Source: Gemmatimonadota bacterium
Lineage (GTDB): Bacteria > Gemmatimonadota > Gemmatimonadetes > Palauibacterales > Palauibacteraceae
NCBI GenBank assembly: GCA_022820995.1
Contig: JAJEEM010000058.1
Location: 62,001 to 126,000 of the forward strand
Direction: 5' to 3'
Length of the DNA: 64,000 bases
Shown: piece after piece, positions 1 through 64,000 of the stretch
Layout of the letters: each line of letters begins with the position of its first letter
Numbering within the stretch: position 1 is the stretch's first letter
The notes under the pieces: model-generated
The model's input: only the letters and a program-made list of their open reading frames with translations
The model's database searches: none
What the model was told of the DNA's origin: nothing
Translations under genes and position numbers: made by a program

Positions 1-1357
1 CCACCGTGTAGACGGACCCCGGGTTTCCCTCCGACGGCGGGCCGTGGCTGCTGAAGGCGAGCGCCCGCCCGTCCGGGCTCCAATCCGGCTCGCCGGTGTC
101 CGCGCCGGGTCCGAACCGCGTGAGTCGCGTGGGTCGCTCGCTCCCGTCCACCGGGACGAGCCATATGTCGTCGCTCTGCTCCAGGTGTCCGTGGAAGGCG
201 AGCCAGCGGCCGTCGGGCGACCACGCGGCGCCGTAGTCCTCGTGTTCCTCCGAGAGGAGCGTTCGGGGTGCGCCGGCCGGTGCGCCGTCCGCGTCGAGGT
301 CGAGGACGCCCAGGTCGAAGTCGATGGGCATGCGGACGCGCCGCCAGGAGAAGGTGATGAACCCCAGCGCCTCGCCGGCCGGGTGCCAGGAAGGCAGGAA
401 CGCGCTCGTGGAACCGGCCGCCGTCACATCGGTGGGTTCCCCTCCGGTCGCCGGCACGAGACCCACCGCGGTGCGCGTGTGGTACACGCTGAGAGCGACG
501 CGGCCGTCGGTGAGCGGTGTGACCGCGAGCACGTCACGGCCCCCGTACTCCAGCCGTTCGGCCGGGCTCCCGTCGAGCGGCACGCGCCAGGCGACGAAGA
601 GCGAGTCGCCGAGTCCCGCAGCCCCGAGATGGAGCGCTTCGCCCGCGGGGGACCACTCCACGCGGCGGTCCCAGTTGAGCTGGAGGCCGACGGCGAGCGT
701 CCGCGTCTCGCCCGTCGCGATCTCCGTCACCGCCAGGTCCGAGCGTCCGCCCGCGGCGCGATAGTACGCGACGGTGCGCCCGTCGGGAGATTGCACGGGC
801 GCCGCCCATCCCCCGGCGCGGTCGACGATCACGGATGCCGCGCGGCCGGATCCCGGCGCATACGAGACCCACGCGGTGTCGCTGCCCGCGTATCGAAGCG
901 CGGTTACGGTCCCGTCGGCCCGCAATCGCGGATAGTCGATTCGTGCGTCCCCGGGATCCACGATGCGCGACTCCCGGCCGGTCGTCGGGTCCAGCGTCCA
1001 GACGCCGTGGCGATCCGACTGGCGGTCGACGTAGACGACGCGCGAACCGTCGGGCGACCAGGTCACCCGCGTCCGTCCCCCGGGGGTCTCCGTCACCGCG
1101 CGGCCGACCCCGGTCGCCACGTCGTAGACCGTCAGCGACCTCTTGTCCGCGGCATAGTCGGCGAACACGACCCGATCGCCGGCAGGCGACGGGATGCCCG
1201 GGTAGGCATCGTAGAGGTCCGTGTGGATGTGTCGTGCGAGCACGACGTCCGAGACCTCCGCGACGCGGTCGTCGCACGCCGCCGCCGCGAGGAGTGGCAC
1301 TGCCGCGAAAGCAAGCCTGAACCTGCCGCCACGCGGCCCACTGAGGGTGAAGTTCAT
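1..1357 (-). CDS. TolB/WD40-like beta-propeller lipoprotein, C-terminus cut by window edge
   Basis: The start at 1357 is set by a strong GGAAGGAGAT ribosome site a few bases upstream. The first 28 residues form a lipoprotein signal peptide ending in AAAAC (lipid-attached Cys28). The mature part carries repeated TolB-type blade motifs such as WSPDGS, QSPDGR, WSPDGR and again WSPDGR, spread over the visible 452 residues. Such lipoproteins are periplasm-facing propellers, either stand-alone binding proteins or the N-terminal half of S9 peptidases. The missing C-terminus prevents choosing between them; no catalytic GxSxG is visible. The very long opposite-strand open frame over this region is a GC-driven shadow. 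Confidence 0.82.
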   Translation of the reverse strand, partial: MNFTLSGPRGGRFRLAFAAVPLLAAAACDDRVAEVSDVVLARHIHTDLYDAYPGIPSPAGDRVVFADYAADKRSLTVYDVATGVGRAVTETPGGRTRVTWSPDGSRVVYVDRQSDRHGVWTLDPTTGRESRIVDPGDARIDYPRLRADGTVTALRYAGSDTAWVSYAPGSGRAASVIVDRAGGWAAPVQSPDGRTVAYYRAAGGRSDLAVTEIATGETRTLAVGLQLNWDRRVEWSPAGEALHLGAAGLGDSLFVAWRVPLDGSPAERLEYGGRDVLAVTPLTDGRVALSVYHTRTAVGLVPATGGEPTDVTAAGSTSAFLPSWHPAGEALGFITFSWRRVRMPIDFDLGVLDLDADGAPAGAPRTLLSEEHEDYGAAWSPDGRWLAFHGHLEQSDDIWLVPVDGSERPTRLTRFGPGADTGEPDWSPDGRALAFSSHGPPSEGNPGSVYTV

Positions 1358-1482
1358 CTGATCTCCTTCCGGTCGTGCGATGGCGCATGCACCAGATGCG
1401 CGCGGCTCGAGCGCGCGCGGCGCAACAGGGGTCGTGGAGCGCAACGCGCGCCCACACCGACGACCTGCATGTCGGGGCGAGA

Positions 1483-1827
1483 TCAGATCCGGGGTGGAGC
1501 CCGGGGAAGTGCCGGAGAAGCGGGTGCGTCGGGCAGATCGGCGGCGGATGCCGGAGATGCCGAGGCCGCGAGGGTCGACGAGTGAGGGGACCATGACGCG
1601 GCGGTGGCGAACATGGCCGGAACCGACCCGAGTCCGAGGAGGGCGCAGCCCACCCCGGGTCCCTCGTGCTCGCACTCGCCGTCGGCGCGGTGAAGCTCCG
1701 CGACGGTGACCGCGTGGTGGTCGTGCAGGACCTCCATCATGGGCAGGATGCCCATCAGGAGGAGGTGCACCAGCAGCACCCAGCCGCCGCGCCGTCGGTT
1801 CGACGGAGACATCATCATCGTCTTCAT
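1483..1827 (-). CDS. Small His-rich membrane or secreted protein, unknown function
   Basis: This 114-residue frame begins MKTMMMSP and has one hydrophobic segment (VLLVHLLLMGILP, about residues 17-29). It is followed directly by a His/acidic patch (HDHHAVTVAELHRADGECEHE) and an Ala/Pro-rich tail. One hydrophobic span followed by His, Cys and Glu residues suggests an exported metal-contacting peptide, but no family is recognised. It lies upstream of the propeller lipoprotein on the same strand with 125 bases between, so co-transcription is possible. No strong ribosome site is evident and the coding call rests on composition. Confidence 0.45.
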   Translation of the reverse strand: MKTMMMSPSNRRRGGWVLLVHLLLMGILPMMEVLHDHHAVTVAELHRADGECEHEGPGVGCALLGLGSVPAMFATAASWSPHSSTLAASASPASAADLPDAPASPALPRAPPRI

Positions 1828-2030
1828 CAGGCGAGGGACGATATTTGCCGCGAGTTGCGACGGTCAACGGACATCGCAAGTGTCACCCGCGAACCATGAC
1901 CTGTGCCGCCCGAAGACCAGCCTTCGGCTCCCGGACCGCGTCGCGATCTCGCGCTGTGTGATCACGGACTGGCCCGCCGGATGGCCGGGTACGTGGGCCG
2001 CGACGTGCGCATGTTCTGGCGGAAAGCTCC

Positions 2031-2564
2031 TCAGCCGAACCTGTCATCGTATTCCCGGCATGCGGCACGCAGGGAGGCGGGTGCCGGTTCCCGCAACTCC
2101 TGCCGCCCGCACATTTCCGCCAGTTCGTTGACGCAGGGCTGGCAATCCCTCGGTCTGGCGAGCTTGGGATAGTCCCTCAGCCCTTCGTCCACGCTGTTCC
2201 CACTGAGGTAGGCAATCCAGGTCTCGATGTTCCACGTCGGCACAAAGATCGCGACTTGCTCTCCGGACGATCTTGCCTCTACGCCGCGTTGTTTGCACGC
2301 CTCGTTCAATTGGCGTAGTCGCTTCTCGACACCGTGGCGGTCGCCGTCAACGACAACGAGCAAGGTGCGGTCGACATGGATCCTGCGCCCCGCATCCAGC
2401 TCAGTCACGTAGGTGTCGCGGACGAATTGATCGCCGGCACCCACGCCACGCGGTGACTTTTCGATCCGCACTTGGTGATGGTTCGTCACGAGCCCCATGC
2501 GTTTCAGGAACCTGCACACGAACACCTCGTGCTGCTGGTCCTCGCAAACCAGCACATACTTCAC
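2031..2564 (-). CDS. TOPRIM-like (DUF4276-type) protein paired with SMC-like ATPase
   Basis: A 177-residue protein starting at GTG 2564, chosen because the recognisable fold begins there (VKYVLVCEDQQHE). The pattern of a beta strand ending in an acidic residue (VCED), then a strand ending in DGD (LLVVVDGDRHG, about residues 70-80), then a WNIETWIAYLSG segment matches TOPRIM/DUF4276-like proteins as I remember them. These are usually encoded next to AAA ATPases of the OLD/AAA_21 type and are candidate nucleases. It begins 15 bases after the ATPase gene ends, implying one transcript. Base composition looks less GC-rich than the flanks, consistent with transfer. Nuclease activity is inferred. 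Confidence 0.72.
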   Translation of the reverse strand: MKYVLVCEDQQHEVFVCRFLKRMGLVTNHHQVRIEKSPRGVGAGDQFVRDTYVTELDAGRRIHVDRTLLVVVDGDRHGVEKRLRQLNEACKQRGVEARSSGEQVAIFVPTWNIETWIAYLSGNSVDEGLRDYPKLARPRDCQPCVNELAEMCGRQELREPAPASLRAACREYDDRFG

Positions 2565-2578
2565 CCTGTGGCGGGGCG

Positions 2579-3700
2579 TCAACGCTCCCAGCCTCGAGCC
2601 ATCACTTGGGAGAGCCTCAGCGGACCGTCCCCGGTCAACTTCTCCAAGCCCTCGGTCAGCCCCTCCGCTCTGGTCGGTCCATTCCCGTCTCGGGATAGCA
2701 GAATTCCTTGACCCGCCCCCAGATAGTCGATGGCCTCGGGGTGGTGCGAGCACAGTACGGCCTGCGGGAAAACGCTTCCGCACGCCTCTGCGAGCGTGAT
2801 CAGCCACGGCTGGATTTCGCGCAATCCGACGTAGTTGAAGGGTTCATCAATCAGAAGAACCCGTCCTTGGCCAGCCGTGAGGGACGTGAGAGCGTATAGG
2901 ACGATCAGCGCCCGTTGGCCGTCGGATAACTCTGAGAACCTGTACTCCCATGGTTCGTCCGCCTCGCCGAAAACCCCGACCAAGGCTCTCGTGTCGGTGC
3001 CGACCTTTTCCAAACGAAATCCCCGGAAACCGTCCAGCACCTGCTTCATCGCCTGGACGTATTCCGTGTTGAGGTGTTGCCGCTCCTGCAGCAGGTGACG
3101 ATAAAACCGGACGAAGTTCGTTCCGTCCCTCGCCAGCGTTTGGTCCTCATCGTCCGCCTCGGCCGCAAACGCGGGAGGATTGAGCCTGCAAACGACCGTG
3201 TCCCTCATGAAGTCCCGAAACCGCGTTAGGCGTGCGTTCTTGTCGATCTCCACCACGCGGGCCAGAGCCGATTCCTCCCAGTTGGCGAGGAACTCCGGCC
3301 CGGCGGAATGATCGTCGCGATACAGCTGCACCTTCCCGCGCTCGAAACGGAACAGCGGGCCGCCCGTCCCCGATAGAGCCTCCAGAATGATCCGCGCACG
3401 GCGTTCGCGAGGATCTTGCTGCACCTCCAGACGATAAACCAACGCGTCTCCATCCAACTCCACGTCAACCTCGAACACCTGGATGGTGCGATTCTGCCAT
3501 CGGGTTCGCGACGAAGGCCGGAAGATGTCCCTGTCGGTTACCCTCGACGTACCCTCGAGCAGCCTGCGCAAGGCGTAGAGCGCGTCCAGCACGGACGTTT
3601 TGCCCGCCCCGTTTCGCCCGACGAGAAGCGTCAGCTCATGAAGACGCAACTCGAAGTTGACGAAGCACTTGTAGTTATCGATGTAGATGCGCTTGATCAT
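2579..3700 (-). CDS. SMC/ABC-type AAA ATPase (AAA_21/OLD-like)
   Basis: The 373-residue protein opens with IKRIYIDNYKCF, the typical start of RecF/SMC-like ATPases. Walker A is GRNGAGKT (28-35), the ABC signature is LSDGQ (about 258), Walker B is LLIDEP (about 282) and the switch histidine lies in CSHHPE (about 318). All ATPase motifs are intact and no nuclease domain is fused. The TOPRIM-like gene directly downstream probably supplies the effector, as in OLD-like two-gene systems. It is transcribed away from the AHSA1-type gene. A role in defence is inferred from architecture alone. Confidence 0.88.
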   Translation of the reverse strand: MIKRIYIDNYKCFVNFELRLHELTLLVGRNGAGKTSVLDALYALRRLLEGTSRVTDRDIFRPSSRTRWQNRTIQVFEVDVELDGDALVYRLEVQQDPRERRARIILEALSGTGGPLFRFERGKVQLYRDDHSAGPEFLANWEESALARVVEIDKNARLTRFRDFMRDTVVCRLNPPAFAAEADDEDQTLARDGTNFVRFYRHLLQERQHLNTEYVQAMKQVLDGFRGFRLEKVGTDTRALVGVFGEADEPWEYRFSELSDGQRALIVLYALTSLTAGQGRVLLIDEPFNYVGLREIQPWLITLAEACGSVFPQAVLCSHHPEAIDYLGAGQGILLSRDGNGPTRAEGLTEGLEKLTGDGPLRLSQVMARGWER

Positions 3701-3853
3701 CTGCCGGATGCCTCATCTCGCTGTGCATACCTTCGCTTCGGGAAGCTAACGCCGGTCCTGCGGGGCCACCACCGAACGCGGGAACGTCATACGTCGCGTA
3801 GGTTTGATCGATCCTCCAGGAATCCAGCAGCCGCTGCAGGAGCATCACGACGC

Positions 3854-4288
3854 ATGATGAACGATTCGACTTCACCTGATGCGATCGACCGAACGATCGA
3901 GCTGGACGCCTCGCCCGCCCGCGTGTGGGTGGCGCTCGCCGATCCCGATGGGCTGGCCTCGTGGTTCCCCGACCGGGTGGAGGGACTCGCGCCGGAAGAG
4001 GGGGCGACGGGCTGGCTCGTGTGGGACCGGCACGGCCGGTACGCGATCGCGGTCGAGTGGATGGAGGCCGGGCGCCGCCTCGTGTGGCGGTGGGCCCGGA
4101 AGCCGGAGACCCCGCTCGAGGGCGGCTACAACACGACCGTGGAGTGGACGCTCACCGAACGCGAGGGCGGCGGGACGATCCTGCACCTGGTCGAGAGCGG
4201 TTTCCGGACCGAGAGCGACCGCCAGGACAACGTCGGCGGCTGGGAGCACGAACTCGGCGAACTCGCCGACCACCTCGCGACCGCCTGA
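3854..4288 (+). CDS. SRPBCC / AHSA1-family protein
   Basis: A 144-residue protein beginning MMNDSTSPDAIDRTIELDASPARVWVAL. The DASPARVW(V)AL helix, the WFPDRVEG loop, the LVWRWARKPE strand and the VEWTLTEREGGGTILHLVESGF strands are the standard helix-grip layout of AHSA1/SRPBCC domains, which bind hydrophobic ligands or act as co-chaperones. Length is normal for a single domain. A GGAG run lies about 11 bases before the first ATG. It faces away from the ATPase pair and converges on the DmdA-like gene. The ligand cannot be told from sequence. Confidence 0.85.
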   Translation: MMNDSTSPDAIDRTIELDASPARVWVALADPDGLASWFPDRVEGLAPEEGATGWLVWDRHGRYAIAVEWMEAGRRLVWRWARKPETPLEGGYNTTVEWTLTEREGGGTILHLVESGFRTESDRQDNVGGWEHELGELADHLATA

Positions 4289-4327
4289 CCGCGCAGCCGC
4301 CTGACGCGGGGCTGGCTCCGCTTCCTT

Positions 4328-5476
4328 CTACGACTTCGGGATGTCCTTGCCGGGATCCACGAAGGGGCGGGGGACGACCGTCGCGTCGCGTTCTCCGTCC
4401 GGCGTCGTCACGCTCAACCGCGTGCCCATCTCGCCGGAGGCGGCCGGCACCAGGGCGTAGCCGATGTTTCGCCCGAGACGGGGCGAGTGGACGGCGGAAG
4501 TCACGAAGCCGATCTCCTCTCCGTCCCGGCTCACCGGCCAGCGGTCCATGTTCAGGTCGAGCGGGGCGCCCGAGATCTCGAGGCCGGCGAGGAGCCGCCG
4601 CGGCCCCTCCTCGGCGATCCGGGCCAGCGCTTCGCGGCCGATGAAGTCGCCCTCCTGGTCGAAGTCGACCTGCCAGCCGAGCCCGACCTCGTACGGGTTC
4701 GTGTCGAGCGTCATGTCGATGCCGTAGTTGAGGATGCCGGCTTCGATGCGGCGGATGTCCGACGGACCCGTGGGAGAGATGCCCAGGTCTCGGCCCGCCT
4801 CCATCACGCGGTCCCAGAGTTCGACGCCCCGGCTCCCGTCCCTCAGGTAGATCTCGTATCCGACCTCGCCGCTCCACCCGGTGCGGGTCACGACCACCGG
4901 GATGCCGTCCAGATCCGTCTCCAGGAACCAGTAGTAGCGCAGCTTGAGGACGTCCTCGCCGAAGAGCCGGCGCACGACCTCCTTCGACTTCGGGCCCTGC
5001 ACCTGCATCGGCGAGACGTCCGGCTCTCGGATCTCCACATCGAGACCGGCGTTGAGTGCGATGCCCTTCGCGTACAGCAGCACGTCGCTGTCCGCGAGCG
5101 CGAGCCAGAAGTGGTTCTCGCCGAGGCGCAGCAGCACGGGGTCGTTCACGATGCCGCCGTCCTCGGCGCCGATGAGGACGTATTTCCCCTGCCCGACGGC
5201 GCACTTCGACAGGTCCCTGGGGGTGAGCAGGTTCGTGAACTCGAAGGCGTCCGGCCCCGTGATCTCCACCTGCCGCTCGACGCTCACGTCCCACACCGTG
5301 ACGCCCGTCAGGAGCTTCTCGTACTCCGCGTGCAGGTCATCGTACCGGGTGGGGAGGAACATGTGGTTGTAGACCGTATAGCTCCGGCACCCGTCACGGA
5401 GGGTGGCCTCGAAGTAGGGGGAGCGCCGGAGGCGGGCCCCGCGCTGGATCAAGGCCATGTCGAAGGTCTCGGTCAT
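4328..5476 (-). CDS. DmdA-like aminomethyltransferase (GcvT family)
   Basis: A 382-residue protein starting MTETFDMALIQRG at 5476, with GGGAG upstream. The sequence RRSPYFEATLRDG, YTVYNHMFLPT, WDVSVERQVEITGPDA, LTPRDLSKCAVGQGKYV, GGIVNDPVLLRL, ADSDVLL and GEVGYEIYLRDG follows the GcvT fold throughout. The YNHM, VSVERQVEI and DSDV segments resemble the DmdA branch (tetrahydrofolate-dependent dimethylsulfoniopropionate demethylase) more than the glycine-cleavage T-protein. No glycine-cleavage partners (GcvH, GcvP) are nearby. Folate-dependent demethylation of a methylated sulfur or nitrogen compound is the likely role; true DMSP specificity is unproven. Confidence 0.85.
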   Translation of the reverse strand: MTETFDMALIQRGARLRRSPYFEATLRDGCRSYTVYNHMFLPTRYDDLHAEYEKLLTGVTVWDVSVERQVEITGPDAFEFTNLLTPRDLSKCAVGQGKYVLIGAEDGGIVNDPVLLRLGENHFWLALADSDVLLYAKGIALNAGLDVEIREPDVSPMQVQGPKSKEVVRRLFGEDVLKLRYYWFLETDLDGIPVVVTRTGWSGEVGYEIYLRDGSRGVELWDRVMEAGRDLGISPTGPSDIRRIEAGILNYGIDMTLDTNPYEVGLGWQVDFDQEGDFIGREALARIAEEGPRRLLAGLEISGAPLDLNMDRWPVSRDGEEIGFVTSAVHSPRLGRNIGYALVPAASGEMGTRLSVTTPDGERDATVVPRPFVDPGKDIPKS

Positions 5477-5605
5477 GAGGTCTCCCTCTGATTGACTGTG
5501 GGTTCGGCTGGAACAGGATGCGTTCGGTCCTGGAGATCGCCGGGTTGCAGGCGCGCGAATCATATGCGCCGACTCGGACGCCCGGCCAGCCTTCCCGCTG
5601 GCGGC

Positions 5606-5656
5606 GTGAGGCATATATGACTAAGATACATGACCAGATCGATCCGGGAGTGTGCC
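5606..5656 (+). promoter_or_regulatory. Candidate promoter/operator of the vapBC-type pair
   Basis: Just before the antitoxin gene lies an AT-rich island in otherwise GC-rich DNA, containing the 8-base palindrome CATATATG (5612-5619) and a -10-like TAAGAT (5622-5627). PHD/VapB antitoxins usually autoregulate through palindromes in this position. A GGGAG ribosome site follows, six bases before ATG 5657. No good -35 box was found. Confidence 0.35.
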
Positions 5657-5881
5657 ATGCAGGTCAACATCCACGAAGCGAAGACGCACCTTTCAAGGCT
5701 CATCAAGCGCGCGTTGGAAGGGGAAGACGTCATCATCGCCAAGCGCCGCAAGCCGTTGGTCCGCCTGGTCGTGATGCCCGGCGTCGCCGACACGCCGAAG
5801 CTGGGTACCGAGCCGGGGTTGATCCGACGCATGGGGGACGACTTCGACGAGCCGCTCCCGGATTTCTCGGAGTATCGGTGA
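5657..5881 (+). CDS. PHD/YefM-family antitoxin (VapB-like)
   Basis: A 74-residue protein, MQVNIHEAKTHLSRLIKRALEGEDVIIAKRRKPLVRLV. This is the classic PHD/YefM N-terminal DNA-binding fold, in which the NIHEAKTHLSRLI motif forms the dimer and operator-binding part. The C-terminal tail (GLIRRMGDDFDEPLPDFSEYR) is the flexible toxin-neutralising segment. The start at 5657 has GGGAG at ideal spacing; an ATG at 5630 has none. Its stop is immediately followed by the toxin's GTG, so the two are translationally coupled. It should neutralise the PIN toxin and repress the operon. Confidence 0.9.
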   Translation: MQVNIHEAKTHLSRLIKRALEGEDVIIAKRRKPLVRLVVMPGVADTPKLGTEPGLIRRMGDDFDEPLPDFSEYR

Positions 5882-6268
5882 GTGAAGCTCCTCGCCGACA
5901 CGCACGCCCTGCTCTGGGCGATCGGGTCCCCCGAGAAGCTGAGCGACTGCGCCCGGGAAACGCTGGTCTCACCCGATAATCAGGTTGCGTTCAGCACGGT
6001 GAGCCTGTGGGAGATCGCGATCAAGGTCAGTCTCGGACGGCTTGAACTCGATCCCGGGTGGCGGGACGCCATCGAATCCGGACGCCGGCACCTTCGCGCT
6101 CGCTGGCTGCTCCTGGAACCGGGACACTGCGGCCTGGTCGCCTCGCTGCCCTGGCGCCATCGAGACCCGTTCGACCGCATGCTCGTCGCGCAGGCCATCA
6201 CGGAGGGCATGACGCTGCTTAGCAGAGATCAGGTGCTGAACGAATACGCCGTAGACGTTCTCTGGTAG
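5882..6268 (+). CDS. PIN-domain toxin (VapC-like ribonuclease)
   Basis: A 128-residue PIN protein with a GTG start that abuts the antitoxin stop. Acidic residues expected for the metal site are present: Asp6 in LLADTHALLWA, Glu44 in SLWEIAIK, Asp95/Asp98 in RDPFDRMLVAQA and Asp in LLSRD near 115. The family cleaves RNA, often tRNA or rRNA, using Mg2+; the actual target cannot be predicted. It converges on the Fic gene with only four bases between stops. Confidence 0.9.
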   Translation: MKLLADTHALLWAIGSPEKLSDCARETLVSPDNQVAFSTVSLWEIAIKVSLGRLELDPGWRDAIESGRRHLRARWLLLEPGHCGLVASLPWRHRDPFDRMLVAQAITEGMTLLSRDQVLNEYAVDVLW

Positions 6269-6272
6269 CGCT

Positions 6273-7763
6273 TCAACCTCGGCGTGGCATGCGCAGCCGC
6301 TTGCCCTCGGCGTCCGCTTCGTCCGGATCCAAGAAGGCGTGGCACGCGTCGAGTTGCCGCTGTGTCTCGGGAATCGAGGTCCAGTCGACCGCGATCGTCC
6401 AGCGTTGCGCGTAGTCGAGGGCCTGAATGAGCGGTTCGGCGCGCCCTGTTCGCGACAACGCCCGCAGCGCGGCGAGGTAGTCGTCGCGGAAGGCGGTCGG
6501 GATCACGATCCGCTCTTCTTGTCCGGCAACGAGTTCCGCGTTCATCATCACGCGCGCCACGCGCCCGTTGCCGTCGGCAAAGGGATGTACTTCGCTCACC
6601 AGAAACATCATGTAGACCGCCCGATGGAACGGTGTTTCAAGGCTCCGGTACAGGCCGAAGCCCTGTTCCAGCGTGCCGCGTACGAGGTCGGGAGCGACGA
6701 ACACCGTTTGTCCGGCACGGTTGTCGGCAACCTTGAAATCGCCCGGCCGCGTCTCGGGCCGCCCGCTCATGATCCGTCGGTGGCGCGCCTGGAGAAGACT
6801 CGTGAGGGTTTTTGAATCCCGCGGCGTCTGACGCATCTCGTCCGTGTCGGAGACGATGCGCCACGTCCCGATCACGTCGTGAGCATCCGCTGGCCGTTGC
6901 TGCGGAATCCTGCCCTCGAAGACGATTTCGACGGCTTCGTCCACGAGGAACTCCGTGCCCTCGACGAAGTTCGAAAAATACGCCTCGAAGAAAGCCAGCG
7001 TCGTCGGCCCCGGCGCGTGGCGCCGCAGGGCCGGCCGGTCGCGGGGAGGGTGGTCGCGAAGCGCCTGGTGCAGGGCGTGGAACAGCTCCATGCGGTCCGG
7101 GTCGTAGGCCCGCCCCCGGCTCCGGCCCCGCCCCACGTCCGAATCGAGTCGACTGTCGCGAGTGCCGAGCAGCGTGCCGATGAGAGTGTCGAGGCGTGCG
7201 GCCTCCCGCTCCATCTCGAGTTCGGTGGCGATCGTTCGGGCTTCGTCCCGCAGCCGGTTGACCGCCGGTTTGCCCGAGATACGAATCAAGCGATCGAGAC
7301 GCTCTTCGATCCGGGCTCGGGTGAGCGTGCGCGGCACCCGGCCGCTCCGCGCCCGGGACGCGCGCATGTTCTCCAGAAACGCTCTGGTCTGCGAGCTGAG
7401 GTACAGGCCTTCGAGGAAGGACATATCCGACGAGATGGGCCCGGGGCCGCGGCGCGGGCGCAACACGATCCCCGGCAACTCGATCGTCCTCCCGCGCTCG
7501 GTGACCAGGCAAACCGTTCCATCGGGAGCAGGCGCCGTCTCAAGGGCAGTACGATCCGCGACCAGGGCCCCCGGAAAGTACCCGGCGACGATGCCCCAGA
7601 GATTGCGCCTGACGATCTCCTCGGGAGGATCATCGAGGTTCTTCGTGTAGAGGCGGGAGGCCAGCTTCCGGAGTCTTCCGGCCTTCACGGCCCGGGAAAC
7701 TCCCCGGCTGATCGCCGTGTGGGACACGAAGGCTTCGGGCAGTTCGTTCAACACCCGGTTCAT
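6273..7763 (-). CDS. Fic-domain protein with AbiEi-like winged-helix N-terminus
   Basis: A 496-residue protein. Residues 1-180 resemble the AbiEi antitoxin fold: SHTAISRGVSRAVKAGRLRKLASRLYTKN as winged helix, followed by NLWGIVAGYFPGALVADRTAL. A Fic domain follows, with an inhibitory-helix motif SNFVEG (264-269, matching S/TxxxE/DG) ahead of the complete catalytic motif HPFADGNGRVAR (393-404). Fic proteins transfer AMP or other groups to target proteins, and an intramolecular inhibitory helix normally holds them in check. No separate antitoxin gene adjoins. The start lacks a strong ribosome site but the frame is continuous. Confidence 0.9.
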   Translation of the reverse strand: MNRVLNELPEAFVSHTAISRGVSRAVKAGRLRKLASRLYTKNLDDPPEEIVRRNLWGIVAGYFPGALVADRTALETAPAPDGTVCLVTERGRTIELPGIVLRPRRGPGPISSDMSFLEGLYLSSQTRAFLENMRASRARSGRVPRTLTRARIEERLDRLIRISGKPAVNRLRDEARTIATELEMEREAARLDTLIGTLLGTRDSRLDSDVGRGRSRGRAYDPDRMELFHALHQALRDHPPRDRPALRRHAPGPTTLAFFEAYFSNFVEGTEFLVDEAVEIVFEGRIPQQRPADAHDVIGTWRIVSDTDEMRQTPRDSKTLTSLLQARHRRIMSGRPETRPGDFKVADNRAGQTVFVAPDLVRGTLEQGFGLYRSLETPFHRAVYMMFLVSEVHPFADGNGRVARVMMNAELVAGQEERIVIPTAFRDDYLAALRALSRTGRAEPLIQALDYAQRWTIAVDWTSIPETQRQLDACHAFLDPDEADAEGKRLRMPRRG

Positions 7764-7862
7764 GGGAACTATCCGCAGATTAGGGGCCCCGCCAACGTCG
7801 AAACGAGAATTATTGTAACTTAAAAGGCCCCAAAAGCGAAAAAACTGCCCTTAGCGCGACTC
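7764..7862 (-). promoter_or_regulatory. AT-rich upstream region of the Fic gene
   Basis: This stretch contains the only conspicuous AT-rich island nearby (GAATTATTGTAACTTAAAAG around 7803-7822, plus strand), with a -10-like TACAAT on the minus strand and GGGGCC/GGCCCC inverted arms flanking it. Position and orientation fit the Fic promoter. No convincing -35 box is seen. Confidence 0.35.
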
Positions 7863-7865
7863 GGA

Positions 7866-7883
7866 ACGTTCCCGCGGGAACGT
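7866..7883. repeat. 18-bp perfect palindrome
   Basis: ACGTTCCCGCGGGAACGT reads identically on both strands. It sits exactly at the 3' end of the coiled-coil gene (stop 7883-7885) and about 100 bases upstream of the Fic gene. It could be a terminator stem, with a T-run about 20 bases further on in the minus direction, or a protein-binding operator. A perfect palindrome without loop bases favours protein binding. Confidence 0.5.
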
Positions 7884-8263
7884 CAGGCGGTATCGGTGCC
7901 GGTGTCGGGGGGTGCGATGCCGAACACGGAACCCTCGAGTCGGGCCACCGCCATGCGCGTCCGGGTCAGCTCCGCGCCGACCGCGTCGATCCGGCCGCCG
8001 AGTTCGGTCCGCAGATTCTCGATCTCCCCGCGCACGCCGCCGATCTCTCCGCGCACGCCGCCGATCTCGCCCCGAAGCTCATCCCTGACGCCGCCGATCT
8101 CACTTCGAAGCTCGTCCCTAAGGCCCTTGATCTCGACGCGCAGCTTGCCGCTCGTGCCGTCGATCTTCTCTTCGAGCTTGCGCGTTCGGGCGGCCGCCGC
8201 CAATCCGGCGACGACGATCGTCAACCATATCGTTACGAGTCCGATGATCACGTCCAGCTCCAT
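7883..8263 (-). CDS. Membrane-anchored coiled-coil protein
   Basis: A 126-residue protein from ATG 8263, preceded by CAGGGG. Residues 3-24 (LDVIIGLVTIWLTIVVAGLAAAA) are a single transmembrane helix. The rest is a long heptad coiled coil built from near-identical units (RDELRSEIGG, RDELRGEIGG, RGEIGG, RGEIENLRTELGG), visible in the DNA as imperfect 21-base repeats around 8027-8110. It ends in a Pro/Thr-rich tail. The design resembles small bacterial DUF1640-like or MscS-partner coiled-coil proteins. Function unknown. Confidence 0.75.
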   Translation of the reverse strand: MELDVIIGLVTIWLTIVVAGLAAAARTRKLEEKIDGTSGKLRVEIKGLRDELRSEIGGVRDELRGEIGGVRGEIGGVRGEIENLRTELGGRIDAVGAELTRTRMAVARLEGSVFGIAPPDTGTDTA

Positions 8264-8379
8264 CCCCTGACGACTCCCCGCTGAAGGTTTCGCGTGGCCC
8301 GCGGCGCGCTGCCCGCGGTCTCGATCCACCCGAACCTCCGCCCCCCTATCAAGGTCGTATCAAAAGGCGACCCGCTGCG

Positions 8380-9684
8380 TCAGGCGGGGATGCCGTGCTT
8401 CACGGCTCGCGTCATCGCGTCGACGAAGCGGTCGAGTTCCTCGAGCGTCGTGTAGGTGGACGGCGAGATCCGCAGGCCCGTGAACTCGGCGTGGTTGATG
8501 CCGACGGTGAAGATCCGGTGCTTGTTCCACAGCCAGTTGCGGAGGGCGCTCGTGTCGATCCCCTCGACCTGGACGTTCGCGATCCCGCACGCGAAGCCGG
8601 GCTTGAGGCTCGTGTTGAGGCGCACCCGGTCGTGCTCCAGGAGCTGCTCGGCCCAGTAGTTCCGCAGGTGGACGAGCCGCGCCTCCTTGCGCTCGCCGCC
8701 GACGAGCTGGTGGAAGGTGAGCGCTTCGCCGATGGCGAGGAAGTTGGCCTCGGGATGCGTGCCGATCGCCTCGAACTTCCGGATGTCGTCGTTGCTGCTC
8801 TCGGGCGCCGCCTGCAGCGGCCAGATCTCGGGGATCTTTTCCCTCCTCACGTAGAGGAGGCCCGTGCCGACGGGAGCGTGCAGCCACTTGTGGAGGCTCA
8901 CCGCGTAGTTGTCGCAGTTGAGCTCGGAGAGCGTAAAGTCATGGTGCGCCATCGAATGTGCGCCATCGACGATGACCGGGATGTCGTAGCCGCGCGCCAT
9001 CTCCACGACCTCGCGCACGGGGAGGATCTGCCCGGTGATGTTGATCATGTGGCACATGAGGATGAGGCGCGTACGGTCGGTGATCTGCTCCTCGAACAGG
9101 CGCACGATCTCCGCCGGATCCTCGGCCGGGATCGGGATCTTGAACTGCTTCATCACGATCCCCTCGCGGCGCTCGCGCTGCTTGAAGGTCGTGATCATGC
9201 GCCCGTAATCCTGCGTCGTCGTCACGACTTCGTCCCCGCGCGCCAGGTCGTAGCCGTTCTGCAGGATCTGGAGGCCCTCCGAGGCGTTGCGCGTGATCGC
9301 GACCTCCTCGGGGTCCACGTCCCACTGCCGGGCGAGGCGGGCGCGGACGCCCTCCCGCTGCGGCTCCAGGATCTGCCACCCGTTGTAGACCGGGATCTGG
9401 TTCGCGAAGTCGAGGTCCCGCTTCATCGCCTCGAGAACGTGGGCGGGCGTCGGGCTCACGCCCCCGTTGTTGAGGTTGACGAGGGAACGGTCGGTCGTGA
9501 ACGCCTTCTGGATCTCGAGCCAGAACTCCTCGTCGCGCGCGATCTCCCCGGAGGAGCCGGGCGTGCGCGAAGCCTCCCGGGCCGCGGCGATGGCGGTGTT
9601 CCACTTCGTCGGAACCATGGTCATGGCTCCCGCGGCTGCGGCGGAGCCTCCGAGGCGGGCGAGGAATCGTCGGCGGGTGGGCAT
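8380..9684 (-). CDS. Tat-exported class V aminotransferase-fold protein (isopenicillin N epimerase-like)
   Basis: A 434-residue protein whose start is fixed by CAGGAGG before ATG 9684. The N-terminus MPTRRRFLARLGGSAAAAGAM is a twin-arginine signal. The body is a class V PLP enzyme: NLNNGGVSPTP substrate loop, NASEGLQIL cofactor loop, VDGAHSMAHHDF with the aspartate for the pyridine nitrogen, and SLHKWLHAPVG with the Schiff-base lysine Lys266. Similar exported enzymes are annotated as isopenicillin N epimerase-like or cysteine desulfurase-like. The substrate is unknown. Export by Tat fits cytoplasmic loading of PLP. Divergent from the SLC12-like gene. Confidence 0.88.
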   Translation of the reverse strand: MPTRRRFLARLGGSAAAAGAMTMVPTKWNTAIAAAREASRTPGSSGEIARDEEFWLEIQKAFTTDRSLVNLNNGGVSPTPAHVLEAMKRDLDFANQIPVYNGWQILEPQREGVRARLARQWDVDPEEVAITRNASEGLQILQNGYDLARGDEVVTTTQDYGRMITTFKQRERREGIVMKQFKIPIPAEDPAEIVRLFEEQITDRTRLILMCHMINITGQILPVREVVEMARGYDIPVIVDGAHSMAHHDFTLSELNCDNYAVSLHKWLHAPVGTGLLYVRREKIPEIWPLQAAPESSNDDIRKFEAIGTHPEANFLAIGEALTFHQLVGGERKEARLVHLRNYWAEQLLEHDRVRLNTSLKPGFACGIANVQVEGIDTSALRNWLWNKHRIFTVGINHAEFTGLRISPSTYTTLEELDRFVDAMTRAVKHGIPA

Positions 9685-9970
9685 GCGGCCTCCTGGCTGG
9701 TTCGGCGCGGTCGTCGCCTTCAATGCTGCTGCCAAATAGACGGTTTTCGGCGCACCGAGCAAGGGCGATGGCTCCGGCGTCCTCGAACGGCCGTTCGCCG
9801 GGGGGGCGCCTGCCGTTCCGAACACGCAGCCCGTGCAACGCCCGACCCCAGGCCTGCGGGCAGCGGCACAACACTGCATTATGCCTCGGTGTCATCTCAT
9901 TGCCGCGCACAAAATAGCGCGCGCGGCGCCAACCCCTGCGGAGCCTTCGTCAGGCGTCCGGGAGGTGGAG

Positions 9971-12235
9971 ATGAGCAGTCGAGACCCGCGGTCCGTGAAG
10001 TCGCCGGCCCCCGCGTCGTCCCATGCGGGCCACGGCTTCGGCACCGCACCCGTCTTCCTGGCGTCGATCAGTACGATCCTCGGAGCCATCCTCTTCCTGA
10101 GGTTCGGATACGCGGTGGGGCACACGGGCCTGTGGGGCACGATGATGATCATCGTCATCGGGCATACCGTGACGATTCCCACGGTGCTCGCCGTCTCGGA
10201 GATCGCAACGAACCGGCGCGTTGCCGGCGGGGGTGCGTACTTCATCATCAGCCGCTCGTTCGGAACGACGATCGGCGGTTCGATCGGGATCGCGCTGTAT
10301 CTCTCGCAGGCGATATCCGTCGCCTTCTACCTCGTCGCCTTCGCTGCAGCCTTCGAGCCGGTCTTCACCTGGGCAGCCGAGGCAACGGGCGTTGCGCCCA
10401 CGCTTCAGTGGGTCAGCGTACCCGCCCTCGCCGTCCTCGTCGTCATGATGCTGACCCGGGGGGCCGACCAGGGTGTGCGGGTGCTCTGGATCGTGTGCGG
10501 CATCCTGGCGGCTTCGATCGCCGCTTTTCTCTTCGGCAGCGGGCCCGCCGACATCCGGCCCGATGGATTGAACCTGACATCCACGATCGCGGCGCCCGAC
10601 GGATTCGGCGTCGTCTTCGCCACATGCTTCCCCGCCTTCACGGGGATGATCGCGGGACTGGGCCTGTCGGGGGACCTCAAGGATCCCAAGCGGTCCATCC
10701 CGCTCGGGACGATCGGCGCCACCTTCGCCGGCATGGCCATCTACTCGCTGGTCGCGATCAAGCTGGCGCAGAGCGCCACTCCGGAGGCCCTTGCGGGGGA
10801 CCAGTTCATCATGGCCCGGATCGCGGCGTGGGGGCCGGCGATCTACCTCGGTCTCGCGGCTGCGGCCTTCTCCTCCGCGCTCGGTTCCATCATGGTGGCC
10901 CCCCGAACCCTTCAGGCGCTCGCGCGAGACCGGGTCTTTCCGGTCGCGAAGGTCAATCGCCTCCTGGCCATGGGACGGGGCGAGGCGGGCGAGCCCATCA
11001 ACGCCGTCTACGTGTCCGTGGCGCTCGCCGCCGTGTTCGTTCTGCTCGGAGACATCGATTTCATCGCCCAGATCCTGAGCATGTTCTTCATGGTGACGTA
11101 CGGTACGCTGTGCTCCGTGGCCTTCCTGGAGTACTTCGCGGGGAACCCGTCCTATCGTCCCACATTCCGGTCGCGCTGGTACATCTCTCTGCTCGGCGCC
11201 GTCGTGTGCTTCCTCATGATGTTCCAGATGAGTCCGCTGTACGCGATCCTGGCCATCGCGATCATGCTTGCCATCTACGTGGGCCTCAAGCGGTCCCGGC
11301 GGGGAGAACGGGACTTGGCCGCGATCTTTCAGGGGGCGATGTTCCAGCTCGTCCGCCGGCTGCAGATCACGTTGCAGAAGAACCGGAGCGCCCAGCAGGA
11401 GGGCGGCTGGCGTCCTTCCTTCGTGGCCCTGACGAGACACGGCGACCGGCGCGTGGCGCAGTTCGACGTCCTGCGGTGGATCTGTCACCGGCACGGGTTC
11501 GGACACTTCGTTCAGCATATGAAGGGGGAGTACTCGCTGGAGACGGAACTCGAAGCCCGCGCTCAGCTCACGAGGCTGGTGCGGCGCTCCGATCTGAGCC
11601 GCGCCGGAACCTTCGTCGACACGCTGATCTCCCCGTCCTTCGAGGCGGCCGTCACCCAGGCCCTGCAGTTCCCGGGCATCTCGGGACTTCCGAACAACAG
11701 CATTCTGCTGGAATTCGATCATGAACACCCGGACGAGATTGCCGACGTCGGGCGAGCCGTCACACTGGCGGTGTCCTCGAAGTTCAACGTGGTCGTCCTC
11801 CGCTCCACCACCTACCGCTTCGGCTATCGCGCCGCGATCCACGTCTGGCTGACGCCCGAGACACTCCCGAGCGCGGCCATGATGCTGATGCTGGCGTACA
11901 TCATCGTCGGACACCCCGAGTGGCGGACCGCCGAGATCCGGGTGTTCGCCTGCGTCGGCGGAGGGGGGAACGAGACGGAGGCCGACCAGCTGTCCGCGCT
12001 CATCGACCAGGGCCGTCTCCCGATCGCGCGAAAGAACATCGAAACGCTGCCCGTCCAGTCAGAGCCCGGTATCGAGGCCGAGGTAAGGCATCGTTCCTCC
12101 GACGCGGACCTCGTGATCGCCGGCCTTTCGAAGGAACAAATCGCAGGAGGCGACTTCGCGGGTTTCCTGCGGAACTACGCCGCGGCGAACGACATCCTCT
12201 TCGTGCACGCGGTGGAGCGCATTGCGATCGACTGA
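9971..12235 (+). CDS. SLC12-like cation-chloride cotransporter / APC permease with cytosolic domain
   Basis: A 754-residue protein, start fixed by GGAGGTGGAG before ATG 9971. Residues about 25-440 hold roughly 12 hydrophobic helices with the APC/SLC12 pattern: GTAPVFLASISTILGAILFLRFGYAVG opens TM1 as in Na-K-Cl cotransporters, and GLSGDLKDPKRSIPLGT is the conserved loop after TM6. The following 300 residues are soluble, with an SLC12-C-like region (RPSFVALTRHGDRRVAQFDVLRWI) and a nucleotide-binding-like end (SDADLVIAGLSK). The likely role is electroneutral ion cotransport; amino-acid transport is the alternative. Confidence 0.85.
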   Translation: MSSRDPRSVKSPAPASSHAGHGFGTAPVFLASISTILGAILFLRFGYAVGHTGLWGTMMIIVIGHTVTIPTVLAVSEIATNRRVAGGGAYFIISRSFGTTIGGSIGIALYLSQAISVAFYLVAFAAAFEPVFTWAAEATGVAPTLQWVSVPALAVLVVMMLTRGADQGVRVLWIVCGILAASIAAFLFGSGPADIRPDGLNLTSTIAAPDGFGVVFATCFPAFTGMIAGLGLSGDLKDPKRSIPLGTIGATFAGMAIYSLVAIKLAQSATPEALAGDQFIMARIAAWGPAIYLGLAAAAFSSALGSIMVAPRTLQALARDRVFPVAKVNRLLAMGRGEAGEPINAVYVSVALAAVFVLLGDIDFIAQILSMFFMVTYGTLCSVAFLEYFAGNPSYRPTFRSRWYISLLGAVVCFLMMFQMSPLYAILAIAIMLAIYVGLKRSRRGERDLAAIFQGAMFQLVRRLQITLQKNRSAQQEGGWRPSFVALTRHGDRRVAQFDVLRWICHRHGFGHFVQHMKGEYSLETELEARAQLTRLVRRSDLSRAGTFVDTLISPSFEAAVTQALQFPGISGLPNNSILLEFDHEHPDEIADVGRAVTLAVSSKFNVVVLRSTTYRFGYRAAIHVWLTPETLPSAAMMLMLAYIIVGHPEWRTAEIRVFACVGGGGNETEADQLSALIDQGRLPIARKNIETLPVQSEPGIEAEVRHRSSDADLVIAGLSKEQIAGGDFAGFLRNYAAANDILFVHAVERIAID

Positions 12236-12243
12236 CACGGGAC

Positions 12244-12271
12244 GACGCTCGTTCCGGCGCGGCGGAGCGTC
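12244..12271. terminator. Candidate bidirectional hairpin between convergent genes
   Basis: GACGCTC (12244-12250) and GAGCGTC (12265-12271) form a perfect 7-bp stem with a 14-base GC-rich loop, between the transporter stop and the selenoprotein stop. There is no T-run, so intrinsic termination is uncertain. Confidence 0.35.
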
Positions 12272-12824
12272 AGCGAGAACCGACGATCATGGCCAGGATC
12301 GGGTTGATCGCTTCCTCGGCCAAGCGCTCGAGTTCGGCGGCGGTACGGTTCTGAATCGGATGCGGGACCCAGACGATTCCGGGCTCGAAGCCGAGCGAGC
12401 GCGACTGGCTGCGGGCGGCCGTCTCGAACTCCGTCGTGACGACGAAACAGCCGGGGATCCCTCGTTCATCCAGGTCTCTGAGGTCGTGCAGACCGCACGA
12501 CGTGCAGGACCCTCAGTCGGCCAATGCCTGCACGACGACATCGGCTTCCGCCGCGATCCTCTGCAGGAGTTCAGTAGGCGCCCGCCGCGCGTTCGTCGGC
12601 TTGTCCGTGCGGATCGTCTCGATGCCGAGGGCGTCGAGGCGCGTCTTCACGTGGTCGAGGAACTCGTCGCTGCGGAGCTTGCCGATCCCCTGGAGCGCGA
12701 CGACGCGGCCTTCGAGCGACGGCGGAGGCGTGCGCCGGGGCCGCATCTCCGGGGCGAGTTCGGAGGTGGGATCGTGGAGGACGGTGGCCGGCGTTGCCGG
12801 GCCCGTCGCGGTCGGAGCGGTCAT
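12270..12824 (-). CDS. UGSC-family selenoprotein with in-frame UGA read as selenocysteine
   Basis: A 184-residue protein is obtained if TGA at 12515-12513 is read through as selenocysteine (residue 104). Before it lies MTAPTATG...VVALQGIGKLRSDEFLDHVKTRLDALG...EADVVVQALAD. After it the frame continues as GSCTSCGLHDLRDLDERG, IPGCFVVTTEFETAA, GIVWVPHPIQNR and LERLAEEAINPILAMIVG to a TGA at 12272. The residues U-G-S-C are the signature of the UGSC family, which has selenocysteine or cysteine at this site. The downstream part is clearly protein-like, with a family-like VPHPIQN segment. It overlaps the upstream thioredoxin-like gene by ATGA. A selenol-based redox role is likely; the substrate is unknown. 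Confidence 0.9.
12472..12515 (-). promoter_or_regulatory. Bacterial SECIS element with selenocysteine UGA
   Basis: Directly after the UGA (12515-12513) the mRNA folds into a two-part hairpin. A lower stem pairs GGGTC (bases 1-5 after UGA) with GACCT (37-41). An upper perfect 7-bp stem GTCGTGC/GCACGAC (12501-12483) carries the 5-base loop GGUCU at bases 19-23 after UGA. From memory, the E. coli fdhF SECIS has the same GGUCU loop at the same distance. This is the expected binding site of SelB. Confidence 0.85.
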
Positions 12825-14272
12825 GTCTCGATCTCTCTCGTGATGGGGTGTGAGTGCTGCCAGGCGCGGCCGCCGGGCCAGCCGGCCAGGATCGCGGAGT
12901 ACAGACCGGCCGCGCCGCCGGCCCGGGCGAGAAGCAGTCCGCCGGGCGGAAACTTCGGCACGTGGCGGCGCGTCTCCGAGTCCGGCACGCCCTCCGCGAG
13001 GCCCCCGGCGCCGCGGACCACCTCGCCCAGCGGCCGCGTCGTCGCCTCCAGCAGCGCCTCGGTGATCCGCGCCCGGTCCCAGCCCGCCTCCCGGTAGATG
13101 GCGTAGTGTTCGGGCGAGAGGAGCAGCACCGCGTGCGCCCACTCGCAGATCTTCGGGTGGCAGACGGCGAGCAGGCACGCCGCGAGCGACGCGGTGAGTT
13201 CTTCCGGCGTGCGGGACGCCTGGTCCATGATCCCCTGCACGCCCTCGCCCTGGAACAGAGTGACGGCGTCCGTCCCCAGCGCGACGCCGCGCGAGACGGA
13301 AAGCGGCTCCCACTCCTCGTCCGACTCGTCCTCGGCGAAGCAGAAGGTGTACTTGCTCGGCGCGCCGAAGGTGGAACGGTCGATCTCGCCGGGGCGTCCG
13401 CCGCCCACGTTTTGCACGATGAGGTTGAGGGCGCGCCCGATGGTCGCGTTCGCCCGGTTCCCCTGTCCGAGGACGTTGAGCCCCGAGTTCATCCCGATCC
13501 GGCGCGCAATGGGGCCGTTCACGATGATGAGGGGGGCCGTGAAGCAGGTGCTGCACAGGATCCCGTGCAGCGTGAAGTCCGGATCGAGCGCCGCCTCGAG
13601 CGCCGCGAGCAGCACGGGCATGTACTCGGGCTTGCAACCCGCGAGCACGGCGTTGATCGCCACCTTCTCCACCGTGCATTCCGCATAGTCCGGCGGCACG
13701 GCGCCCACCATTTCGTCCGGGGCCCGCGACGTGCCCGCGAGCATCCGGAGGATCCGCTCCGGGGTCGGGGGGACGACCGGAAGCCCGTCCGTCCAGCCGC
13801 GGTCGAAGCACGCTTCCACGGCATCGGCGTGCGGCTCCAGCGCCACCCGCCTTGCCTCGATACCCGTATCCCCGAAGCGCGCGCGCAGGCGCTCGGCGGC
13901 GCCCGGTGCTAACGACAGGGAACCGCAACCCGGGCGGAACGCCGCCAGATCCTCCCCCAGATCGGGGATCGACGTCAACCCACGCCACTCCTCGCGGTCC
14001 CAGCCGACGGCGCGGCCCGTCTCCCGTCCATCCTCGAAGCGCACGAGCGTGGGGACCGTCTCGATGTCGAGCCGGAAGGAGTGTTCGAGTTCCGTGTCGT
14101 CGATCACGCCCGGGACGGCGGCGGGGAAGTCCGGATCGTCCTGGCTGAAGACGGTGAGGCCGTCGCCTTCGGCGGAGAGCCGTTCCAGCACGGGTTCGAC
14201 GAGTTGACAGGTGGGGCAGTCCCGCTTCACGACGACCGCGAGACCGTCCTCCGGCAGCGGAGCGTGTTTCAT
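12821..14272 (-). CDS. Thioredoxin-like CxxC protein, partner of the UGSC selenoprotein
   Basis: A 483-residue protein with an N-terminal thioredoxin-like fold: VVVKRDCPTCQLVEPVLERL with Cys19-Pro-Thr-Cys22, then DIETVPTLVRFEDG, which has the thioredoxin cis-proline context. The long second part (DGLPVVPPTPERI, CTVEKVAINAVLAGCKPEYMPV, GILCSTCFTAPLIIVNGPIARRIGMNSG) resembles a uncharacterised family seen beside UGSC proteins and in some oxidoreductase clusters. It contains several more cysteines. Stop and next start overlap as ATGA, so it should be co-translated with the selenoprotein. An alternative ATG lies at 14305. Confidence 0.75.
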   Translation of the reverse strand: MKHAPLPEDGLAVVVKRDCPTCQLVEPVLERLSAEGDGLTVFSQDDPDFPAAVPGVIDDTELEHSFRLDIETVPTLVRFEDGRETGRAVGWDREEWRGLTSIPDLGEDLAAFRPGCGSLSLAPGAAERLRARFGDTGIEARRVALEPHADAVEACFDRGWTDGLPVVPPTPERILRMLAGTSRAPDEMVGAVPPDYAECTVEKVAINAVLAGCKPEYMPVLLAALEAALDPDFTLHGILCSTCFTAPLIIVNGPIARRIGMNSGLNVLGQGNRANATIGRALNLIVQNVGGGRPGEIDRSTFGAPSKYTFCFAEDESDEEWEPLSVSRGVALGTDAVTLFQGEGVQGIMDQASRTPEELTASLAACLLAVCHPKICEWAHAVLLLSPEHYAIYREAGWDRARITEALLEATTRPLGEVVRGAGGLAEGVPDSETRRHVPKFPPGGLLLARAGGAAGLYSAILAGWPGGRAWQHSHPITREIET

Positions 14273-14409
14273 GTCCCCAACTATAACACGGAAGGGACCG
14301 TCCATCTAAGCTGCGCCCGCCGCCCGCATCACGTTGACATAGGCCGCGACAACGGGGTACTTCGTTGCCCTGTGCCTGCCGATAGCCGAGGAGGTCGTGC
14401 GGAGGACGC

Positions 14410-15564
14410 ATGACCATGACTACCCAGGACAGGTTCGATCGTGCGGTGGCGTCGTTGTACGGGGCCGCCCTTGCCGACGCGGCGTGGGCCCCCGCGGCCG
14501 GAGCGATCAACGACATGCTCCGGGTGACCGGCCATGGCCTGACGTTCGCGGACCCCTGCCGGAGTGAACCCGAGATCTTCCTGAACCGGTTCTTCGTCGC
14601 CGCGGAACACCGGAAGGACTTGGAGCATCTGTATTTTCGCGAGTACTACTGGCGCGACGAAGCGATTCCCCGGCTCTACGAACTTGGCGACGGCGAGTTG
14701 GCCTACAGGTCGACTCTCTATACTGACCGCGAGAAAAAGACTTCCGCCGCGTACAACGATTTTCGGCGCATCGCGAAGTCGCAGGACGGCCTCTTCATCG
14801 TGCTCTACGGGCTGGACGGTTGCGGAGTCGTCTGGTCCATCGGCGACTCCACCCAACGCGGCGGTTGGGCGCAGGATCAGATCCGGGCCATCGGGCGGCT
14901 CGCGCCTCACCTAATCCAGTTCGCGCGCGTCCGCCGCGCGATGGCCGATGCCAGGGCGCTGGGCGCGTCACTCGGCGAACTGCTCGAGAACCGTCGGTCG
15001 GGGATCATCCAGCTGGACCGCCGCGGACGCATCCTGGAGGCGAACGACCGGGCCCGGACCGTCCTGGCGAAACGCGACGGGCTCCGCGACGACGGAGGCG
15101 TGCTGTCGTCCGGGACACCGGGGGAGGACGCCGAGCTGAAAGGCCTGCTGGAGCGGGCGCTGCCCGGGTACGACGCGCAGGGCGCCGGCGGCTCGATGAA
15201 GGTCACGCGCGGCACGGGCGGCGCGCCGCTGGTGCTTGAGGTCCATCCCGTCCGGAAGACGAGTACGGATTCTCGTTCGTGGGAGGTCGGCGCGCTGGTG
15301 CTGATCGTCGACCCGATCACCCGGCCCAGCGTGGATCCGCGCCTGCCGGCCATGGTTTGGGGCTTGACACCCACCGAGAGCCGCGTGGCCGTGGCGCTGG
15401 CGACCGGCCAGACGGCAGCCGGCGTCGCGGGCGAACTGGGGTGTGCCGAGAGCACCGTGCGCACGCACCTGAAGAGGGTCTACCGCAAGCTCGGGGTCCG
15501 CAAACAGACGGAACTCGTGCGCCGGGTTCTGTCGCTGGAGGCCCTGCGAGGATCCTTGCGCTAA
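14410..15564 (+). CDS. LuxR-type transcriptional regulator with PAS-like sensor region
   Basis: A 384-residue protein. The C-terminal 60 residues (LTPTESRVAVALATGQTAAGVAGELGCAESTVRTHL followed by KRVYRKLGV) are a textbook LuxR helix-turn-helix. Residues about 180-290 resemble a PAS domain (RRSGIIQLDRRGRILEANDRAR), and the first 170 residues are a separate alpha/beta region typical of this orphan regulator group. It has no response-regulator receiver. ATG 14410 or 14416 may be used behind GGAGG. It is divergent from the redox operon, which makes it a candidate regulator of that operon; a TTGACA box at 14334-14339 lies in the shared region. Confidence 0.85.
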   Translation: MTMTTQDRFDRAVASLYGAALADAAWAPAAGAINDMLRVTGHGLTFADPCRSEPEIFLNRFFVAAEHRKDLEHLYFREYYWRDEAIPRLYELGDGELAYRSTLYTDREKKTSAAYNDFRRIAKSQDGLFIVLYGLDGCGVVWSIGDSTQRGGWAQDQIRAIGRLAPHLIQFARVRRAMADARALGASLGELLENRRSGIIQLDRRGRILEANDRARTVLAKRDGLRDDGGVLSSGTPGEDAELKGLLERALPGYDAQGAGGSMKVTRGTGGAPLVLEVHPVRKTSTDSRSWEVGALVLIVDPITRPSVDPRLPAMVWGLTPTESRVAVALATGQTAAGVAGELGCAESTVRTHLKRVYRKLGVRKQTELVRRVLSLEALRGSLR

Positions 15565-15629
15565 CCGGAATCCTGGCGGCGTGGACGCTGCGGCGGGGAG
15601 CCCGCGGGGTCCCCCAACCTCAGGTCGCT

Positions 15630-16265
15630 TCAGCCTCCGAGTGGAATCACGACCCCGGCCTGAATCGTCAGGCTTCGATGCTTGCCGCTGTCCGGTTCGT
15701 CCTGAGCGATATTCGCGAATCCCATCGAATACACGAGGTCGAGCCCCAGCCGCAGGCTTTCGGAGACCGCCAGTTCCGCGCCGGCTCCGACCGCGACCCC
15801 GAAATCCATGGCCGTCGGGTCGGGGTCTTCGCACGATGCCGATTCATTCACCGAGCCGAACTCCCCGAAATCGAGATTGGCGCTCGCGTTGCACGAGAGG
15901 TTGAAGGCCGCCCAGGGGCCGAACAGGACGCCGAAGGACGGTCCACCGCCGTCTCGCGGCGTTCCCATCCTCGCGAGGGCCGACAGCTGGAGGTAGTCCA
16001 TCTCGAAACTGATCGACCCAAAGCCGGCCTCCGATGCGCCGGCACCCTTCTGCGCGTATGCCCCGCCGACACGAAGCTCGACGGCGCCGGCAACGGGGAA
16101 TGCAGCGTCGACTCCGACGACCATGCCCATGCGAGCATCCTGGGTCGGAGCGTCCTCCGCGGAGACCGTGGACCGGTTCATCCCGGCCCGGATCCCCACC
16201 ATCGTCTGCGCCGCCAGCGGAGCGGCGACGAGCAGCGGCAGGAGTGACACGATGATTCTGCGCAT
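15630..16265 (-). CDS. Outer-membrane beta-barrel protein
   Basis: A 211-residue protein with signal peptide MRRIIVSLLPLLVAAPLAAQ. It is followed by alternating amphipathic strands (VGIRAGMNRSTVS, MGMVVGVDAAFPVAGAVELRVGGAYAQKG, MDFGVAVGAGAELAVSESLRLGLDLVYSMGF) and a barrel-type C-terminal strand, TIQAGVVIPLGG. Size and strand pattern fit an 8-stranded OMP_b-brl/OmpW-like porin-family protein. AAGGAGC precedes ATG 16265. It follows the small lipoprotein by 14 bases, so the two form an envelope operon. Ligand unknown. Confidence 0.82.
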   Translation of the reverse strand: MRRIIVSLLPLLVAAPLAAQTMVGIRAGMNRSTVSAEDAPTQDARMGMVVGVDAAFPVAGAVELRVGGAYAQKGAGASEAGFGSISFEMDYLQLSALARMGTPRDGGGPSFGVLFGPWAAFNLSCNASANLDFGEFGSVNESASCEDPDPTAMDFGVAVGAGAELAVSESLRLGLDLVYSMGFANIAQDEPDSGKHRSLTIQAGVVIPLGG

Positions 16266-16279
16266 GGGTAAAGCTCCTT

Positions 16280-16672
16280 TCATGGAGTCCTGCTCAGCGT
16301 GCGGAGGTAGTCGGCGATGGCGTCCTCGCTCAGCGACTGGCGACCGCGACATTCGGAGGTCCACCCGAAGCCTCTCGCCGCCGAATACCCCCACAGCAGG
16401 CCCGGCGGTGCCAGAATGGCTGTCATCGCCCCGTCGGAGATAACGTCGGGGACGAGAAGATCGTCGGATTGGTAGGTCAGTACGCGAACGATGCCGGCAA
16501 CCATGAGACCCGCGCCGGCCGCATCGAGTATCGGGGCGACGGGTGAGGTGGTGCAGTCTCTCGCTGCGGGTCCGTCGGCGAGCCGGGGCTTCTCCAGCAG
16601 CGCCAGGGAGCAGCCGTTCACGGACAACCCGACGAGGAGCAACAGCAGCGGACGCGCCACGATACGGACCAT
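16280..16672 (-). CDS. Small lipoprotein, unknown function
   Basis: A 130-residue protein with lipoprotein signal MVRIVARPLLLLLVGLSVNGC and an excellent AAGGAGG site before ATG 16672. The mature part has a hydrophobic segment (IGAGLMVAGIVRVL-like region around 50-65) and a second one near GLLWGYSA, with scattered cysteines (RDC, SEC). No family is recognised. It is the first gene of a two-gene unit with the outer-membrane barrel protein. Confidence 0.75.
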   Translation of the reverse strand: MVRIVARPLLLLLVGLSVNGCSLALLEKPRLADGPAARDCTTSPVAPILDAAGAGLMVAGIVRVLTYQSDDLLVPDVISDGAMTAILAPPGLLWGYSAARGFGWTSECRGRQSLSEDAIADYLRTLSRTP

Positions 16673-16910
16673 CGGAACCTCCTTGAACCTGGGGGTGCTT
16701 CGAAAGGTCCCATCCGCCAATCGGTCGCACCATCCCCAAAACAGGGGACGGACCCCGATGCCGCCGCTCCGGTGCGTTCCGCGGGCTCGGCGCCGTTGAC
16801 CCCGCGCGGGACTGAACGGACATTCACATCCGCGTGTTATGAATGGTTGTGAAGGGACGGGCGGGGATGTGTTTCATCGCGATGGACCCATTCGGAAGGA
16901 TGTACCTCTC

Positions 16911-18622
16911 ATGAACCGAACCGCACTCGCGCGCCGGCTGGCGGGCGGGGTGGTCCCGGGCCTGCTCCTCGCGTCGCTGTCCGGCCTCGCCTCACCGGCG
17001 TCCGCAGCCGCGCAGTACATGCCGAGCCAGACCCCGGTGCCTCCCCCGTTCTTCGCCCTCCAGAACGCGCGCATCGTGACCGGCACGGGCGCCGTGATCG
17101 ACAACGGCACCGTCGTCATCGCCAACGGCCTCATCGAAGCCGTCGGGGCCGACATCGACGTCCCGGGCGAAGCCTGGCTGATCGATGCCAGCGGCCTCAC
17201 CGTCTATCCCGGCCTCTTCGACGGCCTCTCGCAGGTGGGGCTGGAGGGCGGGGGCGGCATTGCGCCCGGAGCCGGCGGCGGCGACAACCCCTTCCTCGCC
17301 CTCGCGCAGCAGGCGAACCAGCCGCGCACCGTGGGGCCGGAGGATCGCCCCGCCACGAACTCCTGGTTCAACGCCGCGGACATGCTGGACGCCGATTCCG
17401 ACGCGATCGAGACCTGGCGCAGCGGCGGGTTCACGAACGCGCTCGTGGCGCCCGATGACGGGATCGTGACGGGGCAGGGCGTCGTGGTGAACCTCGCGGG
17501 CGACGAGCAGGAGATGGTCGTGAAGTCGCCCGCCGCGCTCCGCGTGACGATGAGCGGCGCCGGCGGATTCCGGAGTTATCCCGGCTCTTTGATGGGCGTG
17601 ATTGCGTACATCCGGCAGCTCTATCTCGACGCGGACCACGCCGCGCAGTACGAGGCGCGCTACGCGGCGAATCCCGGCGGTCAGCCGAGGCCGACGTACG
17701 ACCGCGCGCTGGGCCCGGTGCAGGATGCGATCGCGGGCGGCTGGCCCACGGTGATGCCGGCGAACGAGGTGCGGCAGATCCGGCGGGCGATCAAGCTCGG
17801 GCGCGACACCGGCGCGCGGCCGGTCCTCCAGGGCGCGCACGAGGCGTACGGGCTGGCCGACGAGATCGCGGCCGCGGGCGTCCCGGTGCTCGTCAACGTG
17901 GACTGGCCCGAGGGGAACCGGGACGCGGATCCGGAGGCCGAGGAGTCGCTTTCGTCGCTGAAGCGCCGCGCCTACGCGCCGACGACCCCCGCCCGGCTCG
18001 AGGAAGCCGGGGCCGAGTGGGCCTTCTACAGCGGCTCGGCGAACAGCCCCCGCGCCGTGATGGAAAAGGTGCGGACGGCGATCGAGAACGGGCTCTCCGA
18101 GGAAGCGGCGCTGGAGGCGCTCACGGCCGCGCCCGCCCGCATCTACGGCGTCGACGCGCTGCTCGGCTCCGTCGAGGTGGGGAAGATCGCGAACCTCGTC
18201 GTCACGGACGGCCCGCTGTTCGATGAGGACACCGACATTCGGATGGTGTTCGTCGACGGCCACAGGTTCGAGGAGGAAGCGCCCGAGCCGCGGCCGACGG
18301 AGCCCCCGGCGGTCGACATGAACGGCACCTGGCTCCTCTCCCTGAACAACGACTCGCAGGAGGCGACGGCCGAACTCGAGGTTTCGGAGGACGGCACCGT
18401 CTCAGGCGTGATCCAGGGCGAGCGCGGCGAGCAGCAGATCACGGACGGCTGGGTGAGCGGCAACGAGTTCAGCATCACCGCCTCGGCCACGATGGGACCC
18501 GGCATGGAAGTCGAGATCGTCTACACCGGCACGGTCGAGGGCGATGCGATCGAGGGGAACGCTTCCTTCGGAGGCATGCGGAACATGGATTTCACGGGCA
18601 CGAGGCCCGGAGGAGGTGTCCG

Positions 18623-18626
<4 letters not shown>
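16911..18626 (+). CDS. Amidohydrolase-family protein lacking the HxH metal site, with C-terminal extra domain
   Basis: A 571-residue exported protein (signal LARRLAGGVVPGLLLASLSGLASPASAAAQ). The composite beta-sandwich/TIM-barrel pattern of imidazolonepropionase-like amidohydrolases is clear: NARIVTGTGAVIDNGTVVIANGLI, TVYPGLFDGLSQVGL and LGSVEVGKIANLVVTDGPLFD. Where active members have DxHxH, this protein has FDGLSQ, so the usual metal site is absent. Residues about 480-571 form an added beta-rich domain (DMNGTWLLSLNNDSQEAT, VSGVIQGERG) resembling a lipocalin-like fold. First of three genes overlapping by ATGA, so it may be a structural partner of the active middle protein. Confidence 0.88.
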
Positions 18627-20031
<1,405 letters not shown>

Positions 20032-20035
<4 letters not shown>

Positions 20036-21441
20036 CGCGCGGATCCGGGAACGTCCTCGGGAACACCATGAACCACAGGATCGGCACCATGCTGAAGTCG
20101 ATAGTCGCGACCGCGGCGGTCCTCGGGATCGTCGCACTTGCCACGCCCGCTCACGCCGCCGCACAGGATGGCGGGACGTTCGCCGTGCAGGGGGCCACGA
20201 TCCACACGGTGGCCGATGGCGTGATCGAGGGCGGGACGATCGTGATCAGGGACGGCCGCATCATCGCGGTCGGAAGCGATGTCGATATCCCGGCGGACGC
20301 CGAGATCATCGACGGAGAAGGCAAGCACGTCTTTCCCGGCATGATCGACTCCTTCAGCTCGCTCGGGCTCACGGAGATCGGGGCCGTCGCGGTGACGAAC
20401 GACGCGAGCGAACTGGGGCGCTGGAACCCCCATCTCAACGCGCATACCGCGATCCACCCCGCGAGCGAGCACATTCCGGTCGCGCGCGCGAACGGCATCA
20501 CGCACACGATGGTGGCGCCCGGCGGCGGCGGCCGCGGCTTCGGCGGCGGAGGCTCCGGCATCCAGGGCCAGGCCACGCTCATCCATCTCGATGGCTGGAC
20601 GGTGGAGGAGATGGAGATCGAGAAGACCGCGGCGATGGTCCTCGGCTGGCCCACGCTCTCGACGGGTTTTCGCGCTTTCGCCGGCTTCGGCCCTCCGTCG
20701 GGCGGCCGTTCCTTCCGCCAGGCGCAGGAGCGCTTCGACGAGCAGGTGGCGGAGATCGACGAATGGTTCGTCGCCGCGCAGCATTATCGGCAAGCGGTGG
20801 CGTCCGGCTCGGACCGCGTGCCGCGCAACATCCAGCTCGAGCACCTTTCGCGCGTCCTCGACCGGGGAATGAAGGTCATCGTGCGGGCGAACGGCTGGCG
20901 CGAGATCGAGTCCGCGATCGAGTTCGCGGAGAAGTGGAACCTGGACCTCGTCATCGCGGGCGGAAACGGCGCGCGCGAGATCGCGGGGACGCTGGCCGAG
21001 AAGAACATCCCCGTGATCCTGGGGCCGGTGCAGCGGGTGCCGCAGGGCGAGGACACCGCGTACGACGATCCGAACACGCTGCCCGGCGTACTGCACGACG
21101 CGGGCGTCGAGATCGCGTTCGCGACCTTCAATTCGTCCGATTCGCGGACGCTCCCCTACGAAGCCGCGAACTCCGTGTCGTGGGGGCTCGCGAAAGAGGC
21201 GGCGCTGGAGGCGGTGACGCTGGCCCCGGCGCGCGTTCTGGGCGTGGACGACCGGCTGGGGTCGCTGGAGGTCGGGAAGGTGGGGAACCTGATCGTGACC
21301 GACGGGGACCCGCTCGAGATCACGACCCAGATCGAGTGGGTGTTCATCAAGGGCGTGCCGTCCGACCTGGACAACAAGCACCGCAGCCTGTGGGAGAAGT
21401 ACAACAACCGCCCCGCGCGACGGGTGACGACGACGACCTGA
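20032..21441 (+). CDS. Amidohydrolase-family protein lacking the HxH metal site
   Basis: A 469-residue protein starting at ATG 20032, overlapping the previous stop, with GGAGGTGGAC upstream. The signal region is LKSIVATAAVLGIVALATPAHAAAQ. The family frame is plain (VQGATIHTVADGVIEGGTIVIRDGRII, LGSLEVGKVGNLIVTDGDPLEI), but the metal motif is replaced by FPGMIDSFSSLGL. The position that normally supplies a His on a later strand reads VIVRANGWREIE. A Gly-rich loop (APGGGGRGFGGGGSG) marks this subfamily. Likely a non-catalytic or differently acting paralogue working with the middle enzyme. Confidence 0.9.
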
Positions 21442-21454
21442 CACACGGAGTCGG

Positions 21455-21477
21455 GCCGCGGGCGTTCGACCCGCGGC
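21455..21477. terminator. GC-rich hairpin between convergent genes
   Basis: GCCGCGGG (21455-21462) pairs perfectly with CCCGCGGC (21470-21477) around a 7-base loop. It lies between the amidohydrolase stop (21441) and the RF-1-like stop (21480), so it could serve both directions. No T-run follows. Confidence 0.45.
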
Positions 21478-21479
21478 GG

Positions 21480-21830
21480 CTATTCGTCGGACCCGGGACG
21501 GCGCCGCTGCCTCTTCGTGAGGGAGCGGCGCCGCTTCTTTTCGAGCCGTGCTTCCCGGGAGGTCCGGGTGGGCTTCGTCGGGCGGCGGGGCCGCGGCTTG
21601 TGCTCCCGCTCCCTGAGCGCCGTCCGGAGCCGGTCCAGCGCGCGGGCGCGGTTGCGGTGCTGGCTGCGGGATTCGCGCGCGGTCACGACGATGCCGGTGG
21701 GACGGTGCGTGAGCCGGACGGCCGACTCGGTCTTGTTCTGGTGCTGGCCGCCAGGACCGCCGGCCCGGAACGTCTCGACGGCGCACTCGGCGAGCAGTTC
21801 TTCGTCGCTGCGTGACTCCGCGGCACTCAC
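21480..21830 (-). CDS. RF-1-domain peptidyl-tRNA hydrolase-like protein (ArfB/YaeJ type)
   Basis: About 116 residues from GTG 21830, chosen because GGAGGAAGCC lies directly in front; an ATG at 21914 would add an unlike leader. The catalytic GGQ is in [20 protein letters not shown] (GGQ 27-29), followed by [28 protein letters not shown]. The C-terminus is a Lys/Arg-rich tail ([23 protein letters not shown]), as in ArfB/ICT1-type proteins that enter stalled ribosomes. The likely role is ribosome rescue or peptidyl-tRNA hydrolysis. It is shorter at the N-terminus than classic ArfB. Confidence 0.83.
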
Positions 21831-21915
21831 GGCTTCCTCCCGTCGGATCGCCGGCCGGTTTTCCGCCGGCCGGTCCGCCGACACGAAAACCGTTCGATCA
21901 GCGTAACTTGTCCAC

Positions 21916-22506
21916 ATGAACGAGTCGACGCACAACATCGAGACGGCGGACCCCGGGAACCCGGCGGCTCTCGCAGACGCGGCGGCCCCGGGGGACACGG
22001 CGGCCGACGCCATCGCCGATGGCGTCCGTCACCGTCTGGACCCGCGGTCGATCCCGCTGCAGCGGGTGGTCGGCCGCATCGTCACGGCGTGCGTCTCCCT
22101 CCCGCTGGCGGCGGGCATCGGCATCGCGTGGACCGCGGGCGAACCGCCCCCGGTGGTCGTGGCGGCGCTCGTGAGCGTCTGGGCGGTCATCACGGGCGTT
22201 CTCGGCTGGTGGCTGCACCGCTGGGCCGCCCTCCATCACCGCTACGCCTCGTACACGGTCAACGCGGAGGACATCGAGATCCGGAGCGGCGTCGTGTGGC
22301 GGAAGGCGATCAGCGTGCCGCGTTCCCGCGTCCAGCACACCGACGTGTCGCAGGGGCCGCTCGAGCGTCGCTACGGCCTCGGCACGCTGGGCATCTACAC
22401 CGCCGGAACCGACTACGCCAAGGTCTCCCTCGACGGACTCGAGCACGAAACGGCGCTCCGCATCCGCGATCACCTCCTGCCGCCCGCGGGCGCCGATGCC
22501 GTCTGA
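21916..22506 (+). CDS. bPH2 (PH-like) domain membrane protein, YdbS-like
   Basis: A 196-residue protein. Residues about 50-108 contain two transmembrane helices ([40 protein letters not shown]). The following part ([53 protein letters not shown], read as successive strands) is a bPH2 domain. The downstream gene overlaps by 11 bases and is the larger YdbT-like partner, so these form the common YdbS-YdbT pair. Some paralogues take part in phospholipid or stress functions; the role is unproven. Confidence 0.85.
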
Positions 22507-24100
22507 GCCGGCGACCTCCTCACGGGCGATCGAGCACCGGCTCCATCCGCTTTCCATCGGCTTCTCGCTCGGAAGCCAGCTCCGGCGGGCGATCTTCCCC
22601 CTGATCCTCGGGGGCGCGTCGGCCAACTTTCTCGGCGTCGTGGAGATGCGTTCCGTCCTCCTCATCGGACTCATCCCGTTCGTCGTCGGGTCCGTCGTTC
22701 GCTACCTGACGTTCCGGTACCGGTACGAGGAGGCGGAACTCGTGATCCGGAGCGGACTCCTGTTTCGGCGCGAGCGGCACGTCCCCTACGCCCGGATCCA
22801 GAATCTCGACGCGGTGCAGGGCGTCTTCCATCGCATGCTCGGCGTCGTGGAGGTCAAGCTCCAGACGGGTGGGGGACAGGAACCCGAGGCGACGCTGACC
22901 GTCCTCCCGCTGCCGGCCCTGGAGGCGTTGCGGCAGCGCGTCCGCGAGGGGAAGCGGGAGGCGGCCGATGGGACCGTTGCCGGGGACCCGACGGCTGCCG
23001 AGGAGGGGGCGACGGCCATCCCCGCCGAGCCGGCGGCGGACCCCGTTCTGGCCGATCCGGCGGAGGGCCGCACGCTGCTGCATCTTCCCGCGCGGGAACT
23101 CCTGCTCCACGGCCTGCTGCAGAACCGCGGCATGGTGCTGATCGCGGCCGCCTTCGGCCTCGCGTGGGAGTTCGGGCTCTTCGAGCGGGCCTCCAACTGG
23201 ATCGCCGGGGAGCAGTCGTGGATCGGGCCCGCGGTCGAGGGCGCGGCTGCGGACGTGGTGGCGGCCGGCATTCTGGTGACCGTGGTCGCCATTACGGCCC
23301 TCGTCGTCGCCTTCGTGATCTTCGCGCGGGTGCTTTCCGTTGTCTGGACGCTCGTTCGCCTCCACGACTACCGCGTCGTGCGGTCCGAGGAGGGGCTGCG
23401 CGCGACATTCGGCATGCTGACGCAGGTCGCCGCCACCATCCCGCTGCGGCGCGTCCAGACGGTGACGATCCACGAGGGACCGCTCCAGCGCTGGGCGGGC
23501 CGGGTCGCGGTGGGCGTCCAGACCGCCGGAGGAAGCCAGGCCGGGCAGCCGGGGAACGCGGATCCCCACCGGCACCAACTCGCCCCGATCCTGCGGCGGG
23601 ACCGTCTGCGCGAGTTCCTCAGGGAGGTGATTCCCGAACTGGACGCCCCCGAGGTCGGCTGGGAGCCCGTGTCTCCGCTCGCCTTCCGGCGCGTGGTGCG
23701 GGGAACCTGCTTCCTCGCCACGCTCGCGTCGGTTCCGCTCTACTTCACCCTCGGCGCCTGGGGCGTGGCCTTCCACGCCGCCTTCCTGGCCTGGGCCGTG
23801 TTTTACGCGCGGCGGTACGTCGGGTGCCTCGGGTGGGCGCTGAAGGACGACATGGTCTGGTTCCGGAGCGGCTGGCTGTGGCGCCGCACGACGATCGCCC
23901 GCTACACCCGCATCCAGGTCGTGGCGCTCCGAACGACGCCGATCGACCGCTGGCGCGGTATGGCCCGGCTCCGGGTGGACACGGCGGGCGCCGGAGCGGC
24001 CGCCCACAAGGTGGACATCCCCTACCTGCCCCTCGACACGGCCCGGCGACTGAGGACGCACCTCGCCGCCGAAGCCGCCCGCACCGCCTTCCGCTGGTAG
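22496..24100 (+). CDS. Multi-bPH2-domain membrane protein, YdbT-like
   Basis: A 534-residue protein with three copies of the TM-pair plus bPH2 unit. Copy one contains RYEEAELVIRSGLLFRRERHVPYARIQNLD, copy two VRSEEGLRATFGMLTQ with IPLRRVQTVTIHEG, and copy three DMVWFRSGWLWRRTTIARYTRIQVVA. Hydrophobic helix pairs lie near 25-75, 205-275 and 395-440. It starts inside the end of the YdbS-like gene, so co-translation is likely. The convergent TPR-TlpA gene ends 18 bases away. Confidence 0.87.
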   Translation: MPSEPATSSRAIEHRLHPLSIGFSLGSQLRRAIFPLILGGASANFLGVVEMRSVLLIGLIPFVVGSVVRYLTFRYRYEEAELVIRSGLLFRRERHVPYARIQNLDAVQGVFHRMLGVVEVKLQTGGGQEPEATLTVLPLPALEALRQRVREGKREAADGTVAGDPTAAEEGATAIPAEPAADPVLADPAEGRTLLHLPARELLLHGLLQNRGMVLIAAAFGLAWEFGLFERASNWIAGEQSWIGPAVEGAAADVVAAGILVTVVAITALVVAFVIFARVLSVVWTLVRLHDYRVVRSEEGLRATFGMLTQVAATIPLRRVQTVTIHEGPLQRWAGRVAVGVQTAGGSQAGQPGNADPHRHQLAPILRRDRLREFLREVIPELDAPEVGWEPVSPLAFRRVVRGTCFLATLASVPLYFTLGAWGVAFHAAFLAWAVFYARRYVGCLGWALKDDMVWFRSGWLWRRTTIARYTRIQVVALRTTPIDRWRGMARLRVDTAGAGAAAHKVDIPYLPLDTARRLRTHLAAEAARTAFRW

Positions 24101-24117
24101 AGGAGCCGCCGCCGGGG

Positions 24118-26361
24118 TCAGGGGCTCGCGGTCTCCTCGCGGAGGGCCTCCACGCGCCAGGAGAACTCCTCGTCGAGCTTCGTCGCGGTGCCGATCTTCA
24201 CGAACTGGATGTAGCCCTCCCGGTCCACGAACCAGGTCGTCGGCCAGGCGCCCACGCCCGCGCGCGTCACGTAGTCGTCGTCCACGAGCACGGTGAAGTC
24301 GAAGTCGTTCTTCGCCAGGTAGTCCTCGATCACCTCGTTCGTGCGGTCGTTGCTGATCGAGAGGACCGCAACCTCGGCGTCGTCCCGGTAGCGTTCGTCG
24401 AACTTCTGGTATTCGGGCATCTCGACGACGCACGGACCGCACCACGTCCCCCAGAAGTGGAGCACGGCGATCTTCCCTTCGAGTTCCGCCGAGTCGACCA
24501 ACTCGCCGTCCAGCCTGGCGAGAACGAACGGTTCGTACGTCCCCGCGGCCTCCACTCGCGACTCGAGGATGCGGTCGCGCCGCCGGATCCGGTCCCGCTC
24601 ATCGAGCGTCGCGAGGTACTCCTCGATCCCCGCGCGGCTCCCGTTCCGGCTCTCATAGAGTGCTTCGAGCGCCGCCTCGTTGGGGTTCTCGCCCCGGCTC
24701 GCTCCAAACCCCGCGATATAGGAGTCCTCGGCCCGGTCCAGCCACGTAACTGCGGTCTCCGTATCCCCTTCCTTCTCCGCCTCCGCGGCCAGCTCCTCGT
24801 ACACCTGCCCGACGTGATATCTCGCATCCCGGTTGCTCTCCGCGATCGCCAGCGCACGCTCCAGCGTGTGACGTCCGTCGTCCGTGTGGCCCGCCTTGAA
24901 GTAGGCCCAGCCGATCACGTCGTAGGTATCGCTCAGGAAGCTCCGCAGGAGCTGGTCGAACTCGCCCTCCGTATCGTAACGATCCCTCGATTCCATGAGG
25001 CGATCCAGCATGATGGGCATGCCTTCACGCACGATGTCTGCGGCTTCGAGCGCATAAGGCGTGTGGTCGATCATCGCGAGCGGAGCTTGCCCGAACGTGA
25101 TGTGGGGGTTGAGGCGCTCGTATTTGGCGGTGCCCCGTATGGCCTCGGCCAACTCCTCGGCGGGGATCGGATCCATCCCCTCGAGAGCCTGGTAGAGGTC
25201 GAGATAGACTCCGCCCGTGAAGCGGTCGCTGTAGAGCGGACGCTCCAGGTAGCGATAGGCGGCTTCCCGCATGGTTTCCAACTGGGCGCGATACTCCGGC
25301 GAGTCTTCGCCGTGCTTCTGGTAGATCTCGAACAACTCCCGGCCGACCCGTCGCGTCTCGTCCACGTAGACGAGCATCGCGTGATAACTGCCCGGGTCGC
25401 TCTCGACGATTCGGGCCTCCAGTTCGACGGCCCGCTCCTCGTCTTCCATCTGCCGGTACATGGAGGCGATGGTGTGCAGGCCTTCCAAAGTCTCGGGACT
25501 CGCCTCCCGATACGCCGCCATGCTCGCCTCAACCGCCGCCTGCCTCTCCTCGGCGGGAAGGAGTTCGGACGACCACAGCCCGCGCCAGTGCTGGCTCCGC
25601 ACGTCCCCCGACCCCGGCGCGAGTTCGAGGGCCGTCTCTATGAGCGTCGTCCACTCGTCCATGCGCCGGGCCTGATACTCCTCGTTGGCCAGGCTCGTGT
25701 ATCCTATGACATGGTTCGGAAACCGCTCAATGAGCTCCGCCAACGTCGCCCGGCTCGTATCCGCCCACGTCGGATCGTCCAGCGTATAGCGCGCCTGGGA
25801 CTCGATCAGGGCCTTCATTCGCAGGACCTCCGGCCAGGCGCGGGTTTCTTCGTCGAACGACGCGAGCAGCTCGCGCGACGCGTTGAAGTCCGCCTGTGCC
25901 AGCGCCCTCAGGTAGAGGAAGGCGAACTCCGGCTGCGGCGAAGCCTCCCACGCCTCCCGGACGGTTTCGACCGCGAGCTTGGCTTCCCCGTCGAGGAGGT
26001 GCGCGTAGGCCTTGGCGTAGATGCCCCACGGATTCCCCGGGTCGTCCGAGAGAATCGCATCGGCCTGCTCTCGGACCTCCTTCGACAGCCCCCAGCCCAC
26101 GAGCTGGTAGGCGTAGAGGCCTCGAAGTTCCGCGTCGTCCGGAGCGCGCTCGACCCACTCCTCGCCGAACAGCTTGCCGGCCTCGAAGGTGCGCAGCCGA
26201 GCGTGGTCCCGGAGTTCGGCCTTCGCCGCTTCGAGTTCCTCGGCGGTATGGTCGGACGGAGCGGCGCCGTCTCCACATGCCCCAAGCAGCGCACCCGTGA
26301 ACACGACCAGCGGAAGCAAGAGTCCGACCTTCGGGCCGGAACGGCGGGAACGCGTCGCCAT
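24118..26361 (-). CDS. TPR lipoprotein with C-terminal TlpA-type thioredoxin domain
   Basis: A 747-residue protein from ATG 26361 with GGAGG upstream. The lipoprotein signal ends LLGAC near residue 30. A long helical repeat region of TPR character runs from about 40 to 600 (for example YHVGQVYEELAAEAEKEGDTETAV). The end is a TlpA/ResA-like thioredoxin fold with AVLHFWGTWCGPCVVEMPEYQKF (redox cysteines 641 and 644) and the cis-proline region GAWPTTWFVDREG. It probably reduces disulfides on the periplasmic side of the membrane, with the TPR part choosing partners. Confidence 0.88.
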   Translation of the reverse strand: MATRSRRSGPKVGLLLPLVVFTGALLGACGDGAAPSDHTAEELEAAKAELRDHARLRTFEAGKLFGEEWVERAPDDAELRGLYAYQLVGWGLSKEVREQADAILSDDPGNPWGIYAKAYAHLLDGEAKLAVETVREAWEASPQPEFAFLYLRALAQADFNASRELLASFDEETRAWPEVLRMKALIESQARYTLDDPTWADTSRATLAELIERFPNHVIGYTSLANEEYQARRMDEWTTLIETALELAPGSGDVRSQHWRGLWSSELLPAEERQAAVEASMAAYREASPETLEGLHTIASMYRQMEDEERAVELEARIVESDPGSYHAMLVYVDETRRVGRELFEIYQKHGEDSPEYRAQLETMREAAYRYLERPLYSDRFTGGVYLDLYQALEGMDPIPAEELAEAIRGTAKYERLNPHITFGQAPLAMIDHTPYALEAADIVREGMPIMLDRLMESRDRYDTEGEFDQLLRSFLSDTYDVIGWAYFKAGHTDDGRHTLERALAIAESNRDARYHVGQVYEELAAEAEKEGDTETAVTWLDRAEDSYIAGFGASRGENPNEAALEALYESRNGSRAGIEEYLATLDERDRIRRRDRILESRVEAAGTYEPFVLARLDGELVDSAELEGKIAVLHFWGTWCGPCVVEMPEYQKFDERYRDDAEVAVLSISNDRTNEVIEDYLAKNDFDFTVLVDDDYVTRAGVGAWPTTWFVDREGYIQFVKIGTATKLDEEFSWRVEALREETASP

Positions 26362-26507
26362 CGCACACCTCCGGGGCATGGACGTCCTGGGTCTGACGTG
26401 GCCAGGGCTGACGTGGCCAGACCCCTCAAACTCTATCGACACCGAGACGAGTGAAAGGGTTTCCGCACGGTTGAGGTCACGTTGAGCCCCCGGCGGATAT
26501 CCGTCGT

Positions 26508-28067
26508 ATGTTCACCGAGATGAGCGACCCCCGACCCCACGACCCGGAATCCGTCCTGCGCGACGTCTTCGGTTACGACGAGTTCCGGCCGGGGCAGGCC
26601 CACATCATCGACTCGGTCCTGGCGGGGCGGGACTGCATAGGCGTTATGCCCACCGGGGCGGGGAAGTCGCTCACCTTCCAGATCCCGGCCCGCATCATGC
26701 CCGGGACCGTGCTCGTCCTCTCCCCGCTCATCAGCTTGATGAAGGACCAGGTCGACGCCCTCCGCGACGTCGGGTTCCGGGCCACGGCGATCAACTCGTC
26801 GCTCGCGGCGGACGAGCGCCAGCGCCGACTGCGGGGATTCGAGCGCGGGGACTATGAACTCGTCTACCTGGCGCCGGAAGCGCTGGGTCCGCACATGCGG
26901 GAACGCCTGCGTTACGCGCCGCTCTCCCTGATCGTCGTCGATGAGGCGCACTGCATTTCGCAGTGGGGACACGACTTCCGCCCTTCCTACCGGGCGCTTC
27001 AGGGACTGCGGGACGAGATTCGCGATCAACGCGCGGGAGGGAACGGACTGCCCGTCCTCGCGCTCACCGCGACCGCTACCCGCAGGGTCGCCGCCGACAT
27101 CGTTCGACAGTTGGGAATGAGGAAGCCCGAGGGATACAAGGGTTCCTTCTTTCGCTCGAACCTCCGCGTGATCTGCCGAAAGAAGGGAGAGGGGAATACG
27201 CGGGCCGAGATCCTGGGATTGATCCGCCGGCATCGCGGCGAGAGCGGGATCGTCTACTGTCTGTCGAGAAAATCCGTGGAACAGATGGCGGAGTTCCTCC
27301 GGCGCGAAGGCGTCGACGCGGTCCCGTACCACGCGGGACTCGACGACGACGCGCGGGCCGAGCACCAGGACGCGTTCGCCCGCGACGAGGTCGACGTGGT
27401 CGTGGCGACGATCGCCTTCGGGATGGGGATCGACAAATCCAACGTCCGCTTCGTCATCCACCGCGATATGCCGTCGGACATAGAGTCGTGGTACCAGGAG
27501 ATCGGCCGCGCGGGGCGCGACGGGCTTTCCAGCGACTGCGTCCTCTTCTACTCGTGGGCGGACGTGAAGGTGCGCGAGCGGTTCCTCGCCGAGATCGACG
27601 ATCCGACGGTGCGCGAGGCGAAGCGGCGGGCGGCCGTCGACCTCTTCCGGCTCGCCGACCGCGACGTGTGCCGCCACCGCGGGCTGCTCGCGTACTTCGG
27701 GGAGGATTTCGACGGGTGCGGCGAGTCGTGCGACGTGTGCACGGGAATCGGCGTGACGGATCTCGTGGACGTGCTCCCCGTGCTCAAGCGGAAGGCGCGC
27801 GCGGGGGGCTCCCGGAGGCGGACCGCGGCGGTCGAGGCCGACCGGTCGCCGTCGGACCCCACCTTCCAGCGTCTCCGCACCCTGCGGAAGCAACTGGCGG
27901 ACGAGCGTGGAGTCCCCGCCTACATCGTGTTCAGCGACCAGGTGCTGTGGGACCTGATCGACCTGCGCCCCGGCTCGCCCGAGGAGATGCTGCGCGTGCC
28001 CGGCATCGGCCCCGCCAAGCTCCAGCAGTACGGCGAAGTCTTCCTCGCCGCGCTGCAGGAGGGCTGA
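26508..28067 (+). CDS. recQ: ATP-dependent DNA helicase RecQ
   Basis: A 519-residue protein. Helicase motifs are in order: [29 protein letters not shown] (Q-motif and Walker A), [19 protein letters not shown] (DEAH plus RecQ aromatic loop), [44 protein letters not shown] and [11 protein letters not shown]. The zinc cluster ([24 protein letters not shown], written here as its cysteine pattern) and a C-terminal HRDC-like domain ([16 protein letters not shown]) complete the family. It is somewhat shorter than E. coli RecQ. It unwinds recombination and repair intermediates. ATG 26508 or 26520 may start it. Confidence 0.95.
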
Positions 28068-28069
28068 AC

Positions 28070-29158
28070 TCACGATTTCGTCCAGATCACGACGACGCCG
28101 CACCGTGACTCCATCCCGGCGAACTCGGCCGGCAGTTCGGAGGGGCCTCGATACACTTCGACGCCCGCGATCTCGATCGGGATGACGAAATCGTTGATGT
28201 TCGACGAGGAGCCCCGCCCGGTCCGGCTCCGGCGGACGACGAGGATGCCGTCCAGGTAGACGCTCATCAGACAGCCTTCGCTCGAGGAAGCGTCCGGTAT
28301 CCGGGAGTTGTACAGCCGGCAGCTGTTAAGCCGCGCGCCGCAGCCCCCGAGTCGGACCCCCGGGGCATCGGCGATCATGTGCGTGATCCGGGTGGGGTTG
28401 CGGCGCTCGATATCCTCGGCCGTGAAGAAGGTGCCGCCGCTCACGAGTTCACCCCAGTATTTCCGCTCGTAAAATCCCCTGGTCTCCAGCCTGCGAAGCC
28501 GCACGGCGGTCGCCACCAGCGGCTCCATCTCCAACGGTTCGGGGACGAGGCCGATCTCGACCTCCGTCGTGCGGCCGCGGGCCACCACGACCGGATGACG
28601 GAACGGCGCATATCCGATATGGCGCACCGTGATCTCGCGTCGGCCCACGGGGACGCCGCTGAGGACGAAGCGGCCTCTCCGGTTGCTCGAGACCTCGCCG
28701 GGATCACCGATGATGGACACGGCGGCGGTGGCCACGGGATCATCCGTCCCGGCATCGCGTACCTGCCCCACGAGCCGTCCCGTGCCGGTCTCGGAGAGGA
28801 GAAGCCGAAGCTCCACTTCGTGCGGCAACCCCGCTTCGAGGGCTACCACGGACTCCTCGCTCGACGCATCTCCGAACTCGGCCCAGAGCGTGGCCTCTCC
28901 CGCGTCTCGGGGAGCGCAGAGCAGCAGGTGTCCGTCGGTTCCGGCCGTTTCGCGCACAGGCCGCCGCTCCGCGTCCGTCCAGCGCAGGACCACGGTCGCC
29001 TCCGGTATCGGAATGAAGCCGGACTCGTCCACCACCGAGACCCGGAGGGATGCCCGGCCGTCGCAGTCGTCTATCGACTGGCCGTCCATACCGAGGGGGA
29101 CGACAACCGGTTGCAGCGCGACCAGAACCGTCATCGCGAGCGCTCTTCCGTAATTCAT
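28070..29158 (-). CDS. Carboxypeptidase-regulatory plus TonB-plug-only protein
   Basis: A 362-residue exported protein (signal MNYGRALAMTVLVALQPVVVPLG). Two Ig-like regulatory domains (LRVSVVDESGFIPIPEATVVLRW; LVGQVRDAGTDDPVATAAVSIIG) precede a short plug-like domain (TFFTAEDIERRNPTRITHMI, MSVYLDGILV, IAGVEVYRGPSELPAEF, CGVVVIWT). In TonB-dependent receptors a beta-barrel of hundreds of residues follows; here the protein simply ends. Four or more cysteines in the plug part could form disulfides. It has a paralogue at 35482-36306. Function unknown, presumably periplasmic or outer-membrane-associated. Confidence 0.82.
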   Translation of the reverse strand: MNYGRALAMTVLVALQPVVVPLGMDGQSIDDCDGRASLRVSVVDESGFIPIPEATVVLRWTDAERRPVRETAGTDGHLLLCAPRDAGEATLWAEFGDASSEESVVALEAGLPHEVELRLLLSETGTGRLVGQVRDAGTDDPVATAAVSIIGDPGEVSSNRRGRFVLSGVPVGRREITVRHIGYAPFRHPVVVARGRTTEVEIGLVPEPLEMEPLVATAVRLRRLETRGFYERKYWGELVSGGTFFTAEDIERRNPTRITHMIADAPGVRLGGCGARLNSCRLYNSRIPDASSSEGCLMSVYLDGILVVRRSRTGRGSSSNINDFVIPIEIAGVEVYRGPSELPAEFAGMESRCGVVVIWTKS

Positions 29159-29290
29159 GCCCCTTACTCCCGTGAGGTAGATCGCCTGTCCCGTCGGTGG
29201 CGTGGCGCACGTAGGTTGCGGCTGTCCGGAAGACGCCGAAACCACCTGCGGCGTCACATGGCTCCGATGCCCGACACGGAGGATGACGCG

Positions 29291-30124
29291 ATGCCGGAGG
29301 TCTTCTTCCACGTCGGGGCGGGGCGGGCCGCTTCGCGGTGGCTGCAGGAACGGGTGTTTCCGCACTTTCGAGGGGTGCGCTACGTCCCGCGCACCCGGTT
29401 CCGGCAGAGCGCGAAGGTGGTGCGGCGGGGTGGAGACCTTCCCGTCCTCGTGTCCCGACAGCTCGGATACCGCGAGTTCACGCCCGCCGTGGAGTGGTTC
29501 GCGCGCCTGGCGCCTGCGGCCCGGCCGATCCTGGTCCTGCGCCGCCATGATGAGTGGCTCCGGTCGGTATATCTCCGGGAGATCAAGGAGCTGCGCTACG
29601 TCCCGTTCGAGGCTCTCATCGACCTCGAGCGCGACGAGGGCGTCCGGCCGCAGTCCTCGGCCCTGTTCCACGAGCGCATCCGCGTGCTGGAGGATCACTT
29701 CGAACACCGGCCGCTCGTCCTCTTCTTCGACCGGCTCGTCGCGGATCCGCGCGAGTTCGTCCGGACGATCGCGGACTACGTGGGCGCGTCGTACGACGAG
29801 ACCGACATCTCGTTTCGCCCGTCGAACCGTTCCCATCGAGACCGGCAGTACCGGTTTCTGCGGGAGGTGCGTCGACGCTGGCCGGCGAAGCGGAAGGCGG
29901 AGCCCGCGTCCGCCGCCCTCCGATGGCTTCGGGTCCGGGGTCGACGGTTCGCCTGGCACGCGGGCGTGGCGCTCGGACGGGTGGTGCCGGAGCGGATCCT
30001 GAGTTCCGACCCGCTTCTCACCGAAGCCCAACTCGCGCGCTCCCGCGCCTTCTACGAAGCGGACTGGCAGGCTTGCGTGGACTACGCCCGCCGGCACAAC
30101 CCGGGACTCGTCGCCGGGGACTGA
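29291..30124 (+). CDS. Sulfotransferase-family protein
   Basis: A 277-residue protein from ATG 29291, selected because GGAGG lies eight bases before it; ATGs at 29258 and 29267 lack such a site. The N-terminal VFFHVGAGRAASRWLQERVFP is in the place of the PAPS 5'-phosphosulfate loop, though it departs from the usual KxGTT. RPILVLRRHDEWLRSVYLREI matches the 3'-phosphate-binding strand-helix. PLVLFFDRLVADPREFVRTIADYVG and the R-S-H-R-rich stretch follow, as in bacterial sulfotransferases. It may sulfate a glycan or other surface molecule. The unusual P-loop leaves the donor uncertain. Confidence 0.75.
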   Translation: MPEVFFHVGAGRAASRWLQERVFPHFRGVRYVPRTRFRQSAKVVRRGGDLPVLVSRQLGYREFTPAVEWFARLAPAARPILVLRRHDEWLRSVYLREIKELRYVPFEALIDLERDEGVRPQSSALFHERIRVLEDHFEHRPLVLFFDRLVADPREFVRTIADYVGASYDETDISFRPSNRSHRDRQYRFLREVRRRWPAKRKAEPASAALRWLRVRGRRFAWHAGVALGRVVPERILSSDPLLTEAQLARSRAFYEADWQACVDYARRHNPGLVAGD

Positions 30125-30219
30125 CCAAACGGCAGGCGGCGACGGACTCGCCGCATTCGGTCGCGACCGCCAGATTTCCGCCGCTGCGATTCATTTGCCG
30201 ACGACACTCCGGAGGACGC

Positions 30220-32262
30220 ATGCCCCGACCAAGGTTCGTGATGCCCCGCGCTGTCCCCGCCATGCCGGCCCTTGGGTGGCTGGCGTTCGGGCTCGGGGTG
30301 ACGCTCTCGGGGTGCGCCGGCGACGAGGTGGCGAGCGGTACCGGCGAGCGCCTGCGTCCGACGGCGGCGTACGCGGGTGACGCCTATGCGGGTGACGCCT
30401 ATGCGGGTGACGACTGGCCCGTCTACGGCGGCGACCCGGGCGGTCTCAAGTATTCCTCCCTCACGGAGATCGACCGCTCGAACGTCGGCGGACTCGAGGC
30501 CGCCTGGGTCTGGGAGACGGGAGAGGAACCGATTCCCGATGCGGCGAGCCCCATCCAGGGTGAACGCGTGACGCCGGGGGCCTTCGAGGCGACCCCCATC
30601 GTCATCAACGACACGATGTGGCTCTCGACCCCCTACAGCCGCGTCGTCGCCCTGGACGCCGAGACGGGAGAGGAGTTCTGGAGCTACGATCCCAGGGCGT
30701 GGGAGTGGGGAAACCTCCATCGCGGCTGCCGCTTCTGTCACCGCGGAATCGCTCAGTGGAGCGACGGGGAGGAGCGGCGGATCTTCCTCAACTCGCGCTG
30801 GCGGCTGATCGCGCTCGACGCCGCCACCGGGGAGCCGGTTCCCGATTTCGGGGACGGAGGCGAGGTCGACCTGACGGAGGGGCTCGCCTGGGACGCGAAC
30901 CGGCTTCACATCTCCAACACCTCTCCCGCCGTCGTGTTCGAGGACATCGTGATCGTGGGCAGCGGCGTCCCGGACAACCGGATCTACCGCAACAACCCTC
31001 CGGGCGATGTGCAGGCGTTCGACGCCCGCACCGGGGACCTGCTGTGGACCTTCCACACCATCCCCAAGGAGGGGGAGTTCGGGGTCGAGACGTGGGAGGA
31101 CGAGTCCTGGTCCTATACGGGTTCGGCGAACGTGTGGGCGCCGTTCTCGCTGGCTCCCGAGCGGGGGTACCTCTACCTGCCCGTCTCCACGCCGAACAAC
31201 GACTTCTACGGCGGCCACCGGCGGGGCCAGAACCTGTTCGCGGAATCGCTCGTGTGCCTCGACGCGCGGACGGGCGAGCGCGTGTGGCACTTCCAGACCG
31301 TTCACCACGGGCTGTGGGACTACGACCTGCCCGCGCCGCCGGGACTCGTGACGATCGAGGTCGACGGGCGCGAGATCGACGCGGTCGTGGCCGTGGGGAA
31401 GACGGCGTTCACCTACGTACTCGACCGCGAGACCGGCGAGCCCGTGTGGCCGGTCGAGGAGCGCGCGGTGCCGGAGAGTACGGTTCCCGGCGAGGTGCCG
31501 TGGCCGACGCAGCCGTTCCCGACGCGTCCCGCCCCCTTCTCCCGGCAGGGGATCACGGAGGACGACCTCATCGATTTCACCCCCGAATTGCGCGCGGAGG
31601 CGCTGGAGGTGTTCCGCCGCCACCGGACCGGGCCGATCTTCACACCGCCTTCCGTCGAGGGGACGATCATGATGCCGGGCCTCATCGGCGGGGCGGGGTG
31701 GGGCGGCGCGGCCATCGATCCCGAGAGCGGCCACATGTTCGTGAAGGCGTATGACGATCCCTTTCTGGCCCGGGTCGCCGAAGCGGAGCCGGGGGAGGGG
31801 GACGCGGACTATCTCCCGAACTTCGCGAGCACGCTCTCGGTGGCCGGCGGGCTTCCGATCCTCGAGCCGCCCTACGGCACGATCACGGCGATCGACCTCA
31901 ACACGGGCGACCACCTGTGGCAGCGTCCGTTCGGGGACGACTCCGCGATCCGGGAGCACCCGGCGCTGGCGGGACTCGACCTTCCACCGATGGGCGGCAC
32001 GCCGCAGAGCCACGGCACGACGTCGGGGCCGCTGGCGACGGCGGGCGGGATCGTGTTCCTGGCGGGCGGCACCCCGTGGATCGAGGCGATGGATGTCCGC
32101 GACGGAACCACGCTGTGGCGAGGGGATCTCGGAAACGGGCTGGGGCGCGGCAACCCGATGACGTATCGCACCCGGTCCGGACGCCAGTTCGTCGTCGTCG
32201 CGACCTCCGCCGACGGACAGGTCGACTCGAAGCTGCAGGCGTTTTCCCTGCCGGCCCGATGA
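30220..32262 (+). CDS. PQQ-dependent dehydrogenase-like lipoprotein (eight-bladed quinoprotein)
   Basis: A 680-residue protein with lipobox LSGC (Cys32). After a repetitive linker (YAGDAYAGDAYAGD, 51-64) the quinoprotein propeller begins (DWPVYGGDPGGLKYSSLTEIDRSNV) and carries the tryptophan-docking blades (VVALDAETGEEFWSYD, VQAFDARTGDLLWTFHTIP, LVCLDARTGERVWHFQTVHHGLWDYDLPAPP). The last of these is a PQQ glucose/alcohol dehydrogenase hallmark. A CRFCH motif (170-174) matches CxxCH heme c attachment and is unusual in the propeller. Probably periplasmic oxidation of a sugar or alcohol into the respiratory chain. The next gene overlaps by ATGA. Confidence 0.9.
   Translation: MPRPRFVMPRAVPAMPALGWLAFGLGVTLSGCAGDEVASGTGERLRPTAAYAGDAYAGDAYAGDDWPVYGGDPGGLKYSSLTEIDRSNVGGLEAAWVWETGEEPIPDAASPIQGERVTPGAFEATPIVINDTMWLSTPYSRVVALDAETGEEFWSYDPRAWEWGNLHRGCRFCHRGIAQWSDGEERRIFLNSRWRLIALDAATGEPVPDFGDGGEVDLTEGLAWDANRLHISNTSPAVVFEDIVIVGSGVPDNRIYRNNPPGDVQAFDARTGDLLWTFHTIPKEGEFGVETWEDESWSYTGSANVWAPFSLAPERGYLYLPVSTPNNDFYGGHRRGQNLFAESLVCLDARTGERVWHFQTVHHGLWDYDLPAPPGLVTIEVDGREIDAVVAVGKTAFTYVLDRETGEPVWPVEERAVPESTVPGEVPWPTQPFPTRPAPFSRQGITEDDLIDFTPELRAEALEVFRRHRTGPIFTPPSVEGTIMMPGLIGGAGWGGAAIDPESGHMFVKAYDDPFLARVAEAEPGEGDADYLPNFASTLSVAGGLPILEPPYGTITAIDLNTGDHLWQRPFGDDSAIREHPALAGLDLPPMGGTPQSHGTTSGPLATAGGIVFLAGGTPWIEAMDVRDGTTLWRGDLGNGLGRGNPMTYRTRSGRQFVVVATSADGQVDSKLQAFSLPAR
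30370..30414 (+). repeat. 15-bp tandem repeat, three copies, in frame
   Basis: TACGCGGGTGACGCC is followed by two nearly exact copies (TATGCGGGTGACGCC, then TATGCGGGTGACGAC), encoding YAGDA-YAGDA-YAGDD in the linker between lipid anchor and propeller. Near-identity at the DNA level indicates a young, slippage-prone expansion. Confidence 0.85.
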
Positions 32263-33419
32263 TCCGGCCTCGGAGAGGGAGAGCCGCCTTCGCCGCGGTA
32301 CTCGCCATCGCCGCCGCGTCGTCGGCGTCGATGCTCGCGTCCGCCATCGAGTTGAGCGGGGCGCAGGAGCGGACATTCCGGCCGCTCCGACCCCTCGGCG
32401 CCGCCAGTCTCCTCACGGCGTCCGTCCACCTGGGCGATGTCGACGGAGATGGGGCGCTCGACGTCGTGGTGGCCAACGGCCGGCACTGGCCCGAGCAGAA
32501 CCGGATCTTCCTCAACGACGGGCGCGGCGGCTTCACGCTGGCCCGGCGGCTGGGGGACGAGGAGGACGGCACCTACGCGGCCCCGCTCGCGGATTTCGAC
32601 GGGGACGGCGACCTCGACATCGCCACGGGGAACGACCGTACCCGCAATCTCATCTTCCTCAACGACGGCGCCGGGCGCTTCGAGCAGGGTTCGACCTTCG
32701 GCGCTCCGAGTTCGACGCGCAGCCTCACGCTGGCGGATCTGGACGGGGACGGGCACACGGACATCCTCGTCGTCAATCGAGGTCGCCGGAACTTCATCTT
32801 CCGGGGGGATGGGAGGGGCGCCTTCGATGAGGGAACGCCGTTCGGGGCGGGGGACGATTCCACGATCGACGTCTCCGCGGCCGACCTCGACGGGGACGGG
32901 GACCTCGATCTCGTCCTGGCGAACCGCGACGGAGGCGCGAACGCGATCCACTGGAACGACGAGGGCGCATTCGACCGGCAAACACCCTACGGCACGGGCA
33001 CCGACGAGACGCGCGGCGTCGCCGTGGGCGACCTGAACGGCGATGGCCTGCTCGACATCGTCACGGCCAACATCGGCGAGGAGAACGCCGTGTACTTCGG
33101 GGAAGGGAACGGTTCCTTCGCCCGGGGGCGTCCCTTCGGACGCGGAGACGACCGGAGCTTCGCGGTCCACCTCGCCGACCTGGACCTCGATGGAGATTTC
33201 GACATCGTCGTCGCGAACGCCGGCGCGCAGAATGCCGTCTACTTCAACCGGGGCGGGGAACTCGAGGAGTTCCGCTTCGGCTGCGACGACTGCGCCACGT
33301 ACGGGATCGCGGTCGGCGATCTGAACGGAGACGGGTTCCCGGAGATCGTCACCGCGAATTCCGGCGCGCCGAACGGCATCTTCGCCAACGTCCTCTCCGG
33401 CGCCGGCGGTCCCCGCTAG
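32259..33419 (+). CDS. FG-GAP/VCBS-repeat beta-propeller protein
   Basis: A 386-residue exported protein whose ATG overlaps the quinoprotein stop. After an Ala-rich signal come seven repeats each holding a calcium-type DxDxDGxxD loop: DVDGDGALDVV, DFDGDGDLDI, DLDGDGHTDI, DLDGDGDLDL, DLNGDGLLDI, DLDLDGDFDI and DLNGDGFPEI. Seven FG-GAP blades make one integrin-like propeller. Two cysteines (GCDDC) lie in the last blade. Coupling to the PQQ gene suggests a shared function, perhaps a binding subunit or scaffold, but no partner is known from sequence. Confidence 0.88.
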   Translation: MIRPRRGRAAFAAVLAIAAASSASMLASAIELSGAQERTFRPLRPLGAASLLTASVHLGDVDGDGALDVVVANGRHWPEQNRIFLNDGRGGFTLARRLGDEEDGTYAAPLADFDGDGDLDIATGNDRTRNLIFLNDGAGRFEQGSTFGAPSSTRSLTLADLDGDGHTDILVVNRGRRNFIFRGDGRGAFDEGTPFGAGDDSTIDVSAADLDGDGDLDLVLANRDGGANAIHWNDEGAFDRQTPYGTGTDETRGVAVGDLNGDGLLDIVTANIGEENAVYFGEGNGSFARGRPFGRGDDRSFAVHLADLDLDGDFDIVVANAGAQNAVYFNRGGELEEFRFGCDDCATYGIAVGDLNGDGFPEIVTANSGAPNGIFANVLSGAGGPR

Positions 33420-33422
33420 CTT

Positions 33423-34595
33423 TCAGCCGCAGAAGTCGGCCGCCGCCTCGGCGAGGATCTCGGCCAGCCTCGCGCACGATTCGAGGTCCACCCACTCCAC
33501 GTCGGCGTGCGCGCCCTGGCCATGCGGGCCGATCACGACGCTGTCGACCCCCGCGGCCTGCGTCAGGGCGGAGTCCATCCAGGGAGAATCCCCGATCACG
33601 TCCGGCGCGTTGCCCAGAACCGTGCGGGCGGCGCGCGATACGCAGGCCGCGACCGGCGCCTCCGGCGTCGTCTCGAACGGTTCACGGTGGAAGAAGGTCG
33701 ACCAGGCGACCTCGAGGGACGAGTCCTCCGCGCGCAGATCCTCGATGATGGCCGCGATCTCGGCCTCCACGGACCCCCGCGTCTCGGGCGGCACGGTGCG
33801 CCGCTCGACCCGAAGCGTGCAGCGCGGAGAGTAGGTGCTGATCCCGCTTCCGCCCTCGAGCAGCGCCGCGTGCATCGACGGGGGGCCGAGGAGGGGGTGC
33901 CCCGGCCGGGACTGGAGTTCCGCTATGAACTCTTCCAGCCGGTGCAGGACGCGCCCCATTCGGAGATTCGCATCGATGCCTTCCCGATAGCGACTTCCGT
34001 GGGCCGCGCGCCCGCGCGTCGTGATCTCGATCCACGTGAATCCGCGGTGGGCCACGCACAGATCGAGCGACGTGGGTTCGGTGACGATCGCGGCGTCGAA
34101 GGCGAGTTCACCGCGCGCCCGCCGTTCGAGCAGGTCCGCGGTGCCCAGGCTCGCGTATTCCTCGTCGGCGACGGCGGCCACGAGGACATCGCCGGCAAGA
34201 CGCGTTCCCGATTCGCGAAGGAGTCGGGCGGCCTCGATGCAGGCGGCCAGCGCCCCCTTCATGTCGTACGCGCCCCGTCCGTAGAGCCGCCCGTCCCGCA
34301 TGCTCGGCGAAAACGGCGCCTCCATCCCCTCGACGCCGACCGTGTCGTAGTGGGCGTTCAGCATCAGGGCCGGACCCGTCCCGGCGCCCGCGAGGCGTCC
34401 GACGACGCTCGGCCGCCCCGCCTCCGGCTCGTACCGCGCCGCTTCGAGGCCCGCCTCGCGCATGTGCCGGGTCGTGAGGTCCGCGATCTCCGTCTCGCCG
34501 GGCGCCCCGTCCACCAGCGTGGGGTTCACGGAGTTCGTGGCGACGAGATCCGTGAGGACGGTGGTAAGGCGCAGCGGGTCCGCGGAGAAGGTCAA
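33423..34595 (-). CDS. M20-family metallopeptidase (ArgE/DapE/carboxypeptidase type)
   Basis: About 390 residues starting at TTG 34595, the only plausible initiator; it overlaps the preceding gene's TGA as TTGA. Metal and catalytic residues are present: NAHYDTVGV (His82, Asp84), GRGAYDMKGALAA (Asp111), ADEEYAS (Glu145, Glu146), AHGSRYREG in the dimerisation lid and GPHGQGAHADVEWV with the last His. The fold and length fit acetylornithine deacetylase/succinyl-diaminopimelate desuccinylase relatives. No arg or dap gene adjoins, so a broader amidase or peptidase role is possible. The convergent FG-GAP gene ends four bases away. Confidence 0.9.
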   Translation of the reverse strand: MTFSADPLRLTTVLTDLVATNSVNPTLVDGAPGETEIADLTTRHMREAGLEAARYEPEAGRPSVVGRLAGAGTGPALMLNAHYDTVGVEGMEAPFSPSMRDGRLYGRGAYDMKGALAACIEAARLLRESGTRLAGDVLVAAVADEEYASLGTADLLERRARGELAFDAAIVTEPTSLDLCVAHRGFTWIEITTRGRAAHGSRYREGIDANLRMGRVLHRLEEFIAELQSRPGHPLLGPPSMHAALLEGGSGISTYSPRCTLRVERRTVPPETRGSVEAEIAAIIEDLRAEDSSLEVAWSTFFHREPFETTPEAPVAACVSRAARTVLGNAPDVIGDSPWMDSALTQAAGVDSVVIGPHGQGAHADVEWVDLESCARLAEILAEAAADFCG

Positions 34596-34876
34596 GGGCT
34601 CGGCAGGCGCTTGATCTCCCTTCGCCCGGCCGCGACGCCGGTCCCGATGCCGATCCCGAACAGAACCGCCGTCAGGGGAGTGACGAACGGAAGGACCGCG
34701 GCCAACAGTCCGACGCCCCAGCCCGCGACCCCGGCCACGAGCGGAACCCCGCGCCGGTGAACGCCGTCCACGAAGCGCAGTCGTCCGCGCACGAACCTCT
34801 TCATCGTCACGTAGCCGCCGACCGAGGCGGCGCCGGCGATGGCGAGCCAGAGAAAATTCCCGATGAACTCGAACAT
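34592..34876 (-). CDS. Small membrane protein, unknown function
   Basis: A 94-residue protein starting MFEFIGNFLWLAIAGAASVGGY at 34876 with GGGAGG upstream. Helices are predicted at about 5-22 and 46-83 (the second long enough for two spans with a GWGVGLLAAVLPFVTPL kink), with basic loops between. It ends in GRREIKRLPSP and overlaps the M20 gene. No family is recognised. The good ribosome site and the coupling to the next gene support it being real. Confidence 0.72.
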   Translation of the reverse strand: MFEFIGNFLWLAIAGAASVGGYVTMKRFVRGRLRFVDGVHRRGVPLVAGVAGWGVGLLAAVLPFVTPLTAVLFGIGIGTGVAAGRREIKRLPSP

Positions 34877-34930
34877 GTCGCACCTCCCGCACAGCCTGTA
34901 CGCCCTCCATCCCGGGGCGGTTTCAGCGGC

Positions 34931-34982
34931 CCGGCAGCCGGTTTGCCACGGGCTGCCGGCAGGTTTGCCACGGCCTGCCGGC
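34931..34982. repeat. Two 21-bp direct repeats forming alternative inverted-repeat arms
   Basis: GGTTTGCCACGGGCTGCCGGC (34940-34960) is repeated as GGTTTGCCACGGCCTGCCGGC (34962-34982), 20 of 21 identical with a 22-bp period. CCGGCAGCC (34931-34939) pairs with GGCTGCCGG (34951-34959), and GCCGGCAGG (34955-34963) with CCTGCCGGC (34974-34982), each enclosing TTTGCCACG. The block lies between a membrane gene and osmC-like gene, close to a -10-like TACTAT (34991-34996). Confidence 0.75.
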
Positions 34983-35030
34983 CGTGTTGTACTATGTTGC
35001 CGAAGTCCGAACCCAGCCACGGAGATCGAG

Positions 35031-35453
35031 ATGAACACGGACGGAATCCAGGTTCGGTGGGACGGCGGGCTCAAGTTCAGCGCCGACCGAGCCGACCACG
35101 AGACGCGAATCGACGGGGACGAGGGCATCGCCCCCAGCCCGGTCGCCCTCATGGTGGAATCCGTCGCCGCCTGCGCCGCGATCGACGTGGTGGTCATCCT
35201 GCGGAAGGGGCGCCAGGAACTCACCGGGCTCTCGGTCCGGGCGAGGGCGCGCAGGGCGGACGCGGCGCCACGCTACGTGAAGGGTCTCCAGTTCGACTTC
35301 CACGTCGCCGGCAACGTGGACGAGGCGAAGGCCCGGCGGGCCGTCATGCTCTCGTTCGAGCGCTATTGCTCCGTCTACCATTCGCTCCGGAAGGACATGG
35401 AACTCGAATGGACGCTGACCCTCAACGGCGAGCCCGCGGGCGGGCACGACTGA
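35031..35453 (+). CDS. OsmC-family protein
   Basis: A 140-residue protein with GGAGATCGAG before ATG 35031. The OsmC core is recognisable: SPVALMVESVAACAAIDVVVILRKGR with the first redox cysteine Cys48, and ERYCSVYHSLR with the second at Cys113. The family reduces organic hydroperoxides using these two cysteines; YhfA-like members also share this pattern. It faces away from the M20 unit. The repeat block just upstream is a candidate operator, consistent with stress control. Confidence 0.9.
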   Translation: MNTDGIQVRWDGGLKFSADRADHETRIDGDEGIAPSPVALMVESVAACAAIDVVVILRKGRQELTGLSVRARARRADAAPRYVKGLQFDFHVAGNVDEAKARRAVMLSFERYCSVYHSLRKDMELEWTLTLNGEPAGGHD

Positions 35454-35483
35454 GCGGCCGGGACCCGGCGGCCAGCGGCCGCT
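35453..35483. terminator. Candidate bidirectional hairpin between osmC-like gene and plug-only gene
   Basis: AGCGGCCG (35453-35460) pairs with CGGCCGCT (35476-35483) with 15 bases between, spanning both convergent stop codons. There is no T-run. Confidence 0.35.
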
Positions 35484-36306
35484 ATTCGAAGGGATCGGGA
35501 AGTTCCCCGGCCCAGTCCAGGAAGCCCGCGCCGCTCGGCGTCCACACGACGATCGCGCCGCAGGTCGAGCCCGTGCGCATGAATTCCATGGGCGTCTCGA
35601 CCTCGCGCCTGTAGACCTCGACCGCGCCCAGATCCTCCCTCGGGAGATCGTCGAACTGCAGCCCCGCCTGGTACATCCCGTCCAGGTAGAGCGCCGGCGG
35701 ACAGTTGAGCCGCGCGCCGTCGCCGAGAAAGACCTTCGCGATTCCGTATTCGATCCGGCCCACGGAGACGTTCGGCAGGCCGCGCAGGAGGTCGCTGGGG
35801 AGGCGCGGGTTACGGTTGATGATGTCCCGTGGCGTGAAGAAGGTGCCGAATCCCTTCTCCATGCGTTCCAGGAAGCCCTCCACGTTCCGCTGCCGGCGGG
35901 TCTGCCGCACCTCCACCGTGAGGTCCGCGATGCGAATGACGGTGCTCGACAGGGTCAGCGTGACGCGCGTGGTCTGGTCCGGCTCGAGGTCGATGACCGT
36001 GTAGCCGGCCTCGTAGCCGATGAACCGCACCTCGATCGAGTCCCTGCCGGCCCAGGTCTGCGGGACCCGGAAATTGCCTTCGACGTCGGTGATCGCCCCG
36101 TACCCGGAGCCCATGAGGATCACGCGCGCCCCTTCGATCGGAAGTCCCGTCGATGCGCTGACCACCTGCCCGATCAGCTCCGCCGTCCGCCGTTCCGTCT
36201 CCTCCTGCGCCGAAACCGCGCCCGGCGAGCCCGCCAGCACGCCTCCCGCGACGAGGGTCACCGCCGCCAAACGGGCGCATCTGCTTCCCGACTCCAACGC
36301 ACTCAT
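35482..36306 (-). CDS. Carboxypeptidase-regulatory plus TonB-plug-only protein (paralogue)
   Basis: A 274-residue exported protein (start ATG 36306 behind a G-run; ATG 36351 is an alternative). After the signal (LAAVTLVAGGVLAGSPGAVSAQ) comes one CarboxypepD_reg-like domain (ELIGQVVSASTGLPIEGARVILMGSGYGAITDVEG). A plug-like end follows (FFTPRDIINRNPRLPSDLLRGLPNV, ALYLDGMYQ, LGAVEVYRREVETPMEF, CGAIVVWTPSG). As in the protein at 28070-29158 there is no beta-barrel, and the two plug parts align by eye. Likely a periplasmic or outer-membrane accessory protein of unknown job. Confidence 0.82.
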   Translation of the reverse strand: MSALESGSRCARLAAVTLVAGGVLAGSPGAVSAQEETERRTAELIGQVVSASTGLPIEGARVILMGSGYGAITDVEGNFRVPQTWAGRDSIEVRFIGYEAGYTVIDLEPDQTTRVTLTLSSTVIRIADLTVEVRQTRRQRNVEGFLERMEKGFGTFFTPRDIINRNPRLPSDLLRGLPNVSVGRIEYGIAKVFLGDGARLNCPPALYLDGMYQAGLQFDDLPREDLGAVEVYRREVETPMEFMRTGSTCGAIVVWTPSGAGFLDWAGELPDPFE

Positions 36307-36366
36307 ACGGCCCCCTGCTCGAATCCGGCTCTCCCTGACGCTTTCCATCATCCGAAAGATAAGGTC

Positions 36367-37008
36367 TTATCGCCTGTTCATCGACAGCACCGTCGGATCG
36401 CCGCCCGCGCTGCCGTGGATGGCGACGATCAGTTCGGCGCCCGTCGGGCTCTCGTACGTGAACCACCAGGGCGCGTTCGGCGGCGGCGCCTCCGCCGTGC
36501 TGCGGAAGGTGGCCTTCCGGCCTTCGAGGGCCGTGAGACGGTATTCGAGTCGCGTCTCCTCCCACGGTTCCCAGCCCCGCCCGATGTGCTTGAACCGGTA
36601 GTAGATTTCGCCGTCGTCATCCTGCTCGAGGAGCAGAAGCTCGTACATGACTGCGAGACCGTCGCGGACGAGGCGGAAGGAGCCGGACATCGAGCGCCCC
36701 GAGGGGCCGAACCACCCCTCCTCGATCTGTCCCCCGAAGGCGTCCCCGCCCCAGTGGCCGGCGATCCACGCCAACTCCTCGAGATCGACGGCTCGCGCGG
36801 GCGCCTCGGGCGCCGGATGGCCCGCCGGATCCGTCTCCTGAGCCATCGCCCCGGCGGCGCCGAACAGGTGGGCGACGGCCGCGAACGCGACGGCGACGGC
36901 GGCCGCCCGGCGGCGACACGCCCGCGCCGGGGACGTTTGAGAAACCGCGGATCCCGCCGCATCTTCGCACGCCATGAAAGCCGTCCTGAAAGTCTTCGTC
37001 TCGGTCAT
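36367..37008 (-). CDS. DUF6265-like exported protein (lipocalin-like)
   Basis: About 213 residues if started at ATG 37008, which has GAGGAGG six bases upstream; ATG 36975 is an alternative without a good site. An Ala-rich export signal ends GAAGAMAQ. The body, LEELAWIAGHWGGDAFGGQIEEGWFGPSGRSMSGSF and RLVRDGLAVMYELLLLEQ, then LTALEGRKATF, is the DUF6265 pattern of a small beta-barrel (described here as strands). Its function is unknown. The 5' end overlaps the 5' end of the divergent membrane gene by 35 bases if 37008 is correct. Confidence 0.78.
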   Translation of the reverse strand: MTETKTFRTAFMACEDAAGSAVSQTSPARACRRRAAAVAVAFAAVAHLFGAAGAMAQETDPAGHPAPEAPARAVDLEELAWIAGHWGGDAFGGQIEEGWFGPSGRSMSGSFRLVRDGLAVMYELLLLEQDDDGEIYYRFKHIGRGWEPWEETRLEYRLTALEGRKATFRSTAEAPPPNAPWWFTYESPTGAELIVAIHGSAGGDPTVLSMNRR

Positions 37009-37333
37009 CGTCTGCCTCCTCGCCGGCCTCGCGGGGCTGGCGCTCGTGTTCAGGGATCTGCCCGTGGGTCCCGGTCCCGGACTGATCGCGCTCGGGGGTC
37101 TCCTGTACTTCTCCGCGGGCTTCGGCCTCGCGCGGTGGCATCGCGGCGCGCGTCCCCTCCTCTGGGGGCTGGCCCCGGGCTGGAGCCTGGCCCTGCTCGG
37201 CGTCATCGGCGTCTGGGTCACGGTGACCGACCCTCCGTCGGGCCACTGGGGCCTGGCGCTCCTCTACCTGCTCGGCCCGGCCGTCGCGGGCTCCGCGGGC
37301 GCCGTCCTCGCCTCGCGGACGCTGAAGGGCTGA
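36974..37333 (+). CDS. Small four-helix membrane protein, unknown function
   Basis: A 119-residue hydrophobic protein, MKAVLKVFVSVIVCLLAGLAG at the start. Helices are expected at about 5-27, 35-53, 60-85 and 90-112. Hydrophobic residues match the frame well, which supports coding, but no ribosome site is visible before ATG 36974 and no family is recognised. It starts on the strand opposite to the DUF6265-like gene and overlaps its start. The convergent methyltransferase gene ends eight bases after its stop. Confidence 0.65.
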   Translation: MKAVLKVFVSVIVCLLAGLAGLALVFRDLPVGPGPGLIALGGLLYFSAGFGLARWHRGARPLLWGLAPGWSLALLGVIGVWVTVTDPPSGHWGLALLYLLGPAVAGSAGAVLASRTLKG

Positions 37334-37340
37334 GCCGCGC

Positions 37341-38000
37341 TCACGGCCCCGCCCGCCCCGGTGCCGCCGCGCGTCCGCCGCCGCGGGGTATGGCCACGCC
37401 AAGGTAGACGGAACCCAGCGCCCGGGGCACTCCCGGCATCGTGAAGCGGTCGAGGTCGACGATCCGGAATCCGCCGCGCTCGATCTCGGCGTCGATCCTC
37501 CGGTTCATGTTGCAGCCGCACGCGACGAAGTTCTGGACCGGGTTCAGAGTGTCCTGGATGCGTGAAACCCAGCCCTTGTCGTTCCGTCCGTGCTCGAGGA
37601 AGAGGAATTCCCCGGAGGATTTCAGCGCACGCCTCAGTTCGACGAGGGCGTCCCGCAGCCGCGCGATCGAACACAGCGTCCAGGTGCTCGTCACCGTGTC
37701 GAAATGCTCATCCGGAAAGGGGAGCCGGTCGGCGGCGTCGTGAATCACGCGCTCGACGGGGAAGGGGGCGCGGTCGATGCGGGCGCGTACGCGGCGTTCG
37801 AGGACGGCCGCGGGGTCGATCCCCGTGACGCGGCGAACCGACATCGGGTAGCATTCGAGATTGAGGCCGGTGCCGAAGCCGACTTCGAGCACGTTTCCCC
37901 GGGCGCGGGAGAGGACCCGGCGCCGGTACCTGCGATGGACATCGCCCTTGAGCCCGCTCTCCATGAGACGCGGGAAGATGTGTTCGGAGTACAGCCCCAA
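37341..38000 (-). CDS. Class I SAM-dependent methyltransferase
   Basis: A 219-residue protein from TTG 38000, chosen for the strong GGAGGAG site in front of LGLYSEHIFPRLMESG. SAM-binding motif I is VLEVGFGTGLNLECYP, the acidic post-I residue is in VTGIDPAA, and LPFPDEHFDTVTSTWTLCSI is motif II/III, as in UbiE/Methyltransf_11 enzymes. The C-terminus has VACGCNMNRRIDAEIERGGFRI and a hydrophobic end. The substrate is not predictable; the opening YSEHIFPRLM region matches small-molecule or phospholipid methyltransferases. Confidence 0.85.
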   Translation of the reverse strand: MGLYSEHIFPRLMESGLKGDVHRRYRRRVLSRARGNVLEVGFGTGLNLECYPMSVRRVTGIDPAAVLERRVRARIDRAPFPVERVIHDAADRLPFPDEHFDTVTSTWTLCSIARLRDALVELRRALKSSGEFLFLEHGRNDKGWVSRIQDTLNPVQNFVACGCNMNRRIDAEIERGGFRIVDLDRFTMPGVPRALGSVYLGVAIPRGGGRAAAPGRAGP

Positions 38001-38200
38001 TCGCTCTCCTCCGGTGACGCGGGCCCGGTGACACGGTGACGCGGGCCCGGTGACGCGCGCGAAGGTTGAAACGTCTACCCGAACATGGACGTAACGGTTC
38101 CCGTCGGGATGTGTCGCCCTCCCGGGCGGCCGCGTCTCGCCATCGGCCGCGAGCCCCGCGCCTCGACGCCGCGAATTCGGCTCTGGACTGGAGAGCACTC

Positions 38201-40471
38201 TTGGATCGAACGGTTGTTGCCGGGCGCGCCCTCGCGCTGGCGGTGTGCCTCGGGGCCGCCGCGGGCGCCGCATTCGGCGCGCGCGCCCTCCAGGAGGCGC
38301 CCGTCTCCGCTTCGCGGCCGATTCCGGTCGACGCCTACGCCGACGAAGGGATCGCGGGACTGATCGAGCGCGCCCTGGCGCAGCGCAAGGCCCGGGCCGA
38401 AGGCCTGACGAGCTTCGAGACGACCTTCCGCGAGCGCATCTACGCCGGGCTGGGCGGCGCGGCCCTGCGCCGCGAGCGGGCGATGTTCCACCAGGAACGC
38501 GCCGCGCGTCTGCGCTGGGCGGCGGAGGGCGAACACATCATCCGCTGGCTGGGGCTGCGGCGCGGGGTGCCGATCGTCGGCCTCGGCGTCGAATTCGAGG
38601 ACGACCTGCGCGACGACGATGCGTTCGAACTCGATTTCGACATCATCGATCCGGCCAGCGAACACCTGGCCCTGGGCTCGGAATGGGCCCTCCATCCGCT
38701 GGCGGACACCGCGGCCTATCACTACCGCTACCGCTCCGGCGACACGCTGCGCATCCGCTTCCCCGGCGACAACAGGGAGGTGACGCTGATCGAGGCGGTC
38801 ATCGAGCCGCGGGAGGCCCGCTTCGACCGCATCGCGGGCTCGTTCTGGTTCGACGCCGACGAAGGCGTCCTCACGCGCGCCGCCTACCGTCCCGCGATCG
38901 AATACGACTTCGACCGCGAAGAACCGGAGGATGCGGACGAGGTTCCCGGCTTCGTGAAGCCGATCCGCGCCCGCGTCGACTTCATCACGATCGATTACGG
39001 ACTCCAGGAACTGCGCTGGTGGCTCCCGAATCGCATGGCCTTCGACGCGGTCGCCACGATGGCGGATCTCGCGAGCATGCCCGTGCGCTACGAGTGGATC
39101 TTCGAGGACTACCTCGTCGATGCCGAACAGACGCTCGATCCGGGAGAGGACCTGCCGGAGGGCTGGACCCGCTGGGTCGACGACGTGATCGACGCGGAGG
39201 AACTCGAGGGGGAAGAAGGGGGGCGGGTCGAGGGATTCCGCGACGACCCGCTGACGGCGGAAGCGGATTCGCTCCCGGCCAGGGTCCACCCCATCGTGAC
39301 GATCGTCCCGCCCGTCGATGAGCTCGCCTCGTACCCGGAGCTGCCGGAGCCGCTCTTTTCCGCCACCGTCGACGCCTTCGCGACGGCGGAACTCGACGAC
39401 CTGAAGGATCGCCTGTCCTCGCTGCGCATCCCCGCCGCCATGGGTCTGGGTCCCCGTCTGGACCTCGCGCCGGGTCTGCGCAGCCTCCGCTACAATCGGG
39501 TCGAGGGACTGTCGGTCAGCGCCCGGTTCGCCGTGCCGACGGGGGTCACCTCCGAGTTCGCGGTCACGCCGCGGATCGGCATCCCGGAGTGGGAGCCGGG
39601 CGTGGAGGTCGGGTGGCGGCGCCAGACCGCGACGGGCGGCTTCGGGATCACGGCGTACCGGCGCCTCGCGGACCTCGGGGACTGGGGCCGTCCGCTCTCT
39701 TTCGGCAACTCCTTCAACAGCCTGGTCGTGGGGTACGACGAGGGCCTCTACTTCCGCGAGACCGGGTTCGAGGTCTCGGCGACCCGCCACGGCAAGAGGA
39801 CCCGCGTGGAGGGCGCGTTCTTCGCCGAGCGCCACCGGAACGCACGGAAGCAGAGCGACGCCTCGCTCCCGAACCTCTTCGGCGACGCCGTCTTTTCGGA
39901 CAACATCGTCGCCGCCCGCGGCGACATCGCGGGCGTCTCGGGCCGTCTGCGCGCGTTTTCCTCCGTGGACCCGGGCACGCCGATCCTGAGCGGCGCCATC
40001 TGGGGAGAAGTCGCCACCGGAGACTTCGATCTCCACGGGCGCGCCGCCGTCTCCGCGGCGCTGCAGGTCCCGGTGAGCGAGTGGTCGCTGGCGCTGGAGG
40101 GCGGGGCCGGAAGGGTGTTCGGGGATGCGCCTCCACAGCGTCGCTTTCACCTCGGCGGATCGTACACGTTGCGGGCCTTCGATCCGGTGTCGACCGGAGG
40201 GGACAGCTTCTGGTTCGGCCGGCTCGAACTGGGGCGCGGTTTCCGGATCGGCGATCCCGCGTACGACGTCGGGGGCAGCCCGATCCGGGTCACGGGGTTC
40301 TGGGACACCGGCTGGACGGGCCCCGTCGATGCCTTCGGCACGGAGGGCTGGCGGTCGAGCGTGGGCGTCGGCGTGTCGCTCATGGATGGCCTGTTTCGCA
40401 TCGACAGCGCCCGCGCCATCCGCGGCGGCAGCCTCTGGCGCCTCCACATATACTCCGACGGTCTCATGTAA
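38201..40471 (+). CDS. Large outer-membrane protein with Omp85-like C-terminal barrel
   Basis: About 756 residues from TTG 38201 (GGAG seven bases before), which places an export signal (ALALAVCLGAAAGAAFGARA) at the front. The N-terminal half (about 60-400) is a soluble beta-rich region. The C-terminal half alternates amphipathic strands (VSARFAVPTGVTSEFAVTPRIG, WEPGVEVGWRRQTATGGFGITAYRRL), with RRFHLGGSYTLRAFDP matching the Omp85/surface-antigen loop motif. It ends at SLWRLHIYSDGLM. Function is unknown; membership of the Omp85 superfamily is likely but not certain. The start is uncertain because no ATG fits. Confidence 0.75.
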   Translation: MDRTVVAGRALALAVCLGAAAGAAFGARALQEAPVSASRPIPVDAYADEGIAGLIERALAQRKARAEGLTSFETTFRERIYAGLGGAALRRERAMFHQERAARLRWAAEGEHIIRWLGLRRGVPIVGLGVEFEDDLRDDDAFELDFDIIDPASEHLALGSEWALHPLADTAAYHYRYRSGDTLRIRFPGDNREVTLIEAVIEPREARFDRIAGSFWFDADEGVLTRAAYRPAIEYDFDREEPEDADEVPGFVKPIRARVDFITIDYGLQELRWWLPNRMAFDAVATMADLASMPVRYEWIFEDYLVDAEQTLDPGEDLPEGWTRWVDDVIDAEELEGEEGGRVEGFRDDPLTAEADSLPARVHPIVTIVPPVDELASYPELPEPLFSATVDAFATAELDDLKDRLSSLRIPAAMGLGPRLDLAPGLRSLRYNRVEGLSVSARFAVPTGVTSEFAVTPRIGIPEWEPGVEVGWRRQTATGGFGITAYRRLADLGDWGRPLSFGNSFNSLVVGYDEGLYFRETGFEVSATRHGKRTRVEGAFFAERHRNARKQSDASLPNLFGDAVFSDNIVAARGDIAGVSGRLRAFSSVDPGTPILSGAIWGEVATGDFDLHGRAAVSAALQVPVSEWSLALEGGAGRVFGDAPPQRRFHLGGSYTLRAFDPVSTGGDSFWFGRLELGRGFRIGDPAYDVGGSPIRVTGFWDTGWTGPVDAFGTEGWRSSVGVGVSLMDGLFRIDSARAIRGGSLWRLHIYSDGLM

Positions 40472-40518
40472 CAACGATGCCGAGGGTCGGGCGTTCCCCT
40501 GGCGGAAGATCGCAAGAC

Positions 40519-41250
40519 ATGGCGAAGAAGCGAAGCAGAAACAGCAGCGGGGACAGCAGGGCGGCCGACGCGAAACGGTCGGTCAGGGAGTGGGCGCGAT
40601 CCCTGATCGTCGCGGTCGCCGGTCTCCTCTTCTTTCGGACGTTCCTGCTGGCGACGTCCGTGATCACGTCGGGGTCGATGGAGAACACGCTCCTCGTCGG
40701 CGATTTTCTGCTCGTGAACAAGGTCGCCCTGGGTACGACGATCCCGTTTACGAATGCCCGCATCCCGGGATACGCGGAGCCGGAGCACGGGGACATCATC
40801 GTCTTCCGGGCGGATCATTCCCCCGGAATGGATCTCGTGAAGCGTACGGTCGGCCTGCCCGGCGACACGCTCCGAATGGAGGGCGGCGTTCTGTATCGGA
40901 ACGGGGTCGGGATCGAGGAACCCTACGTCCGCCGCGATCCGCGCCGGCCGGATGCCGGAGACATCCGGATGCTGTGGCAGACGGAGCACCTGATTCCCGA
41001 TCCGGAGCGAGGCGAGTACAGGCCCACGCGGGACCACTGGGGGCCGCTCGTCGTCCCCCGAGAGCGCTATTTCATGCTCGGCGACTACCGGGACGACAGC
41101 CTCGATTCACGGTTCTGGGGTTTCGTCGAGCGCCGGAAGATGCGGGGCAGGCCCTCCTTCATCTACTTCTCATACGACCGGAACGCGCTCGAGCCGTTTC
41201 GGGTCCTGACCGCCATGAGACCGGGCAGGATCGGGCTCCGGCCGGACTGA
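40519..41250 (+). CDS. lepB: Signal peptidase I (copy 1)
   Basis: A 243-residue protein with one N-terminal transmembrane helix (SLIVAVAGLLFFRTFLLA). The catalytic serine is in VITSGSMENTLL (Ser53) and the general-base lysine in DLVKRTVGLPGDTL (Lys108). The GDxxDDSxDSRFWG block (YFMLGDYRDDSLDSRFWG) is box E. It cleaves export signals on the outer membrane face. The next gene is a near-duplicate, 149 bases downstream on the same strand. Confidence 0.93.
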   Translation: MAKKRSRNSSGDSRAADAKRSVREWARSLIVAVAGLLFFRTFLLATSVITSGSMENTLLVGDFLLVNKVALGTTIPFTNARIPGYAEPEHGDIIVFRADHSPGMDLVKRTVGLPGDTLRMEGGVLYRNGVGIEEPYVRRDPRRPDAGDIRMLWQTEHLIPDPERGEYRPTRDHWGPLVVPRERYFMLGDYRDDSLDSRFWGFVERRKMRGRPSFIYFSYDRNALEPFRVLTAMRPGRIGLRPD

Positions 41251-41399
41251 CGATCGTGAGCCCGCGGCGCCGGCTGGATCTGTCCGCAGGGCCGAGTGTT
41301 TGCATGGCGGCGGACATGGCCGCAGAGTAGCGTCCGCCGCAATCAACGACGACGCCCGGTGCTTCGGCGCCGGCGACCCCCGCAAGAGCGTCCCGATAC

Positions 41400-42173
41400 A
41401 TGGCACGACGTCGCAAGAGAAAGAACGGTTCGGGAGAGGCGGAAGAAGCCGCGGAAGGGAAGCGGGAAGGTTCCCCATCCCCGCCGGCGTTCAGCGCGGC
41501 GTGGTTCCGCGACTGGGGCCGCACGCTCTTCGTCGCGGCCCTCATTTTCATCTTCTTCCGGACGTTCCTGCTGGCGACGTTCGTGATCACGTCGGGGTCG
41601 ATGGAGGGGACGCTCCTCGTCGGCGATTTCCTGCTCGTGAACAAGACGTCGCTTGGTGCGCCGATCCCGTTCACGAACGCCCGCATCCCGGGGTACGCGG
41701 AGCCTGTGCACGGGGACATCATCGTGTTCCGGGCAGACCATTCTCCGGGGTTGGATATCGTCAAGCGCACCCTGGGCCTGCCCGGCGACACGCTGCGCAT
41801 GGAGGGAGGCGTCCTCTACCGGAACGGAGCGGCCCTCGACGAACCCTACGTCCGCCGGAATCCGCGGCAGCTGGACGAGGGGGATCCCCGGATGCAGTGG
41901 CAACTGGCGCACCTGATTCCGGATCCGGAGCGGGGCGAGTACAAGCCGACGCGGGACAACTGGGGGCCCCTCGTGGTGCCGCCGGAGCGCTACTTCATGC
42001 TCGGGGACAACCGGGAGGAGAGCCTCGATTCGCGGTACTGGGGCTTCGTCGAGCGCGGGAAGATGCAGGGCAGGCCGTTCTTCATCTACTTCTCGTACGA
42101 CCGGGAGGCGCTGAGGCCGGTGAAGTTCCTCACGGCGATGAGGCCGGGAAGGATCGGCCCCTCGCCGGACTGA
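41400..42173 (+). CDS. lepB: Signal peptidase I (copy 2, tandem paralogue)
   Basis: A 257-residue protein with the same layout as copy 1: helix TLFVAALIFIFFRTFLLA, Ser67 in VITSGSMEGTLL, Lys122 in DIVKRTLGLPGDTL and YFMLGDNREESLDSRYWG. Most of the mature region is identical or nearly so at both protein and DNA level, whereas the N-terminal tail (MARRRKRKNGSGEAEEAAEG) is longer and differs. This looks like a tandem duplication, with relaxed N-termini that may tune localisation. Both copies retain all catalytic residues. Confidence 0.93.
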   Translation: MARRRKRKNGSGEAEEAAEGKREGSPSPPAFSAAWFRDWGRTLFVAALIFIFFRTFLLATFVITSGSMEGTLLVGDFLLVNKTSLGAPIPFTNARIPGYAEPVHGDIIVFRADHSPGLDIVKRTLGLPGDTLRMEGGVLYRNGAALDEPYVRRNPRQLDEGDPRMQWQLAHLIPDPERGEYKPTRDNWGPLVVPPERYFMLGDNREESLDSRYWGFVERGKMQGRPFFIYFSYDREALRPVKFLTAMRPGRIGPSPD

Positions 42174-42184
42174 GCGGATCGAGC

Positions 42185-42224
42185 GTGTGCCGTCCGGCGT
42201 CAGAGTGTTCCGTCCGGCGTCAGA
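42185..42224. repeat. 20-bp tandem direct repeat
   Basis: GTGTGCCGTCCGGCGTCAGA (42185-42204) is followed immediately by GTGTTCCGTCCGGCGTCAGA (42205-42224), 19 of 20 identical. It lies just after the second signal peptidase gene. The second copy reaches the stop codon of the tiny minus-strand frame. It lies in the roughly 300-base gap before the metal-efflux genes, where otherwise only that tiny frame is seen. Confidence 0.75.
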
Positions 42225-42282
42225 GCTTCTTCAGCAGCTTCCGGATGACGATCACGGCGACGGCGATGGCGATCTTTCTCAT
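42220..42282 (-). CDS. Possible 20-residue amphipathic membrane peptide
   Basis: The frame MRKIAIAVAVIVIRKLLKKL is preceded by AGGAAAGGG at usable spacing. It consists of a hydrophobic stretch (IAIAVAVIVI) flanked by basic residues on both sides. Such a profile suits a membrane-inserting micropeptide of the type seen in small toxins or regulators, but a frame this short can arise by chance. It lies in a gap between the signal peptidase pair and the metal-efflux pair on the opposite strand. Confidence 0.3.
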   Translation of the reverse strand: MRKIAIAVAVIVIRKLLKKL

Positions 42283-42474
42283 CAGGTTTCCCTTTCCTCT
42301 TCCGCGCATGGCGTACGCCTCAAGGTGGCGCGCCCACGCCCTGCCGGACAGTGCATCCACGCCCCGCCGGTCAGTACGGGGCGTGCCCGCGTCGGGGTTT
42401 CGGCGGCTCTGGCCCGCGGCCGGGCGCCGGGCAACGTTGAGAGGATGGGAAAGGTCCGCAGTCCAGGAGGTGTC

Positions 42475-43980
42475 ATGCGCGTGACCCGGGCGATGGCCCT
42501 TGCGACGTTGCTCATTTACGCGGGATGCGATTTGCCGCCCGCCGACGACGCGGCGGCAGCCACTCATTCCCATGCCGGCGGCGGCGTCGTGACGCACTGG
42601 ACCGAATCGCTCGAACTCTTCGTCGAGTACCCTCCGCACGTTCAGGGGGTCGCGAGCGAACCGTGGGGAATCCACCTCACCTGGCTGGCGGACTGGAAGC
42701 CGGTGCTGGAGGGGCGCCTGGTGCTCCTGCTCCGGGGACCCGGCGGCGCCCGCGAAGAGGTCGTCATGGAGGCCCCGGCGAGCCCGGGAATCTACGGCGC
42801 GAGCCCGACTCTCACGGAGGTCGGGACATGGCGGGCGGATCTGACCCTCACGGCCCGCGGCGCGGACCACGCGATCCCGGTGGGGCAGCTGCAGGTGTTC
42901 CCGAGCGAAGATGCGCTCCCGCACGACGTGGAGGAGCCGCTTCCGGGGCTGATCGCGCTCCCGAAGGAACAGCAGTGGGCGATGCCGTTCGAGGTTGCGG
43001 TCGCGGAGACGCGCCGGATCCCGAACTCGATCCCCGTCACGGGGGAGGTCACGGCTCCCGCGGGCGGGCTCGCGCACGTCTCGACGCCGGTGGAGGGCCT
43101 CGTGCTCGTCCGGGGGCCATCGCCCGCCCCGGGCGAGGTCGTGCGGGAGGGGGAGACGCTGGCGTTGATCGCCCCCACGAGTCTCGACGACTCCTACGCC
43201 CGCATGCGCGCGGACGTACAGGAGGCGGAGCGCGAGGCGAATCGGGCCGAGCGTCTCTTCGCGGCCGGCGCCATCGCGGAGAGTCGGCTGGAGGGGGCGC
43301 GGCACGACCTCGAGGTTGCGAGGGCGGCATTCCAGGTGGTGGGCGGTATGCGGTCAGGGGAGGAGGAGGGCGCCTCCGACCCGTATCTCTACCTGCTGCG
43401 GAGTCCGATCGGGGGCGTGATCGCGGATCGCCACGTGGCCCCCGGCGAGCACGTGGCCGTCGGGACGCACGCGTTCACGGTGGTGCGTCCCGACACGCTG
43501 TGGTTTGTCGCGCGGGTTCCGGCCCGCCACGCCGAAGCGGCCGGTGACGTCCACGGAGCGTGGTTCACCGTCGAAGGCACGACACACCCGCATGCAGCCG
43601 ACCGCGTGGTGTCCGTGGGCAGCATCATCGATGCCGGGAGCCGGGCGCTGCCGGTCCGGCTCGCCGTGGCGAACCCGGGCGGAGAGCTGAAGGTGGGGAT
43701 GCTGGCCGAAGGACACCTGCTCCTCGGCGAGCCGGTGGAAGGCGTGGCGGTTCCGACGCCCGCGATCCTGGACGAAGACGGGCTCTCCGTCGTCTACGTC
43801 AAGGTCGGCGGCGAAGCGTTTCAGCGGCGGGTCGTGGAGACCGGCCCCTCGGACGGGTCGTGGACCATCGTGCACGCCGGCGTTGCGAGCGGGGAACAGG
43901 TCGTCGCCGTCGGCGCCTACCAGGTGCGGCTGGCCTCGCTCGGCGACGTGGAGATCTCGGACCACGGGCATCCGCACTGA
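42475..43980 (+). CDS. RND efflux periplasmic adaptor (CusB-like), lipoprotein
   Basis: A 501-residue protein with AGGAGGTGTC before ATG 42475. The signal ends LLIYAGC (lipobox). A His-containing N-terminal part (HSHAGGGVVTHW) may bind metal. The adaptor hairpin and barrel follow: ETRRIPNSIPVTGEVTAPAGGLAHVSTPVEGLVL, then the coiled-coil hairpin (DSYARMRADVQEAEREANRAERLFAAGAIAES) and ADRHVAPGEHVAVGT. The N-terminal domain of about 170 residues is longer than in plain adaptors. It precedes the pump by 10 bases. No outer-membrane channel gene follows. Confidence 0.88.
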   Translation: MRVTRAMALATLLIYAGCDLPPADDAAAATHSHAGGGVVTHWTESLELFVEYPPHVQGVASEPWGIHLTWLADWKPVLEGRLVLLLRGPGGAREEVVMEAPASPGIYGASPTLTEVGTWRADLTLTARGADHAIPVGQLQVFPSEDALPHDVEEPLPGLIALPKEQQWAMPFEVAVAETRRIPNSIPVTGEVTAPAGGLAHVSTPVEGLVLVRGPSPAPGEVVREGETLALIAPTSLDDSYARMRADVQEAEREANRAERLFAAGAIAESRLEGARHDLEVARAAFQVVGGMRSGEEEGASDPYLYLLRSPIGGVIADRHVAPGEHVAVGTHAFTVVRPDTLWFVARVPARHAEAAGDVHGAWFTVEGTTHPHAADRVVSVGSIIDAGSRALPVRLAVANPGGELKVGMLAEGHLLLGEPVEGVAVPTPAILDEDGLSVVYVKVGGEAFQRRVVETGPSDGSWTIVHAGVASGEQVVAVGAYQVRLASLGDVEISDHGHPH

Positions 43981-43990
43981 GGACGCCGCG

Positions 43991-46900
43991 ATGAGCGCCA
44001 CCGGACCGGCGGGAGACCGGCCGGGCCTCCTGCACGGACTGCTCGACCGGCTCGTCCACGCCTCGCTGGAGAACCGCCTGCTCGCCGTGGCCGGCGCATT
44101 CCTCCTCCTGGCGGGCGGGGGGTGGGTGGGGGCCACGCTGCCCGTCGACGTCTTTCCCGACCTCACCGCTCCCACGGTGACGGTGCTCAGCGACGCCCAC
44201 GGACTCGCCCCGGAAGAGGTCGAGAGTCTCGTCACTTTCCCGATCGAAACCGCGGTGAACGGAGCGGCCGGCGTGCGCCGGGTCCGGTCGAGTTCGGCCC
44301 AGGGGATCAGCATCGTCTGGGTGGATTTCGACTGGGGGACGGATATCCTCCGCGCCCGGCAGATCGTGAACGAGCGGCTTCAACTCGCCACGGCCCAACT
44401 GCCCGAAGACGTGAGCGCGCCCGTCCTCGCGCCCGTGAGTTCGATCATGGGGGAGATCCTCCTCGTCGGCATGAGCGCGCCCGCCCCGCAACTCATGGAG
44501 GCGCGGACGGCCGCCGACTGGACCGTGCGGCGAAGGCTGCTCGCCGTGCCCGGCGTCTCGCAGGTCGTCGCGATCGGCGGACAGGTGCGCCAGTACCAGA
44601 TTCTGATCCATCCCGAGCGCCTGCTCGCCTACGGCGTCGGACTGGACCAGGTGCTCGAGGCGGCGGCGGGCTCGAACCGGAACGCGTCCGGAGGCGTCTA
44701 TCGCTCGGGCGGGCGCGAGATCCTGATCCGCGGCATCGGCCGCGCGCGCGGCCTGGAGGAGATCGGCCTGACCGTCGTCGCCGTAAGGGAGGGGGCGCCC
44801 GTCCTCATCGAGGACCTGGCGGAGGTTCGGATCGGTCCGCGCGTCCGGCTCGGCACGGCTTCCGTGAACGCGGAGCCCGCCGTCGTGCTCTCGATCCAGA
44901 AGCAGCCCGGCGCCAACACGCTGGAACTGACGGAGCGGATCGACGCCGAACTGAATGAAATCGAAGCGGAACTCCCGGCGGGCGTGGCCTTCGAGCGGTC
45001 CGTGTTCCGGCAGGCCGATTTCATATCGCTCGCCGTCCAGAACGTGATCGAAGCTCTGCGCGACGGTGCGCTCCTCGTCATCGCGGTGCTCCTGCTCTTC
45101 CTGTGGAACCTGCGGACGACGGCGATTTCCGTGCTTGCGATCCCGCTCTCGCTCGCCCTGGCCGTCATCGTGCTGCGGCTCCTCGGAGGCACGATCAACA
45201 CGATGACGCTTGGAGGCATGGCCATCGCCATCGGCGCCCTCGTGGATGACGCGATCATCGTCGTCGAGAACGTGTACCGCCGCCTGCGCGAAGACCGCCG
45301 CCGCCCGCCGGAGCGCCGACGGCGGACGCTGTCCCTCATCCGGGATGCGGCGCGGGAGATCCGGAACCCGATCCTCAGCGCGACGCTCATCATCTCCATC
45401 GTCTTCGTCCCGCTCTTCTTCCTCTCCGGCGTGGAGGGGCGGATGCTCCGGCCGCTCGGACTCGCGTACATCGTGAGCATCCTGTCGTCGCTGCTCGTCG
45501 CGGTTACGGTGACGCCGGCGCTCTGCCACATGCTTCTGCCGGGGGACCGGGCGATCGGCCGCCCGCGCGATCCGTGGCTGATGCGCGGGCTCGAACGGGC
45601 GTACGGGCGCGTCCTCGACGCGGCGCTGCGCCGTTCCGGGGCCGTGATCGGCGGCGCGGCGCTCCTGCTCGCCGGCACGCTCGCTCTCGCGCCCTCGCTG
45701 GGGCGCGGATTCCTGCCCGAGTTCCAGGAGGGGACGCTGACCATCTCCGTCGTGAGCCTGCCCGGGACGTCGCTGTTGGAGTCCGACGCGATCGGGGCCC
45801 GCGTGGAGCGGCAGCTTCTGGCGCACCCGGCCGTCGTCTCCACGTCGCGGCGGACCGGCCGGGCCGAACTCGACGAGCACGCGCAGGGCGCGAACGCCTC
45901 CGAGGTCGACGCGCGGCTGGACCTCTCGGAGCACGACCTGGAGGAGGTCATGGCCGCGCTCCGGGACGACCTGGCGGGGCTTCCGGGGACGAACGTCACG
46001 ATCGGACAGCCGATCGGGCACCGGATCGACCACATGCTCTCGGGCACGCGGGCCGCCATCGCGGTGAGCCTGTTCGGGCCCGACCTCCGGCAGTTGCGCG
46101 ACATCGCCGGCGAGATCGAGACGGTCGCGGGGACGGTGGAGGGCCTCGTGGACGTCTCCGTCGAGAGTCAGACGGACATCCCCCAGCTTCAGATCCGCGC
46201 CGACCGCCGGGCCATGGCCCGGCACGGCGTCACGCCGGCCGAGATGGCCGCGGCCGTCGACGTCGCGTTTCAGGGTGAGGAGGTGTCGCTCATCCGGGAC
46301 GGGGACCGCGCCTTCGACCTCGTGGTTCGCTACGCGGACGAGCACCGCACGGACCAGGAGGCGATCGGCGGGACGCTGATGACGACCCCGTCGGGCGCGA
46401 CCGTGCCCCTCTCGCAGCTCGCATCGATCGTGCCGTCGCTGGGGCCCAACGCGATCAGCCGGGAGAACGTGCAGCGGAAGATCGTCGTGAGCGCGAACGT
46501 CGCCGGGCGCGACGTGGGCGGGGCCGCGGAGGAGCTTCAGGCGCGGGTCGCCGCGGAGGTCGAACTGCCGCCGGGCTACTACGTCCAGTACGGGGGCCAG
46601 TTCGAGAGCGGGCGGGAGGCGACGCGGCGGATCACGCTGCTCTCGCTGTTCTCGATCGCCGCCATCTTCCTCATCATGTTCCGGGCCTTCGGGAGCGCCC
46701 GGATCGCGGCGCTGCTCATGGTGAACCTGCCTCTGGCGCTGGCGGGAGGCGTACTCGCGATCCTCCTCATCGGCGGCACGGTGAACATCGCGACCCTGGT
46801 CGGGTTCATCACGTTGTTCGGCATCGCCGTGCGAAACGGGATTCTCCTCGTGAGCCGCTACCAGGACCTGCGCGCGGCGGGCGACGGGCTCGCCTCGAGC

Positions 46901-47131
46901 ATCCGGCGCGGCTCCATGGAGCGTCTCAGCCCCATCCTCATGACGGCGCTCACGGCGGGCCTCGCGCTCGTCCCGCTCGCGCTTGGCATCGGCGAACCGG
47001 GCAAGGAGATCCAGGCCCCGCTCGCCGTCGTCGTCCTCGGCGGACTCGTGACCTCCACCACGCTCAACATGGTCGTCGTCCCGGCCCTCTTCCTGCGTCT
47101 GGCGGGATCCCTCAGCCGAAGCGGTCGATAG
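43991..47131 (+). CDS. Heavy-metal RND efflux pump (CusA/CzcA-like)
   Basis: A 1046-residue protein with the HME-RND layout: helix 1 (LLAVAGAFLLLAGGGWVGATLPVDVFPDLTAP, shown in part), two large periplasmic loops and helices 2-6 with IGALVDDAIIVVENVYRRLRED. The second half repeats this with ATLVGFITLFGIAVRNGILLVSRY. The VDVFPDLTAP and DDAIIVVENV signatures separate it from drug exporters. It probably exports a divalent or monovalent heavy metal with the adaptor upstream. It converges on and overlaps the amine oxidase gene by 20 bases. Confidence 0.93.
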   Translation: MSATGPAGDRPGLLHGLLDRLVHASLENRLLAVAGAFLLLAGGGWVGATLPVDVFPDLTAPTVTVLSDAHGLAPEEVESLVTFPIETAVNGAAGVRRVRSSSAQGISIVWVDFDWGTDILRARQIVNERLQLATAQLPEDVSAPVLAPVSSIMGEILLVGMSAPAPQLMEARTAADWTVRRRLLAVPGVSQVVAIGGQVRQYQILIHPERLLAYGVGLDQVLEAAAGSNRNASGGVYRSGGREILIRGIGRARGLEEIGLTVVAVREGAPVLIEDLAEVRIGPRVRLGTASVNAEPAVVLSIQKQPGANTLELTERIDAELNEIEAELPAGVAFERSVFRQADFISLAVQNVIEALRDGALLVIAVLLLFLWNLRTTAISVLAIPLSLALAVIVLRLLGGTINTMTLGGMAIAIGALVDDAIIVVENVYRRLREDRRRPPERRRRTLSLIRDAAREIRNPILSATLIISIVFVPLFFLSGVEGRMLRPLGLAYIVSILSSLLVAVTVTPALCHMLLPGDRAIGRPRDPWLMRGLERAYGRVLDAALRRSGAVIGGAALLLAGTLALAPSLGRGFLPEFQEGTLTISVVSLPGTSLLESDAIGARVERQLLAHPAVVSTSRRTGRAELDEHAQGANASEVDARLDLSEHDLEEVMAALRDDLAGLPGTNVTIGQPIGHRIDHMLSGTRAAIAVSLFGPDLRQLRDIAGEIETVAGTVEGLVDVSVESQTDIPQLQIRADRRAMARHGVTPAEMAAAVDVAFQGEEVSLIRDGDRAFDLVVRYADEHRTDQEAIGGTLMTTPSGATVPLSQLASIVPSLGPNAISRENVQRKIVVSANVAGRDVGGAAEELQARVAAEVELPPGYYVQYGGQFESGREATRRITLLSLFSIAAIFLIMFRAFGSARIAALLMVNLPLALAGGVLAILLIGGTVNIATLVGFITLFGIAVRNGILLVSRYQDLRAAGDGLASSIRRGSMERLSPILMTALTAGLALVPLALGIGEPGKEIQAPLAVVVLGGLVTSTTLNMVVVPALFLRLAGSLSRSGR

Positions 47132-48230
47132 AGAAGCGGGGCAAATCCCGGGGGAGCGGCTCGTCCGTGAGGAGGTCGGCCATGAGCGATCCGAGGGTGG
47201 GCGCGAACTTGAACGCGTGGCCGGAGCCCCCCGCGAAGAGGGCGACGCGGGAGTGCTCGGGGTGGCGGTCCAGGATGAAGTCCTCGTCGGGCGTGTTCGT
47301 GTAGAGACAGACGGACGCGTGAGCCAGCGCGCCCGCCACGCCCGGCGCGTACCGCGCGAACAGCCTTCGCAGATCCTCCGTCTCGGATGCCCCCACCTCG
47401 CGGTCGACCCGCTCGACGTCCGTCCGGCGTCCGGCCTGGAAGTGCATCCCCGCCTTGAGACCTCGCGCCGTCGGCGGGAATCCGTACCATGTCCCCTCGC
47501 GCTCGAGTTCCCACACCCAGGCGGGACCCTCCGCGAGCACGCCCGCATGTACCCCGGCGGGTTCGAACCAGTACTGCACCGTGCGTTCCACCTCGAGCGG
47601 GAGGGAAAGCCCGGGAAGCAGTTGCGGCGTCCAGGCGCCCGCCACGATCGCGAGGCGTCGCGCCGGGTACTCTCCGCGTTCCGTCCGGACCCGGACGCCC
47701 GAGGCCGAAGCGGACCACTCGATCGCGGGTTCGTCCAAGCGCAGTTCCGCGCCCTCCGCGGCCTCGAGCGTCGCCTCGATGCAGGCCTCCAGCGAGAGAA
47801 TCGCGGCCCCTGGTTCGTAGATGGTGACGGTCCCGGGATCCGGCCGGAGCCAGGGGAAGCGCTCGACAACGTCTCCGGCGGAGAGGAGGAGGTCGCCGGC
47901 GTCCGGCCGCGCGGCGTTGCGCAGCGGCCTCCCCGCGAACACGCGGCCGTCTTCCGGCCCCATCATGAGGGCGCCCGCCGTCCGCAGCAGCGTCCGCCCG
48001 GAGGTCCGCTCGAGATCGGCCCAGCGCCGGCGGGCATCGCGGACGAGCGGCATGTATGGAGACCCCCGGTACCACGCTTCGCGGATCATCCGCGTCTCGC
48101 TGTGCGCCGACCCCAGGGTGTGCGGGGGCGCGTAGCGGTCGAATCCGACGACCGAGTGTCCTCGCCGGATGAGTTCGGCCGCGGTCGCGCCTCCGATGGC
48201 TCCGAGTCCGCTGACGGCGAAGTCGTGCAT
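47112..48230 (-). CDS. FAD-dependent amine oxidase, monomeric sarcosine oxidase / N-methyl-amino-acid oxidase type
   Basis: A 372-residue protein. The dinucleotide-binding motif GLGAIGG (8-14) opens the fold, followed by HTLGSAHSETRMIREAW, a family fingerprint with the substrate/flavin-contact His. ASVCLYTNTPDEDFILDRHPE (about 308-328) carries the cysteine that binds FAD covalently in monomeric sarcosine oxidase, and GGSGHAFKFAPTLG is the conserved end. It oxidises an N-methyl or secondary amino acid to aldehyde and H2O2. It shares a convergent end with the RND pump and lies upstream of a serine hydrolase gene in opposite reading order. Confidence 0.9.
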   Translation of the reverse strand: MHDFAVSGLGAIGGATAAELIRRGHSVVGFDRYAPPHTLGSAHSETRMIREAWYRGSPYMPLVRDARRRWADLERTSGRTLLRTAGALMMGPEDGRVFAGRPLRNAARPDAGDLLLSAGDVVERFPWLRPDPGTVTIYEPGAAILSLEACIEATLEAAEGAELRLDEPAIEWSASASGVRVRTERGEYPARRLAIVAGAWTPQLLPGLSLPLEVERTVQYWFEPAGVHAGVLAEGPAWVWELEREGTWYGFPPTARGLKAGMHFQAGRRTDVERVDREVGASETEDLRRLFARYAPGVAGALAHASVCLYTNTPDEDFILDRHPEHSRVALFAGGSGHAFKFAPTLGSLMADLLTDEPLPRDLPRFSIDRFG

Positions 48231-48248
48231 GTCGAACGCGGGTCCGGC

Positions 48249-50033
48249 TCAGATTCCGATTCTGGGGAAGGTGAGGCGCTGGTCCGCCTCCACCACCGAG
48301 ACCGCCCTCGCGACCCCGTCGGCGACCTCGAACACGAACTGCACGGCGGAACCGTGCAGGAGGAAGGTGGTCGCGGACTGCGGGAGGAGTCGGAAGGCCG
48401 CCTCGCCCGTGCGGGCGGCCATGAGCACGCCCTCCTCGAGGGTGACTGTCAGCGTCGTGGCAGGGTCGATGCGGTACTCGCCCACGAAGAGCGACAGACT
48501 CCCGGGTTCGGCGCGCACGATGGGGATCGTAAGCGCTGCATCCGGCTCGACGCCCAGGTCCGCGAGGCGCTCCAGGAGCCGGGGCATTCCCGGAGCGTAT
48601 GTGAGCGCTTCCCGGATGTGGGCGGACGCCGCGTCCAGGTTCCCGGCCTCTTCGTGAAGCTCGGAGAGCGCGAAGCGGATCGCGGGAGGTTCGGGCGTCT
48701 CCGCCGCGTAGGCCTCGAGGATCGCGATGGCCGTGGCCGGCTCGTCCTCCCGGAAATGGCCCGCGAGCCGCAGGACCTGGCCGGCGGAGTAGTCGTATTC
48801 CTCCGGCCGCGTGCGCCGCCAGTTGTCGTACCTCGACATCGCCGCCTCGACCCCGCCCGCCTCGACGATCGGCAGCAGCCGTTCCGCGATCGACGGCTTC
48901 GGGCGCAAGGCTTCGGCGCCCCACAGCAGGTTCGTCAACCCCTCCACGAGGGGTCCCAGATCGGAGGACGTGTTGTCCAGCAGGACGATGAGGCGCCCAT
49001 GGTCCGGGAAGACGCGCAGGTAGGAGGAGAAGCCGAAGATCCCTCCCGAGTGTTCGATGACGCGCACGCCGCGCTCGTTTCCGATGTCCCGCGCCCGCGC
49101 GCCCACGCCGTACCCGTACGACCCGGAATCGAGGCCGGGCGTCGTCATGCGCGCGAGCGTCGTCGTGTCCCGGAACAGGCCGCCTTCGACGAAGAGGCCG
49201 GCGGCCCAGCGGGCGAGGTCGCCCACGGTGGAGTACAGCATGCCCGCGGCATGGGGCACGGTCGGGTCGATGAGGCGCGCCGGCCGGTAGCCGGCGAGGT
49301 CGCGCGTGTGGCCGGCCGCGTGGCCCTCCGGCGGCCACAGCGCATGATCGTACCCCGTATCGCTCAACTCCAGAGGTCCGAGCACATACGCGCGCAGGGC
49401 CTCGTCGTAGCTCAGGCCCGTGACCCGTTCCGCGATCCAGCCCAAAAGCACGTACCCCGAGTTGGAGTACTCGAAGTCCGTGCCCGGCTCGAAGGAGAGC
49501 GGTTCCTCCCACGTGAGCGCGACGATCTCGCCCGGGGCGAACGGCGTCGCGGCCTCCCACTCCAGGAACCCCGGCATGTTCGTGTAGCTCGGAAGCCCGG
49601 AGGTGTGCGTGAGCAGGTGGTGGAGCGTGATCCGTTCCGCGTTTTCCGGCGGATATTCCTCGATGTGGCGGCCCACCGGGTCCTCGACCCGGAGCAGTCC
49701 CTCCTCCTCGAGTCTCAGGATGAGCGCGGCCGTGAACTGCTTCGTCAGCGACGCGATGCGGAACCGGGTGTCGAGGGCGTTGCGGCCGCCGCCGGCGAAG
49801 TCGGATTCGCCGAACGCGCCCTCGAACAGCACCTCGCCCTCGTCGACGATGAGGGCCGCGCCGTTGAAGAGCCTCAGGTCATGGAAGGACCGGAGATAGC
49901 CTTCCGCTCGGTCCGCGCGCCCCTGCGCCTCGACGGCGGACGCGAGCCCGAGCGCGAACCCGAACGCGAGCGCTGCGGCAAGACCGTACTTCCAGGGTGG
50001 TTTTCGACGCGGGTCCAAGCGGGATCCTCCCAT
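48249..50033 (-). CDS. Exported serine hydrolase, class C beta-lactamase family
   Basis: A 594-residue protein with an N-terminal signal (YGLAAALAFGFALGLASAVEAQ). Catalytic motifs are intact: SLTK (Ser95, Lys98), YSNSG in EFEYSNSGYVLLGWIAERVTG, and EHSGG replacing KTG. The C-terminal 240 residues contain helical repeats (AIAILEAYAAETPEPP, HEEAGNLDAASAHIREAL) and a beta-rich end that some peptidase/esterase members share. The protein is more likely an esterase, D-aminopeptidase or penicillin-binding-like enzyme than a resistance lactamase. The start is uncertain (alternatives near 50093). Confidence 0.88.
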   Translation of the reverse strand: MGGSRLDPRRKPPWKYGLAAALAFGFALGLASAVEAQGRADRAEGYLRSFHDLRLFNGAALIVDEGEVLFEGAFGESDFAGGGRNALDTRFRIASLTKQFTAALILRLEEEGLLRVEDPVGRHIEEYPPENAERITLHHLLTHTSGLPSYTNMPGFLEWEAATPFAPGEIVALTWEEPLSFEPGTDFEYSNSGYVLLGWIAERVTGLSYDEALRAYVLGPLELSDTGYDHALWPPEGHAAGHTRDLAGYRPARLIDPTVPHAAGMLYSTVGDLARWAAGLFVEGGLFRDTTTLARMTTPGLDSGSYGYGVGARARDIGNERGVRVIEHSGGIFGFSSYLRVFPDHGRLIVLLDNTSSDLGPLVEGLTNLLWGAEALRPKPSIAERLLPIVEAGGVEAAMSRYDNWRRTRPEEYDYSAGQVLRLAGHFREDEPATAIAILEAYAAETPEPPAIRFALSELHEEAGNLDAASAHIREALTYAPGMPRLLERLADLGVEPDAALTIPIVRAEPGSLSLFVGEYRIDPATTLTVTLEEGVLMAARTGEAAFRLLPQSATTFLLHGSAVQFVFEVADGVARAVSVVEADQRLTFPRIGI

Positions 50034-50091
50034 GGGTGACAAAGGGACCGGAACGCTCGCGTCCCTCGAACGAAAGAGATAGGATCGCATC

Positions 50092-51612
50092 ATGCGCTCG
50101 ATCTCAAGTCGGCAGCGGTCCAGGATCCTTGCACTGGAGGAGGCTGCGCGGCCGCTCGACCCCGACGCGGGCGAGCGCGACCGCCTCATGGCCGAGGTAC
50201 ACGCCTACGCGCAGAAGTTCCTCACCGGACTTCCCGAACGGCCCGCCTACGAGTACGACAAGTCGTCCGTCGCGGAGATCCGGGAACTCGGGGTCGGGAC
50301 CGATACGCCCCCCATCGAGCGGCTCATCGACCGGATCGATGAGTCCGTCGTGGGGGTGGGACTCGTGCCCTCCCACGCCGGGCACCTCGGCTACATCCCC
50401 GGCGGCGGCATCTACGCCTCTTCGCTCGCGGACTATCTTGCGGCCGTCACGAACGAATACGCCGGCGTGCGCTTCACCGGCCCCGGCGCCGTCGAGATGG
50501 AGAACGTCGTTCTCGGCTGGATGGCGCGTCTCGCGGGATATCCGGCCACATGCGCCGGGAACCTCGCCTCCGGAGGCTCGATCGCCAGCCTCATCGCCGT
50601 CGTCACCGCCCGCGAGGCGGCCGGACTTCGCGCGCGCGACTACGAGCGGGCGGTCGTCTACTCGTCCTCCCACCTCCACCACTGCCTGCACAAGGCGCTC
50701 AGAATGGCCGGCGTGGGAGAGGCGGTGCGGCGCGACGTCCCGCTGGATGGCGATTACCGCATGCGGGCCGACGCGCTCGCCGAACTCGTGGCGGAGGATC
50801 GCGCGCGCGGACTCCGGCCGTGGCTCGTCTTCGCATCGGCGGGCACCGTGGACATCGGCGCCATCGACCCGCTCGCGGAGATCGCGAACATTGCCGAGCG
50901 CGAGGACCTCTGGTTCCACGTGGACGGCGCCTACGGCGGCTTCTTCGCCATGCTCGAGGAGATCCGGCCCGCGCTGGCGGGCCTCGAACGCTCGGATTCC
51001 CTCGTCCTCGATCCGCACAAGGGGATGTTCCTCCCCTACGGAACGGGCGCCGTGCTCGTCCGCGACGGCAAGGCCCTCGCCGAGGCGCACGAGTCGGGCG
51101 CCAGCTACCTGCAGGACACGGTCGAGGCCGAGCGCTGGGGGCCCTCTCCCGCCGCCGTATCGCCCGAACTCACCAAGCACTTTCGCGGCCTGCGGGTCTG
51201 GCTGCCGCTTCTCCTGCACGGGGAGGCGCCGTTCGAGGCCTGCCTGCGGGAGAAGCTCGAACTCGCGCGCTACTTCCACGGCGAGATCGAGGCGCTCGGG
51301 TTCGAGGTGGGGCCGGAGCCGGAACTTTCCGTCGTGACCTACCGCTGGGTGCCGGAGTCGGGCGACGCGAACGCCTTCAACCGGGCGCTGGTGGACGAAA
51401 CCCACCGCGACGGGCGGGTCTTCCTCTCCTCCACGACGATCGACGGGACGGTCTGGCTGCGGATGGCGGCGCTCGCGTTCCGCACCCACCTGGACACGAT
51501 CGACCTCGCGCTCGAGGTCCTCCGGGAATCCGTCGAAAAACTTGAAACCCACCCCGAACGCTGGCGCGCGGCGTCTCCCGCCGGAGCGCTCGCCGGGGGA
51601 GGCAGCGGCTGA
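50092..51612 (+). CDS. PLP-dependent decarboxylase (group II, aromatic-amino-acid/tyrosine type)
   Basis: A 506-residue protein. PLP fold-type I motifs are present: GGSIASLIAVVTAREA (phosphate cup), HVDGAYGGFFAM (Asp for the pyridine nitrogen) and LDPHKGMFLPYG (Schiff-base Lys310). HLGYIPGGGIYASSLADYLAAVTNEYAG is the typical active-site N-terminus. The likely reaction is decarboxylation of an aromatic or acidic amino acid; the substrate is not determined. Its stop overlaps the start of the permease gene as TGATG, so uptake of a related compound is plausible. Confidence 0.88.
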   Translation: MRSISSRQRSRILALEEAARPLDPDAGERDRLMAEVHAYAQKFLTGLPERPAYEYDKSSVAEIRELGVGTDTPPIERLIDRIDESVVGVGLVPSHAGHLGYIPGGGIYASSLADYLAAVTNEYAGVRFTGPGAVEMENVVLGWMARLAGYPATCAGNLASGGSIASLIAVVTAREAAGLRARDYERAVVYSSSHLHHCLHKALRMAGVGEAVRRDVPLDGDYRMRADALAELVAEDRARGLRPWLVFASAGTVDIGAIDPLAEIANIAEREDLWFHVDGAYGGFFAMLEEIRPALAGLERSDSLVLDPHKGMFLPYGTGAVLVRDGKALAEAHESGASYLQDTVEAERWGPSPAAVSPELTKHFRGLRVWLPLLLHGEAPFEACLREKLELARYFHGEIEALGFEVGPEPELSVVTYRWVPESGDANAFNRALVDETHRDGRVFLSSTTIDGTVWLRMAALAFRTHLDTIDLALEVLRESVEKLETHPERWRAASPAGALAGGGSG

Positions 51613-53402
51613 TGGCGGGTTCGAGTCCGGGGCGCGCCACGCAGGACGTACGCTACGAGCCGGACGAGCGGCCCCCGCTCCCGATCGCCGCCGGACTCGG
51701 CGTCCAGTACGCCCTCATCTGCCTCGCCAGCATCGTGCTCACGCCGACGGTCATGATCACCGTGGCGGGCGGCAGCGATGCCTACCTCTCGTGGGCGGTG
51801 TCCGCGGCGCTCGTCATCAGCGGGGTCACGACGGCGATCCAGGCGCGCAGCGTGGGACGGATCGGGGCGGGCTACATCCTCGTCATGGGGAGCACGAGCG
51901 CCTTCCTCGCGGTGAGCGTGTCGGCCCTCGAGCAGGGTGGGCCGGGGATGCTCGCGCTCCTGATCATCGCCTCCTCGCTCATCCAGTTCGTGCTCGCCTC
52001 GAGGATGGCGCTGCTGCGGCGGATCTTCACCCCCACCGTGGCGGGCGTGGTGCTCATGCTCATTCCGGTGACGCTCGCCCCGCTGATCCTGCGGAAGCTC
52101 GCCGAGGTGCCGGCCGGGGCGTCACCCGCCGCGGCCCCCGTCGTTGCGGGCGTGACGCTCGCGGTCCTGGTGCTCGTTCCGCTCCGCTTCTCCGGCGCCC
52201 TTCGGCTCTGGGCCCCGGCCCTCGGGATCGCCGCCGGGTCTCTCGTCGCCGGCCTCGGGTTCGGAATCTACGACCTGTCCCCGGTCGCCGAAGCCGCCTG
52301 GATCGGCCTGCCGGACCTCGCGTACCCGGGGCTCGACCTGAGCTTCCGCCCCGAGTTCTGGGCGCTGCTGCCGTCCTTCGTGATGGTGACGCTCGTGGGC
52401 GCCATGGATACGCTCGGGGACGCCATCGCGATTCAGCGGGTCTCGTGGCGCAGGCCGCGCGCGATCGACTTTCGCTCCATTCAGGGCGCGATCTCGGCCG
52501 ACGGGGTGGGGAACCTCCTCTCCGGCCTGGCGGGGACCGTTCCCAACACGACCTACGGCATGAGCATCGCCGTCGCCGAACTCACGGGCGTCGCTTCCCG
52601 CGCCATCGGGATGTGCGTCGGCATCGTCTTCGTCGCCTTCGCCTTCCTGCCGAAATTCCTCGCCCTCATCATCGCGATCCCCGGCCCCGTCGTGGCGGCC
52701 TATTTCGTCATCATCGTCGCGCTGATCTTCGTCTTCGGAATCAAGATCCTGCTCCAGGAAGGGCTGGACTACCGCAACGGCATCGTCGTCGGCGTCGCGT
52801 TCTGGCTCGGCATCGCGTTCCAGCTCGACTGGATCTACCCGGAGTCCTTCCAGGGGGCCTGGGGCGAACTTCTCGGCAACGGCATGACCGTCGGCGGCTT
52901 GACGGTCATCCTGCTCACGGTCTTCGGAATGGGCGGGCGTCGGGCGCGACTCAAGACGCAGTTGTCGCACGACACCTGGCCGGAAGTCGACGCCTTCCTG
53001 GTGAAGTTCGCCGCGCGCAACGGCTGGGACGAAGACATGGAAACCCGTCTGCGCGCCGTGGGAGAGGAGACGTTGCACATCCTCGTTCGCGAGAAGGCAC
53101 GGGAGGTGGGGGATGCGCAGGAGGTGAGGGATACGCAGGAAGTGGAGCGCAACCTGTTGGTCATCGCCCGCGGCGATGGCCCCTCCGCGGATCTCGAGTT
53201 CATCGCGACGACGGACGAGAAGAACATCGAAGACCAGCTGGCGATGCTCAGCGAGGCGGCCGCGGGCATCCCGGTCGAGGCGGAGACCCCGCTGCGGCTG
53301 TTGAGGCACTACGCCTCCTCGATCCGCCACCAGCAGTACCATGACATCGACATCCTCACGGTCCGCGTGGAGTCCGCGGGCCAGATGGCGAGGGACTTCT
53401 AG
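51612..53402 (+). CDS. NCS2 xanthine/uracil-type permease with C-terminal cytosolic domain
   Basis: A 596-residue protein. Residues about 20-460 contain 12-14 helices with NCS2 features: GLGVQYALICLASIVLTPTVMI, GSTSAFLAVSVSALEQGG, FVMVTLVGAMDTLGDAIAI and GLAGTVPNTTYGMSIAVAELTGVASR. The last 130 residues are soluble, with LKTQLSHDTWPEVDAFLVKFAARNGWDEDMETRLRAVGEE in the layout of an anti-sigma-type HATPase-like domain. A short in-frame duplication (DAQEVRDTQEVE) lies near 505. Coupled by TGATG to the decarboxylase gene. The substrate may be a nucleobase or another ring compound. Confidence 0.88.
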   Translation: MAGSSPGRATQDVRYEPDERPPLPIAAGLGVQYALICLASIVLTPTVMITVAGGSDAYLSWAVSAALVISGVTTAIQARSVGRIGAGYILVMGSTSAFLAVSVSALEQGGPGMLALLIIASSLIQFVLASRMALLRRIFTPTVAGVVLMLIPVTLAPLILRKLAEVPAGASPAAAPVVAGVTLAVLVLVPLRFSGALRLWAPALGIAAGSLVAGLGFGIYDLSPVAEAAWIGLPDLAYPGLDLSFRPEFWALLPSFVMVTLVGAMDTLGDAIAIQRVSWRRPRAIDFRSIQGAISADGVGNLLSGLAGTVPNTTYGMSIAVAELTGVASRAIGMCVGIVFVAFAFLPKFLALIIAIPGPVVAAYFVIIVALIFVFGIKILLQEGLDYRNGIVVGVAFWLGIAFQLDWIYPESFQGAWGELLGNGMTVGGLTVILLTVFGMGGRRARLKTQLSHDTWPEVDAFLVKFAARNGWDEDMETRLRAVGEETLHILVREKAREVGDAQEVRDTQEVERNLLVIARGDGPSADLEFIATTDEKNIEDQLAMLSEAAAGIPVEAETPLRLLRHYASSIRHQQYHDIDILTVRVESAGQMARDF

Positions 53403-54526
53403 CCGCGACCCGTTCCTTCAGCCTGCGTCGCCCGGTCCCGGGACGGGACGATGATCGCCTTCGTGACCGCGAGCCGCTCGACGTCCGCGAGCGCCCGATT
53501 CGTTTCCTCGAGGCCGTACTCTCCCCCGATCACCCGGGCGAAGGGGAGGCGGTGCCGGGCGAGCAGGTCGAGGGCGCGCGAGACGTGCGGCAGTTCGGTT
53601 CCCCAGCGCCCCTTCACCGTCGCGTGCTTCCGGTTGATGTCGAGGTGCGGGTTGATGGAGACGGGGCCGACGTCCGTGTAGTGGCCCGCCACCACGTACG
53701 TGCCCCCGTCGCGGAGGAGGGCGAACCCCTCCGGGATCGCCGCCGCGTTGCCGCTCGCCTCGATGACGACGTCGGCGCCGCGGCCCTCCGTGAGGTCGGC
53801 CACGGTCGCCGACCGGTCGGGGCCCGGCGTTCGGCTCAGGGAGAGCGTGACGTCGGCGCCCATCGCGGTGGCCAGGTCGAGGCGCTCTTCGGGATCGCCG
53901 ATGACGACGAGTGCGCCGCAGCCCCGGACCCGGGCGAAGGCGGCAGCCGCGAGGCCCACGGGCCCGGAGCCCTGGACGACGACCGTGTCGCCCGGCTGGA
54001 GGTCCGAGCGCTCGACGGCCCCGAAACCGGTGAAGAGTCCGCAGCCGCCGCCGATGACATCCGCTGTCTCGAGCCCCTCGGGCAGCTTGAAGATCGACGT
54101 GTCGGCCGTGAGCCGCATGGACGTCGCCCACCCTCCGTACAGTCCTTCGAGAGCGCTGAACGTGATGCCGTAGACCCGGCGGTGCGGACACAGGTTCGGC
54201 TGCCGCGCCGCGGAACAATGGAAGCAGCGATGGCACGTGCCCACGACGTCGAAGAAGGTGACGGCGTCCCCCTCCGTCAGCGGACGTCCGGTGGCGTCGA
54301 CGCCCGGCCCGCGGGTTTCCCGCACCCGTCCCACGCTCACGTGCCCCGGGATGATGGGCCAGGGGACCCCCGCGAGGCGCCCGTGAAAGAGGTGCACATC
54401 GGTTCCGCACACCTCGCTCGCCTCGACCTCAAGCCATGTCTCGCCCGGCCCGAGCTCGGGGTCATCGAAGTCCCGGATCTCGAGCGGCTGTCGCGGTCCC
54501 GTCATCACCGACGCGCGTTGTGGCAC
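53399..54526 (-). CDS. Zn-dependent alcohol dehydrogenase (MDR family)
   Basis: A 375-residue protein starting at GTG 54526, with GGGAGG close upstream; this start gives the full MDR N-terminus (VPQRASVMTGPRQPLEIRDF). Catalytic zinc ligands are in VCGTDVHLFHG and PGHVSVGRV. The structural zinc cluster is CHRCFHCSAARQPNLC-like. The NAD(P) Rossmann segment is VQGSGPVGLAAAAFARVRGCGALVVIG. It oxidises a polyol or similar alcohol. Its end overlaps the convergent permease by four bases. Confidence 0.9.
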   Translation of the reverse strand: MPQRASVMTGPRQPLEIRDFDDPELGPGETWLEVEASEVCGTDVHLFHGRLAGVPWPIIPGHVSVGRVRETRGPGVDATGRPLTEGDAVTFFDVVGTCHRCFHCSAARQPNLCPHRRVYGITFSALEGLYGGWATSMRLTADTSIFKLPEGLETADVIGGGCGLFTGFGAVERSDLQPGDTVVVQGSGPVGLAAAAFARVRGCGALVVIGDPEERLDLATAMGADVTLSLSRTPGPDRSATVADLTEGRGADVVIEASGNAAAIPEGFALLRDGGTYVVAGHYTDVGPVSINPHLDINRKHATVKGRWGTELPHVSRALDLLARHRLPFARVIGGEYGLEETNRALADVERLAVTKAIIVPSRDRATQAEGTGRG

Positions 54527-54628
54527 TTCGCCTCCCGTCCGCGGAGTTCTCAGGTCGGCTTGCGGCGCGTATCTTACGACCTCACCCGCAGGAGACGCCC
54601 GCAGGAGATGAGAATGTCCGGAGGCCAC

Positions 54629-55927
54629 ATGCGAAACCGTGCCCCAGCCCGTTCGAGCCGGCGGATCCATCCCGGCCGCCGCGCCCGTCCCGGCCGGCGG
54701 ATCCGCGCCGCCGCCGTCGCCGTGCTCCTGTGCGGGTGTGCCGGCGAGGCGGAACGGCAGGTGTCGATGCGGTCGGGGGACGTCGAGTTCGAGCGGCCGT
54801 CCCCGAGCGGCGAACCCCATCTTGCGGTGGGCGCGGAAGGCCGGACGATCCTGACGTGGATCGAGCCGGAGGACGGCGTGCCCGCGCTGCGCCTGGCGAT
54901 TCGCGAAGCGGACGGCTGGTCCGCGCCGCGCACCGTGTGGACGTCGGAAGACATGTTCGTGAACTGGGCCGACTTCCCCTCGTCCGTGGAGATGCCCGAC
55001 GGCACCCTCGCCGTCCACTGGCTGGAGAAGGTCGCCGACGCGCCGTACGCCTACCACGTCATGCTGGCGCTCTCTTCGGATGACGGGATGACGTGGACGG
55101 AGCCGTTCCGCGCGCACGACGACGAGTCGCCGACCGAGCACGGCTTCGTGTCGATGGTCCCGTGGCGCGATGGCGCGGCGCTGACCTGGCTCGACGCCCG
55201 CGCGATGGCGGGCGCCGCCGGCGGGGGCGAGCACGTGGCCGCGGGGGGCGGCGGCGAGCGGGGCGCGATGTCCGTCCGCTTCCGGACGCTCGCGCCGGAC
55301 GGCCGGCTGGGCCCCGAAGTGCTCCTCGACGACCGGACGTGCGAGTGCTGCCAGACCGCGCTGACCCGCGTGGGGGACGGCCTCGTCGCCGCCTACCGCG
55401 ACCGCAGCGAATCCGAGGTCCGAGACATCGCCGTCGTGCGCGGGGCGGGGGAGCGCTGGACCGCGCCCGCTCCGGTGTCGACCGACGGCTGGGTCATCCC
55501 CGGCTGCCCCGTGAACGGACCGCAGTTGAGCGGCGACGAAGCGGCGCTGGTCTCCGCCTGGTACACGGGCGCCGGCGGCACGCCGCAGGCGTACGTCGCC
55601 TTCTCGGCCGACGGCGGCGCGACCTTCAGCCCGCGGATCCGAATCGACGAAGGGCTGCCGCTGGGCCGCGTGGACATCGAGCGCCTCGATGACGGTTCGG
55701 CGGCGGTCGTGTGGCTCGAAGCCTCGAACGACACCCCGCGCGTCCTCGTCCGCCGCGTCCACCCGGACGGCTCGCAGGAGCCGCCCCTCCTGATCTCGGA
55801 GACCGCCGGCGAGCGTTCGAGCGGGTTCCCGCGCATGGTGCGGCTGGGAGACGAACTCCTGTTCGCGTGGACGATCCCCGGCGAGGGAGGCGGTGTGCGC
55901 GTCCGCCCCGTGCGGCTCTCCGGCTGA
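54629..55927 (+). CDS. Sialidase-like beta-propeller lipoprotein
   Basis: A 432-residue protein; ATG 54629 follows GGAGG, with alternative ATGs at 54608 and 54614. The lipobox is LLCGC near residue 36. Repeated bacterial-neuraminidase-type Asp-box elements appear, such as ALSSDDGMTWTEPF and AFSADGGATFSPRI, within a six-bladed propeller. An odd cysteine cluster (RTCECCQTALT, about 238) is shared by exported propellers of related bacteria as I recall, and may bind metal or form disulfides. True sialidase catalytic residues cannot be confirmed. Confidence 0.75.
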   Translation: MRNRAPARSSRRIHPGRRARPGRRIRAAAVAVLLCGCAGEAERQVSMRSGDVEFERPSPSGEPHLAVGAEGRTILTWIEPEDGVPALRLAIREADGWSAPRTVWTSEDMFVNWADFPSSVEMPDGTLAVHWLEKVADAPYAYHVMLALSSDDGMTWTEPFRAHDDESPTEHGFVSMVPWRDGAALTWLDARAMAGAAGGGEHVAAGGGGERGAMSVRFRTLAPDGRLGPEVLLDDRTCECCQTALTRVGDGLVAAYRDRSESEVRDIAVVRGAGERWTAPAPVSTDGWVIPGCPVNGPQLSGDEAALVSAWYTGAGGTPQAYVAFSADGGATFSPRIRIDEGLPLGRVDIERLDDGSAAVVWLEASNDTPRVLVRRVHPDGSQEPPLLISETAGERSSGFPRMVRLGDELLFAWTIPGEGGGVRVRPVRLSG

Positions 55928-55976
55928 ATCCGGCCGGGCCGACTGAACCCGGGCGCGTCAACGGAGTCCAGCCGGG

Positions 55977-56948
55977 TCAGGGGACGAGGAGCACCTTCGC
56001 GACTCCCGCCTCCGCCGCTCGGTCGAAGGCCTCCGGGGCGGCGGAAAGCGGGAGCCGGTCGTCGATGAGATCGCGCACCTCGAAGTCTCCTCGCTCCAGC
56101 GCCGACAGAGCGTCCGCGAAGGACCCGCAGCGAGAGCCGAGCAGTCGGACCTCATCTACGACAATGGATGAGATGTCGACAGCTAACTCATTTTTATGCG
56201 TACCCTTGAGGATCATCGTCCCGCGCGGCCGAACGGCCCTGCGCGCGGCAGCGAAACCGGCCGGCGCGCCGCTGCAGTCGACGACGAGATCGTAGGCCGC
56301 CTCCTCCACCGCCGTGAGCGGCACGGTGGCGAGGCCCGCCGCGCGCGCCCGCGCGAGGCTCCGCTCCGACCGCCCCGCGACCTCCAGTTCCGGCAGCCGC
56401 CGCGCCAGCACCCGCGCCACGAGCTGTCCCAGCCGTCCCGCGCCCACGACGAGGGCCCGGGTCGCGTCGACCTCGGTCTCGATCTGACGCAGGACGCGGC
56501 AGGCGGCCGCAACCGGCTCGGCGAACACGGCCACCTCGTCCGGCAGCGACTCCGGCACGCGATGCAGGTTCGCGACGGGCGCCCGAAGCCATTCGGCAAG
56601 GGCGCCGTCGCGGCCGCGGATGCCGATCGCCTCGCGGCGAAGGCAGTGCGTGGGCCGGCCGTCCGCGCAACTCGCGCAGACCGGCCCGGTGCGTCGCGAG
56701 CGGCAGGTGACGTTGATCTCCGCCACGACCCGCGCGCCGATCCACTCGGGCGGTCCCTCCTCGACACGTCCGACGAACTCGTGCCCCGGAATCCCCGAGA
56801 AGTCGCGGTACCCGCGCAGCAGCTCCAGGTCCGTCCCGCAGATGCCCGCCACCAGAACCCGGACGATGGCCTCCCCGGGCTCGAGGGAAGGACACGGCAG
56901 GTCGTCGCGGACGCGGATCGTGCCGCGGTCGATCCACGCGGCGATCAC
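55977..56948 (-). CDS. MDR-family dehydrogenase
   Basis: A 323-residue protein from GTG 56948, in front of VIAAWIDRGTIRVRDDLP; GAGGAG lies about ten bases upstream. GICGTDLELLRGYRDFSGIPGHEFVG holds the catalytic zinc Cys, His and Glu, and SRRTGPVCASCADGRPTHC the structural zinc cluster. RALVVGAGRLGQLVARVLARR is the cofactor-binding turn. It is smaller than typical MDR enzymes (about 350 residues). The upstream CitE-like gene on the same strand ends 31 bases away, so the two may form an operon. Confidence 0.87.
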   Translation of the reverse strand: MIAAWIDRGTIRVRDDLPCPSLEPGEAIVRVLVAGICGTDLELLRGYRDFSGIPGHEFVGRVEEGPPEWIGARVVAEINVTCRSRRTGPVCASCADGRPTHCLRREAIGIRGRDGALAEWLRAPVANLHRVPESLPDEVAVFAEPVAAACRVLRQIETEVDATRALVVGAGRLGQLVARVLARRLPELEVAGRSERSLARARAAGLATVPLTAVEEAAYDLVVDCSGAPAGFAAARRAVRPRGTMILKGTHKNELAVDISSIVVDEVRLLGSRCGSFADALSALERGDFEVRDLIDDRLPLSAAPEAFDRAAEAGVAKVLLVP

Positions 56949-56979
56949 TCTCCGCGCCGCTCCTCGCCGGGCGAGCGCC

Positions 56980-58290
56980 TCACCGCTCTCGGCCCCGAGG
57001 CGGGGTCTCACCCTGATGCCGGATCTCGCCCCGGCCTGCCAGGATGGCGCGGAAGGAGCGCGTCTGGAGTTCGGCGGCCGTGAGGCCGGAACGCGCCGCC
57101 TCCTCCGGCGTCAGGGCGCCGCTCGCCAGGCCGCGGAGGAAGAAGTTCAGCAGGCCCTGGCCCGACGCCTCGTCATCGAACACCGATCCCGTGAGAACCG
57201 CCTGTCCCGCGGCGGTCACGAAGCGGTCGAGCCGGCCCGCCGCCGCGTCCAGACCCTCGAGGAAGAAGGAGAACACGGCCGCGTAGCGGGAGACGAGCTG
57301 CGCGGGGTGAAGGTCCCAGCTCTGGTAGAACCCCTGGTTCAGAGACCGCCGCACGTCGGCGTAGTGCAGGCGCCACGCCTCGTGAACGACCGCCGCGTTC
57401 TCCGAGCGCTCGGCCGGCGAGACCGCGGCCTTTCCCCGGTGCGGTTCGACCGGGAGCACGTTCGTCGCCCCGTCCGAGAGCCGGACGCCGGTCCCGGCGA
57501 GCGAGAGCTGAAGGAGCTGCCGGGCCATGTCGCACAACGGGTGGCCCAGCGTCTGGGCTTCCGCCGCGACCGCCGCGGCGCCCGTGAGGTCGTATGCTCC
57601 GAGGTGCACCGTGCGGCACCGCCCCTCCGCCGCCGCGACGAGCCCGGGCACGGCGATCCGTCCGTCCGGCGCCACGAGCGACCGCGGCGTCTCGACCATG
57701 AGGTCGATCGCGACCCGCCCCTCCGGCAGGCCGAGCGTCGTCTCGAGCCGATCCAGCGCCCCCGCGAGCCGTTCCACCTGCCCGGCGCCGACGATCTTGG
57801 GAAGAAGCACCGTGAACCCGTCCGGCAGCCCGCCCCCCGTCCGCGCCAACCCGGCAAGGAAGAGTTCGAGCGTCCGCAGCGCCCGTCCGCCGGTGGCCTC
57901 CGACAGCGACTTGATGCGGATTCCGAGCGACGGAGGGAGGCTCCCCGCCGCCGCCCCCGCCGCGACCTCCGCCGCCGCCCCCGTCGCCGCCTCGTCCTCT
58001 TCCGCCTCGGACCGGGCGCCGAACCCGTCCTCGAAGTCGATCAGGAAGGACTCGACGGGCTCGCGTTCGAGCTTCGCGCGCACCCGCCGGTGCACCGCCT
58101 CCGCGGTCTCCGGGGGAAGGGCTCCCGCGGTCTCCGGGGGAAGGCGATTTCCCAGGACATCGGCGAGGGAAGCGGGGTCCGCCGCGTACCGGCCGACATA
58201 GCGCGCGGCGATCCGTCCGAGCTTCGCCGCCGTGTCCCGCCGGAAGAGGTGGGCCCCGCCGACAACCGTGTGCACGGGCTGCTTTTGCAT
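56980..58290 (-). CDS. HpcH/HpaI-aldolase/CitE-like TIM barrel (DUF6986-like)
   Basis: A 436-residue protein beginning MQKQPVHTVVGGAHLFRRDTAAKLG. Acidic and arginine motifs of the CitE/HpcH superfamily appear: ESFLIDFEDGFG (Mg2+ acids), LGIRIKSL, VLLPKIVG, VAIDLMVETPRSL and VHLGAYDLTGA. The family cleaves or forms C-C bonds of acyl-CoA or pyruvate compounds. The length and added C-terminal helical domain point to the DUF6986 subgroup. A small in-frame duplication (LPPETAGALPPETAEA) lies near 51-66. It is divergent from the oxidoreductase operon. Confidence 0.78.
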   Translation of the reverse strand: MQKQPVHTVVGGAHLFRRDTAAKLGRIAARYVGRYAADPASLADVLGNRLPPETAGALPPETAEAVHRRVRAKLEREPVESFLIDFEDGFGARSEAEEDEAATGAAAEVAAGAAAGSLPPSLGIRIKSLSEATGGRALRTLELFLAGLARTGGGLPDGFTVLLPKIVGAGQVERLAGALDRLETTLGLPEGRVAIDLMVETPRSLVAPDGRIAVPGLVAAAEGRCRTVHLGAYDLTGAAAVAAEAQTLGHPLCDMARQLLQLSLAGTGVRLSDGATNVLPVEPHRGKAAVSPAERSENAAVVHEAWRLHYADVRRSLNQGFYQSWDLHPAQLVSRYAAVFSFFLEGLDAAAGRLDRFVTAAGQAVLTGSVFDDEASGQGLLNFFLRGLASGALTPEEAARSGLTAAELQTRSFRAILAGRGEIRHQGETPPRGRER

Positions 58291-58478
58291 GGGCTCAACT
58301 TCCGCGGCTCCCTCCGCCGCAGCAACGATCCGTCCGCCGCCACCCGAAAAACTGGCGACAATCCCCTTCGTCCCCTAGGATTGCGGGCGGTTATCTCACC
58401 AAGCGACTCACGGGACCAGGCGACTCACGGGTCGGGTGCCGCGGGGCCTGTCGGGCGGGGTCTGTCAGGGGAGAGACG

Positions 58479-60317
58479 GTGGAGCCAACGAACGTCGAGA
58501 ATCCCGACTACTACCACAAAGTCGTGGATTGCCAGTGGGCCTGCCCGGCCCACACCAACGTGCCGGGTTATATCCGCCTCATCGCGCAGGAACGGTACGA
58601 CGACGCCTACATGCTCAACTGGGAGTCGAACGTCTTCCCGGGCATCCTCGGCCGGACGTGCGACCGCCCCTGCGAGCCCGCGTGCCGGCGCGTACGGGTC
58701 GAGGAAAAACCCGTCGCGATCTGCCGCCTCAAGCGCGTCGCCGCCGACCTCAGAGGCGACATCACCCCCCGCTTCCCCGACATCCCGAAGGAGAAGAACG
58801 GGAAGCGGATCGCCTGCGTGGGCGCGGGCCCGGCGTCGCTGACCGTCGCCCGCGACCTCATGCCGCTCGGCTACGAGGTCACGATCTTCGAGAAGAACGA
58901 CCGGCCGGGCGGCCTCATGTGGACGAACATTCCGCAGTTCCGCCTGCCCCCCGAAGTGCTGTGGGAGGAGATCGACTACATCCTCGACATGGGCGTGGAC
59001 ATCCGCTACAACGCGCCCGTCGAGAGCATGAAGTGGCTGCTGGAGCAGGATTTCGACGCCGTCTTCGTCGGCTCCGGCGCCCCGCGCGGCAAGGAACTGC
59101 GCCTGCCGGGCCGGTACGACACGGACCACATCTACATCGGCATCGACTGGCTCGAATCCGTCGCCTTCGGGCACACGAACGCGATCGAGGAGAACGTCCT
59201 CGTCATCGGGGTGGGGAACACCGCGATGGACTGCTGCCGGACCTCGAAGCGGATCGGCGGCACGAACGTCAAGGTCATGGCCCGGAAGTCGAAGCCCTGG
59301 TTCAAGGCCTCCCCCTGGGAACTCGAGGACGCGGAAGAGGAACTCGTCGACATCGTCGAGAACCACTCGCCCACGGAGTTCGTCGTCGAGGACGGCGTCC
59401 TCAAGGGAATGAACTTCGACATCGTGGAATGGAACGAGAACGACGAGGGGCGGCTCGTCTCGACCAGGCTCGACGAAGCGTTCTTCCCTGCGGAAGCCGT
59501 CATCCTCGCCATCGGGCAGGAGACCGCCTTCCCCTGGATCGAGGACGATGCGGGGATCGAGTTCAACAAGTGGCGCGAGGCCGTAGTCGACCGCACGACC
59601 TTCATGTCCACGCGCGAGGGCGTCTTCTTCGGCGGCGACGCGGCGTGGGGCCCGGAGAACATCATCTGGGCGGCCGAGCACGGGCACCAGGCGGCGATCT
59701 CCATCCACGCGTACTGCCGCGGCGAGGACCTGCGGAAGCGCCCGCCCGAGCACATGAACCTCGTGAGCGCCAAGATGGGCCTCCACGAGTGGAGCTACTC
59801 GAACGACTACGAGTACGCGGCCCGCCGGAAGATGCGGCACGTCCGCCTCGAGGAGCGCCTCCGGAGCATCGAGACGGAAGTCGAGGAGGGGTTCGACCTC
59901 GAGCAGACGCTGACCGAGGTCGAGCGCTGCCTGAACTGCGACATCCAGACGCACTTCACGGGGAGCCTGTGCATCGAGTGCGACGCCTGCATCGACATCT
60001 GTCCCCTCAGCTGTCTCACGATCACCCACAACGGGGAAGAGGCGGAGCTCCGCACGCGGCTGACCGCGCCCGCCGAGAACGCGGAGCAGGACATCTACGT
60101 CTCGGAGGCGCTGCCGCAGACGGCGCGCGTGATGGTGAAGGACGAGGATCTCTGCATTCACTGCGGGCTGTGCGCGGAGCGCTGTCCGACGGCGGCCTGG
60201 GACATGCGGACCTTCGACCTGCTCAAGCCGTACGCCGGACAGGACGCGGACCATCCCTACTCCGGGATGGGGATCGAGGAGATGTCGCCGGGCGGCTTCG
60301 TTTCGGTGACTCCCTGA
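58479..60317 (+). CDS. FAD/NAD(P)-binding electron-transfer subunit with two 4Fe-4S clusters, GltD-like
   Basis: A 612-residue protein from GTG 58479, with GGGGAGAG upstream. The N-terminal Fe-S domain (CQWACPAHTNVPGYI, CDRPCEPACRR) is the Fer4_20 type found in GltD and NfnB. FAD binding is CVGAGPASLTVARDLMPLGYEVTIFEKNDRPGG, the pyridine-nucleotide site is VLVIGVGNTAMDCC, and FFGGDAAWGPENIIWAAEHG closes the flavin site. Residues about 490-580 hold two ferredoxin clusters (CIECDACIDICPLSC, CIHCGLCAERCPTAAW). It likely carries electrons between NAD(P)H and the 2-oxoacid oxidoreductase encoded next. Confidence 0.9.
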   Translation: MEPTNVENPDYYHKVVDCQWACPAHTNVPGYIRLIAQERYDDAYMLNWESNVFPGILGRTCDRPCEPACRRVRVEEKPVAICRLKRVAADLRGDITPRFPDIPKEKNGKRIACVGAGPASLTVARDLMPLGYEVTIFEKNDRPGGLMWTNIPQFRLPPEVLWEEIDYILDMGVDIRYNAPVESMKWLLEQDFDAVFVGSGAPRGKELRLPGRYDTDHIYIGIDWLESVAFGHTNAIEENVLVIGVGNTAMDCCRTSKRIGGTNVKVMARKSKPWFKASPWELEDAEEELVDIVENHSPTEFVVEDGVLKGMNFDIVEWNENDEGRLVSTRLDEAFFPAEAVILAIGQETAFPWIEDDAGIEFNKWREAVVDRTTFMSTREGVFFGGDAAWGPENIIWAAEHGHQAAISIHAYCRGEDLRKRPPEHMNLVSAKMGLHEWSYSNDYEYAARRKMRHVRLEERLRSIETEVEEGFDLEQTLTEVERCLNCDIQTHFTGSLCIECDACIDICPLSCLTITHNGEEAELRTRLTAPAENAEQDIYVSEALPQTARVMVKDEDLCIHCGLCAERCPTAAWDMRTFDLLKPYAGQDADHPYSGMGIEEMSPGGFVSVTP

Positions 60318-60321
60318 CGGA

Positions 60322-62163
60322 ATGGCCGAAATGAAGACCGACCGCGTGAACGACTTCGCGCTCAAGATCGGCACCGTGAACGGCACGGGCTCCGCGAGCG
60401 CCAACGGCCTCATCATGCAGTCGATCTTCCGGATGGGGGTCCCGGTGTCCGGGAAGAACGTCTTCCCCTCGAACATCCAGGGCCTCCCCACCTGGTACGA
60501 GATCCGCGTGAACGGGTCGGGCCACGTCGCGCGCACGCCGGACTTCGACCTCATCGTGGCGATGAACCCGGAGACCTACGCCCGGGACATCGAGGAACTC
60601 GTCCCCGGCGGCTGGCTGCTGTACGACTCGAGCTGGCCCATGGCGGATACGCTGCGGCGCGAGGAGGTGACCTTCCTCGGCGTCCCGCTCGCCGAGATGT
60701 GCGTGAAGACCTTCGATGGCGGCCGCACGCGCATCCTGATGAAGAACATCGCCTACACGGGCGCTCTGGCCGCCCTCCTCGACATCGACATGGACGTGAT
60801 CCGCGGACTCCTCGAGGAGACCTTCGGCGAGAAGAAGCGGCACCTGCTCGACGCGAACTTCGAGGCGATCCGGCTCGGCTACGACTACGCGACCGACAAC
60901 TTCGAATGCCCCCTGCCGATCCGGCTCGAGGGGATGGACGCCACGCGCGATTCGATTCTGATCGACGGGAACACGGCGGCGGCCCTCGGCTGCGTCTACG
61001 CGGGCGCGACGGTCGCGGCCTGGTATCCGATCACCCCCTCGACATCGCTCGTCGACGCCTTCACCGCCTATTGCCGGCGGCTGCGCGTCGAGGACGGGAC
61101 GGGGCGGAGCAGGGCGGCGATCCTGCAGGCGGAGGACGAACTCGCGGCGGCGGGCATCGCGATCGGCGCGGGCTGGGCCGGAGCGCGGGCTTTCACGGCG
61201 ACGAGCGGGGCCGGGATCTCGCTCATGACGGAGTTCATCGGGCTCGCCTACTACGCCGAAGTTCCGTGCGTCTTCTTCGACATCGAGCGCGTCGGCCCGT
61301 CGACCGGGATGCCGACGCGCACCCAGCAGGGCGACATCCTCCTCTGCGCCTATGCCTCGCATGGCGACACGAAGCACATTTGCCTCTACCCGAAGGACCC
61401 GGCGGAGTGCTTCGAGTTCAGCGTGCACGCGTTCGATCTCGCCGAGCGCTTCCAGACGCCCGTGTTCGTGCTCTCCGACCTCGACATCGGGATGAACGAC
61501 TGGGTCGTGCCCCGCTTCGAGTGGGATGACGGGTACAGGCCGGACCGCGGGAAGGTGCTCGACGCGGAGGGGCTCGCGGAGATCGAGACGTTCTACCGCT
61601 ACCTCGACGTGGACGGGGACGGAATCCCGTACCGCACGATCCCGGGCGAGGATCCGAAGGGCGCCTACTTCACGCGCGGCTCCGGCCACACGAAGTACGG
61701 CAAGTACACGGAGGACCCTGACGAATACCAGGAGGTCATCGACCGCATCGCGGTGAAGATCGACAACGCCGCGGAGGCCGTGCCCGCCCCGGAGATCCGC
61801 TCGCGGCCGGACGCCCGCTACGGACTCATCACGCTGGGCGCCTGCGACGGCGCGGTGCGCGAGGCCATCGAGCGCATGGAGGCGGAAGACGGGCTCCGGC
61901 TCGACTACATGCGGATCCGCGCCTTCCCCTTCGCCCCCGAGGTCGCGCGCTTCATCGAGGCCCACGACCTCAACATCGTCATCGAACAGAACCGGGACGC
62001 GCAGTTGAAGTCGCTGCTCACGCTGGAGACGGCGGCCTCGAAGGAACGGCTCGCCTCGGTCCTCCGCTACGGGGGGCTCCCGCTGAGCGCGCGCCACGTC
62101 ATCGCGGGCGTGAAGGATCGCCTCGGCCTCGCGGCGGAGACCGCCGAAGGAGTGGGTGCATGA
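60322..62163 (+). CDS. 2-oxoacid:acceptor oxidoreductase, gamma-alpha fusion subunit
   Basis: A 613-residue protein. Residues 1-200 are the gamma domain (KIGTVNGTGSASANGLIMQSIFRMG, SNIQGLPTWYEIRVNGSG), and the rest the alpha domain (GNTAAALGCVYAGATVAAWYPITPSTSLVDAF, LQAEDELAAAGIAIGAGWAG, RAFTATSGAGISLMTEFIGLAYYAEVP). This is the KorA layout. With KorB it oxidatively decarboxylates a 2-oxoacid to an acyl-CoA, passing electrons to ferredoxin or, here, probably to the FAD subunit upstream. It starts four bases after that gene's stop and overlaps the next by ATGA. Confidence 0.92.
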   Translation: MAEMKTDRVNDFALKIGTVNGTGSASANGLIMQSIFRMGVPVSGKNVFPSNIQGLPTWYEIRVNGSGHVARTPDFDLIVAMNPETYARDIEELVPGGWLLYDSSWPMADTLRREEVTFLGVPLAEMCVKTFDGGRTRILMKNIAYTGALAALLDIDMDVIRGLLEETFGEKKRHLLDANFEAIRLGYDYATDNFECPLPIRLEGMDATRDSILIDGNTAAALGCVYAGATVAAWYPITPSTSLVDAFTAYCRRLRVEDGTGRSRAAILQAEDELAAAGIAIGAGWAGARAFTATSGAGISLMTEFIGLAYYAEVPCVFFDIERVGPSTGMPTRTQQGDILLCAYASHGDTKHICLYPKDPAECFEFSVHAFDLAERFQTPVFVLSDLDIGMNDWVVPRFEWDDGYRPDRGKVLDAEGLAEIETFYRYLDVDGDGIPYRTIPGEDPKGAYFTRGSGHTKYGKYTEDPDEYQEVIDRIAVKIDNAAEAVPAPEIRSRPDARYGLITLGACDGAVREAIERMEAEDGLRLDYMRIRAFPFAPEVARFIEAHDLNIVIEQNRDAQLKSLLTLETAASKERLASVLRYGGLPLSARHVIAGVKDRLGLAAETAEGVGA

Positions 62164-63233
62164 CGTACATCGCCAAGCCGAGGGTCTTCCATCCGAGCCT
62201 GGAGAAGAACGAACTCGGGCTCACGCGCCGCGACTACGAGGGCGTGATGTCCACGCTGTGCGCGGGGTGCGGCCACGATTCCGTCACCGCCGCGCTCATC
62301 GAGGCCGCGTGGGAACTCGCGATCCCCACGCACCGGGCGGCGAAGATGAGCGGGATCGGCTGCTCGTCGAAGACGACCGCCTACTTCATGTCCGAATCCC
62401 ACGGCTTCAACAGCGTGCACGGGCGGATGCCGTCCGTCGCGAGCGGAGCGAACGCCGCGAACCGCGACCTCGTCTACATCGGCGTCTCCGGAGATGGGGA
62501 CTCGCTCTCGATCGGGCTCGGGCAGCTGTGCCACGCGGTGCGCCGCAACCTCAACCTCCTCTACATCATCGAGAACAACGGGGTCTACGGCCTGACGAAG
62601 GGCCAGTTCTCCGCCTCGGCGGACATGGGCTCGAAGTCGAAGCGGGGCGTGCCGAACGAGCAGCCCCCCATCGACCCCGCCCTGCTCGGGCTCTCGATCG
62701 GCGCGACCTTCGTGGCCCGGGGGTTTTCCGGCGACAAGGACCAGCTCGTCCCCATCATCAAGGCGGGGATCCGGCATCCGGGCCTCGCCCTCGTCGATGT
62801 CATCTCGCCGTGCGTGACCTTCAACGACCACGTGGGCTCGACGAAGAGCTACGCCTACACGCGCGAGCACTTCCGCGAGGCCGTCGAGGCCGCGTTCGTC
62901 GCCCCGAAGGACTTCGTCCCGCCGGCCGATGAGATCACGGCCGACATCGGGTCCGCCGAGGTGCGCGACGTCCGCATGCACGACGGCAGCGTCATCCGCT
63001 TCCGGCAGGTCGAGGGCGACTACGACGCGACGGACAGGGACGCCGTGTACGGCTACCTGCGCGAACGGCAGAACGCGGGCGAGGTGCCGACCGGGCTCCT
63101 CTACGTGGACCCGGAGTCGAGGGACCTGCACGACGTGCTGGGGACGGTCGACCGGCCGCTGTGGGACCTCCCCTTCGAAGAGCTGTGCCCGGGATCCGAG
63201 GCGCTGGACGCCCTGATGGAGAACTACCGATAG
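62160..63233 (+). CDS. 2-oxoacid:acceptor oxidoreductase, beta (thiamine-diphosphate) subunit
   Basis: A 357-residue protein overlapping the alpha subunit gene by ATGA. STLCAGCGHDSVTAALIEAA is the conserved Fe-S/TPP cap, and GVSGDGDSLSIGLGQLCHAVRRNLNLLYIIENNGVYGLTKGQ is the thiamine diphosphate motif (GDGD...NNxxYGLTKGQ). SPCVTFNDH follows. It belongs to the KorB family. Three consecutive genes thus form one complex, with the flavoprotein providing the electron link. The substrate may be 2-oxoglutarate or another 2-oxoacid; sequence alone does not decide. Confidence 0.93.
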   Translation: MTYIAKPRVFHPSLEKNELGLTRRDYEGVMSTLCAGCGHDSVTAALIEAAWELAIPTHRAAKMSGIGCSSKTTAYFMSESHGFNSVHGRMPSVASGANAANRDLVYIGVSGDGDSLSIGLGQLCHAVRRNLNLLYIIENNGVYGLTKGQFSASADMGSKSKRGVPNEQPPIDPALLGLSIGATFVARGFSGDKDQLVPIIKAGIRHPGLALVDVISPCVTFNDHVGSTKSYAYTREHFREAVEAAFVAPKDFVPPADEITADIGSAEVRDVRMHDGSVIRFRQVEGDYDATDRDAVYGYLRERQNAGEVPTGLLYVDPESRDLHDVLGTVDRPLWDLPFEELCPGSEALDALMENYR

Positions 63234-63277
63234 CGGGGGAGGAGCGGGCGGAGGGGCGGGCGGCCCGCCTCGAGGCG

Positions 63278-63649
63278 GTGCAGCCCGTGCTCCCGTCGCG
63301 GGATGTCGCCGCGGCGATCGGCTTCTACGTCGGGCGGCTCGGCTTCGAACTCGCCTTCGCCGATTCCACCCGCGATCCGGGATACGCCGGACTGAGGCGC
63401 GACGGGATCGAGTTGCACCTGCAGTGGCACGATGCGGAGGAATGGTCCCGCGTCGAGCGCCCCATGCTGCGCTTCGTCGTGCCCGACGTCGAGGCGCTGT
63501 TCGAGGAATACCGCGACCAGGGCGTCTTCCACGAGCGGACGGCGTTGCGGCGGACCCCCTGGGGCACCCGCGAGTTCGCCTTCTACGACCTCGACATGAA
63601 CGGCCTCACCTTCTACCGCGCCCTCGCGGACGGAGAGGCCGGAGCATGA
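63278..63649 (+). CDS. VOC-superfamily (glyoxalase/bleomycin-resistance-like) protein
   Basis: About 123 residues from GTG 63278, chosen because the fold begins at VQPVLPSRDVAAAIGFYVGRLGF. The paired beta-alpha-beta-beta-beta modules (FELAFADSTRDPGYAGLRRDGIELHLQWHD, MLRFVVPDVEALFEEYRDQG, FAFYDLDMNGLTFYR) are typical of a single-chain VOC domain. Metal ligands could be His in HLQWH and Glu in REFAFYD. It is coupled to the racemase gene by ATGA. Its start is uncertain because no ATG fits. Confidence 0.8.
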   Translation: MQPVLPSRDVAAAIGFYVGRLGFELAFADSTRDPGYAGLRRDGIELHLQWHDAEEWSRVERPMLRFVVPDVEALFEEYRDQGVFHERTALRRTPWGTREFAFYDLDMNGLTFYRALADGEAGA

Positions 63650-64000
63650 CCTGGACTGCCCCGGAGCATTGGGTTCGTGTCGAGACGATCGATGCGCACA
63701 CGGAGGGGGAGCCGTTGCGCGTCATCGTGGCGGGCTTTCCGGAGTTGGAGGGGGATACCGTCCTCGCGCGGCGTCGCGTTGCGCGGGCGGAACATGACGA
63801 ACTCCGCCGCGCCCTCATGTGGGAGCCTCGGGGGCACGCGGACATGTACGGCTGTCTCGTGATGCCCCCGGTGAGGCCCGGGTCGGACTTCTCCGTCCTC
63901 TTCATGCACAACGAGGGATACTCGACGATGTGCGGCCACGGGATCATCGGCGTGGCGAAGATCGCCGTCGAAGCCGGCTGGATCGACGGGGCAGGGGACG
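63646..64000 (+). CDS. Proline racemase-family enzyme, C-terminus cut by window edge
   Basis: The 118 visible residues begin MTWTAPEHWVRVETIDAHTEGEPLRVIVAG, the family opening. LMWEPRGHADMYG and MHNEGYSTMCGHGIIGVAKIAV follow, with the first catalytic cysteine Cys96 in MCGHG. A cysteine here indicates a racemase or epimerase (proline or 4-hydroxyproline); dehydratase relatives have Ser or Thr. The second catalytic cysteine lies beyond the window. It is the last visible gene of the oxidoreductase operon, so hydroxyproline or proline catabolism feeding a 2-oxoacid is an attractive but unproven link. Confidence 0.9.
   Translation, partial: MTWTAPEHWVRVETIDAHTEGEPLRVIVAGFPELEGDTVLARRRVARAEHDELRRALMWEPRGHADMYGCLVMPPVRPGSDFSVLFMHNEGYSTMCGHGIIGVAKIAVEAGWIDGAGD

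Follow-up and report, generated by a model that had tools for sequence, protein, structure and literature searches.

A Probable UGSC-Family Selenoprotein and Its Coupled Thioredoxin-Domain Partner Gene in a Relative of Candidatus Palauibacter

1. Introduction

On the minus strand of a 64,000-nucleotide stretch of DNA from a marine bacterium of the Gemmatimonadota (contig JAJEEM010000058.1; the whole stretch is hereafter called the window), a reading frame ends at a TGA codon and continues beyond it in the same phase. This raises the question of whether the TGA is a stop or the codon of a selenocysteine (Sec) residue, and of what kind of protein the uninterrupted frame would encode. A preliminary description of the locus placed it in the UGSC family of selenoproteins, whose members were said to carry either Sec or Cys at the relevant position. 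This agrees with the report of the family from marine metagenomes in 2008, which counted 255 Sec and 21 Cys forms and found UGSC among the commonest selenoprotein families of ocean metagenomes (PMC2398784). According to a 2026 review, UGSC is functionally uncharacterised, as are most such families (PMC13188914), and the text of the paper describing Palauibacterales makes no mention of selenoproteins (PMC10469786). Hence, this kind of selenoprotein was already described in 2008 and is modelled in Pfam and NCBIfam, and the gene in the window is an added member; a coupled partner gene next to UGSC is documented here. The conserved partner and the predicted fold provide a concrete protein pair to study in a family lacking an assigned function. 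Moreover, the locus matters for annotation: as the preliminary description expected, gene callers restricted to the standard code cut the gene at residue 103.

2. Reading Frame and Predicted Product

The gene and the codon in question are located as follows.

12270–12824, minus strand: probable UGSC-family selenoprotein gene of 184 codons, from ATG 12824–12822 to the stop TGA 12272–12270 (PF24696, E 2.4e-32).
12513–12515, minus strand: in-frame UGA, the probable Sec104 of UGSCTSC (UxxCxxC), conserved as TGA across 37/37 genomes and 69/69 loci.

Read on the minus strand with the TGA taken as U, the frame comprises 103 residues, U104 and 80 further residues before a stop. The preliminary description was reproduced exactly in its 103-residue frame closed by TGA 12515–12513, and also in the continuation over 80 residues to the stop at 12272, in the presence of GSCTSCGLHDL, IPGCFVVTTEF and VPHPIQNR in the downstream part, and in the position of the UGA directly before GSC, which gives U-G-S-C in the context ALAD-U-GSCTSCG. 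The mechanical list of reading frames contains a 667-residue frame ending at 12513, which fuses out-of-frame partner sequence to the 5' half of the UGSC gene.

The Pfam model UGSC (PF24696) aligns with residues 16–180 over profile positions 2–170 of 172, at 112.9 bits against a gathering cut-off of 25, in one continuous stretch that spans the TGA, and the U(or C)-G-S-C motif required of the family is present as U104-G-S-C107. The NCBIfam model NF041046, searched with Sec written as C, matches all 30 UGSC members examined (best E 7.3e-43); the protein of the window reaches 117.7 bits (E 4.2e-34), slightly under the equivalog cut-off of 125. Apart from this small difference, the protein resembles the described family (PF24696, NF041046, PMC2398784) in carrying the same domain at nearly full length, with Sec in U-G-S-C, in a family found mostly in its Sec form. 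We consider it highly probable (about 0.93) that the product of 12270–12824 is a UGSC-family selenoprotein of 184 residues, with Sec specified by the UGA at codon 104, and that this gene is paired with a thioredoxin-domain partner gene. The same product with Sec104 had been proposed in the preliminary description, and the continuity of the PF24696 match, the Sec machinery and the conservation of the TGA support it.

3. Selenocysteine Machinery of the Genome

The window belongs to a 3.7 Mb genome of a Candidatus Palauibacter relative within the Gemmatimonadota. The four components suggested earlier as a check were all found in this genome, namely tRNA-Sec (79.7 bits against a cut-off of 47, with ARAGORN in agreement and the anticodon tca), selA (492 bits), selB (368 bits, on the same contig as tRNA-Sec) and selD (372 bits). 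Among 198 related genomes, selA scores above its cut-off in 152, and the Sec machinery is far more widespread than UGSC. The selD gene itself, located on the contig of the window (C78:177779-178705, equivalent to L014:1501-2427), contains an in-frame TGA in the context GAG-U-ACKLGPEDL, and SelD is a predicted second selenoprotein of this genome.

4. Conservation of the UGA Codon and Selection on Both Halves

The UGSC gene was found in 37 of the 198 relatives, each time with exactly one internal TGA; within the genus of the window, 16 of 17 genomes carry it. Wherever a locus was fetched, the codon at the Sec site is TGA (69/69, a figure in which some places are counted twice). A scan of 84,980 species genomes returned 39 UGSC loci, labelled Candidatus Palauibacter, Gemmatimonadetes/Gemmatimonadota, Longimicrobiales, and, in a few cases, Gammaproteobacteria and Alphaproteobacteria; the UGA is invariant in the homologues from Gemmatimonadota and from two metagenome-assembled genomes labelled Alphaproteobacteria. 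Four loci labelled Gammaproteobacteria (L061, L065, L067 and L069) are of the Gemmatimonadota type, the match in L061 being identical to that of G091, a genome placed in the class of the window, and these four labels are probably wrong.

No Cys form of UGSC was found among the close relatives searched. Across 30 aligned UGSC proteins, U104, G105, S106, C107, C110 and H113 are invariant, and comparison with close relatives gives dN/dS values of 0.05–0.10 on the 5' side of the UGA and 0.08–0.14 on the 3' side. Judged from these substitution patterns, purifying selection acts on both halves of the gene.

These data bear directly on the possibility that translation really ends at the TGA, or that the codon arose by sequencing error or pseudogene mutation, in which case the 3' half would be a relic or a separate frame. 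The standard code does read a stop here, and 12513 is where the mechanically listed frame terminates. However, the TGA is kept in all 69 loci and all 37 genomes, selection extends past it, the family profile runs through it without a break, and the Sec machinery is complete. Because the TGA is conserved and dN/dS is low on both sides, error, real stop and pseudogene are excluded in practice, and we assign this explanation a negligible probability. Aligning the two halves with homologues, as the preliminary description had advised, gave matches on both sides; a sequencing error, which it had named as a possible refutation, is excluded by homologues that keep the TGA at the identical place. The open frame beyond the UGA would also fit decoding of the codon by suppression as Trp or a similar residue, but the genome has tRNA-Sec and SelB, the gene has a SECIS-like hairpin, the alternative residue known in the family is Cys (PMC2398784), and most UGSC genes in the set use TGA as their true terminal stop. 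Suppression is, therefore, extremely improbable, and the reading of codon 104 as Sec is retained in what follows.

5. A SECIS-Like Hairpin Downstream of the UGA

A candidate element for directing Sec insertion, which like the partner gene is absent from the preliminary description, lies within the coding sequence.

12483–12501, minus strand: SECIS-like hairpin GTCGTGC-GGTCT-GCACGAC, suggested by folding energy and one covarying pair.

The hairpin has a 7-bp stem and the loop GGUCU, with the stem starting 11 nt and the loop 18 nt past the UGA, and the 52-nt stretch containing it folds with a minimum free energy of −21.6 kcal/mol (z −2.4). Among 24 distinct sequences, four of the seven pairs are invariant, and one further pair alternates between G-C (14 sequences) and A-U (10) and is never unpaired. 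This covarying pair falls on third codon positions, and it is G-U in L071 and L075, both labelled Alphaproteobacteria. Of the 24 sequences, 17 lack the outermost pair and 2 lack the next one. A search of Rfam with the hairpin returned no match. Given one covarying pair and the shared ancestry of the sequences, the case for a putative SECIS role is good but not overwhelming.

6. The Coupled Partner Gene

Immediately upstream of UGSC lies a second gene.

12821–14305, minus strand: partner gene of up to 494 amino acids, with an N-terminal thioredoxin-like domain (CPTC) and a domain of ~340 amino acids.

The stop TGA of the partner overlaps the ATG of UGSC as ATGA. The true start of the partner is perhaps the internal ATG at 14272–14270 (Met12), which lies near the start in many relatives of the same genus. 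A partner homologue is found directly upstream of UGSC in 67 of the 69 loci, mostly with an ATGA or TGA overlap, and in the remaining two the match starts within 70 bases of a contig end. In the set of 198 genomes, the partner is matched at full length where UGSC is present, with the exceptions of G188, which has UGSC without a partner match, and G099, which has a partner fragment at a contig edge without UGSC; beyond the UGSC genomes, only weak thioredoxin-domain matches to the partner occur. As their arrangement indicates, UGSC and the thioredoxin-domain partner make up a unit of two genes whose stop and start codons overlap.

The ~340-residue domain gave no convincing match in Pfam or NCBIfam. 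Residues ~155–494 of the partner are conserved, with many invariant positions (e.g., P179–T181, G301–G302 and PEH 398–400). Divergent partners, 35–36% identical, occur in L017–L019, where they are paired with UGSC proteins 42% identical to that of the window. In the structure model of the partner, the second domain is poorly modelled in parts, and a fold search with this model returned thioredoxins only, with no fold match for the second domain. The UGSC/Unknown_1 fusion (PMC2398784, Figure S1A) likewise joins UGSC to a second, conserved domain, although it is a single fused chain rather than two overlapping genes, and its second domain is a possible counterpart of that of the partner.

7. Predicted Fold and Possible Mechanism

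An AlphaFold model of the UGSC protein, built with 30 sequences, has a mean pLDDT of 89.9 and contains five alternating strand-helix units. Sec104 falls between the strand 96–102 and the helix 105–120. Foldseek relates this model to flavodoxins, TIR and SIS domains at TM values of about 0.4–0.5, and no thioredoxin fold occurs among its 50 best PDB matches; a PDB sequence search with the UGSC profile returned nothing credible. The predicted fold is, thus, a flavodoxin-like parallel beta/alpha arrangement, which disagrees with the earlier proposal of a Trx-like fold (PMC2398784).

The UxxCxxC motif of GrdB (PMC13188914) is shared by the UGSC protein as U104, C107 and C110. The GrdB model TIGR01917 is weakly matched by 28 of 30 UGSC members (best E 9.6e-5), and GrdB and GrdF are the families that recur among the weak matches. 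In addition to this weak profile match around Sec, UGSC would resemble GrdB and PrdB in working with a second protein. However, it is less than half the length of GrdB and scores far under the cut-offs (16.3 bits against 602 for TIGR01917), and no homologue of the remaining reductase subunits was recognised in the UGSC pair. The Pfam model GRDB (PF07355) matches neither the UGSC protein nor anything in the whole genome of the window. No common ancestry with PrdB is claimed, since a profile comparison of UGSC with the PrdB-like selenoproteins of relatives left the Sec site unaligned. These PrdB/GRDB-like proteins, found in L086–L091 from the same family, order and class, have a TGA at U-P-x-C with the frame continuing beyond it; they are further predicted selenoproteins, absent from the genome of the window.

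A tentative mechanism, the most economical one and given somewhat less than an even chance, can be outlined from the motif, the model and the partner. Sec104, at the strand-helix junction, would attack the substrate as a selenolate nucleophile, and the resulting selenenyl species would be resolved by Cys107 or Cys110 of UxxCxxC. The CxxC of the thioredoxin domain of the partner would then re-reduce the selenoprotein, while the second domain of the partner may bind or activate the substrate. By analogy, the overall working would be broadly that of the B subunits of glycine and proline reductases. It is also possible, at odds falling a little short of one in two, that UGSC functions as a general thiol/disulfide, redoxin-like oxidoreductase on peroxides or disulfides, rather than in a GrdB/PrdB-like manner on a C–N or other C–X bond; this alternative concerns function only. 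The UxxC motif, the Trx-like fold proposed in PMC2398784 and the thioredoxin-like domain of the partner are in its favor, whereas the predicted parallel beta/alpha fold without thioredoxins among the 50 best PDB matches, the recurrence of GrdB and GrdF among the weak family matches, and the fact that a thioredoxin domain is already provided by the partner argue against it. Extending the GrdB/PrdB-like proposal, UGSC and its partner might constitute a two-subunit Se-dependent reductase, in which the fused thioredoxin replaces a separate donor and the ~340-residue domain represents a new catalytic or substrate-binding family, a reading that we regard as rather unlikely.

8. Other Neighboring Genes

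In the window, an amino-acid permease (9833–12235) lies between the UGSC gene and a class-V aminotransferase (8380–9879). The LuxR-type gene and the permease that adjoin the pair were found in none of the other loci, and in three Palauibacter-type loci (L047, L050 and L051) the aminotransferase directly follows UGSC. Because the permease is absent from the fetched loci and the aminotransferase follows UGSC directly in these three, the permease looks inserted at the locus of the window.

Follow-up and report, generated by a model that had tools for sequence, protein, structure and literature searches.

A putative SECIS hairpin with an fdhF-like apical loop follows the in-frame UGA of a UGSC-family selenoprotein gene in Candidatus Palauibacter

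The UGSC gene and the selenocysteine machinery

The minus strand of the window, by which we mean the whole 64,000-nucleotide stretch of DNA analyzed here, carries a 184-codon gene with a single TGA in frame, at codon 104 (12515-12513), and a hairpin directly after this TGA. The features of the locus are as follows.

12270-12824, minus strand: UGSC-family selenoprotein gene, with the ATG at 12824, the stop TGA at 12272-12270, 184 residues and selenocysteine (Sec) at codon 104
12513-12515, minus strand: in-frame UGA, predicted from comparison with homologs to be read as Sec, the first residue of the UGSC motif
12472-12512, minus strand: putative SECIS region, the 41 nt after the UGA, from sequence, folding and comparison
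12483-12501, minus strand: upper hairpin GUCGUGC/GCACGAC with the GGUCU loop, positions 12-30 after the UGA, from pair conservation
12490-12494, minus strand: apical loop GGUCU, of which the invariant G20 and U21 correspond to G23 and U24 of Escherichia coli fdhF (counted from the U of UGA)
12821-14305, minus strand: partner gene of 494 residues with a thioredoxin-like N-terminal domain and an unnamed C-terminal domain, upstream of the UGSC gene and overlapping it by ATGA

The translation around the Sec codon reads ...VVQALAD-U-GSCTSCGLHDLRDLDERGIPG... and contains the U/C-G-S-C motif as ALAD-U-GSC. The 184-residue protein matches Pfam PF24696 with 112.9 bits (gathering cut-off 25) and scores 117.7 bits against NCBIfam NF041046 (curated cut-off 125) when the query is scored with Cys replacing Sec. 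The genome contains one UGSC gene, whose match has one TGA inside, and its nearest named relatives come from Candidatus Palauibacter and Gemmatimonadetes metagenome-assembled genomes. The UGSC-containing selenoproteins have been known since at least 2008 and constitute a major bacterial selenoprotein family of ocean samples (Zhang and Gladyshev 2008, PMC2398784). The gene product is a member of this known, uncharacterized family (PMC2398784; PF24696; NF041046), with which it shares the protein family, the Sec-Gly-Ser-Cys motif and the UGA at the Sec site; it stands apart as a Candidatus Palauibacter member scoring slightly below the NCBIfam cut-off. Membership in the GrdB/PrdB family was considered and rejected, as the similarity consists of weak local matches near the Sec site, none of them over the GRDB curated cut-offs. 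The best E-value with the GRDB profiles among 30 UGSC members was 9.6e-5 (to TIGR01917), and the window protein reached 16.3 bits against 602.2. The genome gave no match to PF07355 and we found no reciprocal hit between UGSC and GrdB/PrdB proteins.

The same genome encodes SelA (492 bits), SelB (367.7 bits, with the SelB winged-helix domains) and SelD (371.6 bits), each above its family cut-off, together with a tRNA-Sec (79.7 bits, above cut-off) located about 5 kb from selB. A selB gene was also found in all ten of the other sampled genomes with a TGA-type UGSC gene. Candidatus Palauibacter, a marine Gemmatimonadota lineage, accordingly possesses a complete selenocysteine system; the order-level genome paper on the Palauibacter group does not mention selenium (PMC10469786). 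The SelD gene of this genome (L075, C78:177779-178705) itself bears an in-frame TGA, in the context SHGAG-U-ACKL and followed by a hairpin of its own, which marks it as a second selenoprotein.

The hairpin and its likeness to known SECIS elements

Read along the minus strand from 12512 to 12472, the 41 bases after the TGA consist of GGGTC, CTGCAC, GTCGTGC, GGTCT, GCACGAC, CTCAGA and GACCT. A first-pass annotation, made from the DNA letters and naming no strand, had described an upper stem GTCGTGC/GCACGAC, a lower stem GGGTC/GACCT and a GGUCU loop at positions 19-23, and all three are present as described. Its suggested folding check also held: RNAfold forms both stems in a 48-nt stretch at -21.6 kcal/mol (z -2.31) and retains both within 191 nt of native context. 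Folding energy alone is weak evidence because 6 of 200 shuffles were as stable as the native stretch.

The same annotation considered the chance of such a structure immediately after a UGA to be low, which is true of the exact geometry and less so of the window as a whole. A 5-nt NGU loop at exactly 19-23 on a stem of at least 7 bp followed 11 of 72,504 TGAs in Markov sequence of the same composition (~1.5e-4 per TGA), and a single one of the 1,214 TGAs in the window, namely that of the UGSC gene. The window-wide chance expectation of this geometry is nevertheless ~0.2; the hairpin by itself is suggestive, and the conclusion stands on the gene and the comparative data. No Rfam family matched the hairpin. 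A loose-pattern search of the genome returned 30 matches, compared with 17 for a reversed control, among which no further selenoprotein gene was recognized. When the window was searched for further TGAs that might be read through, three weak candidates came up, none with a recognized conserved motif.

The general bacterial SECIS model, bSECIS, describes a loop of 3-9 nt with a G in the first two loop positions, an upper stem of 4-16 bp, a distance of 16-37 nt between UGA and loop, and an energy at or below -7.5 kcal/mol (PMC13188914). With its 5-nt loop, 7-bp stem, 18-nt spacing and the folding energy given above, the UGSC element lies within all of these limits. It also agrees with every constraint of the bSECISearch consensus, including the loop N1-G-U-N-N2, whose N1 and N2 can pair (PMC13188914), and has nothing that falls outside the model.

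The likeness to the E. coli fdhF element is closer in the loop than in the stem. As the first-pass annotation had stated, fdhF carries the same loop at the same spacing: its SECIS string, with GGTCT at 19-23 after the TGA, is present in 5,369 genomes out of 5,426 from E. coli, and both of the matches listed fall under the fdhF annotation. Both elements read GGUCUGCAC at positions 19-27 after the UGA, that is, the GGUCU loop followed by GCAC, with the loop G and U at equal positions. The key bases reported for fdhF are G23, U24 and the bulged U17; loss of U17 or G23 reportedly abolishes readthrough, and the bulged U17 is described as essential for binding by E. coli SelB (PMC8659212). The UGSC element has the counterparts of G23 and U24 (G20 and U21 after the UGA) but lacks the bulged U17, and instead of the bulged fdhF stem it forms a perfect 7-bp stem with a closing C-G pair. 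Position 14 after the UGA, which corresponds to fdhF position 17, is C in all 54 distinct TGA-type homologs (see below) and pairs in each of them with G28. Moreover, many UGSC relatives have an AGUNU loop, unlike the GGUCU of fdhF. The description "fdhF-like" therefore holds for loop and spacing and fails for the bulge, and by its sequence the element appears to be a bacterial SECIS with an fdhF-like loop rather than a full fdhF-type SECIS.

The invariant C-G pair at the place of the essential bulged U17 (PMC8659212) raises the alternative that the hairpin is a true SECIS unreadable by an E. coli-type SelB, a bulge-less variant matched to the SelB of its own lineage. We consider the chances of this alternative to be just short of even. 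It refines the reading as an ordinary bacterial SECIS rather than opposing it, and the general bSECIS model does not require a bulge (PMC13188914). Because they lack U17, these genes allow a direct test of which features SelB recognizes outside E. coli.

Conservation and covariation among UGSC genes

For comparison, we assembled 79 TGA-type places from Gemmatimonadota and Alpha-, Beta- and Gammaproteobacteria, together with seven more distant homologs from haloarchaea, Actinomycetota and a Variovorax that have a Cys codon (TGC/TGT) at the Sec site. The Cys homologs give this comparative SECIS set a built-in control. Some loci represent one genome taken from two collections, and counts were made on distinct sequences, giving 54 distinct 45-mers after the TGA; these are mutually related, so that 54 is not a number of independent events.

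The inner 5-bp stem (pairs 14-28, 15-27, 16-26, 17-25 and 18-24) is kept in 54/54 TGA-type homologs, as are G20, U21 and U23, while positions 19 and 23 form A-U or G-U throughout. Pair 13-29 persists in 51 of the 54. Pair 12-30, at the base of the upper stem, persists in 35 and is broken in 19. The lower stem GGGUC/GACCU, which the first-pass annotation had counted as part of the element, is not conserved among relatives: it holds in most Palauibacter, and each of the three inner pairs is disrupted in 23 to 28 of the 54 homologs. When folded as an isolated 45-mer, 7 of the 54 homologs have a competing fold of lower energy.

Could the hairpin merely be a by-product of the conserved protein sequence (TSCGLHD) and high G+C, whether or not the UGA is recoded by other means? 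The residues flanking the UGA are indeed nearly invariant, and the published structural model is loose: about three quarters of the window TGAs precede a 4-bp stem whose loop begins with G. We therefore kept the amino acids unchanged and drew synonymous codons from the UGSC genes' own usage. The expectation per 54 sequences was 9.4 for the stem, 2.9 for the loop GU and 0.5 for both, whereas both were observed in 54; when the identical stem geometry was shifted to other places along the gene, it fitted 7/63 at most. The loop codon (codon 7) is GGT in all 24 Gly cases and AGT in all 30 Ser cases, although GGT accounts for 7% of Gly codons and AGT for 4% of Ser codons elsewhere in the UGSC genes, and for 5% and 4%, respectively, in the window. 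The Cys homologs drop both, with TGC, TGC, AGC, ACG, TCC, GGC and ACA at codon 7; none of the seven has NGT there, and the loop GU is lost in all of them. The comparison of loops across UGSC genes that had been proposed for checking the element thus came out in its favor. A mere by-product is already contradicted by these counts and seems very improbable to us, and stem and loop appear to be conserved beyond the protein constraint.

The substitutions within the stem follow the pairing. Both members of pair 15-27 are third codon positions that vary synonymously (Ser TCG/TCA and His CAC/CAT), and among the 54 TGA-type homologs the pair is G-C in 23, G-U in 20 and A-U in 11, with no A-C. On a protein tree built without the hairpin columns, column 15 shows about four changes and zero independent contrasts against pairing; about three independent contrasts are supported, a number with which a sign test cannot reach 0.05. 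In two highly divergent TGA-type members, L077 and L102, pair 18-24 is G-C instead of C-G; there, the Cys has become Trp and the next codon is altered along with it.

That the UGA might be a real stop, produced by sequencing error or gene decay and leaving two ORFs or a truncated protein, is the least credible reading, hardly worth entertaining, even though the assembly is a draft of 78 contigs and the ORF finder breaks the gene in two at the UGA: the identical TGA occurs in all same-genus genomes with the gene (16/17) and in homologs from other Gemmatimonadota and Alpha-, Beta- and Gammaproteobacteria, the reading frame stays open and conserved before and after it, and the genome holds the full Sec machinery.

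We regard it as almost certain, judging from the sequences, that the hairpin is an ordinary bacterial SECIS element of the known UGSC selenoprotein family, as the first-pass annotation had it, because codon-level conservation, covariation, loss of the loop in Cys homologs and the complete Sec machinery all agree. Both this kind of SECIS and the family are already known. With the ribosome at UGA codon 104, the hairpin would hold SelB-GTP and Sec-tRNA(Sec) on the mRNA, chiefly by way of its apical G and U, and selenocysteine would be delivered in place of termination by release factor. The predicted product is a 184-residue α/β protein in which the Sec-Gly-Ser-Cys motif starts a helix and is probably a redox centre, served by the thioredoxin-fused product of the gene just upstream.

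The partner gene and the UGSC protein

The AlphaFold2 model of the UGSC protein has a pLDDT of 95.2, and Sec opens the helix following a strand. A fold search with this model returned the common flavodoxin/Rossmann-like arrangement with many unrelated families tied, and therefore no function follows from it.

Where a locus includes sufficient flanking DNA, tblastn nearly always finds a homolog of the partner gene adjoining UGSC. The thioredoxin-like similarity of its N-terminus is weak by sequence and clearer by model, for which the alignment was made with the plasmid loci left out. Its unnamed domain has no significant Pfam or NCBIfam match, and a fold search with the C-terminal domain gave no convincing match. 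In Arthrobacter, thioredoxin reductase, thioredoxin, an unnamed protein and UGSC are encoded by separate neighbouring genes. The gene order points to a possible thiol-dependent redox system. The conserved partner gene is a starting point for learning what one of the commonest selenoproteins of the ocean does.

A bolder proposal would be that UGSC genes have a distinct, bulge-less class of SECIS, read via the loop GU (with A-U or G-U at 19-23) and not via U17, and that the UGSC protein and the thioredoxin-fused partner are the two halves of an undescribed redox enzyme, the partner being itself a selenoprotein in some lineages. We consider this proposal conceivable but rather doubtful as a whole.

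Several loci of the comparison set deserve mention in their own right. In a partner homolog at L068 (2541-3998, plus strand), an in-frame TGA takes the place of the conserved PG-C-GS cysteine at residue 119 of the frame, followed by a possible hairpin GCTGCC-GGG-GGCAGC; the TGA may mark a second family of selenoproteins or may be a sequencing error. L065 contains two tandem UGSC genes in one genome, whose Sec codons lie at 2338 and 4292, and a partner homolog precedes each of the two genes. The TGA-type UGSC gene of L102, on the Acidovorax sp. T1 plasmid p2-T1 (2986-3276), is annotated as a "hypothetical protein" ending at the TGA and is a mis-annotated selenoprotein on an IncP plasmid. The haloarchaeal plasmids (L097, L098, L101 and L103) carry Cys-type UGSC genes beside partner homologs, in the neighbourhood of genes for CoA transferase, CoA ester lyase, phosphosulfolactate synthase or TRAP transporters, which hint at the pathway.
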